In this document: in pieces, positions 1 to 42,647 of the stretch | Numbering within the stretch: position 1 is the stretch's first letter | Layout of the letters: every line of letters starts with the position of its first letter | Assembly: GCA_018664485.1 (NCBI GenBank) | Contig: JABJOE010000004.1 | Coordinates: forward strand, 1 to 42,647 | Direction: 5' to 3' | Source of the DNA: Candidatus Uhrbacteria bacterium | GTDB taxonomy: Bacteria; Patescibacteriota; Patescibacteriia; UBA9934 | DNA length: 42,647 nt | Program-made: the position numbers and the translations under genes | The notes under the pieces: generated by a model | Databases searched by the model: none | Told to the model about the DNA's origin: nothing | What the model saw: only the letters and a program-made list of their open reading frames with translations

Positions 1-3
1 ATC

Positions 4-78
4 TGTCGGCTTATGGGTCCCGACACACTTCGTCAACGTACCTTTAGTACGTATCCTAGTGTGCCACCCATGCACCGA
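4..78 (+). repeat. Nested-hairpin intergenic repeat, copy E1 (truncated by window edge)
   Basis: TCGG(6-9)/CCGA(75-78), TGGGT(14-18)/ACCCA(66-70), CACAC(24-28)/GTGTG(59-63), ACGTAC(36-41)/GTACGT(47-52) nest as one long hairpin; near-identical to 16777-16852. Confidence 0.7.
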
Positions 79-425
79 AATCTCATCCAACAAAATGCAG
101 AGATCTACGATGTGGGCGACTTGCGGGGTCGTAACCCCGGTACTCGATGTCGTACAGTAGGTACGACTTACTTTATTCCTCGCTATTCACCCGTACCTCA
201 TTCAATACAGTTAGCAGATACGATTTATTTTACTTCGCTCCTCGCTACGCACTGATATCTCATCCCATATAATGGACAGGGTTATATGTTGGCGACCTTT
301 TGGCTTGCGGGTTAGATTTAGCTGCGTAGCCATACAGATACCTTATTTTTGTTGTACGTAGACCTGTCGCGATAGCTTCACAAGGACCTTGATTATTTAG
401 GAGGAATCGTTTAACCTAGGTCTAT

Positions 426-1100
426 ATGACTAAGAAAAATACACTTTTTGTAGTAGCGGTTCTTGTGTTGATTGTTATTTTTGGCATTCAATGGCAGGGG
501 GGTACTACATCACAAGAGTTAGTTACACAGGTTGATGTTCAGATAGAGGATGATCTTAGGTTCTTTATTGAAAATGAACTAAATGTTTGGGAGTCGGCAC
601 TTGCGGCCCATGATCGTGTAGGTGCAGAGCCAGATTTAAATCTACTTCTATTAGTTGCCTTCAACGCTAAGCATTTAGGGAACCTAGAGCTTGCAAAGGA
701 GACATATGATAGATATTTTGAGACGCATACTACAAACTACACAGTTTACAGTAACTATGGTAGCGTTCTTAGATTGATGGGTGATTTGGAGGGTTCTGCA
801 AGGGCCTATAGACAGGCTATAGCACTTGATCCAGACATAGAGGCTTTTTATATGAGTCTGGTTCGCGTTTTGGATGAAATGGGACTTCACGAGGAGGTAG
901 AGGATGTGTACAAAGATGCGATTAATGAGATCGGTCAGACGAGAGCGCTTTTAGTGGCTTTAGCTGAGTGGTACGAAGAGCAGGGTGATTGTGAGAAGGC
1001 GATCAGTCATTATGAAGTAGCATTTGATTTAGCTGAAACTGAGGGTATTGCAGATGCTGTAGCGAAAGACCTGGCTGCTGTTGAAGCATCTTGCAAGTAG
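426..1100 (+). CDS. TPR-repeat protein with N-terminal membrane anchor
   Basis: ORF; N-terminal hydrophobic helix; TPR-like repeats (YSNYGSVLRLMGDLEGSARAYRQAIALDPDIE). Confidence 0.8.
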   Translation: MTKKNTLFVVAVLVLIVIFGIQWQGGTTSQELVTQVDVQIEDDLRFFIENELNVWESALAAHDRVGAEPDLNLLLLVAFNAKHLGNLELAKETYDRYFETHTTNYTVYSNYGSVLRLMGDLEGSARAYRQAIALDPDIEAFYMSLVRVLDEMGLHEEVEDVYKDAINEIGQTRALLVALAEWYEEQGDCEKAISHYEVAFDLAETEGIADAVAKDLAAVEASCK

Positions 1101-1148
1101 TAACAGTATCTTGCGCCATATCGCGCTACAATATGATAAAATAGATCC

Positions 1149-2831
1149 GTGCATTTAGCAGGAATAACTAGGTTCCAGCGCGCGGTGACGATTGGACTCA
1201 TCGGCCTTTTATGGCTGAGTCCAATCTTTTTGTTTGCGAAAGAACCTAATGACGAAGATTTTGATGAACAGTGGTATTTGGAACAGGTTGATTCTACAGG
1301 CGCATGGGATGATGAAACAGGATCATCTAACGTTGTTATTGCTGTTTTAGATACAGGAGTATTCCTCGAGCATCCGGATCTGCAGCCTAATATTTGGCAG
1401 AATGACGGGGAGATTCCAGATAACGGAATAGATGATGACGGAAACGGATTCATCGATGATATATCTGGATGGGATTTTGTTGATGAGGATAATGACGCAA
1501 ACCCTGACGTAAGCGCTGACGCGGATGTGAGTGCAATATCTCACGGCACAGTCATCGCCGGTATTATTGGAGCGCAAGGAAATAATGCGGAGGGGGTTAC
1601 GGGTGTTATGTGGGATGTGGAAATTATGTCCGTGCGCATGCTTGATAAGGATGGTGTTGGAAGCTCTATTGATGCTGCAAGTGCTGTCTACTATGCGATT
1701 GATAATGGGGCTGACGTAATAAACTTAAGTTTTTCAGGTGAGGTAAATGATCCAAAATTAAAAGAGGCTATTGGAGAGGCGTATGATGCTGGAGTTGTTG
1801 TTGTGGCTGCGCTCGGTAATGAATCAAAGAATGTTGATAACAATCCAGTATATCCAGCTTGTTATAAGAACGGGTCTGAAGATTGGGTGATCGGTGTAGC
1901 TGCGACAACTAAGGATGATAAAAAGTCTACATTTTCAAACTACGGAAAAAATTGTACAGACATTAGTGCTCCCGGAGAGAGTATGTATAACGTCCAGTAC
2001 TATGAATTAGGTACGTCTGACGATGCATATGCTGGCGGATGGAGTGGTACCTCGGTAGCCTCACCGGTCGTTGCAGGTGCGGCGGGACTATTGTTGTCGG
2101 CATACCCAAGTCTTACGCCAGAAGATGTCCGAACTGTTTTAAAATTATCAGTTGATCCATTGAATAATGGAGAGTTTGTAAATAGGCTTGGAGCAGGACG
2201 TTTGAATATTGAAACAGCACTTTCTGTTGCTGCAAGTTTTGTCGATGAAGAAGATGAATCTGATGAGGATGAAGACGAAGATGAGGGAGACGAAGTATTA
2301 GATCCACTACTTGTAGTTGAGGCAGGCGAGGGTGTGTCTCCAGTAACGGGTGAACCTGAGGAAGTTACCGAGGTCTATTCCGGTGACTATATTACGAGCC
2401 CATCATATTCAACCGTTTACTATGTGACGCAAGACGGTGCGCGCCGACCGTTCATGGATGCAAAAACATTCTTTACTTACGAAGATTCGTTTGATGCTGT
2501 AAAAGAAGTAACGGATGCGACATTGCCTGAGCTTTCATTCGCAGGCTTGATGCTACCAAAGGCTGGCGTGGTGCTTGTGAAGATTCAGAGCGCGTCGACC
2601 GTTTATGCATTGGCAGAAAATAGCGACGATCCGTTCGCCCCGGCTTTGCGAGAAATCGAAACTGAGGAGATTGCAAATGCTTTGTATGGAAGTAACTGGG
2701 CGGATTATGTGATCGATGTTGAGTCTACGTTCTTTGGAAAATTTGCATCAGAAGATCCGATGGAGGATGATGAAGATGTTGATAAAACTATTATGAAAAC
2801 GCGAGCTGAATTAACAGCGCTTGCTCAATAA
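1149..2831 (+). CDS. Secreted subtilisin-like serine protease (S8) with C-terminal surface-type domain
   Basis: GTG start, signal peptide; catalytic motifs VLDTGVFLEHPD, SHGTVIAGI, GGWSGTSVASPVVAG; Asp/Glu linker; C-terminal YYVTQDGARRPFMDAKTFFTY...ALYGSNWADYVIDVESTFFGKF. Confidence 0.9.
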   Translation: MHLAGITRFQRAVTIGLIGLLWLSPIFLFAKEPNDEDFDEQWYLEQVDSTGAWDDETGSSNVVIAVLDTGVFLEHPDLQPNIWQNDGEIPDNGIDDDGNGFIDDISGWDFVDEDNDANPDVSADADVSAISHGTVIAGIIGAQGNNAEGVTGVMWDVEIMSVRMLDKDGVGSSIDAASAVYYAIDNGADVINLSFSGEVNDPKLKEAIGEAYDAGVVVVAALGNESKNVDNNPVYPACYKNGSEDWVIGVAATTKDDKKSTFSNYGKNCTDISAPGESMYNVQYYELGTSDDAYAGGWSGTSVASPVVAGAAGLLLSAYPSLTPEDVRTVLKLSVDPLNNGEFVNRLGAGRLNIETALSVAASFVDEEDESDEDEDEDEGDEVLDPLLVVEAGEGVSPVTGEPEEVTEVYSGDYITSPSYSTVYYVTQDGARRPFMDAKTFFTYEDSFDAVKEVTDATLPELSFAGLMLPKAGVVLVKIQSASTVYALAENSDDPFAPALREIETEEIANALYGSNWADYVIDVESTFFGKFASEDPMEDDEDVDKTIMKTRAELTALAQ

Positions 2832-2840
2832 TATATACGT

Positions 2841-3848
2841 ATGTCTGATAAGCCAATTGCAGTAGTAGCGGGAGGTGCCGGTTTTATTGGTTCTTTCCTG
2901 TGTGAAGCTTTGTTGAAAGAGGGCAAGAGAGTGATTTGTATTGATAACTTTAGTACCAGTCATGTTCGAAACATCGAGCCTTATTTGAGACATGCAGATT
3001 TTCAATTTCTTCGTCTTGATATTAACGAGCCGATTGATCTAGAATCTTTTGCCGAGCTTGAGCCTTTCAAGGTTAAGTTTTCGGGCGTGCAGGAGATTTA
3101 CCATTTAGCAGTTCCAACGTCTATAAAACACTTTGATGACTATAGAATTCAAACTTTGCTATCAAGCTCAATTGGTACAAAGAATATTTTAGATTTGGCC
3201 GTGAAGTACAAGGCGCGCGTTCTTCTTGCGTCTAGTTCCGTGGTTTACGGTGGGCGTACGAAAGACGTTACGGTTTTTCAAGAGGATTACAGAGGTATAG
3301 TCGATCATCTTACTCCGCGTGCATGTTATGACGAGGGTAAGCGGTTTGCCGAGACTATGTTTTACACGTATGCGCAGGCGCAGGGGGTTGAGTCACGTAT
3401 TGCTCGAATTTTTAGAACTTACGGACCTCGTATGCCACTCTTTGATGGGCATCAGATTCCGGACTTCATTATGTCTGCATTGAATGACGAAGAAGTAGTA
3501 ATCAATGGAAACAAAGATTTCAAAACATCTATGGTTTACGTGACCGATGTTGTTGATGGTCTTATGCGTTTGATGAAAGCTAAATCAGATCCGGGTCCAG
3601 TGAATATTGGAAGTGACGTTGATTTGTTGTTGGCGGATGTTGCAAAGAAAATTGTTGAAATGTCTAATTCGTCATCTGAGATTATCTTTAAAGATGAGCT
3701 GTTGTTTTTGACAGAGATTGGACTACCATCAATCGTTAAGGTGAAAGAAAAATTGTCTTGGTTCCCGGTTGTGCTTTTGGATGACGGACTTAAGAAAACT
3801 ATTGATTATATTCGAGCAAACAAGATTTTGCTCACAAACGGGTCGTAG
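2841..3848 (+). CDS. NAD-dependent nucleotide-sugar epimerase/dehydratase (SDR)
   Basis: GGAGFIGSFLCEALL Rossmann motif; SSSVVYGG; YDEGKRFAE (YxxxK). Confidence 0.88.
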   Translation: MSDKPIAVVAGGAGFIGSFLCEALLKEGKRVICIDNFSTSHVRNIEPYLRHADFQFLRLDINEPIDLESFAELEPFKVKFSGVQEIYHLAVPTSIKHFDDYRIQTLLSSSIGTKNILDLAVKYKARVLLASSSVVYGGRTKDVTVFQEDYRGIVDHLTPRACYDEGKRFAETMFYTYAQAQGVESRIARIFRTYGPRMPLFDGHQIPDFIMSALNDEEVVINGNKDFKTSMVYVTDVVDGLMRLMKAKSDPGPVNIGSDVDLLLADVAKKIVEMSNSSSEIIFKDELLFLTEIGLPSIVKVKEKLSWFPVVLLDDGLKKTIDYIRANKILLTNGS

Positions 3849-3996
3849 CATGAATATGGGCCGTGAGCTCGCATCATCAGCTTCCGTTGGTCGGCCACTT
3901 TAGAACTTTGCCGTACCAGCCGGCGGTCTGATAATCCAAGCTTCGGCCTACTGCTCTTTGGCTTGACCCGGTTGCTCGCTTTGATAGGGTATAGAT

Positions 3997-4674
3997 ATGA
4001 AGGTAGTTGCAGTTATTCCAGCATATAATGAACAAGGTCGTATTGGCGCTGCTGTGCGCGATGCGGCCATGTTTTGCTCAAATGTGGTAGTAGTTGACGA
4101 TTATTCCGCTGATAACGGAGGTGAGGAGGCTCGTGAGGCTGGGGCGCATGTTTTGCGGCATATTATCAATAGGGGTCAGGGCGCATCGCTTCAAACCGGC
4201 ACAGACTATGCAGTGGCGCATTTGGAGGCCGACGTGGTAGTTCATTTCGATGCAGATGGACAGATGCAGGGTAAGGATATTCCAGAGATGGTGAAGCCGA
4301 TAATAGAGGGTGAGGCCGACATTGTTCTTGGATCACGCTTTCTTGGAGTGAAGGCGAATATACCGATAACCCGATGGGTTGTACTCAAGCTCGGTCTTTT
4401 ATTCACGATGGCTGTGTCAGGAATTCGAGTTACGGATACTCATAATGGATTCCGTGCGCTCTCTCGTCATGCAGCAACGTCTATGCGGATTACATTAGAT
4501 CGCATGGCCCACGCTTCAGAAGTATTGGACTTGATAAAAATGAGAAACCTAAGACACGTAGAGCGGCCGGTTGACATTCGTTATTCAGAAGAGACATTAG
4601 CGAAAGGGCAGTCGTCTTTGGGCGCTATCACAATTGTTAAAGATATTCTAAAGGGTAAGTTTTTCGATATATGA
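3997..4674 (+). CDS. Family 2 glycosyltransferase (dolichyl-phosphate-mannose synthase-like)
   Basis: VIPAYNEQGRIG, VVVDDYSADNGG, HFDADGQMQGKDIPEM, VLGSRFLG. Confidence 0.88.
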   Translation: MKVVAVIPAYNEQGRIGAAVRDAAMFCSNVVVVDDYSADNGGEEAREAGAHVLRHIINRGQGASLQTGTDYAVAHLEADVVVHFDADGQMQGKDIPEMVKPIIEGEADIVLGSRFLGVKANIPITRWVVLKLGLLFTMAVSGIRVTDTHNGFRALSRHAATSMRITLDRMAHASEVLDLIKMRNLRHVERPVDIRYSEETLAKGQSSLGAITIVKDILKGKFFDI

Positions 4675-5003
4675 TTTTTCAAATTATTCTAGTTGCGTTT
4701 GCTCTGTTTGCTATCGCGCATGTATTTCGTCAGCACCGTAAGCAGAAGGTGAGCGTTCATTGGCTTGTGATGTGGACAATCCTTTGGTTGCTTGTTATTG
4801 GTGCAGCAATGGCTCCGCAGACGACAGATATACTTGCCCAAAAGTTGGGCGTTGAGAGAGGTGCTGACCTTATTGTATACAGTGCCGTGGTTATCTTGAT
4901 ATACGGAATGTACCGAATGTATGTTCGCGTTGGTAGAGTCGAGCGAGAGATGACTGAACTTGTAAGAAAAGTGGCTATCGATAAAGCTGATAAACCAGAG
5001 TAG
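4671..5003 (+). CDS. DUF2304-like small membrane protein
   Basis: Overlaps upstream GT2 by ATGA; three predicted TMs; typical partner of GT2. Confidence 0.7.
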   Translation: MIFQIILVAFALFAIAHVFRQHRKQKVSVHWLVMWTILWLLVIGAAMAPQTTDILAQKLGVERGADLIVYSAVVILIYGMYRMYVRVGRVEREMTELVRKVAIDKADKPE

Positions 5004-5013
5004 AAACATTTTT

Positions 5014-6093
5014 GTGCAACCACGTGTAGCGATTATATATCTTTGTTATGGGAACCTCAGGCATCTGTCCGAGGTTGTTTCTTCGTGGGCTGAGCAGGAA
5101 TATCCAAAAGATAGAACAGCGATTGTCATGATTCCAAATGGTTCTCCTGACGGCATAGCTGATGTTATTCGCTCCGAAGTTTTGCCACGTGCCGGGAAGG
5201 ATTTGCCTAACGAATTGGTTTTATTAGATAACGGTGAGAACGGTGGATTTGCAGCAGGAAATAACCAGGGCATACGTTGGGCGCAAGATAACGGGTATGA
5301 TTACGTGTATCTCAATAACGGTGATTTAAAATTAGACCCACACACTATCAGTCATGTTGTTGATATGGCAGAGTCTGATGATAATGTCGGAGCTGTACAA
5401 TCTTTAGTTTTGTTCTGGGATGATCACGAAAAAGTGAATACGACAGGAGGGATGATCCATATTGGCGGGTACGGCTATGCTCGCGATAATGGAAGGCAAC
5501 TAAGTGAAATTGATAGAAAAGATGGTGAAGAGATCATGTATCCGTCAGGTGCCGCTACCTTGTATCGAGTGTCAGCACTTAACAAAGTAGGTTTGTTGGA
5601 GGAGGGGTTTTTCATGTATCACGAAGATTTGGAGCTTGGACTAAGGTTGCGCATTGCTGGATTTAAAAATCTTCTTTCAATGAAGTCAAGAACGTTTCAT
5701 GATTATCAATTTTCTCGGAACCCCAAGAAGTTCCAGTGGATGGAGACTTATAGATGGGTTGTGATGGTAGCGTATTTAAAGCCGATGAGTGTTTTGCTGT
5801 GGATTCCGTTTGCGGTATTTATTGAGTTGGGCTCTTGGGCAATGTCGATAAAAGGAGGATGGGTTGGGTCGAAGTGGAAATCATTTTGTGACATAAATCG
5901 TGTGTCTACCATAAAACTAATACACAAGATCAAGTCCAGACAAAGGCAAGTTCGCGTTATCAAAGATAGGGATTGGTTACGCGATGTTACAGGGAAGATC
6001 GAAGACCAAGAAACGGAGTCGACTTTAATGAGAGTTGCAAACGCGGTAATCGATCCGTTGTGGCGTTTGGTACGTACTGTTATTTTTTGGTAG
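5014..6093 (+). CDS. Family 2 glycosyltransferase (rhamnosyltransferase-like)
   Basis: GENGGFAAGNNQGI, YLNNGDLKLDP, GLLEEGFFMYHEDLELGLRLRIAGF. Confidence 0.88.
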   Translation: MQPRVAIIYLCYGNLRHLSEVVSSWAEQEYPKDRTAIVMIPNGSPDGIADVIRSEVLPRAGKDLPNELVLLDNGENGGFAAGNNQGIRWAQDNGYDYVYLNNGDLKLDPHTISHVVDMAESDDNVGAVQSLVLFWDDHEKVNTTGGMIHIGGYGYARDNGRQLSEIDRKDGEEIMYPSGAATLYRVSALNKVGLLEEGFFMYHEDLELGLRLRIAGFKNLLSMKSRTFHDYQFSRNPKKFQWMETYRWVVMVAYLKPMSVLLWIPFAVFIELGSWAMSIKGGWVGSKWKSFCDINRVSTIKLIHKIKSRQRQVRVIKDRDWLRDVTGKIEDQETESTLMRVANAVIDPLWRLVRTVIFW

Positions 6094-6097
6094 TGAT

Positions 6098-7189
6098 ATG
6101 AAAATTGGAATGGTAACACCAGTTTACCCTCCGTACCGAGGCGGTATCGGTGAGGTGGCACGAAGAGAGTCCCGGGCTCTGCGAGAGCGAGGTTTAGATG
6201 TTGAGGTATTTATACCCACTCCGGACAAAGAATATATTCCAAAGGATGACGGTGTGACAATCGTTAAGCCTTTTTGGCGGAATGGCCACACGTCTATTTT
6301 ACCGCAACTTTTTTGGAAACTTCGTAATGTGGATAGTATTTATTTACACTATCCGTTTTATGGGGCGGAGATATTTTCGCTATTAGCGGCGGTTGTTTGG
6401 CGAAAGGATTTGATTTTACGCTATCATATGCAGGCTAATGTTAGGGGGTGGCGTAAAGCTGTATTTTATATTCACCGCTTACTTCTTGAACCGATTATTT
6501 TCAAAGCTTCTCGTGCCGTTTTTGTTAGTTCACTAGACTATGCAAATTCAACAGGGGTGCGTACAGGTAAGATGAGAGAGATTCCATTTGGTGTAGATAC
6601 ATCTTTGTTTGCTCCTCGAAAAACAAAGGGTAATGAGGGGGTCGCGTTTTTATTTGTTGGAGGAATGGACAGGCCGCATTATTTTAAGGGAGTCCCAACT
6701 CTTTTGAAGGCACTTGCAACACTTCCAGACACACCTTGGAGCCTGACGTTGATTGGGGATGGGGAGTTGCGTTCGTCATACGAAGATTTGGCACGTACAT
6801 ATGATGTTCAGGATCGAGTTAAGTTTTTAGGGAGCTGCACTCAGGAGGATCTAATAGATGAGTTCCAAAAAGCAGATGTACATATCTTGCCGTCTGTTAA
6901 TCAGTCAGAGGCATTTGGCCTAGTTACGCTCGAGGCTGCGGCATGCGGATCTGCGTCTATTGTGAGTGATTTGCCAGGTGTCCGAACACTCGTAAAAGAC
7001 GGTGAAACTGGATATATTGTAAAACCAGGGCATGTTGGGGATCTGAGTGCAGCGTTGATTAAATGTTTAGGGGATAGACAGAACGTGGCTAAGATGGGCC
7101 AAGAAGCACGCAGTATGATCGAGCAAAAGTATTCAGAAGACAAGGTTATGGATGTATTATTTGAGCAATATAGTAAGATAACATCATGA
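6098..7189 (+). CDS. Family 4 glycosyltransferase
   Basis: YPPYRGGIGEVA N-terminus; FVGGMDRPHYFKGVPTLLKA; SEAFGLVTLEAAACG E-x7-E motif. Confidence 0.88.
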   Translation: MKIGMVTPVYPPYRGGIGEVARRESRALRERGLDVEVFIPTPDKEYIPKDDGVTIVKPFWRNGHTSILPQLFWKLRNVDSIYLHYPFYGAEIFSLLAAVVWRKDLILRYHMQANVRGWRKAVFYIHRLLLEPIIFKASRAVFVSSLDYANSTGVRTGKMREIPFGVDTSLFAPRKTKGNEGVAFLFVGGMDRPHYFKGVPTLLKALATLPDTPWSLTLIGDGELRSSYEDLARTYDVQDRVKFLGSCTQEDLIDEFQKADVHILPSVNQSEAFGLVTLEAAACGSASIVSDLPGVRTLVKDGETGYIVKPGHVGDLSAALIKCLGDRQNVAKMGQEARSMIEQKYSEDKVMDVLFEQYSKITS

Positions 7190-8397
7190 AAATCGGAATA
7201 ATCTCTAATTTATACCCGCCATATCAACGAGGAGGTGCCGAGAACGTTGTGGTGCGTACAGTCGAGTCCCTCGTGAATATGGGGCACGATGTTTTTGTCA
7301 TATCTGGACGACCGAGAAAAGAGACTAATCAAATTGATTTTGATAAAAATACAGCAGAGAGAATCTATAGATTTTTTCCTCCGAATGTTTATTTTCTTTT
7401 AGATGATCATAAATACATGTGGCCAATCCGTTTGGTTTGGCACGTCATTGATACTCTTTCCGGTTTTGGAAAGCGAAGGATTGGGAATATTCTAGACAAT
7501 GAAGAGCCAGATATTGTTATCACTCATAACCTTAAGGGGATCGGTCTACGTATTCCTCAAGCTATCCAGTCACGTAATATTCCGCATGTTCATGTAATGC
7601 ATGATTTGCAGTTAGTCATTCCGTCTGGTTTGGTGATTGCAGGAAAGGAGAAGTTATCGATTTTTTCAAAAGCATCTTACAAGGTTTATCAGGCTTTATG
7701 TAAATGGGCCTTTGGATTACCGAACTTGGTATTATTCCCATCAAATTTTTTGTTGGACTATTACAAGAAGAATAATTTTTTCGGTAAATCAGATTGTGTT
7801 GTAATGCAGAACCCAGCGCCTGATTTTAAACCTACAGCTCGCGCAAGGCGTACTCCAGGTCCATTGCGATTACTATTCGTAGGGCAACTTGAAAGTCACA
7901 AAGGTATAGAGTTTTTAATGAACGCTTATGAAAAGCTTTCTTTCCCTGCTCAACTTATTATTGCGGGTGAAGGTACGATGAGAGATGAGGTCAGACGTCG
8001 TGCAAAGCTTGATAAAAGTGTTAGTTACCTAGGATATATTTCAACTTCACAGCTTGTAAACTGCCTTGGTGTCGTCGATGCTGTAGTTGTTCCGTCGTTG
8101 TGTTATGAGAACTCTCCAACAGTTATATACGAGGCGTTAGAGGCTGGAATTCCTGTTTTAGCGTCTGACATTGGTGGGGTGGGAGAACTTGTTCAGGACG
8201 GTAGGAACGGTTTTTTGTTCAAGCCAGGGTCGCAGGAGAGCTTTATTGAGAAAATGGAAGTGATGGATAGTAAAAAGGAAATTTTCTTCCGTGCGCAAGA
8301 TGATATTGCACGCACAGTAGCTCCCTATGCTTTGAAAATTTATACTGATGCACTCGTAAATAAATTGAAAGAGGTTATTAATTCTAAGAAGGCTTAG
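7186..8397 (+). CDS. Family 4 glycosyltransferase
   Basis: YPPYQRGGAENVV; LLFVGQLESHKGIEFLMNAYEKL; ENSPTVIYEALEAGIPVLASDIGG; ATGA overlap with upstream. Confidence 0.88.
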   Translation: MKIGIISNLYPPYQRGGAENVVVRTVESLVNMGHDVFVISGRPRKETNQIDFDKNTAERIYRFFPPNVYFLLDDHKYMWPIRLVWHVIDTLSGFGKRRIGNILDNEEPDIVITHNLKGIGLRIPQAIQSRNIPHVHVMHDLQLVIPSGLVIAGKEKLSIFSKASYKVYQALCKWAFGLPNLVLFPSNFLLDYYKKNNFFGKSDCVVMQNPAPDFKPTARARRTPGPLRLLFVGQLESHKGIEFLMNAYEKLSFPAQLIIAGEGTMRDEVRRRAKLDKSVSYLGYISTSQLVNCLGVVDAVVVPSLCYENSPTVIYEALEAGIPVLASDIGGVGELVQDGRNGFLFKPGSQESFIEKMEVMDSKKEIFFRAQDDIARTVAPYALKIYTDALVNKLKEVINSKKA

Positions 8398-8406
8398 TAG
8401 TTAAGT

Positions 8407-10533
8407 CTATTGATCTCGCGAGAAAATAAAGATAGTAATTTCATTCTGACTGTCACCGACTCGAAGCCAAGAGTCGGCTTCTTGTTTTGCGGCTTCTGAA
8501 ATGCGGCTTGAGTCCCACCAGTAGTCATTTAAAACGAAGAAACCAAGATCTACGCCTGCGAGGTCCATTGCATCAATCATTGTCTCACGCGTAGGGTCGA
8601 CGTCTGCCATTTGCAGGTACTTTGAGTAGAGTTCTCCTCCGGTTGGGATTGGGTAATAGAAAATATCTTCATGGTAATACTGCGCAAATCCATAGAGTTC
8701 AAGTGCCGCTGCTGACACCGCTTGGTTGGCAAGTACTATGTATTGTTGGTCGCCTCCCATGTCGTTTATAGTTGTTGCAGCATCAAAGTCGGTTGTACTT
8801 ACGTTGAATCCGGCAGACCTAGCGTAGTTGTCATTGCGCGGGAATGCTCCATAGATACCCGAGCTTATAGTCAGGGTGAGGAGTACGGTGAAACCGAGTC
8901 GCAGAGCGCGTGCACGATTTTGTAAAATAGAAAAAATTCCATCGATCGCAAAACCGACATGCGGTATCAAAAATAGGAGGCTGATAGTTAGGAGGCGTTG
9001 CGCGTAATTTGTTCTTTCGTATTCAATAAGAAAATCAAACTGAAGTGTGAGCGTTAATATAAAGTAGTTGATCATCCACAGCACGACCATGAGTAGGGGC
9101 AGATGGATGCGGGCACCGGCATGACGTTTTATGAGCAGTATGGCACCAGCCATTGCAAGTACGAGACTGATCCAAAGCTGATTGTCGATAAAGAGATAGA
9201 GGCCGTCAAAAATACTTGAGAATTGATTGCGCCAGAAGCCAGTTAGATTAAGCTGATCCCACGCAAGATCTTGCAGCGAGAAAGAGATAAGTAGACCTGA
9301 CAGTGATGCCTGAATGAGAAATACTGCAGGAATGATGATAGCGCTCACAGTAGCGATTGGTGCAAGAAGGCTACCTTGTATTACGTTTGCGTGACGATTA
9401 GCCACGACCCATACGCAGAGTGTATATAGACATGCCGGGATACCGGCAAGTGGATGTGTAATGAGCGCTGCGAAGGCCAATAGACCGAGTAGAAGTCGTG
9501 GAGGTTGATGCTCGGTGCGTGCGAGTATTGGCAGGGAAAGAAGTATCAGTACTCCGGTAAATATGTAGGCAAGTGCTTGTGGGGTAGTTGAAATAAATAC
9601 TCCAAGCGGTAGAAGGAAAAGGGAGATCGCTGCCCAACCTTTGCCGGAAGCCGTTTGCGCAAATCCATAGATTCCAGCAGCTGACAGTAGTATGGCCCCC
9701 AAAATTGGTACGAGTACTGCATCTATCAGATAGATCGGTACTGAAAAAACCATTGATGATATCAACTCAAGTGCGTATTGGCCTATATAGTAAAAAGGTT
9801 TTGGTGTTATTGTTCCAAATTCAGCAATGTGGGAAATCGTTGTTCTGTGAATGAATGGGTCAAAACCATATCCTAATGAATATGTGAGCGTTGGCACTAT
9901 CCACACACTTAACAGAATAGAACCAAAAAGGGCGAAGCGGAGTCGGTTTGAAAGGAAAGGGGAGATTGTAATACTTAAGATGATAGCAATGGCGAGGCTG
10001 ATAATGCTACCGGGATCTGCTATTAGCCATACGGACCTTATAGCTTGAGTGATATCTATTGGTGCGATCGCATTCCACCATGCTGCGATACATATAATTA
10101 TGGCAATCAGTGCGGTCCATGTAAGGAAGTTTCCATTAAAGCCTTCTTCTTTTGCAGCAGATCCACCTCGCGCCATCCATGCACCTATGCATAGTGTCAG
10201 TAGACATAAAACGAAAAGCATCCATGACTGTACTATACTGATATAGTAAATGGCAGCTCCTCCGATAGCTAAAAGGGCAATGACAGCACTAAGGCCAACA
10301 CCCATTTGGATGAGAGTGTCTTTATCTTTTATGAGACGTGAGCCAAAGAGAGCTCCTGCGCATATGAGGAATATAACCAAACACAGCCCACCGATTGCTG
10401 CATTTTGCACACTCAATTGATTGAGTCCGGCCATCATAAGGGAGAGAACCCCGACAGAAAACCATTTGCCTTTTTTTACCAATGAGAGCACCATATATAC
10501 AGATATTCTATGCATAAACGCGATCCGGAGCAA
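8407..10533 (-). CDS. Large polytopic membrane protein, function unknown (likely start ~10494)
   Basis: Long ORF with many hydrophobic helices; convergent to 7186-8397; annotated start overlaps divergent 10510 gene so the internal Met (MVLSLVKKGK) is more likely. Confidence 0.7.
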   Translation of the reverse strand: MLRIAFMHRISVYMVLSLVKKGKWFSVGVLSLMMAGLNQLSVQNAAIGGLCLVIFLICAGALFGSRLIKDKDTLIQMGVGLSAVIALLAIGGAAIYYISIVQSWMLFVLCLLTLCIGAWMARGGSAAKEEGFNGNFLTWTALIAIIICIAAWWNAIAPIDITQAIRSVWLIADPGSIISLAIAIILSITISPFLSNRLRFALFGSILLSVWIVPTLTYSLGYGFDPFIHRTTISHIAEFGTITPKPFYYIGQYALELISSMVFSVPIYLIDAVLVPILGAILLSAAGIYGFAQTASGKGWAAISLFLLPLGVFISTTPQALAYIFTGVLILLSLPILARTEHQPPRLLLGLLAFAALITHPLAGIPACLYTLCVWVVANRHANVIQGSLLAPIATVSAIIIPAVFLIQASLSGLLISFSLQDLAWDQLNLTGFWRNQFSSIFDGLYLFIDNQLWISLVLAMAGAILLIKRHAGARIHLPLLMVVLWMINYFILTLTLQFDFLIEYERTNYAQRLLTISLLFLIPHVGFAIDGIFSILQNRARALRLGFTVLLTLTISSGIYGAFPRNDNYARSAGFNVSTTDFDAATTINDMGGDQQYIVLANQAVSAAALELYGFAQYYHEDIFYYPIPTGGELYSKYLQMADVDPTRETMIDAMDLAGVDLGFFVLNDYWWDSSRISEAAKQEADSWLRVGDSQNEITIFIFSRDQ

Positions 10534-11085
10534 CTATTTCCGCATGACAAATTAATAAGGCCGTTTCTCGCCGTTATACCCAGGGCGGTACATCCAAACC
10601 ACGTTACGATTCTCCGCATGATTCTGACGCCGGTTGTTTTGTATTTTTTGTTTAAGCAGAATTATAATATTGGAGTTCCGCTGTTCGTGGTGACCGCGAT
10701 GACTGATGCACTTGATGGAACGCTTGCACGTGTGCGTAAACAGATTACTCGATGGGGTACATTCTACGATCCGATTGCAGACAAGATGTTAATTGGTTCA
10801 GTTATTATTTTGATTCTGCTCCAGCATGTGAACCCGCTGATTGCGTTTAGTGTAATTGGTGTTGAGATATTGATGATGGCTGGTGGGTGGTATCAGCGCC
10901 GCCGCGGTATAGTTGTGACAGCAAACATTTGGGGGAAGGTAAAGATGATTCTGGAATTTACCGGTGTGCTTCTTTTGCTGATTTCACTTTGGCTCGGTGT
11001 GGATTTATTTGTGGAGTTGTCAGAGGGGACTTTGATACTCGCGATTATCTTTGCGGTTATTGCATTGCTTACGTATAGCTTGTGA
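10510..11085 (+). CDS. CDP-alcohol phosphatidyltransferase family protein
   Basis: Motif DALDGTLARVRKQITRWGTFYDPIADK matches D-x2-DG-x2-AR-x8-G-x3-D-x3-D. Confidence 0.9.
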   Translation: MHKRDPEQLFPHDKLIRPFLAVIPRAVHPNHVTILRMILTPVVLYFLFKQNYNIGVPLFVVTAMTDALDGTLARVRKQITRWGTFYDPIADKMLIGSVIILILLQHVNPLIAFSVIGVEILMMAGGWYQRRRGIVVTANIWGKVKMILEFTGVLLLLISLWLGVDLFVELSEGTLILAIIFAVIALLTYSL

Positions 11086-12701
11086 TCGTATCCTGGAAAT
11101 CATTTATAAGAATTTTCGTACCACTAGTTTTTTTTGTGTCCACGCTAGGTTTTGCGCTTAGCGTTCCCTCAGACGTTTATATTTCTCCGGATGAAAGTGC
11201 TAATGCGTTATTTTCAGAATTGTTTGCAAGCGAACAGAGGCTTTGGACAACGGAAGAATTGAATATTCCGCTCGATGGAATCATTCATCCTAGATCTATT
11301 GTTGCCATTGAGGATAAGTCGGTTCCTGTAAGCTTTTTGGGACTCCCAGTTTTGTACGGAACATTTGCCGCGGTATTAGGTTCTTGGGTTTTAGTTTTTC
11401 TCACACCGGTCCTCGCTCTTTTATCTGTCCTTGCGTGGAGGGCTACTGTGAAAAAACTTTGGAAGGATGATTTGCTTGCAGATCTGTCGGCATTGGCTCT
11501 GATGATTCACCCGGCATTCTGGTATTACAGTTCTCGCGGGTTCATGCACAATATATTGTTCACGGCACTTCTTATATTCGCAGCATGGTTTTGGATCGTA
11601 AAGCCGTTGTATGGGTCTGATCGTAATGCGTCATTTGATGTTATAGCAAGTGGGGCTTGTATTGGTTTAGCACTTGCAACGCGTGGGTCTGAGCTTATAT
11701 GGATGGGGGTGGCGATCGTTGGTTTGTTCTATGTGTCACGTAAGGCTCTTAGTTTTCAAAAAATTATACTGTTTGCCGTTGGGTTGTCGGTCGCTCTTTT
11801 GCCATTTGCCGGTTTGCAAAATGCTATATACGGATCGCCATTGAGCGTTGGTTATACAGTTGAGAGTACTGAGGTTGCGGTAGTTGAGGATAACTCACAG
11901 GAAGATGCTTCGACGTTTGATCAGTGGGTTGAGGGTTCATCACTTGGATCAATTCTGCTTCCATTTGGTATTCATGAAAGAAATATTTTAAACAATGTTC
12001 TTAATTACGGTTTACTACTTTATCCGTGGATGACGTTGTTGGCATTAGCCGGAGCGTTGCTGCTTGCGAGAAATAAAGAGTACAGGCGTTATATTCTGTT
12101 GACGTTATTTGTAGGTATTTGGCTTTTGATTGTTTACGGTAGCTGGTCGTTCAATGACAACCCAGATCCGTCAGCTATCACTATTGGAGATTCTCATGTC
12201 CGCTACTGGCTTCCATTATTTGTTTTGATGACACCGTTTGTCGCGCACCTCTTCAGCTATGCTGTGAAGTCACGCCATACTTTGCAGAAGGTTTCTATAC
12301 TTACGATAATTTTGTGCATCTTGCTATCAGGCCAGTTGGTATTCTTTGGAAAGGATGGTGTTCTTGCTGCTCGCACAAATTTACATGAAGCATCTCAAAA
12401 ACGTGAGATCATTTTGGAAAATACAGATGATGATGGAATTATTGTAGTTGACTACGCAGATAAATATTTGTTCCCGGATCGTCGAGTTGTAATACCATTG
12501 CGTGACGACAGTACCTACGCTGCTATGCCTGAGATGGTGCTGCTCACAAGCTTGTATTATTTTGGAATCACATTCCCGCAGACCGATATGGATTATCTTA
12601 ATGGTGAAAAGCTTGGTGACATGGGGTTACGGATTGATCCAATTGTTACAACGGGGGAGGAGACTTTGTATCAGATTAGAATGACAGATACAGAATTTTG
12701 A
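11082..12701 (+). CDS. Polytopic membrane protein, GT39/ArnT-like glycosyltransferase candidate
   Basis: Many TMs, early SPDESANALFSELFA acidic motif; GTG start overlapping previous stop. Confidence 0.65.
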   Translation: MIVSWKSFIRIFVPLVFFVSTLGFALSVPSDVYISPDESANALFSELFASEQRLWTTEELNIPLDGIIHPRSIVAIEDKSVPVSFLGLPVLYGTFAAVLGSWVLVFLTPVLALLSVLAWRATVKKLWKDDLLADLSALALMIHPAFWYYSSRGFMHNILFTALLIFAAWFWIVKPLYGSDRNASFDVIASGACIGLALATRGSELIWMGVAIVGLFYVSRKALSFQKIILFAVGLSVALLPFAGLQNAIYGSPLSVGYTVESTEVAVVEDNSQEDASTFDQWVEGSSLGSILLPFGIHERNILNNVLNYGLLLYPWMTLLALAGALLLARNKEYRRYILLTLFVGIWLLIVYGSWSFNDNPDPSAITIGDSHVRYWLPLFVLMTPFVAHLFSYAVKSRHTLQKVSILTIILCILLSGQLVFFGKDGVLAARTNLHEASQKREIILENTDDDGIIVVDYADKYLFPDRRVVIPLRDDSTYAAMPEMVLLTSLYYFGITFPQTDMDYLNGEKLGDMGLRIDPIVTTGEETLYQIRMTDTEF

Positions 12702-14170
12702 GTATGAAGATTTTTCGTTTACTCACACAATTTGTAATCATTGCAGTTCCGGTTGTTTTGTTTTTATGGTTGCTTGTCATTGACATAGCCCCGTCAGGCG
12801 AGCGATATGTGACGTGGGGAGTTGATGAGCCGTCGCCGTTCATTGATAGACTATTGCCAGATCAAAGACTTCTTGAAGGGCAGACTACGGCGCAAGGTGA
12901 ACTGTACGTATCAATCATTGATGAGCCTGTGTATTTCGGTATGCACCTCCCACATACTGATTTTGATGAAATGGAAGTTGCTTTAACATTTAAAAATGAT
13001 GATCAGCCAATTGTTGAGCTCGGTTCTTTAGTTGATATTCAGTCACAGTCATATGATTTACGTCCACTGCATAATCGTATTATTGATGAGTTGGACTGGG
13101 AGGTACTTGAGTCGGATGGAGCATATTTATATCAACGGGCGGGAAATTATGCCTCAATTGATGAGTTTGTAGAGAGCCCACCAGAGCGCTCAACGGTCGC
13201 CGTGTATCATGCTGACCTTGAAACGCCATATCGTATGGAGAGCTATCAGCAGTTGGGAGTATCTCAAACATTCGACGTTTCGCTTCGTGGATATCACAAA
13301 TACGTTACGTATATTAAGGATGAAACCTTTGATTTAGCTGTATCTTGGATGGACATGAACCGCACGGCTGGCGCTGATGAAGGGGCTGTTAGACTCCGTA
13401 ATGAAGACGGAGATGTGTTGTATGAGCATTTTTTCGACGACGATGAGAATATAACTGAGAATCAGGTGAGTGACGATGGATATGCGCGGATTACTTATCC
13501 GGATTTGCCCGAGGGTGTATATAGTGTTGAGTTATCTGGAACGAGTGATATTTTCTGGCGAGCTATTACAACTACGCAGCGATATGTGTCGTTTGTAAAC
13601 AAGATCAATCTGGGTGACGATGTTGGTCATTTAGCTCAACCACGAGCAACTACGTTTTATACAAATGCAAAACATTTAACGGCACAAACATTACACGCTG
13701 ACGCCACGCAACGTATTACAGTTGGGTCTGGTGTAATTGTTGTAGATGAAACGCATAGAAAAATGTTTCACGATGTTGATGATCTCGGGGTTGTGTCTGG
13801 ATTAAGTCCGGTGGGAGATATTGAAATTGTGGGAGATGGAAAGTTTGCTTTTTCACAAGCCGCTTTCTTTGATCCAGATCCGATCTCAATGAACGCATAT
13901 TCCGATGTTGATGTTCAGGGAATCGATTACGTTCTCACAACTTATGAGTCTCCGTTGCAGGTTGGCGATTGGCTTGTTGCAAGCGGATTATTTGATCTGG
14001 CTTCACTTCGATCTTTGGATGAATTGAAGATGACGGTTTCCGTGCCAGGTATCGAAACGTTCCAGGGAGTTGTGGATGTCACAGCTATCGATGCTACTTT
14101 TATCCGTGAGACGCTGGACGTACGCGGATTCTTGTCAGCCGTTCGTGAGCTTTTACCATTCGGTCTATGA
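12698..14170 (+). CDS. Membrane-anchored extracellular protein of unknown function (ATG at 12704 also possible)
   Basis: N-terminal TM then beta-rich ectodomain; translationally coupled to neighbours. Confidence 0.7.
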   Translation: MSMKIFRLLTQFVIIAVPVVLFLWLLVIDIAPSGERYVTWGVDEPSPFIDRLLPDQRLLEGQTTAQGELYVSIIDEPVYFGMHLPHTDFDEMEVALTFKNDDQPIVELGSLVDIQSQSYDLRPLHNRIIDELDWEVLESDGAYLYQRAGNYASIDEFVESPPERSTVAVYHADLETPYRMESYQQLGVSQTFDVSLRGYHKYVTYIKDETFDLAVSWMDMNRTAGADEGAVRLRNEDGDVLYEHFFDDDENITENQVSDDGYARITYPDLPEGVYSVELSGTSDIFWRAITTTQRYVSFVNKINLGDDVGHLAQPRATTFYTNAKHLTAQTLHADATQRITVGSGVIVVDETHRKMFHDVDDLGVVSGLSPVGDIEIVGDGKFAFSQAAFFDPDPISMNAYSDVDVQGIDYVLTTYESPLQVGDWLVASGLFDLASLRSLDELKMTVSVPGIETFQGVVDVTAIDATFIRETLDVRGFLSAVRELLPFGL

Positions 14171-14517
14171 GCGATATATTAAAAACCGGTTTCCACACAT
14201 CGTTACTTTCATACGCATTGTTTTTCTTTGCTGATTACATGCGGCCAGGATTTGTAAGCATCACGTTTTCAGTACATTGGTTTTTACTAACCGCTATTAT
14301 ATTCGGAATTCTGTGGACATTTGCAGCAGACCGCGCAAAATCAGAAAAATTCCTTGGAAGAATGTGGCGATGGATATGGCAGCTTGTGTTTGGATTACTT
14401 TTATTCATGATGGTGTGGCAGGCTATGTCTAGTGCAGGTGACTTGCGTATTTTCGTAGCTTTGGTAGGCTTTTTATTACCTTGGATTGTTATTAGATTAC
14501 TTTCATATGAGCGTTGA
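14167..14517 (+). CDS. Small polytopic membrane protein, unknown
   Basis: ATGA overlap with upstream gene; hydrophobic helices. Confidence 0.65.
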   Translation: MSDILKTGFHTSLLSYALFFFADYMRPGFVSITFSVHWFLLTAIIFGILWTFAADRAKSEKFLGRMWRWIWQLVFGLLLFMMVWQAMSSAGDLRIFVALVGFLLPWIVIRLLSYER

Positions 14518-14914
14518 TTGTCTATTTTGTAAAATTATTGCAGGCGAAGTTCCTTCGTATAAAATCTACGAAGATCAAAATGTTTGTGCATTTTTAAATA
14601 TATACCCGTACTCAAAGGGTCACACATTAATTATTCCGAAAGAACATTCAGAGGATTTGACGGCTGCGAGTAAAGAGTCTGCTTTGTATGTGATGGGGGT
14701 ATTGCATGATATTGCTCCTAAGATTGTAGATGCGCTTGGTGCTACTGGATACAATTTGGGAATGAATCACGGAGCTGACGCAGGTCAACTTATTTTCCAC
14801 ACACATCTGCATGTTATTCCACGATATAAAAACGACGAACGTAAGTTTGAAAAATTGGATGTCACACCCGAGGAGCTCGAGGTTGTCGCGGAGCAGATTC
14901 GTGCGAAGATATAG
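14507..14914 (+). CDS. HIT family hydrolase
   Basis: CLFCKIIAGEVPSYKIYED; HTHLHVIPRYK (HxHxH); start set to internal ATG at 14507. Confidence 0.92.
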   Translation: MSVDCLFCKIIAGEVPSYKIYEDQNVCAFLNIYPYSKGHTLIIPKEHSEDLTAASKESALYVMGVLHDIAPKIVDALGATGYNLGMNHGADAGQLIFHTHLHVIPRYKNDERKFEKLDVTPEELEVVAEQIRAKI

Positions 14915-14946
14915 TCTACGAAATAGATTGTGCTAGAGGAATTTGT

Positions 14947-15705
14947 ATGAAATTGAAATATCTTTGCTTAAATTTGTGGCAGGGCGGAAATAACATGGAT
15001 GATATTTTGGCTTTTATAAAAAAGGAAGATCCTGACGTTCTGGCTTTGCAAGAAGTTTACGATGGACATGATCTGTCTTGGGAGAGGAAATTTCGGTCCA
15101 TGGACGTTCTGCGTGATGCATTGGATTATTCACATGAACATTTCGCCCCTGCCTTTTTAGAACGTACTGAATTTGGAAAAGTAGAACAGGGTAATGCTGT
15201 TTTTTCAAGACACCCCATAGATAATACGTCTGTTGTATTTTTCGATCAGCCTTATGGCGAGCGAGAGGATGCGCCAGGATATTACAAGACAACACCAAGA
15301 AATTTACAGCGTGTAGATATTCTTGTACCGGAAGGACCGTTGTCTATCTTTAATACTCAAGGAATTTGGGGGACCCATGGGGATGATTCAGATCGACGTT
15401 TAGCAATGGGTAGAACTATAGCTCGCGAAATTTCAAAAACAGATAAATATATTTTGGGAGGAGATTTCAACGTTAAAGAGGGCACAAAGACCGTTGGGCT
15501 AATCGAAGAGTTTGGCGAAAATGTCTTCTCCGGATCGTTAAAATCAAGTTTTAATTTACGGGAAAAGAAGGATCCTGGCTTTGCTGTTGCTGTAGTTGAT
15601 ATGGTTTTTTCGAGCTCAAACGTAAAAGTTATAGAAAAGTCTTGCCCAGACATAGATGTGTCTGATCATTTGCCACTTATTGTTACATTTGAAGCGGTTT
15701 CTTAG
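14947..15705 (+). CDS. Endonuclease/exonuclease/phosphatase family protein
   Basis: LNLWQGGNNMDDILAFIKKEDPDVLALQEVYD; GGDFNVKEG; SDHLPLIVTF. Confidence 0.88.
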   Translation: MKLKYLCLNLWQGGNNMDDILAFIKKEDPDVLALQEVYDGHDLSWERKFRSMDVLRDALDYSHEHFAPAFLERTEFGKVEQGNAVFSRHPIDNTSVVFFDQPYGEREDAPGYYKTTPRNLQRVDILVPEGPLSIFNTQGIWGTHGDDSDRRLAMGRTIAREISKTDKYILGGDFNVKEGTKTVGLIEEFGENVFSGSLKSSFNLREKKDPGFAVAVVDMVFSSSNVKVIEKSCPDIDVSDHLPLIVTFEAVS

Positions 15706-15746
15706 CGGTTGACGCTAGACGAAAGAATGGTTAAAGTCTCTTTAAT

Positions 15747-16757
15747 ATGAAGATACTTGTTACAGGCGGTTGTGGATTTATAGGCTCTCATTTTATTAGG
15801 GCCGTTTTTAAGCAGCGTCCGGATTGGGAGGTTGTTAACTTGGATGCGCTTACGTATGCGGGTAGTCTCGCAAATACGATAGATATTCAGACTCACCCTC
15901 GTTATAGGTTTGTATACGGCTCAATCATAGATAAGAATCTTGTCGACACACTCGTTGCCGAGGTAGACGCGGTTGTGAACTTTGCTGCTGAAACCCACGT
16001 TGATCGATCATTGATGGACAACGAGCCATTCATTATGACAAACATTTTAGGCGTGCAACGTTTGATTGACGCTTGCGTTAAACACGGAAAGCGTTTTCAT
16101 CATGTGAGTACCGACGAAGTGTTTGGATCTTTAGGACCACAAGACGAACGGTTTCATGAAGAGACTCCATATGCTCCGAAGAATCCGTACTCAGCTACAA
16201 AGGCGGCGTCTGACCATCTTGTGCGCGCTGCAGTACACTCACATGCACTTCGAGGGACAATTTCAAACTGTACAAACAACTACGGATCATTCCTGTATCC
16301 CGAAAAGTTTTTGGCAATCGCAATTACAAATATTATTGAAGGGAAGCCAATTAGCATTCAGGGTGACGGTAAACAGATTCGTGACTGGATTCATGCAGCG
16401 GATCATGGCGCTGGTATTCTTGCTATTTTGGAGCGTGGACAGATTGGTCACACGTACATGATGGGAGGAGATTGTGAAATGAACATTGCCGACACTGCGC
16501 GTTTAGTTTTGAAGGTGATGGGTGCGAAGGATGATATGTTGCAGTTTGGAAAAGATCGACCTGGACAGGACCGACGGTACGCAATTCAATTTGGAAAAAT
16601 AGAAAACGAACTTGGATGGACACCTTCCCGTACTTTTGAAGAAGGTTTGGAGGAGATGGTACAGTGGTACCGAGAGAATGAATATTGGTGGAAGCCAATT
16701 AAGCAGAGTAGTGGGTATAGAAAGTGGTACGAAGCTCAGATAGGAGGATTAGTCTAA
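15747..16757 (+). CDS. rfbB: dTDP-glucose 4,6-dehydratase
   Basis: VTGGCGFIGSHFIR; NFAAETHVDRSL; HVSTDEVFGSLG; YSATKAASDHLVRA; SNCTNNYG. Confidence 0.93.
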   Translation: MKILVTGGCGFIGSHFIRAVFKQRPDWEVVNLDALTYAGSLANTIDIQTHPRYRFVYGSIIDKNLVDTLVAEVDAVVNFAAETHVDRSLMDNEPFIMTNILGVQRLIDACVKHGKRFHHVSTDEVFGSLGPQDERFHEETPYAPKNPYSATKAASDHLVRAAVHSHALRGTISNCTNNYGSFLYPEKFLAIAITNIIEGKPISIQGDGKQIRDWIHAADHGAGILAILERGQIGHTYMMGGDCEMNIADTARLVLKVMGAKDDMLQFGKDRPGQDRRYAIQFGKIENELGWTPSRTFEEGLEEMVQWYRENEYWWKPIKQSSGYRKWYEAQIGGLV

Positions 16758-16876
16758 ACGTTCAGATCTGGGTCATTGTCGGCTTACGGGTCCCGACAGA
16801 CTTCGTCAACGTACGTATGAGTACGTTTCCTGGTCTGTCACCCGCGCACCGAAACTAACCACATATCTGAACGTTT
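16756..16876. repeat. Nested-hairpin repeat copy E2 bounded by a perfect 12-bp inverted repeat
   Basis: AAACGTTCAGAT (16756-16767) / ATCTGAACGTTT (16865-16876) enclose an E1-like hairpin (TCGG 16779/CCGA 16849; CGGGT 16787/ACCCG 16840; CAGAC 16797/GTCTG 16833). Confidence 0.75.
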
Positions 16877-16987
16877 ATGCGCCGCGGCTTCCCACCGATT
16901 TCTCTGCGCCTAGAACTGAACTCAAGTGCGTAAATCTATATGGTTATTAGTTGGTTCTGTCATCGCTGCTAATCAGTCGTAATTTCC

Positions 16988-17152
16988 TATACCAATCCTC
17001 TTCGAGGCCGTAGAGGGTTTAGTACTTGGGCCATTATCGGCTTACGGGTCCCGACAGGCTTCGTTTATGCGTGGAGAGTATCCGGCGAAGCCGGACCAGG
17101 CTTCGCCTGGCGGCTCCTCGTCGTTTTCCCTACGCCTAAAATGACCTAAATA
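16988..17152. repeat. Partial/diverged repeat copy E3 bounded by a perfect 10-bp inverted repeat
   Basis: TATACCAATC (16988-16997) / GATTGGTATA (17143-17152) flank TATCGGCTTACGGGTCCCGACAGGCTTCG (17035 on), whose 5' half matches E1/E2; extra hairpins CCGGCgaaGCCGG and CCAGGcttcgCCTGG. Confidence 0.65.
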
Positions 17153-17166
17153 GATTGGTATATTGT

Positions 17167-17709
17167 ATGAAAAAAATTGAGACTCCCGTTAAGGACCTAT
17201 ATATCATCGAACCCGAAGTCTATTCTGACGAGCGGGGTTATTTTTATGAGCCGTTTAATGCGGATAAATTTAAGAAGATTGGAATCCATAACGAATTTCG
17301 TCAGGCTAGTCAGTCGTTTTCTCGCCAAGGAGTATTGCGTGGTTTCCACTTTCAGAAGTCTCCAAAACCAATGGCAAAGCTGGTGCGCTGTTCGTCAGGT
17401 CGTCTATGGGATGTTGCTGTAGATTTACGTTCAGATTCTCCAACTTATCGTAAGTGGTTTGGTTTGGAGCTATCACAAGACAATCATAAAATGCTATTTA
17501 TTCCTGCTGGATTTGGACATGGTTTCTACGCACTCACTGATTGCGTTCTGAATTATCTAAACTCCAATACATTCGACGGAACGCTCGATGCGGGTATCGC
17601 TTGGGATGATCCTTCGATCGATGTTAAGTGGCCACTCACCGCAAGTCCATCGTTATCACAAAAAGATCAGACATTACCTCTGCTAAAAGATATAGATTTA
17701 GTTTGGTAG
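17167..17709 (+). CDS. rfbC: dTDP-4-dehydrorhamnose 3,5-epimerase
   Basis: MKKIETPVKDLYIIEPEVYSDERGYFYE; RGFHFQKSPKPMAKLVRC; GFGHGFYAL; start moved from 17155 to ATG 17167. Confidence 0.92.
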   Translation: MKKIETPVKDLYIIEPEVYSDERGYFYEPFNADKFKKIGIHNEFRQASQSFSRQGVLRGFHFQKSPKPMAKLVRCSSGRLWDVAVDLRSDSPTYRKWFGLELSQDNHKMLFIPAGFGHGFYALTDCVLNYLNSNTFDGTLDAGIAWDDPSIDVKWPLTASPSLSQKDQTLPLLKDIDLVW

Positions 17710-17739
17710 ATATTTATAAGAGACTTTCATTGAGTAAAT

Positions 17740-18588
17740 ATGAAAATACTTATTACTGGCGCTCAAGGAATGCTAGGCCGCGATATCATTGATGTTGCAA
17801 AAGCTGGTGGATACGAGGTGATCGCGACAGATCGTGATACTTTAGATATTACTGACGAGCATACCGTTCGCTCATTCGTTGAACGTGAACAGCCAAAATT
17901 GATTATAAATACAGCTGCGTATAATTTGGTAGATAAAGTTGAGGATCCGGCTATCTATCCGTTGGCTTTTGCTGTGAACAGTACAGGACCCGGCAATCTC
18001 GCAAAGGCTGCGAAGGATATGGGAGCAGCGTTGGTGCATTACAGTACGGACTATGTGTTTGCAGGCGACAAACCTGAAGGATATCTTGAGACTGATGATA
18101 CGAATCCGATTTCTAAATACGGAGAAACAAAAGCAGCTGGCGAAGAAGCTGTGCTTTCCGCCGGTGTACATGCATATGTTTGCCGATTAAGTAAGATATT
18201 CGGACGTCCTGGATTGAGCGAGGGGTCAAAAGAAAGTTTTGTAGCTTTGATGTTGCGTTTAGCGAAAGAAAAGCCACTTTTAAAAATAGTTGATGAAGAA
18301 GTTGGTTGTCCGACTTACACAAAAGACATTGCTATGGCGACGAAGTCTATGTTGGAGCGCATGACGGTGCCTGGCGTTTATCATATGGTTAACAGCGGGG
18401 AGGGTGTGACGTGGTACGGATTTGCAAAAGAATTTTTCGAGATTTCCGGCGTAACTACACCGTATGAAGCTGTGCCATCTTCAGCATTTCCACGGGATGC
18501 AAAGGCTCCGAAGTTTGCAGCACTTTTAAATACGAAGCTACCCGCGTTACGCCCCCGAGTTGATGCATTAAAAGATTTTCTAGGATAA
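17740..18588 (+). CDS. rfbD: dTDP-4-dehydrorhamnose reductase
   Basis: MKILITGAQGMLGRDI; INTAAYNLVDKVE; HYSTDYVFAGDKPEGY; YGETKAAGE. Confidence 0.92.
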   Translation: MKILITGAQGMLGRDIIDVAKAGGYEVIATDRDTLDITDEHTVRSFVEREQPKLIINTAAYNLVDKVEDPAIYPLAFAVNSTGPGNLAKAAKDMGAALVHYSTDYVFAGDKPEGYLETDDTNPISKYGETKAAGEEAVLSAGVHAYVCRLSKIFGRPGLSEGSKESFVALMLRLAKEKPLLKIVDEEVGCPTYTKDIAMATKSMLERMTVPGVYHMVNSGEGVTWYGFAKEFFEISGVTTPYEAVPSSAFPRDAKAPKFAALLNTKLPALRPRVDALKDFLG

Positions 18589-18604
18589 AGGCTTGAAATT
18601 ATTT

Positions 18605-18640
18605 AAACAACGGCACGTCTTGTACGTGTTGTTTTTTTGT
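18605..18640 (+). terminator. Intrinsic terminator after rfbD
   Basis: AACAACGGCACGT..ACGTGTTGTT imperfect stem followed by TTTTTTT. Confidence 0.7.
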
Positions 18641-18671
18641 GATAAAAAAATACCACCTATCTACAGGGGAG

Positions 18672-18944
18672 ATGGTTGTGAACGCAGCAGAGTATGGTCA
18701 TGTTTTCAGTGGAGGTAATCTGGACGGATATTCTGTCCAGAAATGGTGGAGTGCAGGTGTTGACTCGCCTTCGCTCATGACGGAGGGTCACCGTTATTTT
18801 CGAGATATGGCAGGTGCCGAATCCTGGGTGAGGGACGCTCCCGTAGAGCGTCGTATGACTGGAGAGGTGTTTGTATTGACCAGTGATGGCGTTAGCGGAA
18901 TCGTCTTTGGAGCTAAGTTTACCGAGGTTACAATTTCCAACTAG
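18672..18944 (+). CDS. Hypothetical protein (orphan)
   Basis: ORF between two terminator-like hairpins; the 18639 GTG lies in the terminator T-tract, so a downstream start (ATG 18672 or GTG 18678, after AGGGGAG) is preferred. Confidence 0.45.
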   Translation: MVVNAAEYGHVFSGGNLDGYSVQKWWSAGVDSPSLMTEGHRYFRDMAGAESWVRDAPVERRMTGEVFVLTSDGVSGIVFGAKFTEVTISN

Positions 18945-19043
18945 AGTTGACCGACTACAAATTCACGCTAGCACATCGTGCAGGTGAGGGTTGAACCGGT
19001 TTACAAAACTCGAGGCACAATCGCCTCAACTACGTTCTTGAAG

Positions 19044-19072
19044 GGCACCCCTCGGGTGTCCTTTTGTCATTT
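19044..19072. terminator. Terminator-like hairpin
   Basis: AAGGGCACCCCTCGGGTGTCCTTTT. Confidence 0.65.
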
Positions 19073-19086
19073 AGCAAAAATATCTG

Positions 19087-19416
19087 CTACTTAGCGTTAC
19101 TCTCATTAATTTGATCCCATTTCCAGTCTCGTCCTTCGTTTATTTTCATCTTTTTTGAGATCTCTTTTTCTATATCAATATCAAATACACCGCATAGATG
19201 TAGAACTCGTAAAATAATGTCTGCAAGCTCTTCATTGAAGCCGTCTTTTCCGTCAATGTTTTTATGACGATAAGCTGTATAAGCTTCTGTCACTTCTGAG
19301 TGCACTAGTGCCATTTTTTCAGCAACATTTATTTCGTTAGGCGTGGCGCCAAAACCTTTATCTCGAGCAAGTTGAAGTATGTTGTCTCTGATTTGGTTTA
19401 AGGTTGGTTGATTCAT
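19087..19416 (-). CDS. MazG-like nucleotide pyrophosphohydrolase
   Basis: EKMALVHSEVTEAYTAYR...FNEELADIILRVLHL acidic helices (EVxE..E..D). Confidence 0.85.
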   Translation of the reverse strand: MNQPTLNQIRDNILQLARDKGFGATPNEINVAEKMALVHSEVTEAYTAYRHKNIDGKDGFNEELADIILRVLHLCGVFDIDIEKEISKKMKINEGRDWKWDQINESNAK

Positions 19417-19434
19417 AGATCTTTTTTTTGTAAT

Positions 19435-20784
19435 TTACAGATCAAACAGGATCGTATCTTCCATTAGCGGTCGTTGATAAAAGCCAGACGCTCCATCTTT
19501 CTCTCCGTACAAATAAAGTGTCTCACCAGCGTCATCCATCCACCACTGCTCAACGTCGATATCGTCGAGTAGTGTTGTGATGAATCTATCTTCTGCAACG
19601 TACTTGTATTCATACGTCTGAATGTCAGCGGTGTCTTGTACGACAATATGCTGACCTATCGGATGCCACAGAACAGATTCGATTACTAAAGATTGTCGAG
19701 TTAAAAATGTAGTTTCGTTTGTATATGCGTTAAAGATATTTACTTCAGTACCGTCGCTATATACTAAAAGATTTTGTTCGGAGAGCCAGTCATAGCTTGT
19801 CGCTTTACGTCGAAGAAGAAGTGGCTCGTCAGAGTGAATTTCTAAAAGAAATATTTCGTCTCGGTCATTCCGCAGAAGTAGGAACGATCCATCACGCATA
19901 AGTAGTGTGTACTCGTCGCTTGGCAGGAGCGCTAGAACCGTTTTCTCCCCATCAATGATTTGCTGTACTTCAGTTTGCGATCCGTTGTCGGCCAAACTTA
20001 GAATGCTCGCATCAAGTGAGATTGAATCCGCATCAGTCTCTTGAATCTTTGCGGAGTCACCTGAGATAAGATCATGCTGAGCAATTCCGTTGATCGTTCT
20101 TATATAGAGAACATGATCTGTACTTGGATGCCAGGTGATGTCTGACACATCCGGAGCTGTAATTGTAATATCCAAAATTTCTCCAGATGCTGTATATACA
20201 TTCGGTTCAATCCCTTCTTGGAATAGTGCGAGGTATCCACCAGACGCAGACCAAAGTAGCTCGGGTTCCACAGCGTCGGTAACTGAAATGGATTGACTGA
20301 TAAGTTGGTGCTCGCGCGACGCAAGATCATACAGCCAAAGCTCACTCCATCCAGACTGTTGTACGAGGTATGCTAGAAGACCACCGCTAGGGTGCACGCT
20401 CAGCGATTGAATGTCTCTATTGAAGTGATTTTCGGCTTCAGAGTCTAGAAATAGAATAATATTTTGTAGGCTGACTGTTTGTCCGCTTTCAACCTCAACG
20501 ATACCTTCCCATGGAATGTAAGATTCTTTTTCAAGGCCTACGGTGTATTTTGCAGGTAGGAGCTGTTTGAATACATGTGTTGTTTTTTCTTGCGTATCCT
20601 CTCCGTCAAGCAATATAGACGCACTACGAGGTGCGCTCGAGATGGAAATCACCCCGGTACGGATAACATGGCCATTTTTCAAGTTTAGTCTATATCCAGC
20701 GGTATATAGCACAAGAAGCGGTCCAATCACAAAAAATGAGACCACAAATAGCCAAAAGATGATTCTTCGTAAATATACAGGCAT
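19435..20784 (-). CDS. PEGA-domain / WD40-like beta-propeller membrane-anchored protein
   Basis: N-terminal TM; ISSAPRSASILLDGEDTQEKTTHVFKQLLPAKYTVGLEKESYIPWEG (PEGA); repeated propeller-like blades. Confidence 0.75.
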   Translation of the reverse strand: MPVYLRRIIFWLFVVSFFVIGPLLVLYTAGYRLNLKNGHVIRTGVISISSAPRSASILLDGEDTQEKTTHVFKQLLPAKYTVGLEKESYIPWEGIVEVESGQTVSLQNIILFLDSEAENHFNRDIQSLSVHPSGGLLAYLVQQSGWSELWLYDLASREHQLISQSISVTDAVEPELLWSASGGYLALFQEGIEPNVYTASGEILDITITAPDVSDITWHPSTDHVLYIRTINGIAQHDLISGDSAKIQETDADSISLDASILSLADNGSQTEVQQIIDGEKTVLALLPSDEYTLLMRDGSFLLLRNDRDEIFLLEIHSDEPLLLRRKATSYDWLSEQNLLVYSDGTEVNIFNAYTNETTFLTRQSLVIESVLWHPIGQHIVVQDTADIQTYEYKYVAEDRFITTLLDDIDVEQWWMDDAGETLYLYGEKDGASGFYQRPLMEDTILFDL

Positions 20785-20853
20785 ATCGGCTGAACCATAA
20801 CGGTATTTGCCAACAAAAACAAGCTCAGACAGTAATTACGTATATGTGGTAGA

Positions 20854-22119
20854 ATGAGGTCATTTCAGGCTGCAAACGAGATTTTTACAAATTGTCATAT
20901 GAAAAAGTTCAATCGCAAGCATATTTGGATTTCCAGCGTTATTCTGGGCCTTGTTTTGCTGACCGGTACTTTCTACGCCGGGTTGTTTGTGGGGGTGCTG
21001 CAGTCAACTGGTGACGGTGCGCAGGATGGTGAGGTGGAGGTTGTTAATCAGACACGATTCTTTGATCGTGCAGATGATATTGATTTTGGAAATTTTTGGG
21101 AAGTTTGGGATTTGGTTCAAGATGTTTACTATCAGCCAATTGATGAGTCGGATTTGTACTATGGAGCGATGCAGGGAATGGTTTGGGGATTGGATGATCC
21201 GTATACCGTGTTTTTCCCACCGGCTGAAGCTGAAGAATTCGACAATGAGCTCGATGGAGTATTCTACGGAATTGGAGCTGAGATTGGGAAGAAAGAAAAC
21301 GAGATCGTTGTCATTGCGCCGTTGTCAGGTTCTCCGGCGGAAGCTGCGGGACTCATGGCGGGTGACGCAATATGGTACGTTGATGATACTGAGATCTTTG
21401 ACTATAGCGTGAATGCTGCCGTCATGATTATCCGCGGGGAGATTGGGACGGAGGTTGTGCTTACGGTTTCTCGTGAAGGTGCCGATGAGTTGATTGAAAT
21501 TCCTATTGTCCGTGATGAGATCCAAATAAGTAGCGTTGAATGGGAGATTCGCGATGACGGAATCGCTGTCATTGAGATTTCCATGTTCAACGGTGAGACT
21601 ACGGACTTGTTTACCCAAGCTGTGCGCGAGGCGTTGGCAGCGGGCGTGGATGGTTTGATTGTTGACCTGCGTAATGATCCGGGAGGATTACTCACAGCAG
21701 CTATCAACGTGTCTGGATTCTGGGTTGATGATATGCCTGTCGTGCAACAGCGTGTTGGCAGTGATGTTGAATCTTACTCTGCTACTGGAAACTCATGGCT
21801 TTCTGACATGGATACAGTCGTTCTGGTAAACGGTGGATCAGCGTCGGCATCTGAGATTTTGGCTGGTGCTTTGCAAGACTATGGTTATGCTACGGTTATC
21901 GGTGAACAGACATACGGTAAGGGATCTGTGCAGGAATATTACGATCTGCCAGATGGGTCTGCTGTGAAGATAACGGTCGCAGAGTGGCTTACACCGCTTG
22001 GGCGATCGATAAACGAGGTAGGTATTACTCCAGATATTGAAATTGAATTTACCATTGATGATTATGAGGCGGGTGAGACGCCACAAATCGACGCGGCGAT
22101 CGATTTCCTCGCGCAGTAA
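20854..22119 (+). CDS. S41 carboxyl-terminal processing protease with PDZ (likely start ATG 20899)
   Basis: PDZ (PLSGSPAEAAGLMAGDAIWYVDD); DLRNDPGGLL; GGSASASEILAGALQDYGYATVIGEQTYGKGSVQ Ser/Lys dyad. Confidence 0.93.
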   Translation: MRSFQAANEIFTNCHMKKFNRKHIWISSVILGLVLLTGTFYAGLFVGVLQSTGDGAQDGEVEVVNQTRFFDRADDIDFGNFWEVWDLVQDVYYQPIDESDLYYGAMQGMVWGLDDPYTVFFPPAEAEEFDNELDGVFYGIGAEIGKKENEIVVIAPLSGSPAEAAGLMAGDAIWYVDDTEIFDYSVNAAVMIIRGEIGTEVVLTVSREGADELIEIPIVRDEIQISSVEWEIRDDGIAVIEISMFNGETTDLFTQAVREALAAGVDGLIVDLRNDPGGLLTAAINVSGFWVDDMPVVQQRVGSDVESYSATGNSWLSDMDTVVLVNGGSASASEILAGALQDYGYATVIGEQTYGKGSVQEYYDLPDGSAVKITVAEWLTPLGRSINEVGITPDIEIEFTIDDYEAGETPQIDAAIDFLAQ

Positions 22120-22594
22120 AGGGCGCAAGGAGCAACATCGTACAGAAGTCTCTGCAGGAGGGATTGTTTTTCGGCGTTCTAAAAATGGCGTGTCTATAGC
22201 AATGTTGAAAGACTCATACGGACGTTGGACTTTTCCAAAGGGACATTTGGATGAAGGGGAGACTACGCGTCAGGCCGCTATTCGTGAAATTGAAGAAGAA
22301 ATTGGATTGGGTAGTTTAAGGGCGGTCGCAAAACTTGGAACGATTGATATTTGGTTCCGAGATCGATTTAAGTTTAAAGGAAAGCTGATCCACAAATATA
22401 TACATTACTTTTTGTTTGAAGCTGTAGGCGACACAAAGCTTCGTAAATTAGAAAATACAGACAAGGATAGTGAAAAGATTCATGCGGTTGCTTGGATTCC
22501 AGTGAAGACTTTACGTCGGAAATCTAGTTACCAGGATTTGATTCCAATTGTTGATCGCGCGCTTATGGTCCTAGAAGGGCGAGGTTGGGTTTAG
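22037..22594 (+). CDS. NUDIX hydrolase (start uncertain; internal ATG 22064 possible)
   Basis: Nudix box GHLDEGETTRQAAIREIEEEIG; overlaps 3' end of S41 gene out of frame. Confidence 0.88.
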   Translation: MKLNLPLMIMRRVRRHKSTRRSISSRSKGRKEQHRTEVSAGGIVFRRSKNGVSIAMLKDSYGRWTFPKGHLDEGETTRQAAIREIEEEIGLGSLRAVAKLGTIDIWFRDRFKFKGKLIHKYIHYFLFEAVGDTKLRKLENTDKDSEKIHAVAWIPVKTLRRKSSYQDLIPIVDRALMVLEGRGWV

Positions 22595-22675
22595 TTTTTT
22601 TAGTAAGCTATCGCTTAACATCATTTTGTCTTTTGCAAGTAACCTTGCAGTATTGACGGTGGCTACCGTCGGGAG

Positions 22676-22727
22676 CCATACTTTTCTTTGCTGACCCAAA
22701 GTAAAGTATGCAAAAGAAAAGGTCTAC
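22676..22727. repeat. Imperfect palindromic intergenic element
   Basis: CATACTTTTCTTTGctgacCCAAAGTAAAGTATGCAAAAGAAAA. Confidence 0.65.
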
Positions 22728-22991
22728 ACTGGTCCGCGCGGCCATCGCTTTTCAATCCGGCCTTCAGTCAAATCTTTTGTCTGAAAGCTACTTTCGCCGA
22801 TTTGACGGGCGGACTGCTTTTCACGTAACAACCAAAAAGATGACGAATTGAATCAGGACAATGGTTGTTCGGAGGGATCGAACAAAACAGAAACCGCCCC
22901 GACCAAGAGATCGAGGCGATCTTTGATTTCGGGACGGACGTGTTCACTCGCCGGCGTCAGCATCTTGCTCATCTTCGCCGTTGTCGACTGG

Positions 22992-23492
22992 CTAGTCGCT
23001 TCTTGTGGCTGGCTTGAGATCCCACCATTCAGGTCCATTGCGTGGGTAGTTGTGACGCCAGGTGCGACATCCATGGTCTTTCTCGCACGCGACTACGAAT
23101 TGCGGCGCCACACCAATGATCCACTCTGCGATATCTTCGTTACTTCGCGTAAGCCCGGCGCAGCTAGCCTCTCTGTGGGTGATATCCGGCATTCGAGTGC
23201 AGGCGTAGAGATCTCTGAGTTCAGTGTTGGTCATCCAACCGCATGCGCTCTTGAAATCTCCGATTGAGCCAAGATTGCGACCAAGCTGTTCGTACTGACG
23301 GAATACGCAGTCCTTGTCAGCTTTCTCAGCAGCCTGTTGGACTTGCTCTGGCGTCGGCGCGGCTTCGTCAGCCGATTTCTTGGCGACGTACCTCCACAGT
23401 GTCACACAGGCCATGAATAGGAATGCTGCCAACATAAGTGCCTTGAACCACTTTGGCATTGGAAAGGCGGAACTTGCTTGGTTTTGCGTCAT
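22992..23492 (-). CDS. GC-rich foreign-looking protein with N-terminal signal anchor, unknown
   Basis: RBS GGAG upstream of ATG; MPKWFKALMLAAFLFMACVTLWRYV TM; Cys-containing C-terminal region; own promoter. Confidence 0.7.
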   Translation of the reverse strand: MTQNQASSAFPMPKWFKALMLAAFLFMACVTLWRYVAKKSADEAAPTPEQVQQAAEKADKDCVFRQYEQLGRNLGSIGDFKSACGWMTNTELRDLYACTRMPDITHREASCAGLTRSNEDIAEWIIGVAPQFVVACEKDHGCRTWRHNYPRNGPEWWDLKPATRSD

Positions 23493-23501
23493 CGAATCTC
23501 C

Positions 23502-23551
23502 ATGGTTGACGACGCTTCAAACTAGCTTAAATAGCCTATTTCGTCAACCAT
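23502..23551. promoter_or_regulatory. 11-bp perfect inverted repeat embedding a minus-strand promoter
   Basis: ATGGTTGACGA (23502-23512) / TCGTCAACCAT (23541-23551); minus-strand -35 TTGACG (rc 23542-23547), 17-nt spacer, -10 TAGTTT (rc 23519-23524). Confidence 0.65.
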
Positions 23552-23580
23552 TTGATCCAAAATGCCCGATCGGGTAAAAT
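23552..23580 (+). promoter_or_regulatory. Putative sigma70 promoter for rplI
   Basis: TTGATC (23552-23557), 17 nt, TAAAAT (23575-23580), 8 nt before rplI ATG. Confidence 0.55.
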
Positions 23581-23588
23581 AGCGTCGT

Positions 23589-24026
23589 ATGAAAGTTATT
23601 CTCTTAGAAGATGTAAAATCCCAAGGAAAGGAAGGGGACGTGGTTGAAGTGAGTGAGGGGTATGCTCGTAATTTTTTGTACCCGCAGCATTTGGCTATTG
23701 AGGTTACGCCTCAAATCCTTGCTGAACGTGCAGCAAAAGCGAAGTCTGAGGCGAATAAGTCCCGCAAAGACGATAAGTCTGCTCGCAAGCTTGCTGCATC
23801 TGTGGATGGTTCAGAGGTTATCATCAAAGCAAAAGCGGATGGTGGATCGCTCTATGCTTCCGTGACAGCATCAGACATTGCAAAGGAGCTAAAAAGCCAG
23901 GGCTACAAAGTGAAGAAAGATCAAATTCAATTCGAAGGTACAAAAGAGGTTGGGGCCTCTGAGGTTACGGTCTCATTTCCAAATGCGTACGATGTGACTA
24001 TTACGCTCATCGTTGAAGCAAAATAA
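23589..24026 (+). CDS. rplI: 50S ribosomal protein L9
   Basis: [36 protein letters not shown]. Confidence 0.95.
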
Positions 24027-24056
24027 GAAGGCAGCCCTCCGGGGCTGTCTTTGATG
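24027..24056 (+). terminator. Intrinsic terminator after rplI
   Basis: GGCAGCCCTCCGGGGCTGTCTTT. Confidence 0.7.
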
Positions 24057-24098
24057 TAGGAGAAAATAATCCAAATACCTTAGTCCTAAAGTTCTAGT

Positions 24099-25721
24099 AT
24101 GGAACACAAATATTTATTTATAGTTGGTGGAGTAATGAGTGGTGTTGGGAAAGGTACATCAAGTGCTGCTCTTGGGCTTACTATCAAGGCAAAGGGGTAT
24201 AGCGTGACTGCAATTAAGATCGATCCGTACGTTAACGTTGACGCTGGAACGATGAACCCTGTGGAGCATGGAGAGGTTTTTGTGACGGTTGACGGAGATG
24301 AAACCGATCAGGACATTGGAACTTACGAACGGTATTTAGACGTTGATATAACGCGAATGAATTACATGACGACTGGTCGTGTTTATCAGTCCGTCATTGA
24401 ACGCGAGCGTAACCTTGAATACGGAGGAAAGTGTGTTGAGGTTGTACCCGACGTTCCTGAAGAAGTTATAAGACGCATCAAGGCTGCTGCCGCACAGGCG
24501 GAGGCTGATGTTACATTGATCGAGGTCGGTGGAACCGTCGGTGAGTATCAGAATATTTTGTTTTTGGAAGCTGCACGCATGATGTATGCGGAGAATCCTG
24601 ACGCCGTGCAATTCTGTTTGGTAAGTTATTTACCTGTTCCTCCATCAATTGGAGAGATGAAGACAAAGCCAACTCAGTACGCTGTTCGAACATTGAACTC
24701 GGCAGGTATTCAGCCTGATTTTGTTATTGGTCGTTCTACTATCCCGATGGATGGCCCTCGAAAGAAAAAGATTGCTCGTTTCTGCAGTGTTCCAGAAGAG
24801 CATATTATCGGAGCTGCTGACGTAAAATCTATTTACGATATTCCCGACATGTTCGAAGAGCAAGGGTTTGCAGACTCTGTTTTGAAAGGATTTGACTTGG
24901 AGGCTAAGAAAAATGACTTGTCAGAGTGGAAGAGTTTTACAGAGAAGGTGAAGGGCGCAACAGAGACTGTAAAGATTGGTGTTGCTGGAAAATATTTCTC
25001 AACTGGAAGCTTTACTCTGTCAGATGCGTACATATCAGTACTTGAAGCTATTAAGCATGCGGCAGCAGATCAAGGTGTTAAGGCTGATATTGAGTGGTTA
25101 AATTCCGAGGAGTACGAGAAGGATCCTGAAAAATTGAAAGAGCTTGAATCGTTTGATGGATTGCTTATTCCTGGAGGATTTGGTTCTCGTGGAATCGAAG
25201 GGAAGATAAAGATCATCGAGGTATGTCGAGAAAAGAATATTCCGTATTTTGGTATTTGTTACGGTATGCAATGTGCTGTTATTGAGTACGCCCGAAATAT
25301 ATTAGGCCACAAGGATGCTCACACAACAGAGATAGATGAGGGAACTTCGCATCCTGTTGTAGATGTTATGGAAGAGCAGAAAATCAAATTGGCTAAAGAT
25401 GAATATGGTGGGACTATGCGGCTTGGGTCGTATGATTGTGATTTGATGGAGGGTACACAGTCACATAAGTGGTATAAGGAAGACAAGATTTCGGAACGTC
25501 ATCGTCATCGATATGAATTTAACAATGAGTACCGAGAAGAGCTTGTTGGCAAGGGGTTGGTTGTAGCTGGTGTGAACCCGAAACAAGATCTTGTTGAAAT
25601 TGTAGAGTTGAAAGATCATCCGTTTTTTGTGGGAGTACAGTTTCATCCAGAATTTCAGAGTAGGCCCTTGTCGCCTCATCCGTTGTTCTGCGGATTTATA
25701 AACGCCGCGAAGAATAAATAA
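24099..25721 (+). CDS. pyrG: CTP synthase
   Basis: KYLFIVGGVMSGVGKGTSSAALG; glutamine amidotransferase FGICYGMQCAVIEYARN, GVQFHPEFQSRP. Confidence 0.97.
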   Translation: MEHKYLFIVGGVMSGVGKGTSSAALGLTIKAKGYSVTAIKIDPYVNVDAGTMNPVEHGEVFVTVDGDETDQDIGTYERYLDVDITRMNYMTTGRVYQSVIERERNLEYGGKCVEVVPDVPEEVIRRIKAAAAQAEADVTLIEVGGTVGEYQNILFLEAARMMYAENPDAVQFCLVSYLPVPPSIGEMKTKPTQYAVRTLNSAGIQPDFVIGRSTIPMDGPRKKKIARFCSVPEEHIIGAADVKSIYDIPDMFEEQGFADSVLKGFDLEAKKNDLSEWKSFTEKVKGATETVKIGVAGKYFSTGSFTLSDAYISVLEAIKHAAADQGVKADIEWLNSEEYEKDPEKLKELESFDGLLIPGGFGSRGIEGKIKIIEVCREKNIPYFGICYGMQCAVIEYARNILGHKDAHTTEIDEGTSHPVVDVMEEQKIKLAKDEYGGTMRLGSYDCDLMEGTQSHKWYKEDKISERHRHRYEFNNEYREELVGKGLVVAGVNPKQDLVEIVELKDHPFFVGVQFHPEFQSRPLSPHPLFCGFINAAKNK

Positions 25722-25734
25722 GTATCTTAGAAAT

Positions 25735-25768
25735 AAAAAAAACAGGACCTTGCGGCCCTGTTTTTTTG
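25735..25768. terminator. Bidirectional terminator between pyrG and rpmA
   Basis: AAAAAAAACAGGaccttgcggCCCTGTTTTTTT. Confidence 0.85.
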
Positions 25769-25775
25769 AACTCTC

Positions 25776-26048
25776 TTATCCAACGTTCACGAATGTTCGT
25801 CGTTTGAGATTTCCTGTGAAGTTCGGCATCATCTTTTTTGAAAAGTTTACAGTTCCGTCAACTGCAGCATATAGCGTGTCGTCTTTACCGATTCGGACAT
25901 TTACTCCAGGTCGGTACTTCGTTCCACGCTGGCGAACTAAAATCTGACCAGCCGCAACGGGCTGACCGGCAGTCTTCTTCAGACCAAGTCGTTTTGCTTT
26001 GGAATCTCGACCATTACTGGTGGATCCCTGGGCTTTCTTATGTGCCAT
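25776..26048 (-). CDS. rpmA: 50S ribosomal protein L27
   Basis: [48 protein letters not shown]. Confidence 0.96.
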
Positions 26049-26206
26049 AGTGGCTCAAAGCTTACGGGCGGCTCATACAGCTGTTACAAGTGGAGCCTTT
26101 TACTGGCGAAATATTAGCGTATTGTAGCAAAACAGTCAAGCCCGATATGTTAACAGAGGGTGTATTTAGTAGTCAATTAGGTGTAAAAGCGGTATGATTC
26201 GCGCGT

Positions 26207-26479
26207 ATGGCTTCTCAAAAAGAAGAAATTGAGCAGATTTTAGATGAAATTAGGCCTCAGCTAGCTCGCCATCAAGGTGGCGTTGAGTTGGTTTCATTTG
26301 ATGAGAAGGAGAAAGTTGTTTCGCTTAAAATGGAAGGGGCATGCGTCGGATGCGCTCTAAGTCAGATGACGATGAAGGCTGGAATCGAGGGTGTCATTCG
26401 AGGGAAGTTTCCAGATGTCACGGTTGTAGACGTGTCAGATCATAGCTCAGGAAAAAATCCATTCTATGAAAATAAGTAA
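26207..26479 (+). CDS. NifU C-terminal-domain-like Fe-S scaffold protein
   Basis: LDEIRPQLARHQGGVELV...GACVGCALSQMTMKAGIE (CxxC). Confidence 0.92.
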   Translation: MASQKEEIEQILDEIRPQLARHQGGVELVSFDEKEKVVSLKMEGACVGCALSQMTMKAGIEGVIRGKFPDVTVVDVSDHSSGKNPFYENK

Positions 26480-26876
26480 AAGTTTTAACGCGTGGCGGAA
26501 GCAGATGAAGAAGGCTGTCAAAGACATGTCTTCAAAACGTTTGTTTAAAATTCTGATACCGGTATCAATCGTATTTTTTATATTGGGTCTGATCGTCCCA
26601 TATCTGTATCTTTATCCAGAAGCCGGAGAGCAGATTGCCGTCCCACTACATTACAATATTCATTTCGGTGTGGATTTATTTGGTAGACCGTGGCGTGTTT
26701 TCGCGCCGTCGATCGTAGGTTTGTCTGTGCTGGTTGTTAATTTGATATTTGCCGTTACTCTTTGGAATAGGTCACGCATATTAAGCTACGGGCTTTTGTG
26801 TGCGACTGCGGTGATAGAAATAATATTATTTACAGCAAGCGCATTTGTAACTCTCCTTGTTCTTAGTTATCTCTAG
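26466..26876 (+). CDS. Small membrane protein, unknown
   Basis: Three hydrophobic helices; overlaps NifU-like gene. Confidence 0.65.
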   Translation: MKISKSFNAWRKQMKKAVKDMSSKRLFKILIPVSIVFFILGLIVPYLYLYPEAGEQIAVPLHYNIHFGVDLFGRPWRVFAPSIVGLSVLVVNLIFAVTLWNRSRILSYGLLCATAVIEIILFTASAFVTLLVLSYL

Positions 26877-26882
26877 TATTTT

Positions 26883-27935
26883 ATGATCGAGCCATTTGTT
26901 ATCGGAAAAATTCTTGCACTTACAACTATCTCATTTGTTGTAGCTGTGTTGCTGACACCGGCGTGGACTCACGTATTGTTTAAGTTCAAGATGGGGAAGT
27001 CGTTGAGGCTCAAGAAGAAAGCTCCGATTTTTCATAAAATGCATGCCAAGAAAGAGGGGACACCTACGATGGGCGGAGTTCTGATCTGGGGAACAGTTCT
27101 TCTAACGATGAGTGCTTTCTTCTTACTGTCTCTCATTGATCCGACTGGTTTGTTTGGTCAGATGAACTTTCTGTCCCGTGGTGAAACGCTTCTGCCGCTT
27201 GGAGCATTGGTTGCGGCCGGATTGATTGGACTTGCTGATGATTTTTTCAACGTAAAACGCATTGGAAAAAATGGTGGAGGGATTGATATTCGACATAGAC
27301 TACTTCTGTTTCTTGTTATAGCTATCATTGGAGCTTTGTGGTTTTACTTTAAGTTGGACTGGGACCTGTTACATATCCCGTTCGTTGGATCGTTTAACAT
27401 CGGTTGGTGGTACATTCCGTTGTTCGTTCTGGTAATCGTGGGTACTTCGTTTTCTGTAAACCAAACAGATGGATTGGATGGACTTGCTGGTGGAAGCCTG
27501 GTTTCTGCCTTCGGAGCATTCATGTTCATTGCGTTTTTCCAAGAGCGTTATGAGCTTGCTGCATTCTGTGGAGTGATCATGGGGGCGCTTATCGCATTCC
27601 TTTGGTTCAATATTTATCCGGCCCGATTCTTTATGGGTGACACTGGTTCTATGTCGCTCGGGGTTACACTTGGTATTGTCGCAATGCTTACTAATACTGC
27701 CTTGCTATTACCGGTGATCGGTTTGATCTTCGTTGTCGAGGCTGTAACTACAATCATTCAGATAGTTTCTAAAAAGCTTTGGGGAAAGAAAGTATTTCTT
27801 GTAGCACCTATTCATCATCATTATGAAGCGCTAGGCTGGCCCGAACCTAAGGTTGTGATGCGTTTTTGGATTGTGTCGTGGATCGCGGCAGCACTTGGAA
27901 TAATTTTGTACCTATTGGACTTCTCGTTGGTGTAA
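26883..27935 (+). CDS. mraY: Phospho-N-acetylmuramoyl-pentapeptide transferase
   Basis: KKEGTPTMGGVLIWG; GLADDFFNVKR; NQTDGLDGLAGG; FMGDTGSMSLG; APIHHHYEALGWPEPKVVMRFWI. Confidence 0.95.
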   Translation: MIEPFVIGKILALTTISFVVAVLLTPAWTHVLFKFKMGKSLRLKKKAPIFHKMHAKKEGTPTMGGVLIWGTVLLTMSAFFLLSLIDPTGLFGQMNFLSRGETLLPLGALVAAGLIGLADDFFNVKRIGKNGGGIDIRHRLLLFLVIAIIGALWFYFKLDWDLLHIPFVGSFNIGWWYIPLFVLVIVGTSFSVNQTDGLDGLAGGSLVSAFGAFMFIAFFQERYELAAFCGVIMGALIAFLWFNIYPARFFMGDTGSMSLGVTLGIVAMLTNTALLLPVIGLIFVVEAVTTIIQIVSKKLWGKKVFLVAPIHHHYEALGWPEPKVVMRFWIVSWIAAALGIILYLLDFSLV

Positions 27936-27953
27936 TAGAAAATCTCTCCAGCT

Positions 27954-29054
27954 ATGGCATCAAAAGGACAGGTTGATCGCGTTTTTCTAGCTTATATTTT
28001 AGGCCTACTACTCTTTGGATTGATAATGCTTACCTCGGCGTCTGGTCCATTGGGATTCGATCGTTTCGGAGATAGCTATTATTATCTGAAGCATCAGTTT
28101 TTTCTGGGAGCTGTTCCGGGGCTTGTGATGTTATTTGTTGCGTCTCGTGTTGGGTATGGAACGTATAAGAAAAATGCGTTTCTTTTGCTTATCATTTCTA
28201 TTGCGCTTCTTGTAATGGTTTTTATACCAGGGATTGGTACAGACTTTGGAACATTTGCAAATAGTTGGGTTCAGTTTGGATCGTTTTCTTTCCAGCCATC
28301 TGAGCTTGTGAAGCTGACGTTCTTTATGTATTTGGCAGCATGGTTGGTAGAGCGCAGCCATGGTGATATCACAGACGTGAGGTCAGGGCTGATTCCGTTT
28401 CTGATTATTTTAGGGATAGTGGCGATGTTGATGATGCTGCAGCCGGACCTAGGGACGCTGTCTATCATCGCTGCCGTTTCGTTTATTATGTATTTCATTG
28501 CAGGGAGCCCGATTCGTCATTTGCTTGGGATCGGAGCACTGTGTATTGGAGCGTTTACGATTGCAATTAAGATGTCTCCATATCGCGCAGCTCGCTTGAT
28601 GACGTTTTTGCAGCCTGAATTGGATCCTCAAGGGATCGGTTATCAGATCAACCAGGCACTGCTCGCGATTGGGTCAGGTGGGATTTTTGGGAGAGGCTAC
28701 GGGCATTCGCTTCAGAAGTTTCAGTATTTGCCGGAGGTGGTTGGGGATTCTATTTTTGCTGTGATGGCTGAGGAGCTTGGATTTATTTTTACATTGATAT
28801 TTTTGGCGGCGTTTTTGGGGATGCTGCTACGCGGTCTTGATATTGCAAAGAATGCTAAAGATAGATTTGGAAGGTATTTGGTTATTGCGATTATTTCTTG
28901 GTTTGGCGTGCAGGCGTTTGTAAACGTGGGAGCGATTGTCGGGATCATGCCTTTGACGGGCGTGCCGCTGCCGTTTATGAGTTACGGAGGTACGGCGTTG
29001 GTTGTATCACTGATCGCAGCAGGTGTTGTGTTGAATGTTTCGAGAAAATCTTAG
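27954..29054 (+). CDS. ftsW: SEDS-family protein FtsW/RodA
   Basis: QPDLGTLSI; ALLAIGSGGIFGRGYGHSLQKFQYLPEVVGDSIFAVMAEELGF; GVPLPFMSYGGTALV; placed next to mraY so ftsW preferred. Confidence 0.88.
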   Translation: MASKGQVDRVFLAYILGLLLFGLIMLTSASGPLGFDRFGDSYYYLKHQFFLGAVPGLVMLFVASRVGYGTYKKNAFLLLIISIALLVMVFIPGIGTDFGTFANSWVQFGSFSFQPSELVKLTFFMYLAAWLVERSHGDITDVRSGLIPFLIILGIVAMLMMLQPDLGTLSIIAAVSFIMYFIAGSPIRHLLGIGALCIGAFTIAIKMSPYRAARLMTFLQPELDPQGIGYQINQALLAIGSGGIFGRGYGHSLQKFQYLPEVVGDSIFAVMAEELGFIFTLIFLAAFLGMLLRGLDIAKNAKDRFGRYLVIAIISWFGVQAFVNVGAIVGIMPLTGVPLPFMSYGGTALVVSLIAAGVVLNVSRKS

Positions 29055-29226
29055 CTGAAAGAACCAAGCGTCAAGAAGGTAAGTACCAAACAAATATCAA
29101 AACAAAAATTGAAAAATTCAAACTCAGCAACTTAACCACTCAACGACTCAGTAACTAAGAACTTTCCACAAAGCGAAACGCCCCACGTAGATATCGTGAA
29201 GCGTTGAGACGCGTTTGGTGGATACT

Positions 29227-29646
29227 CTATTGGCACCCGTTGCCGATGGCGGTTTTGATGGCCTTACGCGAATCGTACAGGAATTCTGTGTTCGCCTGGT
29301 TAATATTCGCAGGGTTGCCAGTTGAAAAGCCTAGGTTGATTGCGTGTAAAAGTTTCGCATCTTCCAAATTAGCACCCCCCACTTCTGCATATTTTAGATC
29401 AGCATCCTCCAGCATGGAATTGCTCATATCGGTTCCAGACAGGTCGCTACTGGACAGATCAGCTCCTCTAAGGTCGGCATGTGACAGGTTGGTTTGCGAC
29501 AGATCCAACTTCTTATTTTTGTTGGCGATGCGCCATGAGATTACAGCTAACGCGCCACTGACATTGCGGTCATTGTATGCACGGATTTGTGCAACCAGAG
29601 CATCTTTACCCATGCCCTGCCAGATAATCTCAGCCTCTTCGACCAT
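29227..29646 (-). CDS. Pentapeptide-repeat protein
   Basis: LDLSQTNLSHADLRGADLSSSDLSGTDMSNSMLEDADLKYAEVGGANLEDAKL, A(D/N)LxX repeats. Confidence 0.88.
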   Translation of the reverse strand: MVEEAEIIWQGMGKDALVAQIRAYNDRNVSGALAVISWRIANKNKKLDLSQTNLSHADLRGADLSSSDLSGTDMSNSMLEDADLKYAEVGGANLEDAKLLHAINLGFSTGNPANINQANTEFLYDSRKAIKTAIGNGCQ

Positions 29647-29763
29647 ATAGCACCCCTCAATATATCGTCAGGTTTATTCCAGACGAAGAGCAGAGCGTAC
29701 TAGTATTTGGCCCTTTTGTCAATGGAGGGATATAATGTTCTTACTGATTAATTAGCACGTATC

Positions 29764-30870
29764 ATGAAGGAATCTTTGCATATCTTATTTTCAGGAGGAG
29801 GGACCTTAGGGCCGGTTACGCCACTCTTGGCTGTGGCTGAAGTTTGGCGTGAAATGCTAGGGAAAGAGGACTTAAGTTCCAAGGTAGAAGATGTTGAATT
29901 TTCTTGGGTAGGTACAAAGCGTGGCCCGGAGCGTGCTTTGATTGAAGCGGCGCGGATTCCTTTTTATACATTGCACGCACCTAAGCTGGATCGTCATAGA
30001 TGGTGGCGATGGCCGGCTATTCCTTTTTTGCTTTTGTGGAGTATGTGGCGGTCATGGCGGATATTGCGCGCGCTAGAGCCCGACGTTGTTATGAGTGCCG
30101 GAGGTTACGTTAGTGTGCCGCTTGTGATCGTGGCGAGGGTAATGGGAATGAAAGTTTGGATCCATCAGCTGGATCGTGTGCCCGGAATCGCAAATCGCGT
30201 AATGGCGCCGTTTGCAAACCGAATTAGCGTCACGCTTGATGAAAGTTTAGAATCTTTTTCAGAAAAAAAACGATTAGATGTTGGCGGTGTCGTTCGTCCA
30301 CAGATTTGGCAGGGGGATATTGCGAAAGCGCGTGAACGATTTAATCTTCCTAAAAAAGATGACCGATTAACTGTATTGTTATTCGGTGGAGGGACTGGTG
30401 CCGATTCGTTAAATAAGATGATCTCTGTAGTCGGATCTGACCTATCACGCAAGGTGGACATTATTCATCTGACAGGGAAGGGGAAGATGCGTGAGGAATA
30501 TGAGAAAATTAGTGACAGGTATGTGGCTTTGGAATTTTTAGGCGCAGGTATGGCTGACGCATTTGCTTTGGCGGATATTGTTATAGGTCGCGCAGGCATG
30601 GGAACTATTATGGAACTTGCAGCACTTAAGAAGCCAAGCATTATTATTCCACTTCATAATACTGACCAGCTCGGGAATGCCCAGTTGCTTGCGGAGCGCG
30701 ATGCTGCCAAGGTGTTGCAACAGATTAATCCGCAGATTTTCAAACAGGAGGTTGAATCTTTTGTTGCGGATGATGAAATGCGGCGTGCATATAGCCGTCG
30801 TATGGGAATGCTGTTTTCTCCACGCGGGGCGGAGAAGATCGTTGTTGAGTTGATGAGATTATTGAGCTAG
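29764..30870 (+). CDS. murG: UDP-N-acetylglucosamine-N-acetylmuramyl-(pentapeptide) pyrophosphoryl-undecaprenol GlcNAc transferase
   Basis: FSGGGTLGPVTPLLAVAE; VMSAGGYVSVPLVI; IGRAGMGTIMELAALKKPSIIIPL. Confidence 0.92.
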   Translation: MKESLHILFSGGGTLGPVTPLLAVAEVWREMLGKEDLSSKVEDVEFSWVGTKRGPERALIEAARIPFYTLHAPKLDRHRWWRWPAIPFLLLWSMWRSWRILRALEPDVVMSAGGYVSVPLVIVARVMGMKVWIHQLDRVPGIANRVMAPFANRISVTLDESLESFSEKKRLDVGGVVRPQIWQGDIAKARERFNLPKKDDRLTVLLFGGGTGADSLNKMISVVGSDLSRKVDIIHLTGKGKMREEYEKISDRYVALEFLGAGMADAFALADIVIGRAGMGTIMELAALKKPSIIIPLHNTDQLGNAQLLAERDAAKVLQQINPQIFKQEVESFVADDEMRRAYSRRMGMLFSPRGAEKIVVELMRLLS

Positions 30871-30939
30871 GGACCTGGCTGTCCATATGTGGGCGGAGCC
30901 GCAATCCTACAGATCGCTAATAGAACATCAGCGAGAAAA

Positions 30940-30970
30940 CAAAAAGGACCTCACTTGAAGGTCCTTTTTG
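30940..30970. terminator. Bidirectional terminator between murG and the zinc-ribbon gene
   Basis: AAAAAGGACCTtcacttgAAGGTCCTTTTT. Confidence 0.85.
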
Positions 30971-30979
30971 AAATCTGAT

Positions 30980-31189
30980 TTACGCAGCTGGTGCTTCTTC
31001 TGCTGCTGGAGCCTCTGCTGGCGCCTCAGCTGCTGCTTCTGCAGGAGCTTCAGCTGGTGCTTCTGCCGCTGCTTCCGCAGGCGCTTCTGCTGCTGGAGCT
31101 GCCTCTGCGCCACCGGCACAGTTAGGGCACTTTCCTTCTGCTAGTGTGTCATCAGCGACTTCTGCGCTGCAAGCTGTACAAACTCCCAT
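30980..31189 (-). CDS. Small zinc-ribbon protein with Ala/Glu/Pro repeat tail
   Basis: CTAC...CPNC four-Cys knuckles followed by (EAPAEAxAE)n low-complexity tail. Confidence 0.7.
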   Translation of the reverse strand: MGVCTACSAEVADDTLAEGKCPNCAGGAEAAPAAEAPAEAAAEAPAEAPAEAAAEAPAEAPAAEEAPAA

Positions 31190-31343
31190 AGTGATAAAAG
31201 ATAATAATTATACATACAGTTTATGAGCTGCAAGAACTATTGTCAAAGAGGGCTTGATTTAGTTGTAAATAGATGCTATAAATTCGGCGCCCGAAAAGTG
31301 TGTGTAGTATGAATACTAAATGCGCTATCACGGGACCAAAAGA

Positions 31344-31419
31344 CCGCCGATAGCTCAGTTGGTAGAGCAAGGGCCTTTTAAGCCCGTGGTCGCTGGTTCA
31401 AGTCCAGCTCGGCGGACCA
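31344..31419 (+). tRNA. tRNA-Lys (anticodon TTT), CCA encoded
   Basis: Acceptor CCGCCGA/TCGGCGG; D-arm GCTC..GAGC; anticodon loop CTTTTAA; T-arm GCTGG TTCAAGT CCAGC; CCA at 31417-31419. Confidence 0.95.
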
Positions 31420-31468
31420 GCCATTGCCGTTTAACACACGTTGAACGATGATGGCTGTTTTTTTGTTA
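31420..31468 (+). terminator. Terminator after tRNA-Lys
   Basis: AGCCATTGCCGTT...AACGATGATGGCTGTTTTTTT. Confidence 0.7.
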
Positions 31469-31478
31469 TACTGTTGGT

Positions 31479-32591
31479 GTGCGTATTGCAATGATAGGAC
31501 AAAAAGGTGTAGTGATCGGAACGCGTGGTGGGGGTATCGAGCGACATGTCGCAGAACTCTCGCAACGCTTGGTTAAGTCTGGTCATGATGTAACTGTTTA
31601 CGCCCGTGCGAAATACGATCCTGAAATGCCCGATGAGATGAGTGGTGTACATATCGAATATCTTCCAACTATTTATTCCAAAAACTTAGAAGCGATCGTT
31701 CATACGTTTGTGTCTACCGTCAAAGCAATGAGGGGTGATTTCGATGTGATGCATTATCACGGTGTCGGTCCTTCAACGCTTGCGTGGATTCCTCGATTGT
31801 TTGCAAAGAACAAAACTGTAATAACTACTTTCCACTCGCAGGATCGCTATCATAAAAAGTGGGGACTCATCGCTCGAATGTATTTGGCATTTGGAGAATG
31901 GGCGGCAGTTCGTTTCCCACATTTTTGTATAGCCGTATCTCATACCTTGCAGGTTTACTGTCGAGAACGTTTCAATCGCGAAACGGTTTACATTCCAAAT
32001 GGTGCAGAGATTAAAGTTGTAGAAGGTCATGAGCAGTTGGAACGTTTTGGGCTTAGCCCGAAGTCATATATTTTAAATGTTGGTCGGCTTGTTCCTCAGA
32101 AAGGCATTCATCTATTAATTGAGGCATTCCGATCTGTAGAAACCGATAAGCAACTTGTTTTAGTCGGCGCTCCTAGTTTTTCCAAAGGTTACTACCAACA
32201 GCTACGTGACTTAGCGAAAGGGGATGACCGTGTTCATTTTTTGGGATATCAAGATGGGGATAGTCTGGAGCAGTTATTTGCAAATGCATATTTTTACGTG
32301 CATCCGTCCGAAGCCGAGGGGTTGCCGCTCGCTGTGCTTGAGGCGATGAGCTATGGACTGGCACCACTCGTGTCTGATATTCCTGCCAACCTCGAAGCAT
32401 TGCACCATACAGGATTTACATTTCCGTCAGGTGACATTAGTGCACTTCGTGAATCTATTGTTCGTCTCTTGCAGTATCCGCAAGTTGTAACAGATCAGTC
32501 AGATGATGTTCGCGCAGCAGTAGAGGTCGAATTTAACTGGGATATGATCGCGCAGCACACCGAGTCTGTTTACGTGACAGCACGACATTAA
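31479..32591 (+). CDS. Family 4 glycosyltransferase
   Basis: IGTRGGGIERHVAELSQRL; YILNVGRLVPQKGIHLLIEAF; PSEAEGLPLAVLEAMSYG. Confidence 0.9.
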   Translation: MRIAMIGQKGVVIGTRGGGIERHVAELSQRLVKSGHDVTVYARAKYDPEMPDEMSGVHIEYLPTIYSKNLEAIVHTFVSTVKAMRGDFDVMHYHGVGPSTLAWIPRLFAKNKTVITTFHSQDRYHKKWGLIARMYLAFGEWAAVRFPHFCIAVSHTLQVYCRERFNRETVYIPNGAEIKVVEGHEQLERFGLSPKSYILNVGRLVPQKGIHLLIEAFRSVETDKQLVLVGAPSFSKGYYQQLRDLAKGDDRVHFLGYQDGDSLEQLFANAYFYVHPSEAEGLPLAVLEAMSYGLAPLVSDIPANLEALHHTGFTFPSGDISALRESIVRLLQYPQVVTDQSDDVRAAVEVEFNWDMIAQHTESVYVTARH

Positions 32592-32642
32592 GGATTTGTC
32601 ACACACAGCTCAGCCGGAATTGGCTTCAAATATATAAACTTT

Positions 32643-35243
32643 ATGGATGAATTAAGTCGAGAGCCAGTTATCTCTTGGTCAACACACTCCGTTGCCGACA
32701 TATTTTCGGAATTGAATACCGGTACTGATGGTCTGTCGGAGAATCAGGCTACGGAACGTTTGAAAGAGGGTAGAAACGAACTTCCAAAGAAACCGCCAGC
32801 GTCGGCGATAAAGTTATTTTTTGATCAGCTCGCGAGCCCGTTGATGGCTATTTTGGTTATAGCTGGTTTGATGAGCGCATTTTTGGGTGAGTGGCTCGAT
32901 ACGACGGTTATTTTGATAGCCGTTTTATTAAATGCTGTACTTGGATTTTTTGAAGAGTATAAGGCTGATAGGTCTCTTGAAGCGTTGAGTACATTTTTGC
33001 CAGAGGAAGTTCGGGTGCGTCGCGATGGAGAAACACAATCTATAAATACTACAGAAATTGTTCCGGGTGACATCGTGCTTTTGCAAACTGGAGATAAAGT
33101 GTCTGCTGATGGACGTTTACTGCAAGCGCTTTCAATTGAGATGAACGAAGCGTCTTTGACCGGGGAGTCTGCGGCCGTTAAGAAAGAGACGGGAATTTTA
33201 AGCGAGGCTGTCAGCGTTGCGGACGAAACTAACATGGTTTTTGCAGGTACGGTTGTTGTCGCAGGTCGAGGTGAATATGTTGTGACAGCAACAGGAATTG
33301 AAACTCAGATTGGTCAGATTTCTGACATGGTTTCAAGAGTAAAAGAGGATCCAACACCTCTACAGCTTCAGCTTAAACATTTTGCGAGATTCCTTGGTAT
33401 GGCTGTGCTTGTGCTTGCAGGGATTGTTTTTGCAATTGGAATGTGGCGTGGATTTGATGCCGTCGAGATGTTCCAGGTGTCGGTAGCTCTATCTGTATCT
33501 GCGGTACCGGAAGGCTTGATTGTAGCGCTCACGGTAATCTTAGCTATCGGAATGCAACGTATTTTAAAGCGAAAGGCTTTGGTGCGAAGGTTGGTTGGTG
33601 CTGAGACTTTGGGATCGGTGTCTGTCATATGTATGGATAAAACCGGCACACTTACGACCGGTGAAATGGAGGTTGTGCTTTTTGATGGTGACGAAGAGCG
33701 GACGAAAGTGATCATGGCGGCGACTAATACGGCGTCGAGGCAAGCCATTGATTCATCTGACGAGATTAAATTCATTGGTTCTCCAACGGAGGTAGCGATG
33801 GCGCGAGCGTCACAATATAGCTCAGTTGAAAATATTCGCACATTGCATGAGCTGCCATTTGATTCCGTTCGTAAATATAAGGCTGCACGTGTAGATACCG
33901 ATGGTGATCGCAAGCTGTTCGTGATTGGGGCACCTGATCTTTTGTTGGAGCGTTTGGATGTGACTGACCGACAGCGTTCAGAGTGGATGGAGAAAACTAA
34001 CGAACTTGCAGAGCGTGGTTTGCGCGTACTTCTGGTTTGCGAGCGTAGCGATGATCAGGTTGCGGACACTCTTTTACCGGAAATGGTCATCGATCTCTCA
34101 GTTGTTGGAATTATTGGACTTGAAGATCCGTTGCGCGATTCGGCTAACGTTACGGTCAAGGAGGCTCGTATGGCAGGACTTCGGCCCGTCATGATTACAG
34201 GAGACCATCCCGACACAGCTTTCGTTATCGCAAAGCGTGTTGGGCTTGCCAACGATCCAAGTCAGGTAGTGACAGGTATAGCGTTAGATGACATGACCGA
34301 TGAGCAACTTGCGATCGAGATTAAAAAGCTTTCTGTTTTCGCACGTGTACTTCCGCGCCACAAGCTTCGACTCGTACGTGCGTGGCAGGACACTGGCGCT
34401 ACGGTTGCAATGATCGGTGACGGTGTTAACGACGCGCCTGCTATGAAGGCGGCAGATATCGGGATTGCATTGGGGTCAGGTACTGCCGTTACAAAAGAGA
34501 CTGCAGACATGGTGCTTCTGGACAATCACTTCAAAACTATAATTGCCGCCATTCGAGAGGGTAGGATCATGTTCGATAATATTCGAAAGATGATCGTTTA
34601 TTTATTGTCTGACAGTTTTAGTGAGATCATTTTGATTTTAGGAGCATTGCTTTTGAGCGTGCCGCTACCGATTCTTCCAGCACAGATTCTTTGGATCAAT
34701 CTTGTTACAGATGGATTCTCGAGTGTAGCTTTGACGTTTGAACCTGGAGAGGACGGTGTGATGCGCGAGCCTCCACGAAAAAAGCGTGAGCCATTGTTGA
34801 ACATGGAGATGAAGATAATTATTTTCGTGATCGGTTTTGTAACGGATTTAATTTTGTTTGCTGTTTACTTCTTCTTGCTTGATCAGGCTTGGGACATTGA
34901 TCACATCCGAACATTCATCTTTGTAGCGCTTGGATTAGACTCACTACTTTATGTGTTCGCCGTTCGTAAGTTCCGAAAGAGTATCTTCCGATCTAATCCG
35001 TTTGAAAATAAATGGCTCGTTGTATCAATGGCTCTCGGACTTGTGCTTCTTTTGTTGCCACTTGTATTTGCGCCATTACGCGAGTTGTTCTCGTTTACAT
35101 CTTTATCATCGTTGGAATGGGTTGCAGTTGTTGTGCTTGGGATGGTAGACCTGTTGCTAATTGAGATTGTTAAGGCGATATTTATACGTCTTCATACGTC
35201 GTCGAAGGGCGCTCGTGTTGGCGATGTTTCGCGTCAGAGTTAG
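32643..35243 (+). CDS. P-type cation-transporting ATPase (P2-type, Ca2+/Na+-K+-like)
   Basis: ASLTGESAAVKK; CMDKTGTLTTGEM; MIGDGVNDAPAMKAADIGIALG; SVPEG motif in TM4. Confidence 0.95.
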   Translation: MDELSREPVISWSTHSVADIFSELNTGTDGLSENQATERLKEGRNELPKKPPASAIKLFFDQLASPLMAILVIAGLMSAFLGEWLDTTVILIAVLLNAVLGFFEEYKADRSLEALSTFLPEEVRVRRDGETQSINTTEIVPGDIVLLQTGDKVSADGRLLQALSIEMNEASLTGESAAVKKETGILSEAVSVADETNMVFAGTVVVAGRGEYVVTATGIETQIGQISDMVSRVKEDPTPLQLQLKHFARFLGMAVLVLAGIVFAIGMWRGFDAVEMFQVSVALSVSAVPEGLIVALTVILAIGMQRILKRKALVRRLVGAETLGSVSVICMDKTGTLTTGEMEVVLFDGDEERTKVIMAATNTASRQAIDSSDEIKFIGSPTEVAMARASQYSSVENIRTLHELPFDSVRKYKAARVDTDGDRKLFVIGAPDLLLERLDVTDRQRSEWMEKTNELAERGLRVLLVCERSDDQVADTLLPEMVIDLSVVGIIGLEDPLRDSANVTVKEARMAGLRPVMITGDHPDTAFVIAKRVGLANDPSQVVTGIALDDMTDEQLAIEIKKLSVFARVLPRHKLRLVRAWQDTGATVAMIGDGVNDAPAMKAADIGIALGSGTAVTKETADMVLLDNHFKTIIAAIREGRIMFDNIRKMIVYLLSDSFSEIILILGALLLSVPLPILPAQILWINLVTDGFSSVALTFEPGEDGVMREPPRKKREPLLNMEMKIIIFVIGFVTDLILFAVYFFLLDQAWDIDHIRTFIFVALGLDSLLYVFAVRKFRKSIFRSNPFENKWLVVSMALGLVLLLLPLVFAPLRELFSFTSLSSLEWVAVVVLGMVDLLLIEIVKAIFIRLHTSSKGARVGDVSRQS

Positions 35244-35387
35244 TAATGTTATTAGTTTTAAGGGTTTAAAGCTTTTTTGAGTATATTTTTACCGAGTCTA
35301 TGGATTCGGTTGTGTCGAGGGACTTGTTAGTGGATTCGCCTGGGGTTATACTTATGCTACGAGAATAAACAAAAATCTTGTTTTTAT

Positions 35388-36845
35388 ATGGATTTGACCA
35401 AAATTGAAAATTTTCAGGACGCTGTTGTTACGGTAATGGGTCTTGGTCGTTATAAACAGGGTAGTGGTCTTGGTGCCGCTAAATGGTTGATGCGCCACGG
35501 TGCACAGACATTGATTACCGACTGGAAGGATGAGACAGAACTTGAGGAGTCCATGGATTTGGTTATGGGATTCTACGAGGAATATCGGGAAAAGTATCCA
35601 GACAGAACTATTTACCAGCCAGTTTTCGTTTTGGGAGAGCATAGAAAAGACGATTTTATAGAAGCTGATTGTATTGTTGTAAACCCAGGAGTTCCATCTG
35701 ACTCAGAGTTTATTGTTGCCGCAAGGGAGGCGGGAGTGTCAATCGAATCAGATGTGAGTTTATTTTTCCGTTTCTGCCCGTTCCCGATAATGGCAGTGAC
35801 AGGTACGAAGGGGAAGACTACAACTACAAAAATGTTAGGCGAGATGATGAAGTTGGATGATGAGAAAACTATCGTAGCTGGAAACGTTGGTGTATCTCCG
35901 CTGGAATTTTTAGATGAACTTCTCGCAGAAAACATTGAACGTAAAATTGTTATCGAGTTGTCATCTTGGTTGCTCGAGAGTCTTCCGCCGGCATTCAAAG
36001 ATATGCATGAAGGGCCAGACATTTCCGTTTTGACAAATGTATTTCCTGATCACTTGAACCGTTACCACTCTTTTGGTGACTACGTTCATTCAAAGGAAAT
36101 TATTTTTGAGTGGCAATCATCCGAACAGCACACCATATTGAACTGGGATCAGGAGATAGTTCGATTTATGGAAGAGAAGGTGAAAGGTAAGCTGTCTTGG
36201 TGCTCAACTACGTATCAAGAGCACGAAGGGTGCTTTGTAAAAGATGGACAGATCGTTTGGCGTCATGATGGAGCGGAGCAGGTTGTTGTTCCGGTAAGCG
36301 AAGTCGCACTTAAGGGAGATCATAATATGGAAAATGTTTTAACCTCTGTGTGCGCCGCTGCATTACGAGGAGTTAGCATTGAGTCGATCGCGTCTGTTGT
36401 TCGGTCGTTTAAAGGAGTGTCTGATCGTCAGGAGCTGGTACGCGAGGTTGATGAGATTTCATATGTTAATGATACGACTGCTTCAAATCCGGGCGCTGTT
36501 ATCGCGGCATTGAAACGCTTCGGTGCTGACGGAGATATTATCTTGATTGCTGGTGGTGAGAATAAAAAGTTGGAATATAACGAGATGGCTGATGAGGTCG
36601 CAAAGACATGTAAGAACGTTGTTTTGTTCGAGGGGGATGCATCCGATCTTATTGAGAAGGGGATTGGGGAGCGTGTTCCGGTAATGAGTGGTGTAGCTTC
36701 GATGGAGCAGGCGGTTCAGGCGGCGCGTAAGTTGGCTGTGAGTGGAGACATCGTTCTTCTGTCACCCGGTGCTGCAAGTTTCAATCTTTTCAAAAACGAA
36801 TTTGATCGCGGAGAACAATTCCGTGAAGAAGTACGAAAACTATAA
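35388..36845 (+). CDS. murD: UDP-N-acetylmuramoylalanine-D-glutamate ligase
   Basis: VMGLGRYKQGSGLGAAKWL; VTGTKGKTTTTKML; ELSSWLLE; FPDHLNRY; YVNDTTASNPGAVIAAL. Confidence 0.92.
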   Translation: MDLTKIENFQDAVVTVMGLGRYKQGSGLGAAKWLMRHGAQTLITDWKDETELEESMDLVMGFYEEYREKYPDRTIYQPVFVLGEHRKDDFIEADCIVVNPGVPSDSEFIVAAREAGVSIESDVSLFFRFCPFPIMAVTGTKGKTTTTKMLGEMMKLDDEKTIVAGNVGVSPLEFLDELLAENIERKIVIELSSWLLESLPPAFKDMHEGPDISVLTNVFPDHLNRYHSFGDYVHSKEIIFEWQSSEQHTILNWDQEIVRFMEEKVKGKLSWCSTTYQEHEGCFVKDGQIVWRHDGAEQVVVPVSEVALKGDHNMENVLTSVCAAALRGVSIESIASVVRSFKGVSDRQELVREVDEISYVNDTTASNPGAVIAALKRFGADGDIILIAGGENKKLEYNEMADEVAKTCKNVVLFEGDASDLIEKGIGERVPVMSGVASMEQAVQAARKLAVSGDIVLLSPGAASFNLFKNEFDRGEQFREEVRKL

Positions 36846-38173
36846 TGTTACACAAGATCAAAAAACTGGTTCCAACATGGATGACAGCGCCTTATCACTG
36901 GGCGCTGGCTTGGATATCAGCTATTGTCTATCGATTTCCATCCAATAAACTTATCGTGATTGGTGTTACAGGAACAAATGGAAAATCATCAACTATTCAG
37001 TTTATCGCACAGATGCTAGAGGGCCTCGGAAAAACCGTCGGTTACACCGGTACTGCTGGCTTTTATATTGCAGGTGAGACGATTGAGAATAAAATGAAGA
37101 TGACAATGCCTGGTCGATTCTTCTTGCAGCGGCTTTTGCGAGACATGGTTCGGGCTAAATGTCAGTATGCTTTGGTTGAGACAACGTCACAGGGTATTGA
37201 GCAATACCGACATTTGGGAATTAATTACGATGTAGTTCTTTTTACAAATTTAACGCCTGAGCACATCGAGTCTCATGGAGGATTTGATCAATATAAGGCT
37301 GCGAAAGGAAAATTGTTTGCACACCTCACTAATCGAAAACGAAAAGTGATCGGAAACGAACGGATGGAGAAAACGTCGGTGATTAATGCTGATGATCCAC
37401 ATGCATCATATTTTTCAAAGTTCGATGCTGATCGACATGTAAAGTTTTCATGGAGTGAGGATGATGGCGGCGAGGATGTGATCGACGTTCATGCATTGTC
37501 ACATGATATAGACGGAGCTCACGTGAAGATTAACAATGTTGATGGATTGATACCGATGCACGCTTTGTTCCAGCAGAAAAATGCTGTAGCTGCGCTGTCC
37601 GTTGTTCATTCTTTAGGATTCGGTTTACGGGAGTGCATGAAGGTGATGGAGAATCTAGATTCTCTGCCGGGACGTTTTGAAATAATCGATGAAGGACAGG
37701 ATTTTCAAGTTATTGTTGACTATGCTTATGAGCCTTACGCGCTCGAGGCGCTTTTGAGCGCTGCGGAGAAATTGCCGCATAAACGAATAATCGGTGTGCA
37801 TGGATCATGCGGCGGTGGTCGGGATGTTGCAAGACGCGATAAGATCGGTCGCTTGGCTGGCCATCGTGAAGATGTGGTGATCGTTACAAACGAGGATCCA
37901 TATGACGAAGACCCACGTTGTATTATTGAGGCTGTCGCAAAGGGAGTGAAGGCTACTGGAAAAAGAGAGGGGGAAAGTTTGTTTATTATTGATGACAGAA
38001 TGGAGGCTATTCAGCATGCAATCGATATTGCAAAAAAAGGTGACATAGTTTTATTGACAGGGAAGGGTTCTGAAACGGTAATGGCGGTTGCGGGTGGGCG
38101 TAAGACTCCGTGGAGTGATCGTGAAGCTGCGCATCAGGCTCTCAAAAGACGAAAAGCAAGTTCGCTTGTATGA
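36845..38173 (+). CDS. MurE-like Mur ligase (UDP-MurNAc-tripeptide synthetase family)
   Basis: VIGVTGTNGKSSTIQFI; VETTSQGIEQYR; TNLTPEHIESHGGFDQYKAAKGKLF; VTNEDPYDEDP; overlaps murD stop. Confidence 0.88.
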   Translation: MLHKIKKLVPTWMTAPYHWALAWISAIVYRFPSNKLIVIGVTGTNGKSSTIQFIAQMLEGLGKTVGYTGTAGFYIAGETIENKMKMTMPGRFFLQRLLRDMVRAKCQYALVETTSQGIEQYRHLGINYDVVLFTNLTPEHIESHGGFDQYKAAKGKLFAHLTNRKRKVIGNERMEKTSVINADDPHASYFSKFDADRHVKFSWSEDDGGEDVIDVHALSHDIDGAHVKINNVDGLIPMHALFQQKNAVAALSVVHSLGFGLRECMKVMENLDSLPGRFEIIDEGQDFQVIVDYAYEPYALEALLSAAEKLPHKRIIGVHGSCGGGRDVARRDKIGRLAGHREDVVIVTNEDPYDEDPRCIIEAVAKGVKATGKREGESLFIIDDRMEAIQHAIDIAKKGDIVLLTGKGSETVMAVAGGRKTPWSDREAAHQALKRRKASSLV

Positions 38174-38673
38174 GACCCAAAACAGTTGAATTAGAATTAG
38201 CGAATGACGAGGAGATAGTTGCTATTGTTAGAGAGAGTTTTATCGCTAGGTTACCGAGAATTTTCCTTGTAGCATTGTGGTTACTGGTTCCATTTTTCTT
38301 CTTTTTCCCACTGCTTGCACTCGGACCGATCGGCCTTCTGGTCTTTGTCTGCTTGGCTGTCAGTGGTATCCTCTATGCATTACGGGAATGGCATTTGTGG
38401 TACTACACTATGTGGGTTGTAACGGATAAGCGGATTATCGATGTTGATCAGTTGAGTTGGACTTTGTTTGAAATGCATGAGATTTTGCTCAAGAAGATAC
38501 GGCGCGTGCACATCACTCGCAGTACATTGGGTGCAAAGATTTTACGTTATGCGACAGTCTGGATTGAAACATCGTCTAATCATGCTTTCGATATAGAGTT
38601 AGATGGAGTTCGTCGTCCAAAACATCTAAAGCGTCTCTTGCATGATCTTCACAAAATGAAAAAGCAATCATGA
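38170..38673 (+). CDS. PH-domain (YdbT-like) membrane protein
   Basis: Two TMs then VVTDKRIIDVDQLSWTLFEMHEILLKKIRRVHITRSTLGAKIL. Confidence 0.75.
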   Translation: MRPKTVELELANDEEIVAIVRESFIARLPRIFLVALWLLVPFFFFFPLLALGPIGLLVFVCLAVSGILYALREWHLWYYTMWVVTDKRIIDVDQLSWTLFEMHEILLKKIRRVHITRSTLGAKILRYATVWIETSSNHAFDIELDGVRRPKHLKRLLHDLHKMKKQS

Positions 38674-39086
38674 CTTCTGTGCGCAAAACAAAACGGTTGA
38701 AGAAAGCAAAGTTGTTTGTCGTTGTTAATGTTCTGATTTTATTTTTCCTACTTATCGCTTTCGGCCGTGAGTATGTCGGCAATATTCAAATTGAACGGGA
38801 GATTGCTGAGCTGCAGAGCGAGCGCGATCAGTTGGAGCAGGACCAGCTCGATACGCTAGCGTTAATTGAGCAGCTTTCAAGCGAGTATTATCTTGAGTCG
38901 GAAGCTCGTACAAAGCAGGGGTTCGGACTGGAAGGGGAGACTGTATTTGTTATCCAAGAAGGTGACGGAGTTCATGTCAGTGAGCGGGGTGAGGAAGAAA
39001 GTACGTCAACAGATTTCTCTAATCCTCGTAAATGGTTCCTTTATTTCTTTGACTCTGTAGCATTCGAAAGTTTGCAAGACGGATAG
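38670..39086 (+). CDS. FtsB/DivIC-like septum formation initiator
   Basis: Short N-terminus, one TM, coiled coil (EIAELQSERDQLEQDQLDTLALIEQLSSEYYLESEARTKQGFGLEGETVFVIQ). Confidence 0.75.
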   Translation: MTSVRKTKRLKKAKLFVVVNVLILFFLLIAFGREYVGNIQIEREIAELQSERDQLEQDQLDTLALIEQLSSEYYLESEARTKQGFGLEGETVFVIQEGDGVHVSERGEEESTSTDFSNPRKWFLYFFDSVAFESLQDG

Positions 39087-39102
39087 ATACCTACCTACGG
39101 CT

Positions 39103-39966
39103 ATGAGAGTTGAAAAAGATAGAAAAAAACCAGAGCGCTCAACGATGCGCGCTCATTCAATGGCTATTCTCGGTGGCCTTGTTTTTATTTTGGGATTAAT
39201 GGTTTGGGTTTGGTATAGCGCGTACGTTCTGCACTCCTATGGCTCTTTCATGCGAACGACTTTGAAAGTCGTACCTCTCCCGGCAGCGTATGTTGTAGAT
39301 GAGGTTGTGTGGATGCGCGATTTGGCTGAACTTGCTTGGCTTGCGGAGACATCAGGATTGAGTGATCCGTATGATCGTGCGTATGAGACGTCGATTCGTC
39401 GTGCTTATATTCGCGGACTAGCAGATGAAGTTGGAGTTAGCGTCGACGATGAAGAATTGGATTCTTTTGTAGATGAAGTAGATGTTGAGATGCTGGAATC
39501 ACTTGGTTGGTCAAAACGTGATTACCAGAGATATTTGGCTAAGCCTCTAATTTTGGAGCAGACACTTGAAGATTCTTTGTATAATCTGACAGAATATCAG
39601 GATGGGGCATATGACGATATTTTGGCTTTGCAGTCTCAGTATGAAGATATTGGTATCGCTTTTCCTGATCTTGCATTGCAGTATTCGCAAGGTGCGAGCG
39701 CTGACGTGAGTGGTTGGCTTGGGTATCTTGAAGAGGACGAGTTACCCGCAGGATATAATGCTGTGTGGGATCTTGATGTAGGAGATACGGTGATTATTGA
39801 GCTTGAGCGCGAATTTGCACTTGTCAGAGTATATGATGTTACTTTCCTTGAGGTGAATAGGTTGAGCGTTGCTATACAGGAGATTTTGGTCAACAAACAG
39901 CCATTAAGTGAGATTCTAGACGATTATATCGGTGAAAATAGCCTATTTATAAGATTAGTAAGGTGA
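39103..39966 (+). CDS. Degenerate parvulin/SurA-like membrane-anchored protein
   Basis: Signal anchor; SurA_N-like helices; ADVSGWLGYLEEDELPAGYNAVWDLDVGDTVIIELEREFALVRVYDV resembles parvulin core. Confidence 0.6.
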   Translation: MRVEKDRKKPERSTMRAHSMAILGGLVFILGLMVWVWYSAYVLHSYGSFMRTTLKVVPLPAAYVVDEVVWMRDLAELAWLAETSGLSDPYDRAYETSIRRAYIRGLADEVGVSVDDEELDSFVDEVDVEMLESLGWSKRDYQRYLAKPLILEQTLEDSLYNLTEYQDGAYDDILALQSQYEDIGIAFPDLALQYSQGASADVSGWLGYLEEDELPAGYNAVWDLDVGDTVIIELEREFALVRVYDVTFLEVNRLSVAIQEILVNKQPLSEILDDYIGENSLFIRLVR

Positions 39967-39999
39967 GTTAGTTTTTAGGGTTCTGTCCCGTAGCTCCAC

Positions 40000-40027
40000 A
40001 AAAACACCAGTTTTCTGGTGTTTTTGC
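40000..40027 (+). terminator. Intrinsic terminator ending the mur/division segment
   Basis: AAAAACACCAGTTTTCTGGTGTTTTT. Confidence 0.85.
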
Positions 40028-40045
40028 ATTTATACTACCTATTTT

Positions 40046-40379
40046 CTATTTAACGGAGGGTTTTGACATAAATTACTTCCGAGGACATTCAGGGTTAATA
40101 TCCAGCAAGAATAATCTAATCGCAGAACTTTTGCTGTCTTTTCCCTAAACGTAGGGTTTATTCAATTAAAAGCACCTGAGGCTTGTTAAAGGATTTTCGG
40201 TATAAATAATGAATAACAAAGCCGCCTCCGTTGTATCTGCTTAATAATAACAACGGACGCCCGGTTTTGTCGTTATTTATGACGAATATATTCCTTTGAT
40301 AAACGAAGCGCTTTTTACTTGCAGAAACCCGTAGTCCCCTTGACAAAAGAGTGATTTTCTGCTATTCTGCGATGTTCGA
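40046..40379 (+). repeat. Spacer copy A: modules M1-M2, conserved hairpin, promoter
   Basis: M1 CTATTTAACGGAGGGTTTTGAC...; M2 CCTAAACGTAGGGTTTATTC...GAGGCTTGTTA..TAACAAAGCCGCCTC; hairpin TCCGTTGT(40227-40234)/ACAACGGA(40250-40257). Confidence 0.75.
40340..40368 (+). promoter_or_regulatory. Strong sigma70-type promoter upstream of lipoprotein gene 1
   Basis: TTGACA (40340-40345), 17-nt spacer, TATTCT (40363-40368). Confidence 0.75.
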
Positions 40380-40548
40380 ATGTGGCTGAAAAAGTGCCAA
40401 CGAGCAACAGTTTAAAACCTGGGTAGGATTTAGTTCCTTCCCCAAAACCCCCGGCAGGCATTTGCCGGCCAAAATACGGGATGGCAATTTAGCATCCTAA
40501 ACGATCCGCCCACGGGCACAACCAGCCCCTAGGGCTACCGGAGACGAC

Positions 40549-41436
40549 ATGAACGCAACCCTGAAGACCCTGATCGGCCTGAGCCTGATCGGCCTGAGCC
40601 TGGTGGCCTGTAGCCCCCACGGCGACAATGACGACACCCTCGACACCGGCACCTCCGACGATGATGGTGAGCTGTCGAGCGCCGGCGAGGGCGACGATGG
40701 CGACGACGGTGGCGACACCGACGACACCGACGAGCCCGAGGTCGATGCGGACGGCGACGGCTTCACCGCCGACGAAGACTGCGACGACAGCGATGCTAGC
40801 ACCTACCCCGGCGCCCCCGAGCTCTGTGACGGCCTCGACAACGACTGCGATGACGTGGTCGACGAAGATGCCATCAACGACTCGACCTGGTACCGCGATA
40901 GTGATGGCGATGGGTACGGTGATCCGTCCATCTCGACCAGCGCCTGCGATGTCCCGAGCGGTTTCGTCGGCAACGGCGACGACTGCGACGACACCGACGC
41001 CAGTGCATACGACGACTGCACCAGTACGGACACCTGCACCATCGACATGGAGTGGGAGCCCGAAGGTGGCGCCAAGGACCTTCTCTCGCTCAGCTACGAG
41101 CTGGACTGCGATAGCAGCTACGAGGACTGGGATGCGACCGTCGCGGCCACCTCCAGCAGCTCGATTGCAGGCAGCTTCAGCCGTGAGATGAGCGAGGGCC
41201 AAGTCTGCATGTTGCGGATGAACGCCACGTCTCAGCTCGAGACCGAGAGCTACCGCGTCCGCTACGGCTGCGAGAGCACTTCGGGGTCCGAGTCCGGCGA
41301 CATCAACCAGGGTACCTGGAGTGTGACCGTCGACTGCGGAACGCCCATGGTCCAGACCATCAGCGTCAACAGCAAGGACAGCGGCACCGTCGACGGCTGC
41401 GAGACCGAAGTCATCCCGTTGGTTCTGGCCTTCTAG
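40549..41436 (+). CDS. Lipoprotein with MopE-type putative metal-binding repeats
   Basis: GGAGAC RBS; LSLIGLSLVAC lipobox; DADGDGFTADEDCDDSDASTYPGAPELCDGLDNDCDDVVDEDA and a second DSDGDGYGDP...GDDCDDTDASAY unit. Confidence 0.88.
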   Translation: MNATLKTLIGLSLIGLSLVACSPHGDNDDTLDTGTSDDDGELSSAGEGDDGDDGGDTDDTDEPEVDADGDGFTADEDCDDSDASTYPGAPELCDGLDNDCDDVVDEDAINDSTWYRDSDGDGYGDPSISTSACDVPSGFVGNGDDCDDTDASAYDDCTSTDTCTIDMEWEPEGGAKDLLSLSYELDCDSSYEDWDATVAATSSSSIAGSFSREMSEGQVCMLRMNATSQLETESYRVRYGCESTSGSESGDINQGTWSVTVDCGTPMVQTISVNSKDSGTVDGCETEVIPLVLAF

Positions 41437-41568
41437 CCTGAGCCTTCTCCCGTGATAGGGGCCCGACAGAGTATGCCTTCTGGCTGCTCGACTGGGTCCC
41501 TACATTTGCATCTAGATTATATTAGCTTCTTTATTCAATGCGCTTTTATGGCGTTTTTTGTCTTTTCT

Positions 41569-41896
41569 ATCTAACGTAGGGTTATTTAATAAAAAAGCTT
41601 CAGAGGCTTGTTAAAGGTTATTTGGTAGAAATAATGAGTAACAAAACTGCCTCATTTCCTATCTAACAGAGGGTTTTAGCAAATAAATTGCTTCCGAGGA
41701 CGTTTAGGGCTAGATCCGGCAAGAATAGCCTGATCGCAAAATCGCCTCCGTTGTTACCAAAAAAGATACAACGGATGCCCGGTTTTGCAGGCTATGATGA
41801 CGGATTTGTCCCTAGATACCGCAGGCGCAATTTACTTTATAAAACCCGTAGCACCCTTGACAAAAGCCTCTTTTTCTGCTATTATTCGGTGTTCGT
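41569..41896 (+). repeat. Spacer copy B: modules M2-M1 (order swapped), conserved hairpin, promoter
   Basis: M2 CTATCTAACGTAGGGTTATTT...GAGGCTTGTTA..TAACAAAACTGCCTC; M1 CTATCTAACAGAGGGTTTTAGC...; hairpin TCCGTTGT(41747-41754)/ACAACGGA(41768-41775). Confidence 0.75.
41857..41885 (+). promoter_or_regulatory. Strong sigma70-type promoter upstream of lipoprotein gene 2
   Basis: TTGACA (41857-41862), 17-nt spacer, TATTAT (41880-41885); flanks AAACCCGTAG..CCCTTGACAAAAG and CTGCTATT..GTTCG shared with copy A. Confidence 0.78.
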
Positions 41897-42028
41897 TTAA
41901 AAGTGAGGCAACTCACATAATAGACGAAATCATTAATAACACTCCCTAAGAGCGGGCACTTTGCCCATGATTCAGCTTGCTGGATCAACGGGCATTCTGC
42001 CCATTCACTGCGCAACCCTGGAGACCCC

Positions 42029-42647
42029 ATGACGCGCTTCCCGACCCTGACCACCCTTCTGGCCCTTGCGGTCGTCACTCTCAACACTGGCTGCTTCGAC
42101 GACGTCGAGCAGAAGATCTGCAAGGAGTATGACAGCTTCACCGCCGATCAGCAGGTTCTCCTGGACATGGCCGGAGTGGAGTCCGGCGAGTCCGCTTGCA
42201 TCGTCTATCACACCGACACTGAGTGCAACTACGTCTACGTGGTCGGCGAGATCGACGACGGAGGCTGGTACGGCGATAACGCCGACGAGTGCACCGGTGA
42301 GGACGAGCCGGAGGAGCCCACCGACGACGACAGCGACGGCTTCGACTCCGACGAGGACTGCGACGACGACGACGCGACCATCAACCCGGATGCAGAAGAG
42401 GTCTGCGACGGTGTCGACAATGACTGCGATGGCACTGTCGACGGCGAAGACGCCACCGATGCCGAGGTGTTCTACACCGACAGCGACGGCGACGGCTACT
42501 GCAGCACCGAGTTCGAGACGGTTTGTTCCGGAGACGAGGCTTCGACCTCCGTTTCCGAGACCGACTGTGACATCGACGGCGACGGCGACTTCGACGGCGA
42601 CGACGAGGACTGCGACGACGACGACGCAGACATCGATCTGACCTGTG
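42029..42647 (+). CDS. Lipoprotein with MopE-type putative metal-binding repeats (3' truncated by window end)
   Basis: Read by eye from ATG 42029, absent from ORF track: MTRFPTLTTLLALAVVTLNTGCFDDVEQKICKEYD...DSDGFDSDEDCDDDDATINPDAEEVCDGVDNDCDGTVDGEDA...; GGAGAC RBS. Confidence 0.88.
   Translation, partial: MTRFPTLTTLLALAVVTLNTGCFDDVEQKICKEYDSFTADQQVLLDMAGVESGESACIVYHTDTECNYVYVVGEIDDGGWYGDNADECTGEDEPEEPTDDDSDGFDSDEDCDDDDATINPDAEEVCDGVDNDCDGTVDGEDATDAEVFYTDSDGDGYCSTEFETVCSGDEASTSVSETDCDIDGDGDFDGDDEDCDDDDADIDLTC

Follow-up and report, generated by a model that had tools for sequence, protein, structure and literature searches.

The closest described systems to the repeats reported here are the ERIC and RU-1, RU-2 and RU-3 sequences of enterobacteria, which the available text of PMC2759123 presents as small mobile MITE-like sequences of 100–180 nt, dispersed between genes. 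REP elements are shorter, at 20–40 bp in the available text of PMC3733652. For the proteins encoded beside our repeats, the closest system is MopE of Methylococcus capsulatus (PDB 2vov, 2vow and 2vox), in which Cu(I) is liganded by His132, His203 and kynurenine 130, formed from Trp130 (PMC3423442).

The window analysed is the whole of contig C2 (42,647 bases, GC 45.7%) of a Candidatus Uhrbacteria genome comprising 10 contigs and 981,522 bases, a size that, like the gene content, is consistent with the CPR (Patescibacteria) label given initially. Its right-hand end carries two same-strand units, each with an AT-rich spacer, a near-consensus promoter (10/12 and 11/12 matches) and a GC-rich gene for a protein with MopE motifs; the open reading frames and promoters agree with the initial annotation, which read the units as an expandable array of surface proteins. 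We consider it likely that the locus instead combines two ordinary lipoprotein genes with undescribed interspersed, mobile-like palindromes, termed rods, the genes and the rods being two independent things that would overlap here. The features are as follows.

39999..40026, plus strand: intrinsic terminator of the upstream mur/divIC/PpiC-like gene run, consisting of a perfect 12-bp inverted repeat and, after it, a tail weakly rich in T, CATTTATACT
40034..40127, plus strand: partial copy (left half) of a type-X rod, 79% identical to 41646-41741
40151..40332, plus strand: rod A, an imperfect long hairpin of ~180 nt, family R1 (cmsearch 80.6 bits, E 2.4e-17; fold z of the region -4.35)
40340..40368, plus strand: lipoprotein 1 promoter, TTGACA-17-TATTCT, directly 3' of rod A (10/12 match)
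40549..41436, plus strand: lipoprotein 1, 295 aa, with lipobox SLVAC, Asp-rich linker, MopE repeat (PF11617) and C-terminal all-beta region (GC3 0.85)
40777..40866, plus strand: PF11617 repeat in lipoprotein 1 (50.3 bits)
41505..41515, plus strand: 3' end module TTTGCATCTAG after a GC-rich hairpin, found also at lipoprotein 2 and at further orphan genes rich in GC
41563..41654, plus strand: partial copy (left half) of a type-Y rod, 80% identical to 40148-40228 over 81 nt (81% by BLAST)
41669..41849, plus strand: rod B, an imperfect long hairpin of ~180 nt, family R1 (cmsearch 188.1 bits, E 1.4e-44, itself in the model's training set; fold z of the region -4.26)
41857..41885, plus strand: lipoprotein 2 promoter, TTGACA-17-TATTAT (11/12 match)
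42029..42647 (contig end), plus strand: lipoprotein 2, first 206 codons of 359 aa (PF11617, GC3 0.84)
42356..42442, plus strand: PF11617 repeat in lipoprotein 2 (44.9 bits)
16763..16869, minus strand: R2 rod, intergenic (77.5 bits, E 1.2e-14, itself in the model's training set)
1..95, minus strand: R2 rod truncated at the contig end (48.4 bits, E 1e-7)
17021..17154, minus strand: weak or degenerate R2 rod (31 bits, E 0.0015)

The two spacers resemble each other far beyond chance, as had been proposed, with BLAST E values of 3.5e-17, 6.5e-17 and 5.1e-15 and blocks of 74–87% identity. Their modules stand in a different order, spacer A having the left half of X followed by rod Y and spacer B the left half of Y followed by rod X; the units are therefore not simple duplicates. 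The two proteins share the MopE segment only (72% over 138 nt). The 5' UTRs, annotated as GC-rich, are richer than the spacers (38% and 40% GC) but reach only 53% and 48%. The terminator at 39999..40026 closes the upstream gene run, so lipoprotein 1 probably has a transcript of its own. Promoter-like sites number six, against 1.1 +/- 1.3 in shuffled sequence. Relatives contain the same promoter type without a rod, and matches there to spacer B plus its promoter span the promoter only.

A covariance model built from three hairpins (rod B and the copies on C7 and C10) detects family R1, a rod-like imperfect palindrome of ~180 nt, in seven copies in the genome. Besides the two lipoprotein spacers, R1 occurs upstream of ftsH, rpsL-rpsG-fusA, ftsZ and rnpB (the last identified as RNase P RNA by Rfam), with one copy beside a GC-rich orphan gene. 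The spacer is indeed reused, but in front of other genes, and is not a regulatory cassette specific to lipoproteins. A strong promoter directly follows most R1 copies, and in 5/7 (A, B, ftsH, rnpB and rpsL) the right end falls a few nucleotides upstream of a TTGAC(A/G) -35 box. Across the three training copies, 91.5% of cells are paired, compared with 31–41% when slid, and 19 of the 55 pairs have changed on both sides, values reached by 0/500 shuffles. Of two further copies, that on C10 has a fold z-score of -8.5 and the ftsH copy one of -0.58, so that the latter folds no better than shuffles. The R1 model has no match in the 72 other genomes of the order, and an exact-pattern search of GTDB genomes and viral contigs returned nothing.

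Ranking raw hairpins by pair count proved too noisy, and rods beyond R1 were located by a GC-corrected fold scan. The resulting sister family, R2, was modelled from 21 rods and comprises about 50 copies in the genome (56 matches at E<=0.01, three of them in the window). It is present in 22/23 genomes of the family, with up to 94 copies, and, under stricter filters, in 46/73 genomes of the order. Covariation over the 21 copies is again pronounced, with 89.2% paired against 28–40% slid and 83 double-change cells against 26.3 in shuffles (0/500). Of 43 rods examined (7 from R1 and 36 from R2), all but two are clear of predicted ORFs, and the two overlaps involve dubious ones; the orientation of the 43 copies relative to genes is mixed, and such context counts are limited by the naive ORF calls. 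Many start or stop codons have an R2 rod ending 6–20 nt away. At C3:151918-152045 and C3:163905-164025 an additional copy of one arm accompanies the rod, much as half-rods do in spacers A and B; this arrangement could allow alternative pairing or stem from recombination in the past. A third rod type, CGAGGAGGCATAG...CTATACCGACGAGG, falls outside both models and occurs at C7:29451, C4:113951, C3:176651, C5:40801 and C6:103851.

The one rod site compared systematically is the rplJ-rplL gap, which measures 213 nt here with its rod and at most about 105 nt, rodless, in 18 relatives. In the relative G016, rods lie between rpsL, rpsG and fusA, where the rpsG-fusA gap of the present genome is 80 nt. 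These two comparisons give a pattern of lineage-specific insertion. The rods are thus multi-copy, intergenic, imperfect palindromes, as expected of interspersed palindromes of the ERIC/MITE kind, with presence and absence visible at one orthologous site, rplJ-rplL. They share size, dispersal and lineage-specific gain with ERIC, RU and MITE sequences as the available text describes these, a likeness at the level of description, and differ from ERIC and RU in occurring in a small-genome CPR lineage, in their conserved internal-loop sequences (GCARGA/AUGAUGA) and in the strong covariation of their arms. Like REP elements in the available text of PMC3733652 and PMC12306157, they are dispersed extragenic palindromes, and they are longer, about 100–180 nt. 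The rods are undescribed. R1 and R2, whose arms stay complementary through compensatory change, probably behave like non-autonomous mobile palindromes of the ERIC/RU/MITE kind, gained lineage by lineage; for R1, mobility is suggested by its absence elsewhere and by the analogy with R2.

The rods could alternatively be functional structured RNAs or promoter-proximal control elements (an insulator, a processing site or an UP-like element) placed before strongly expressed genes. Compensatory change on the scale observed could equally mean a functional RNA, and the spacing of R1 from -35 boxes and of R2 from start and stop codons would suit a control element. Nevertheless, R1 is absent from 72 relatives, the rplJ-rplL rod is absent from 18, the orientation to genes is mixed, and no rod reaches the gathering score of an Rfam family, the sole Rfam assignments in the vicinity being RNase P RNA and a tRNA; we therefore regard this explanation as rather unlikely. 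Sub-threshold Rfam matches to mir-598 in the spacer region, antisense to coding repeats, were judged to be chance. Within the preferred reading of mobile-like palindromes, the AT-rich right arm of R1 next to the -35 box could still serve as an UP-like element; alternatively, the placement near promoters could reflect an insertion preference. We advance more tentatively the idea that this CPR order has, in its rods, a new class of nucleic-acid elements, long, structured and either mobile or regulatory, each genome having several subfamilies and as many as about 94 copies in less than 1 Mb, inserting beside promoters and the ends of essential genes and bearing a conserved internal-loop code read by some protein, either as RNA or as folded single-stranded DNA.

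Tandem duplication of a cassette (spacer, promoter and lipoprotein gene) to enlarge a surface-protein array, as first envisaged, would account for two adjacent units with a rod, a promoter and the 3' TTTGCATCTAG module in common. The sequence beyond the window edge, where the array was expected to continue, argues otherwise. The final 119 bases of C2 match the end of C3 exactly and are unique in the genome, and the join, which is based on this overlap and on synteny and not on reads, completes lipoprotein 2 at 359 aa with a stop at joined position 43108. A promoter, rpsB and tsf follow, and no third spacer-lipoprotein unit lies between lipoprotein 2 and rpsB-tsf in the joined sequence, the very outcome that the initial annotation had named as refuting its reading. 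What stands between the PpiC-like gene and rpsB is a pair of genes and no expanding array. With only two units, a rod that also fronts ftsH, rpsL, ftsZ and rnpB, a differing module order and proteins that have only the MopE segment in common, a cassette array is very unlikely.

The join is supported by the relative G003 of the same family, which keeps the order divIC, PpiC-like gene, three other genes and rpsB; since that interval has no lipoprotein in G003, the pair represents an addition or a replacement. In G005, from another genus of the family, a MopE lipoprotein gene lies upstream of rpsB (L297, G005:C23, 1952-2962, minus strand), encoding a MopE-repeat protein with a long Asp-Ala-Gly-Thr repeat. 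The slot upstream of rpsB is thus reused in at least one other genus and may be a recurrent site for surface proteins. Other contig ends also overlap exactly (C1R-C4R over 95 nt, C3L-C4L over 139 nt and C7L-C10L over 68 nt), which allows further ordering of the 10 contigs.

Integron-like capture, with the rods as attC-like sites importing GC-rich foreign gene cassettes, would fit long imperfect hairpins of which several adjoin GC-rich orphan ORFs, but it is very unlikely and was rejected on two grounds. The rods are dispersed singly between core genes and not arrayed one per cassette. The only tyrosine recombinase in the genome (PF00589) has XerD/XerC as its best-scoring models; it passes the generic XerA/integron integrase model NF040815 but remains well short of those for integron integrases (139.5 vs 265 and 88.6 vs 435 bits).

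CPR genomes are generally regarded as streamlined. The present one, at 0.98 Mb, contains more than 50 long palindromic repeats, some of them before rpsL, ftsH, ftsZ and rnpB, with sister copies throughout the family. Such repeats would imply a part for non-coding mobile-like DNA in shaping CPR regulatory regions, and the rod structure model, having been tested, can be used to annotate them.

Both lipoprotein ORFs contain one PF11617 repeat (Cu-binding_MopE, putative metal-binding motif), and the check proposed in the initial annotation places both above the curated cut-off of 27 bits, at 45.6 and 41 bits. Their start regions read CCGGAGACGACATG and CTGGAGACCCCATG. The lipobox SLVAC of lipoprotein 1 is canonical, but LNTGC of lipoprotein 2 fails the strict pattern. 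Neither LspA nor Lgt came up in a simple motif search of the genome, although such a search may overlook them. A structure model of lipoprotein 1 made without an alignment is poor (mean pLDDT 47.3) and places nine strands at residues 163-291, in a strand-rich C-terminal half. NCBIfam and PHROGs give no match to either protein. The sole significant PDB match of both is MopE 2vov (E 9e-5 and 6.8e-5), where the PF11617-type acidic motif aligns with residues 5-54 of MopE*. The two proteins carry export signals, and MopE is secreted; in contrast to MopE, the lipoproteins have no match to its copper domain (Kyn130, His132 and His203; PMC3423442).

The Cu(I) ligands of MopE fall outside the matched residues in the alignments of both proteins, so copper binding is unsupported and the Pfam name of PF11617 should not be taken to imply it; lipoprotein 1 has one His in its 295 aa. 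Residues of M. capsulatus MopE near the matched region have been linked to weak Cu(II) binding, and Ca2+ is reported to protect MopE from proteolysis (PMC3423442). Considering the DxDxDG pattern together with this protection, the two proteins are probably Asp-rich metal-binding surface lipoproteins, with Ca2+ the most likely ligand. MopE-repeat proteins of Deltaproteobacteria/Myxococcota and of Saprospiraceae MAGs carry the same acidic repeat, at up to 71% identity over short segments, and have mainly this repeat, not whole proteins, in common with ours.

MopE repeats had been thought out of place in this genome. Within the order, PF11617 repeats are present in 64/73 genomes, with up to 42 repeats, and they are rarer class-wide (58/144 sampled genomes); the motifs are an order-wide trait and not contamination. 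A literature search of partial coverage returned nothing linking MopE or such repeats to CPR bacteria. The genome itself has 27 PF11617 repeats, spread over three loci and five genes. Synteny links the C6 locus to MopE clusters of G005 and G012, and the gene next to it, C6:14451, adjoins MopE clusters in G001, G016 and G022 as well. No R1 rod lies near the other MopE genes of the genome (C1 and C6). The two genes probably belong to a set of Asp-rich MopE/thrombospondin-type-3-like surface proteins that is typical of the order, each with its own strong promoter and a GC-hairpin 3' end. The proteins would be exported, lipoprotein 1 by way of its canonical lipobox, and the acidic repeat segment probably binds Ca2+ and stiffens, presenting the C-terminal beta domain, perhaps for attachment or cell contact.

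With GC3 values of 0.85 and 0.84, the two genes rank highest among 926 naively called ORFs (mean 0.44), and many other short GC-rich ORFs are dispersed through the genome. Codon bias of highly expressed genes was ruled out as the cause, rpsL, rpsG, fusA and ftsH having GC3 of about 0.37–0.40. Since the compositional contrast of the two genes is real, import, or a history common to accessory genes rich in GC, is still likely. Lipobox-like starts are commoner in GC-rich ORFs (GC3 >= 0.55), at 9/111 vs 10/725 (Fisher p 0.0003), the naive calls including spurious ORFs.

GC-rich orphan genes also have a common 3' end, in which a GC-rich hairpin is followed by (T)TTGCATC and an abrupt drop in GC. 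It is seen in the window at 41505-41515 and at C10:10140, C6:116316, C6:149496(-), C7:93494, C7:128978, C5:52954(-) and C3:31516. A GC-rich stem lies just upstream in 12/223 TTGCATC sites, compared with 0–5 for ten control 7-mers. This shared hairpin and TTGCATC end of GC-rich orphan genes is undescribed, and a wider scan detected related tails such as TTTGCTTTTAAA.

Follow-up and report, generated by a model that had tools for sequence, protein, structure and literature searches.

At one end of a contig from a small bacterial genome, two intergenic spacers, each ahead of a GC-rich gene, hold the same two sequence modules in opposite order. What kind of element this is, and how the order came to differ, is the question addressed here. 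The window analysed is one whole contig of 42,647 bp, belonging to a genome of 0.98 Mb in 10 contigs whose size and gene content suggest a host of the Patescibacteria/CPR type. Base composition is about 44% G+C, with the exception of the two genes at the contig end (62–64% G+C).

The first of these genes (40549–41436, plus strand) is lipoprotein-like and carries a MopE metal-binding motif (Pfam PF11617, E = 7.9e-12); with 64% G+C and a GC3 of 85%, it is compositionally foreign. The second (42029–42646, plus strand) has the same motif (PF11617, E = 2.2e-10) and is cut by the contig end. As the contig stops inside this gene (42647), the assembly gap may conceal another repeat copy downstream of it. 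Each gene has one repeat copy, A or B, ahead of it, together with a strong consensus promoter, TTGACA-17-TATTCT at 40340–40368 for the first gene and TTGACA-17-TATTAT at 41857–41885 for the second, both on the plus strand. The repeat of copy A starts at the end of the predicted intrinsic terminator (39999–40026, plus strand) of the upstream gene 39103–39966. Both this genome and its relatives have many more orphan genes of unusual composition set among core genes.

Two modules in permuted order

A sequence-only reading of the window had described two spacer modules, M1 and M2, whose order is permuted between the copies, and reading the sequence and its repeats directly bears this out. Copy A consists of M1 (40041–40129) followed by M2 (approximately 40138–40228), and copy B of M2 (41561–41653) followed by M1 (approximately 41655–41748), all on the plus strand. 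Like modules match strongly (z = 23.6 for M1 and 19.3 for M2 between the copies, with none of 500 dinucleotide shuffles as good in either case). The proposed resemblance of M1 to M2 is not due to chance either, since M1 of copy B aligns with M2 of the same copy at z = 9.8, M1 of copy A with M2 of copy B at z = 9.6, and M2 of copy A with M1 of copy B at z = 6.4 (0/500 shuffles each). The only weak cross-comparison is that within copy A (z = 2.3, equalled in 24 of 500 shuffles). Judged by these alignments, M1 and M2 are homologous.

Both copies share, as had been noted, a hairpin formed by TCCGTTGT and ACAACGGA and followed by GCCCGGTTTTG, with loops that differ (15 nt in A, 13 nt in B). Conservation is not limited to the roughly 55 bp nearest the promoter: copy A and a further copy upstream of rnpB are homologous over about 280 bp. 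This rnpB copy also contains two module-like arms, and in a tree of the ten such arms of the genome its first arm groups with M1 of copies A and B (support 96/98), while its second groups with M2 of both copies in a separate clade (100/98). The arm order of copy A is therefore shared with the rnpB copy, and copy B has the reverse.

The modules are arms of one palindrome

The sequence downstream of the hairpin proved to be an imperfect reverse complement of the module, so that module, hairpin and tail together make up one palindrome. A pattern search for the post-hairpin tail also matched the inner portion of M2 on the opposite strand. The suggestion of a structured element thus stands, while the proposed unit of about 85–95 bp that duplicates and shuffles does not: each module is one arm of a palindrome twice that size. 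A single imperfect palindrome of about 190 bp exists in two subfamilies, I and II, with M2 as the left arm of the first and M1 as the left arm of the second. In order, the element comprises a left arm (GGGTTT...), an apex of TCCGTTGT and ACAACGGA with a variable loop, a right arm (...AAACCC) and GTAG. The common hairpin is the apex, and the right arm continues to AAACCCGTAG, which lies 5 nt before the -35 of the next promoter. Right arms differ in step with left arms, one type of tail following M2 and another following M1.

In both A and B, the left arm of one subfamily stands alone ahead of an entire palindrome of the other; the promoter-proximal unit is always the complete one, and the upstream unit is reduced to its left arm. 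In copy A, M1 is the lone arm of subfamily II and M2 opens a complete subfamily I palindrome at 40154–40330 (plus strand), whose right arm extends to AAACCC (inverted-repeat z = 8.8, covariance model score 194 bits) and whose apex hairpin, with its 15-nt loop, folds at 40227–40257. In copy B, M2 is the lone arm of subfamily I, and a complete subfamily II palindrome occupies 41671–41847 (plus strand; inverted-repeat z = 11.0, 187 bits) with its apex, around a 13-nt loop, at 41747–41775. The repeat reading, the left-arm model and the tree all assign the two lone arms in this way.

Folded as DNA, whole elements are more stable than all of 200 shuffles in copy A (z = -5.3 over 40146–40340), copy B (z = -5.6 over 41660–41858), the rnpB copy (z = -7.5) and a copy on contig C10 (z = -9.0). 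M1 and M2 folded separately as RNA give z values of only 0.1 to -1.8, because the pairing partner of each is the tail. The C10 copy (locus L028, 10512–10708, minus strand) is among the most divergent in sequence, yet it has the strongest palindrome, and its ends have changed in step to AGAGTGAGTTC and GAACTCACTCT. The palindrome upstream of ftsH has decayed (fold z = -0.8). Arm-to-arm alignment beats all 200 shuffles in seven of seven complete copies (z = 3.7–11.6).

Distribution of the repeat

A covariance model run over the genome found seven complete copies (67–194 bits). Besides A and B, three precede rnpB (C6), ftsH (C7:129017) and rpsL (C7:82061), one lies between ftsA and ftsZ (C7:8053), and the last, on C10, follows an odd gene and faces a convergent one. 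A model of the left arm alone recovered ten arms, namely those of the seven complete copies and three lone arms, which occur at A, B and the rnpB copy; each of the lone arms immediately precedes a complete element belonging to the other subfamily. Contig C1 carries a right arm on its own, accompanied by a promoter. A weak left-arm match at C1:464 (E = 0.05) failed confirmation.

The covariance model gave no convincing match in 115 related genomes. Comparison of the copies with viral contigs, of copy A with plasmids and of copy B with phages yielded no match, and an Rfam search of the palindrome found nothing relevant. The exact pattern of the 3' side of the hairpin occurs in 17 stretches of named genomes, 11 of them in Psychrobacter; the other six are about what we estimate that chance would give. 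Left arms within the genome are 40–78% identical. All copies are accordingly old, and no recent movement can be demonstrated.

Paired changes between the arms

In an alignment of the seven copies, 26 of 47 modelled pairs are altered on both sides, a number reached in none of 500 shuffles, and 90.5% of the cells pair. The covariation score is 0.518, compared with 0.264 +/- 0.027 in shuffles (0/500), and sliding the partner by one to three columns lowers pairing to 30–49%. RNAalifold counts covariation in 22 of 67. As this alignment was fitted to the structure, its numbers lean towards the structure; the arm-to-arm alignments described above are independent of it. Joint change of the arms may reflect either selection or template switching from one arm to the other.

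Covariation, a strong hairpin and a 4-nt bulge in the left arm that recurs in most copies are what might be expected of a structured RNA of about 190 nt, such as a leader, a riboswitch-like element or a small RNA. We regard this as the least probable of the readings weighed here. The element lies upstream of the -35 and therefore outside the leader, it stands behind a terminator at A, ftsZ and C10, and it lacks an Rfam counterpart. Mismatches between the arms have no clear strand bias (28 G.T versus 23 A.C); selection on a single RNA strand is thus not apparent, which favours a palindrome at the DNA level.

Placement between terminators and promoters

The element is intergenic and non-coding, and is bounded by a terminator on one side and a promoter on the other. 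At A, B, rnpB and ftsH its left side follows directly on the hairpin of the gene before it and opens with TTGCATCTAGAT or a variant of that motif. This boundary motif reads TTGCATTTATAC in copy A (40024–40035, plus strand; compare GTGCATCTAGAT at the rnpB copy) and TTGCATCTAGAT itself in copy B (41506–41517, plus strand), where it is found just past the hairpin behind the gene 40549–41436. On the right, the GTAG tag occupies 40331–40334 in copy A, within CCCGTAG, and 41848–41851 in copy B, both on the plus strand and both 5 nt before the -35. The distance from the CGTAG-like tag to TTGAC is 5, 5, 4, 5 and 5 nt at A, B, rnpB, ftsH and rpsL, and 5 nt at the lone right arm on C1. The ftsZ copy has no clear -35 at this distance. 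Orientation towards the downstream gene is the same at A, B, rnpB, ftsH, rpsL and ftsZ; beyond the C10 copy there is no gene oriented the same way.

The first search of the relatives matched the promoter part alone and not the palindrome. In 20 of 20 relative loci read, the TTGAC -35 of rpsL is at the same place and the element is absent; the TTGACA of rnpB is likewise present without the element in several relatives, and ftsH sites in relatives lack it too. Since relatives keep these promoters without the element, the rpsL and rnpB promoters are native, and the element appears to have been added. A CATAG-N5-TTGAC match in L029 was discounted, being the terminal part of a coding region. The placements at rnpB, rpsL and ftsH are independent events; the promoters at A, B and C1 are alike and may not represent independent ones.

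Fixed spacing at six sites, a single orientation at six and paired changes that keep the arms complementary would suit an upstream regulatory module. The palindrome would then control the promoter next to it, whether as a dyad, a cruciform or a protein-binding platform, and would do so for core genes (rnpB, rpsL, ftsH and ftsZ) and for the recently gained MopE genes alike. This is possible, although we consider it doubtful: in relatives the same rpsL and rnpB promoters work with no such element beside them, the C10 copy has no similarly oriented gene downstream, no clear -35 stands at the usual distance from the ftsZ copy, and the ftsH palindrome has decayed.

Two palindromes of other kinds were seen at comparable sites in relatives. 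L104 (G010) carries an unrelated 196-bp palindromic element with ends CTGGGGTCAGGTCGTTGAT, located 22 nt before the rpsL -35 (z = 15.7). L115 (G012) carries an unrelated palindrome of about 61 bp, located 6 nt before the rnpB -35 and behind a GC-rich foreign gene and its terminator.

Relation to gene cassettes

A different arrangement would be integron-like, with the palindrome as an attC-like site at the 3' end of a cassette composed of a TTGACA promoter, a foreign gene and a terminator, and with crossover before TT. Imperfect pairing, extrahelical bases in the form of the 4-nt bulge that recurs on the left, and a terminal loop that varies are attC-like features, and the palindrome does stand behind compositionally odd genes at B, rnpB, ftsH and C10. 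The run of copy A, gene, copy B and gene resembles an array, and the order trpS-[promoter-gene-palindrome]-TTGACA-rnpB fits insertion before TT. We nonetheless set attC identity aside as very unlikely. The linked recombinase that recombination sites would suggest is missing: the sole PF00589 tyrosine recombinase of the genome, on another contig, is Xer-like, scoring 139.5 against the integrase_gron cut-off of 265 and passing XerA_Arch. The attC R'/R'' pair GTTRRRY/RYYYAAC is absent at the right end, which reads CGTAG-N5-TTGAC. Copies A and ftsZ sit behind native genes, so the palindrome occurs without cassette genes too, and many odd genes here, as well as those seen in relatives, have no such palindrome. 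Nor does a palindrome generally accompany foreign-gene insertion, as the regions upstream of rpsL, rnpB and ftsH in relatives indicate.

A probable mobile-type repeat

The palindromes probably represent a lineage-specific family of fold-back intergenic repeats of about 190 bp, best described as MITE/ERIC-like; both their mobility and their function are inferred. They are short, non-coding and multi-copy (seven complete, three lone left arms and one lone right arm), they consist of inverted repeats, and they occupy unrelated intergenic loci (rnpB, rpsL, ftsH, ftsZ and the MopE genes). That relatives have the rpsL and rnpB promoters without the element fits insertion in this lineage.

The composite copies could have arisen in two steps. 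A transposition-like event would place a copy after the terminator of the upstream gene and before the -35 of the next promoter, and a second element would later land on the promoter side of the older one. The older element would then lose its right arm through a palindrome-associated deletion near the apex. The lone arms do stop near the apex at positions that differ among them, a pattern that hairpin-associated deletions would be expected to leave. With the subfamilies arriving in opposite order at A and B, such a history would give the permuted modules. Sequential insertion and loss of one arm is the simplest account of the permutation and replaces the shuffling of modules first proposed.

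Complete copies have CGnAG as their left flank and CGTAG as their right flank. Both flanks read CGTAG in copy A and the rnpB copy, while elsewhere left and right differ; as the motif recurs at all sites in much the same form, the flanks are probably not simple target-site duplications. An enzyme able to move the element was not found in searches that covered PF00589 (Xer-like only) and PF01797 (Y1_Tnp, none). The constant register of 4–5 nt to the -35 and the single orientation are unusual for a passive MITE. Placement in one direction just upstream of the -35 of essential genes could point to a mobile element that the transcription machinery guides to promoters, or to a shared module that ties foreign genes to the control of rpsL, rnpB and ftsH, but either idea is tentative.

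Comparison with known repeats

Mobile repeats of small size and palindromic form are well documented in proteobacteria and pneumococcus. No paper came up in a full-text literature search for MITEs together with the Candidate Phyla Radiation. The closest likeness is to the enterobacterial intergenic palindromes ERIC/IRU (127 bp) and YPAL/RU-2 (about 168 bp), which are also short, non-coding and multi-copy, form a long stem-loop and have no dedicated transposase known (PMC2229807). The likeness is one of kind only, however, and the present family differs in its two subfamilies, half-plus-whole composites, mere seven complete copies and fixed -35 register. Correia/NEMIS elements of Neisseria and prokaryotic MITEs are similarly small inverted-repeat elements, often immediately upstream of genes (PMC10969869). 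Correia elements, however, supply promoters themselves, and their 24-bp TIRs are accompanied by TSDs (PMC10969869), whereas here the promoter is native where this can be checked (rpsL and rnpB) and no clean TSD was seen. The GTAG tag of the palindrome recalls REPs, which are 20–40 bp long, have GTAG at one end and are mobilised by RAYT (IS200/IS605-type) enzymes (PMC3733652). RAYT/REP identity was rejected on the length of the element and the absence of a Y1 transposase from the genome.

This is a real, structured and lineage-specific repeat family, and its constant spacing to the -35 most deserves attention. With copies in fixed register to native promoters, the family would allow a simple test of promoter-guided insertion, or of whether a highly reduced genome has co-opted a repeat for control.

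Among the odd-composition genes, two large orphans, in L025 (10920–12377, minus strand) and L027 (5332–6933, plus strand; without a match in Pfam or NCBIfam), resemble each other at the C-terminus (TVRHxGDG...), which suggests a paralogous family.
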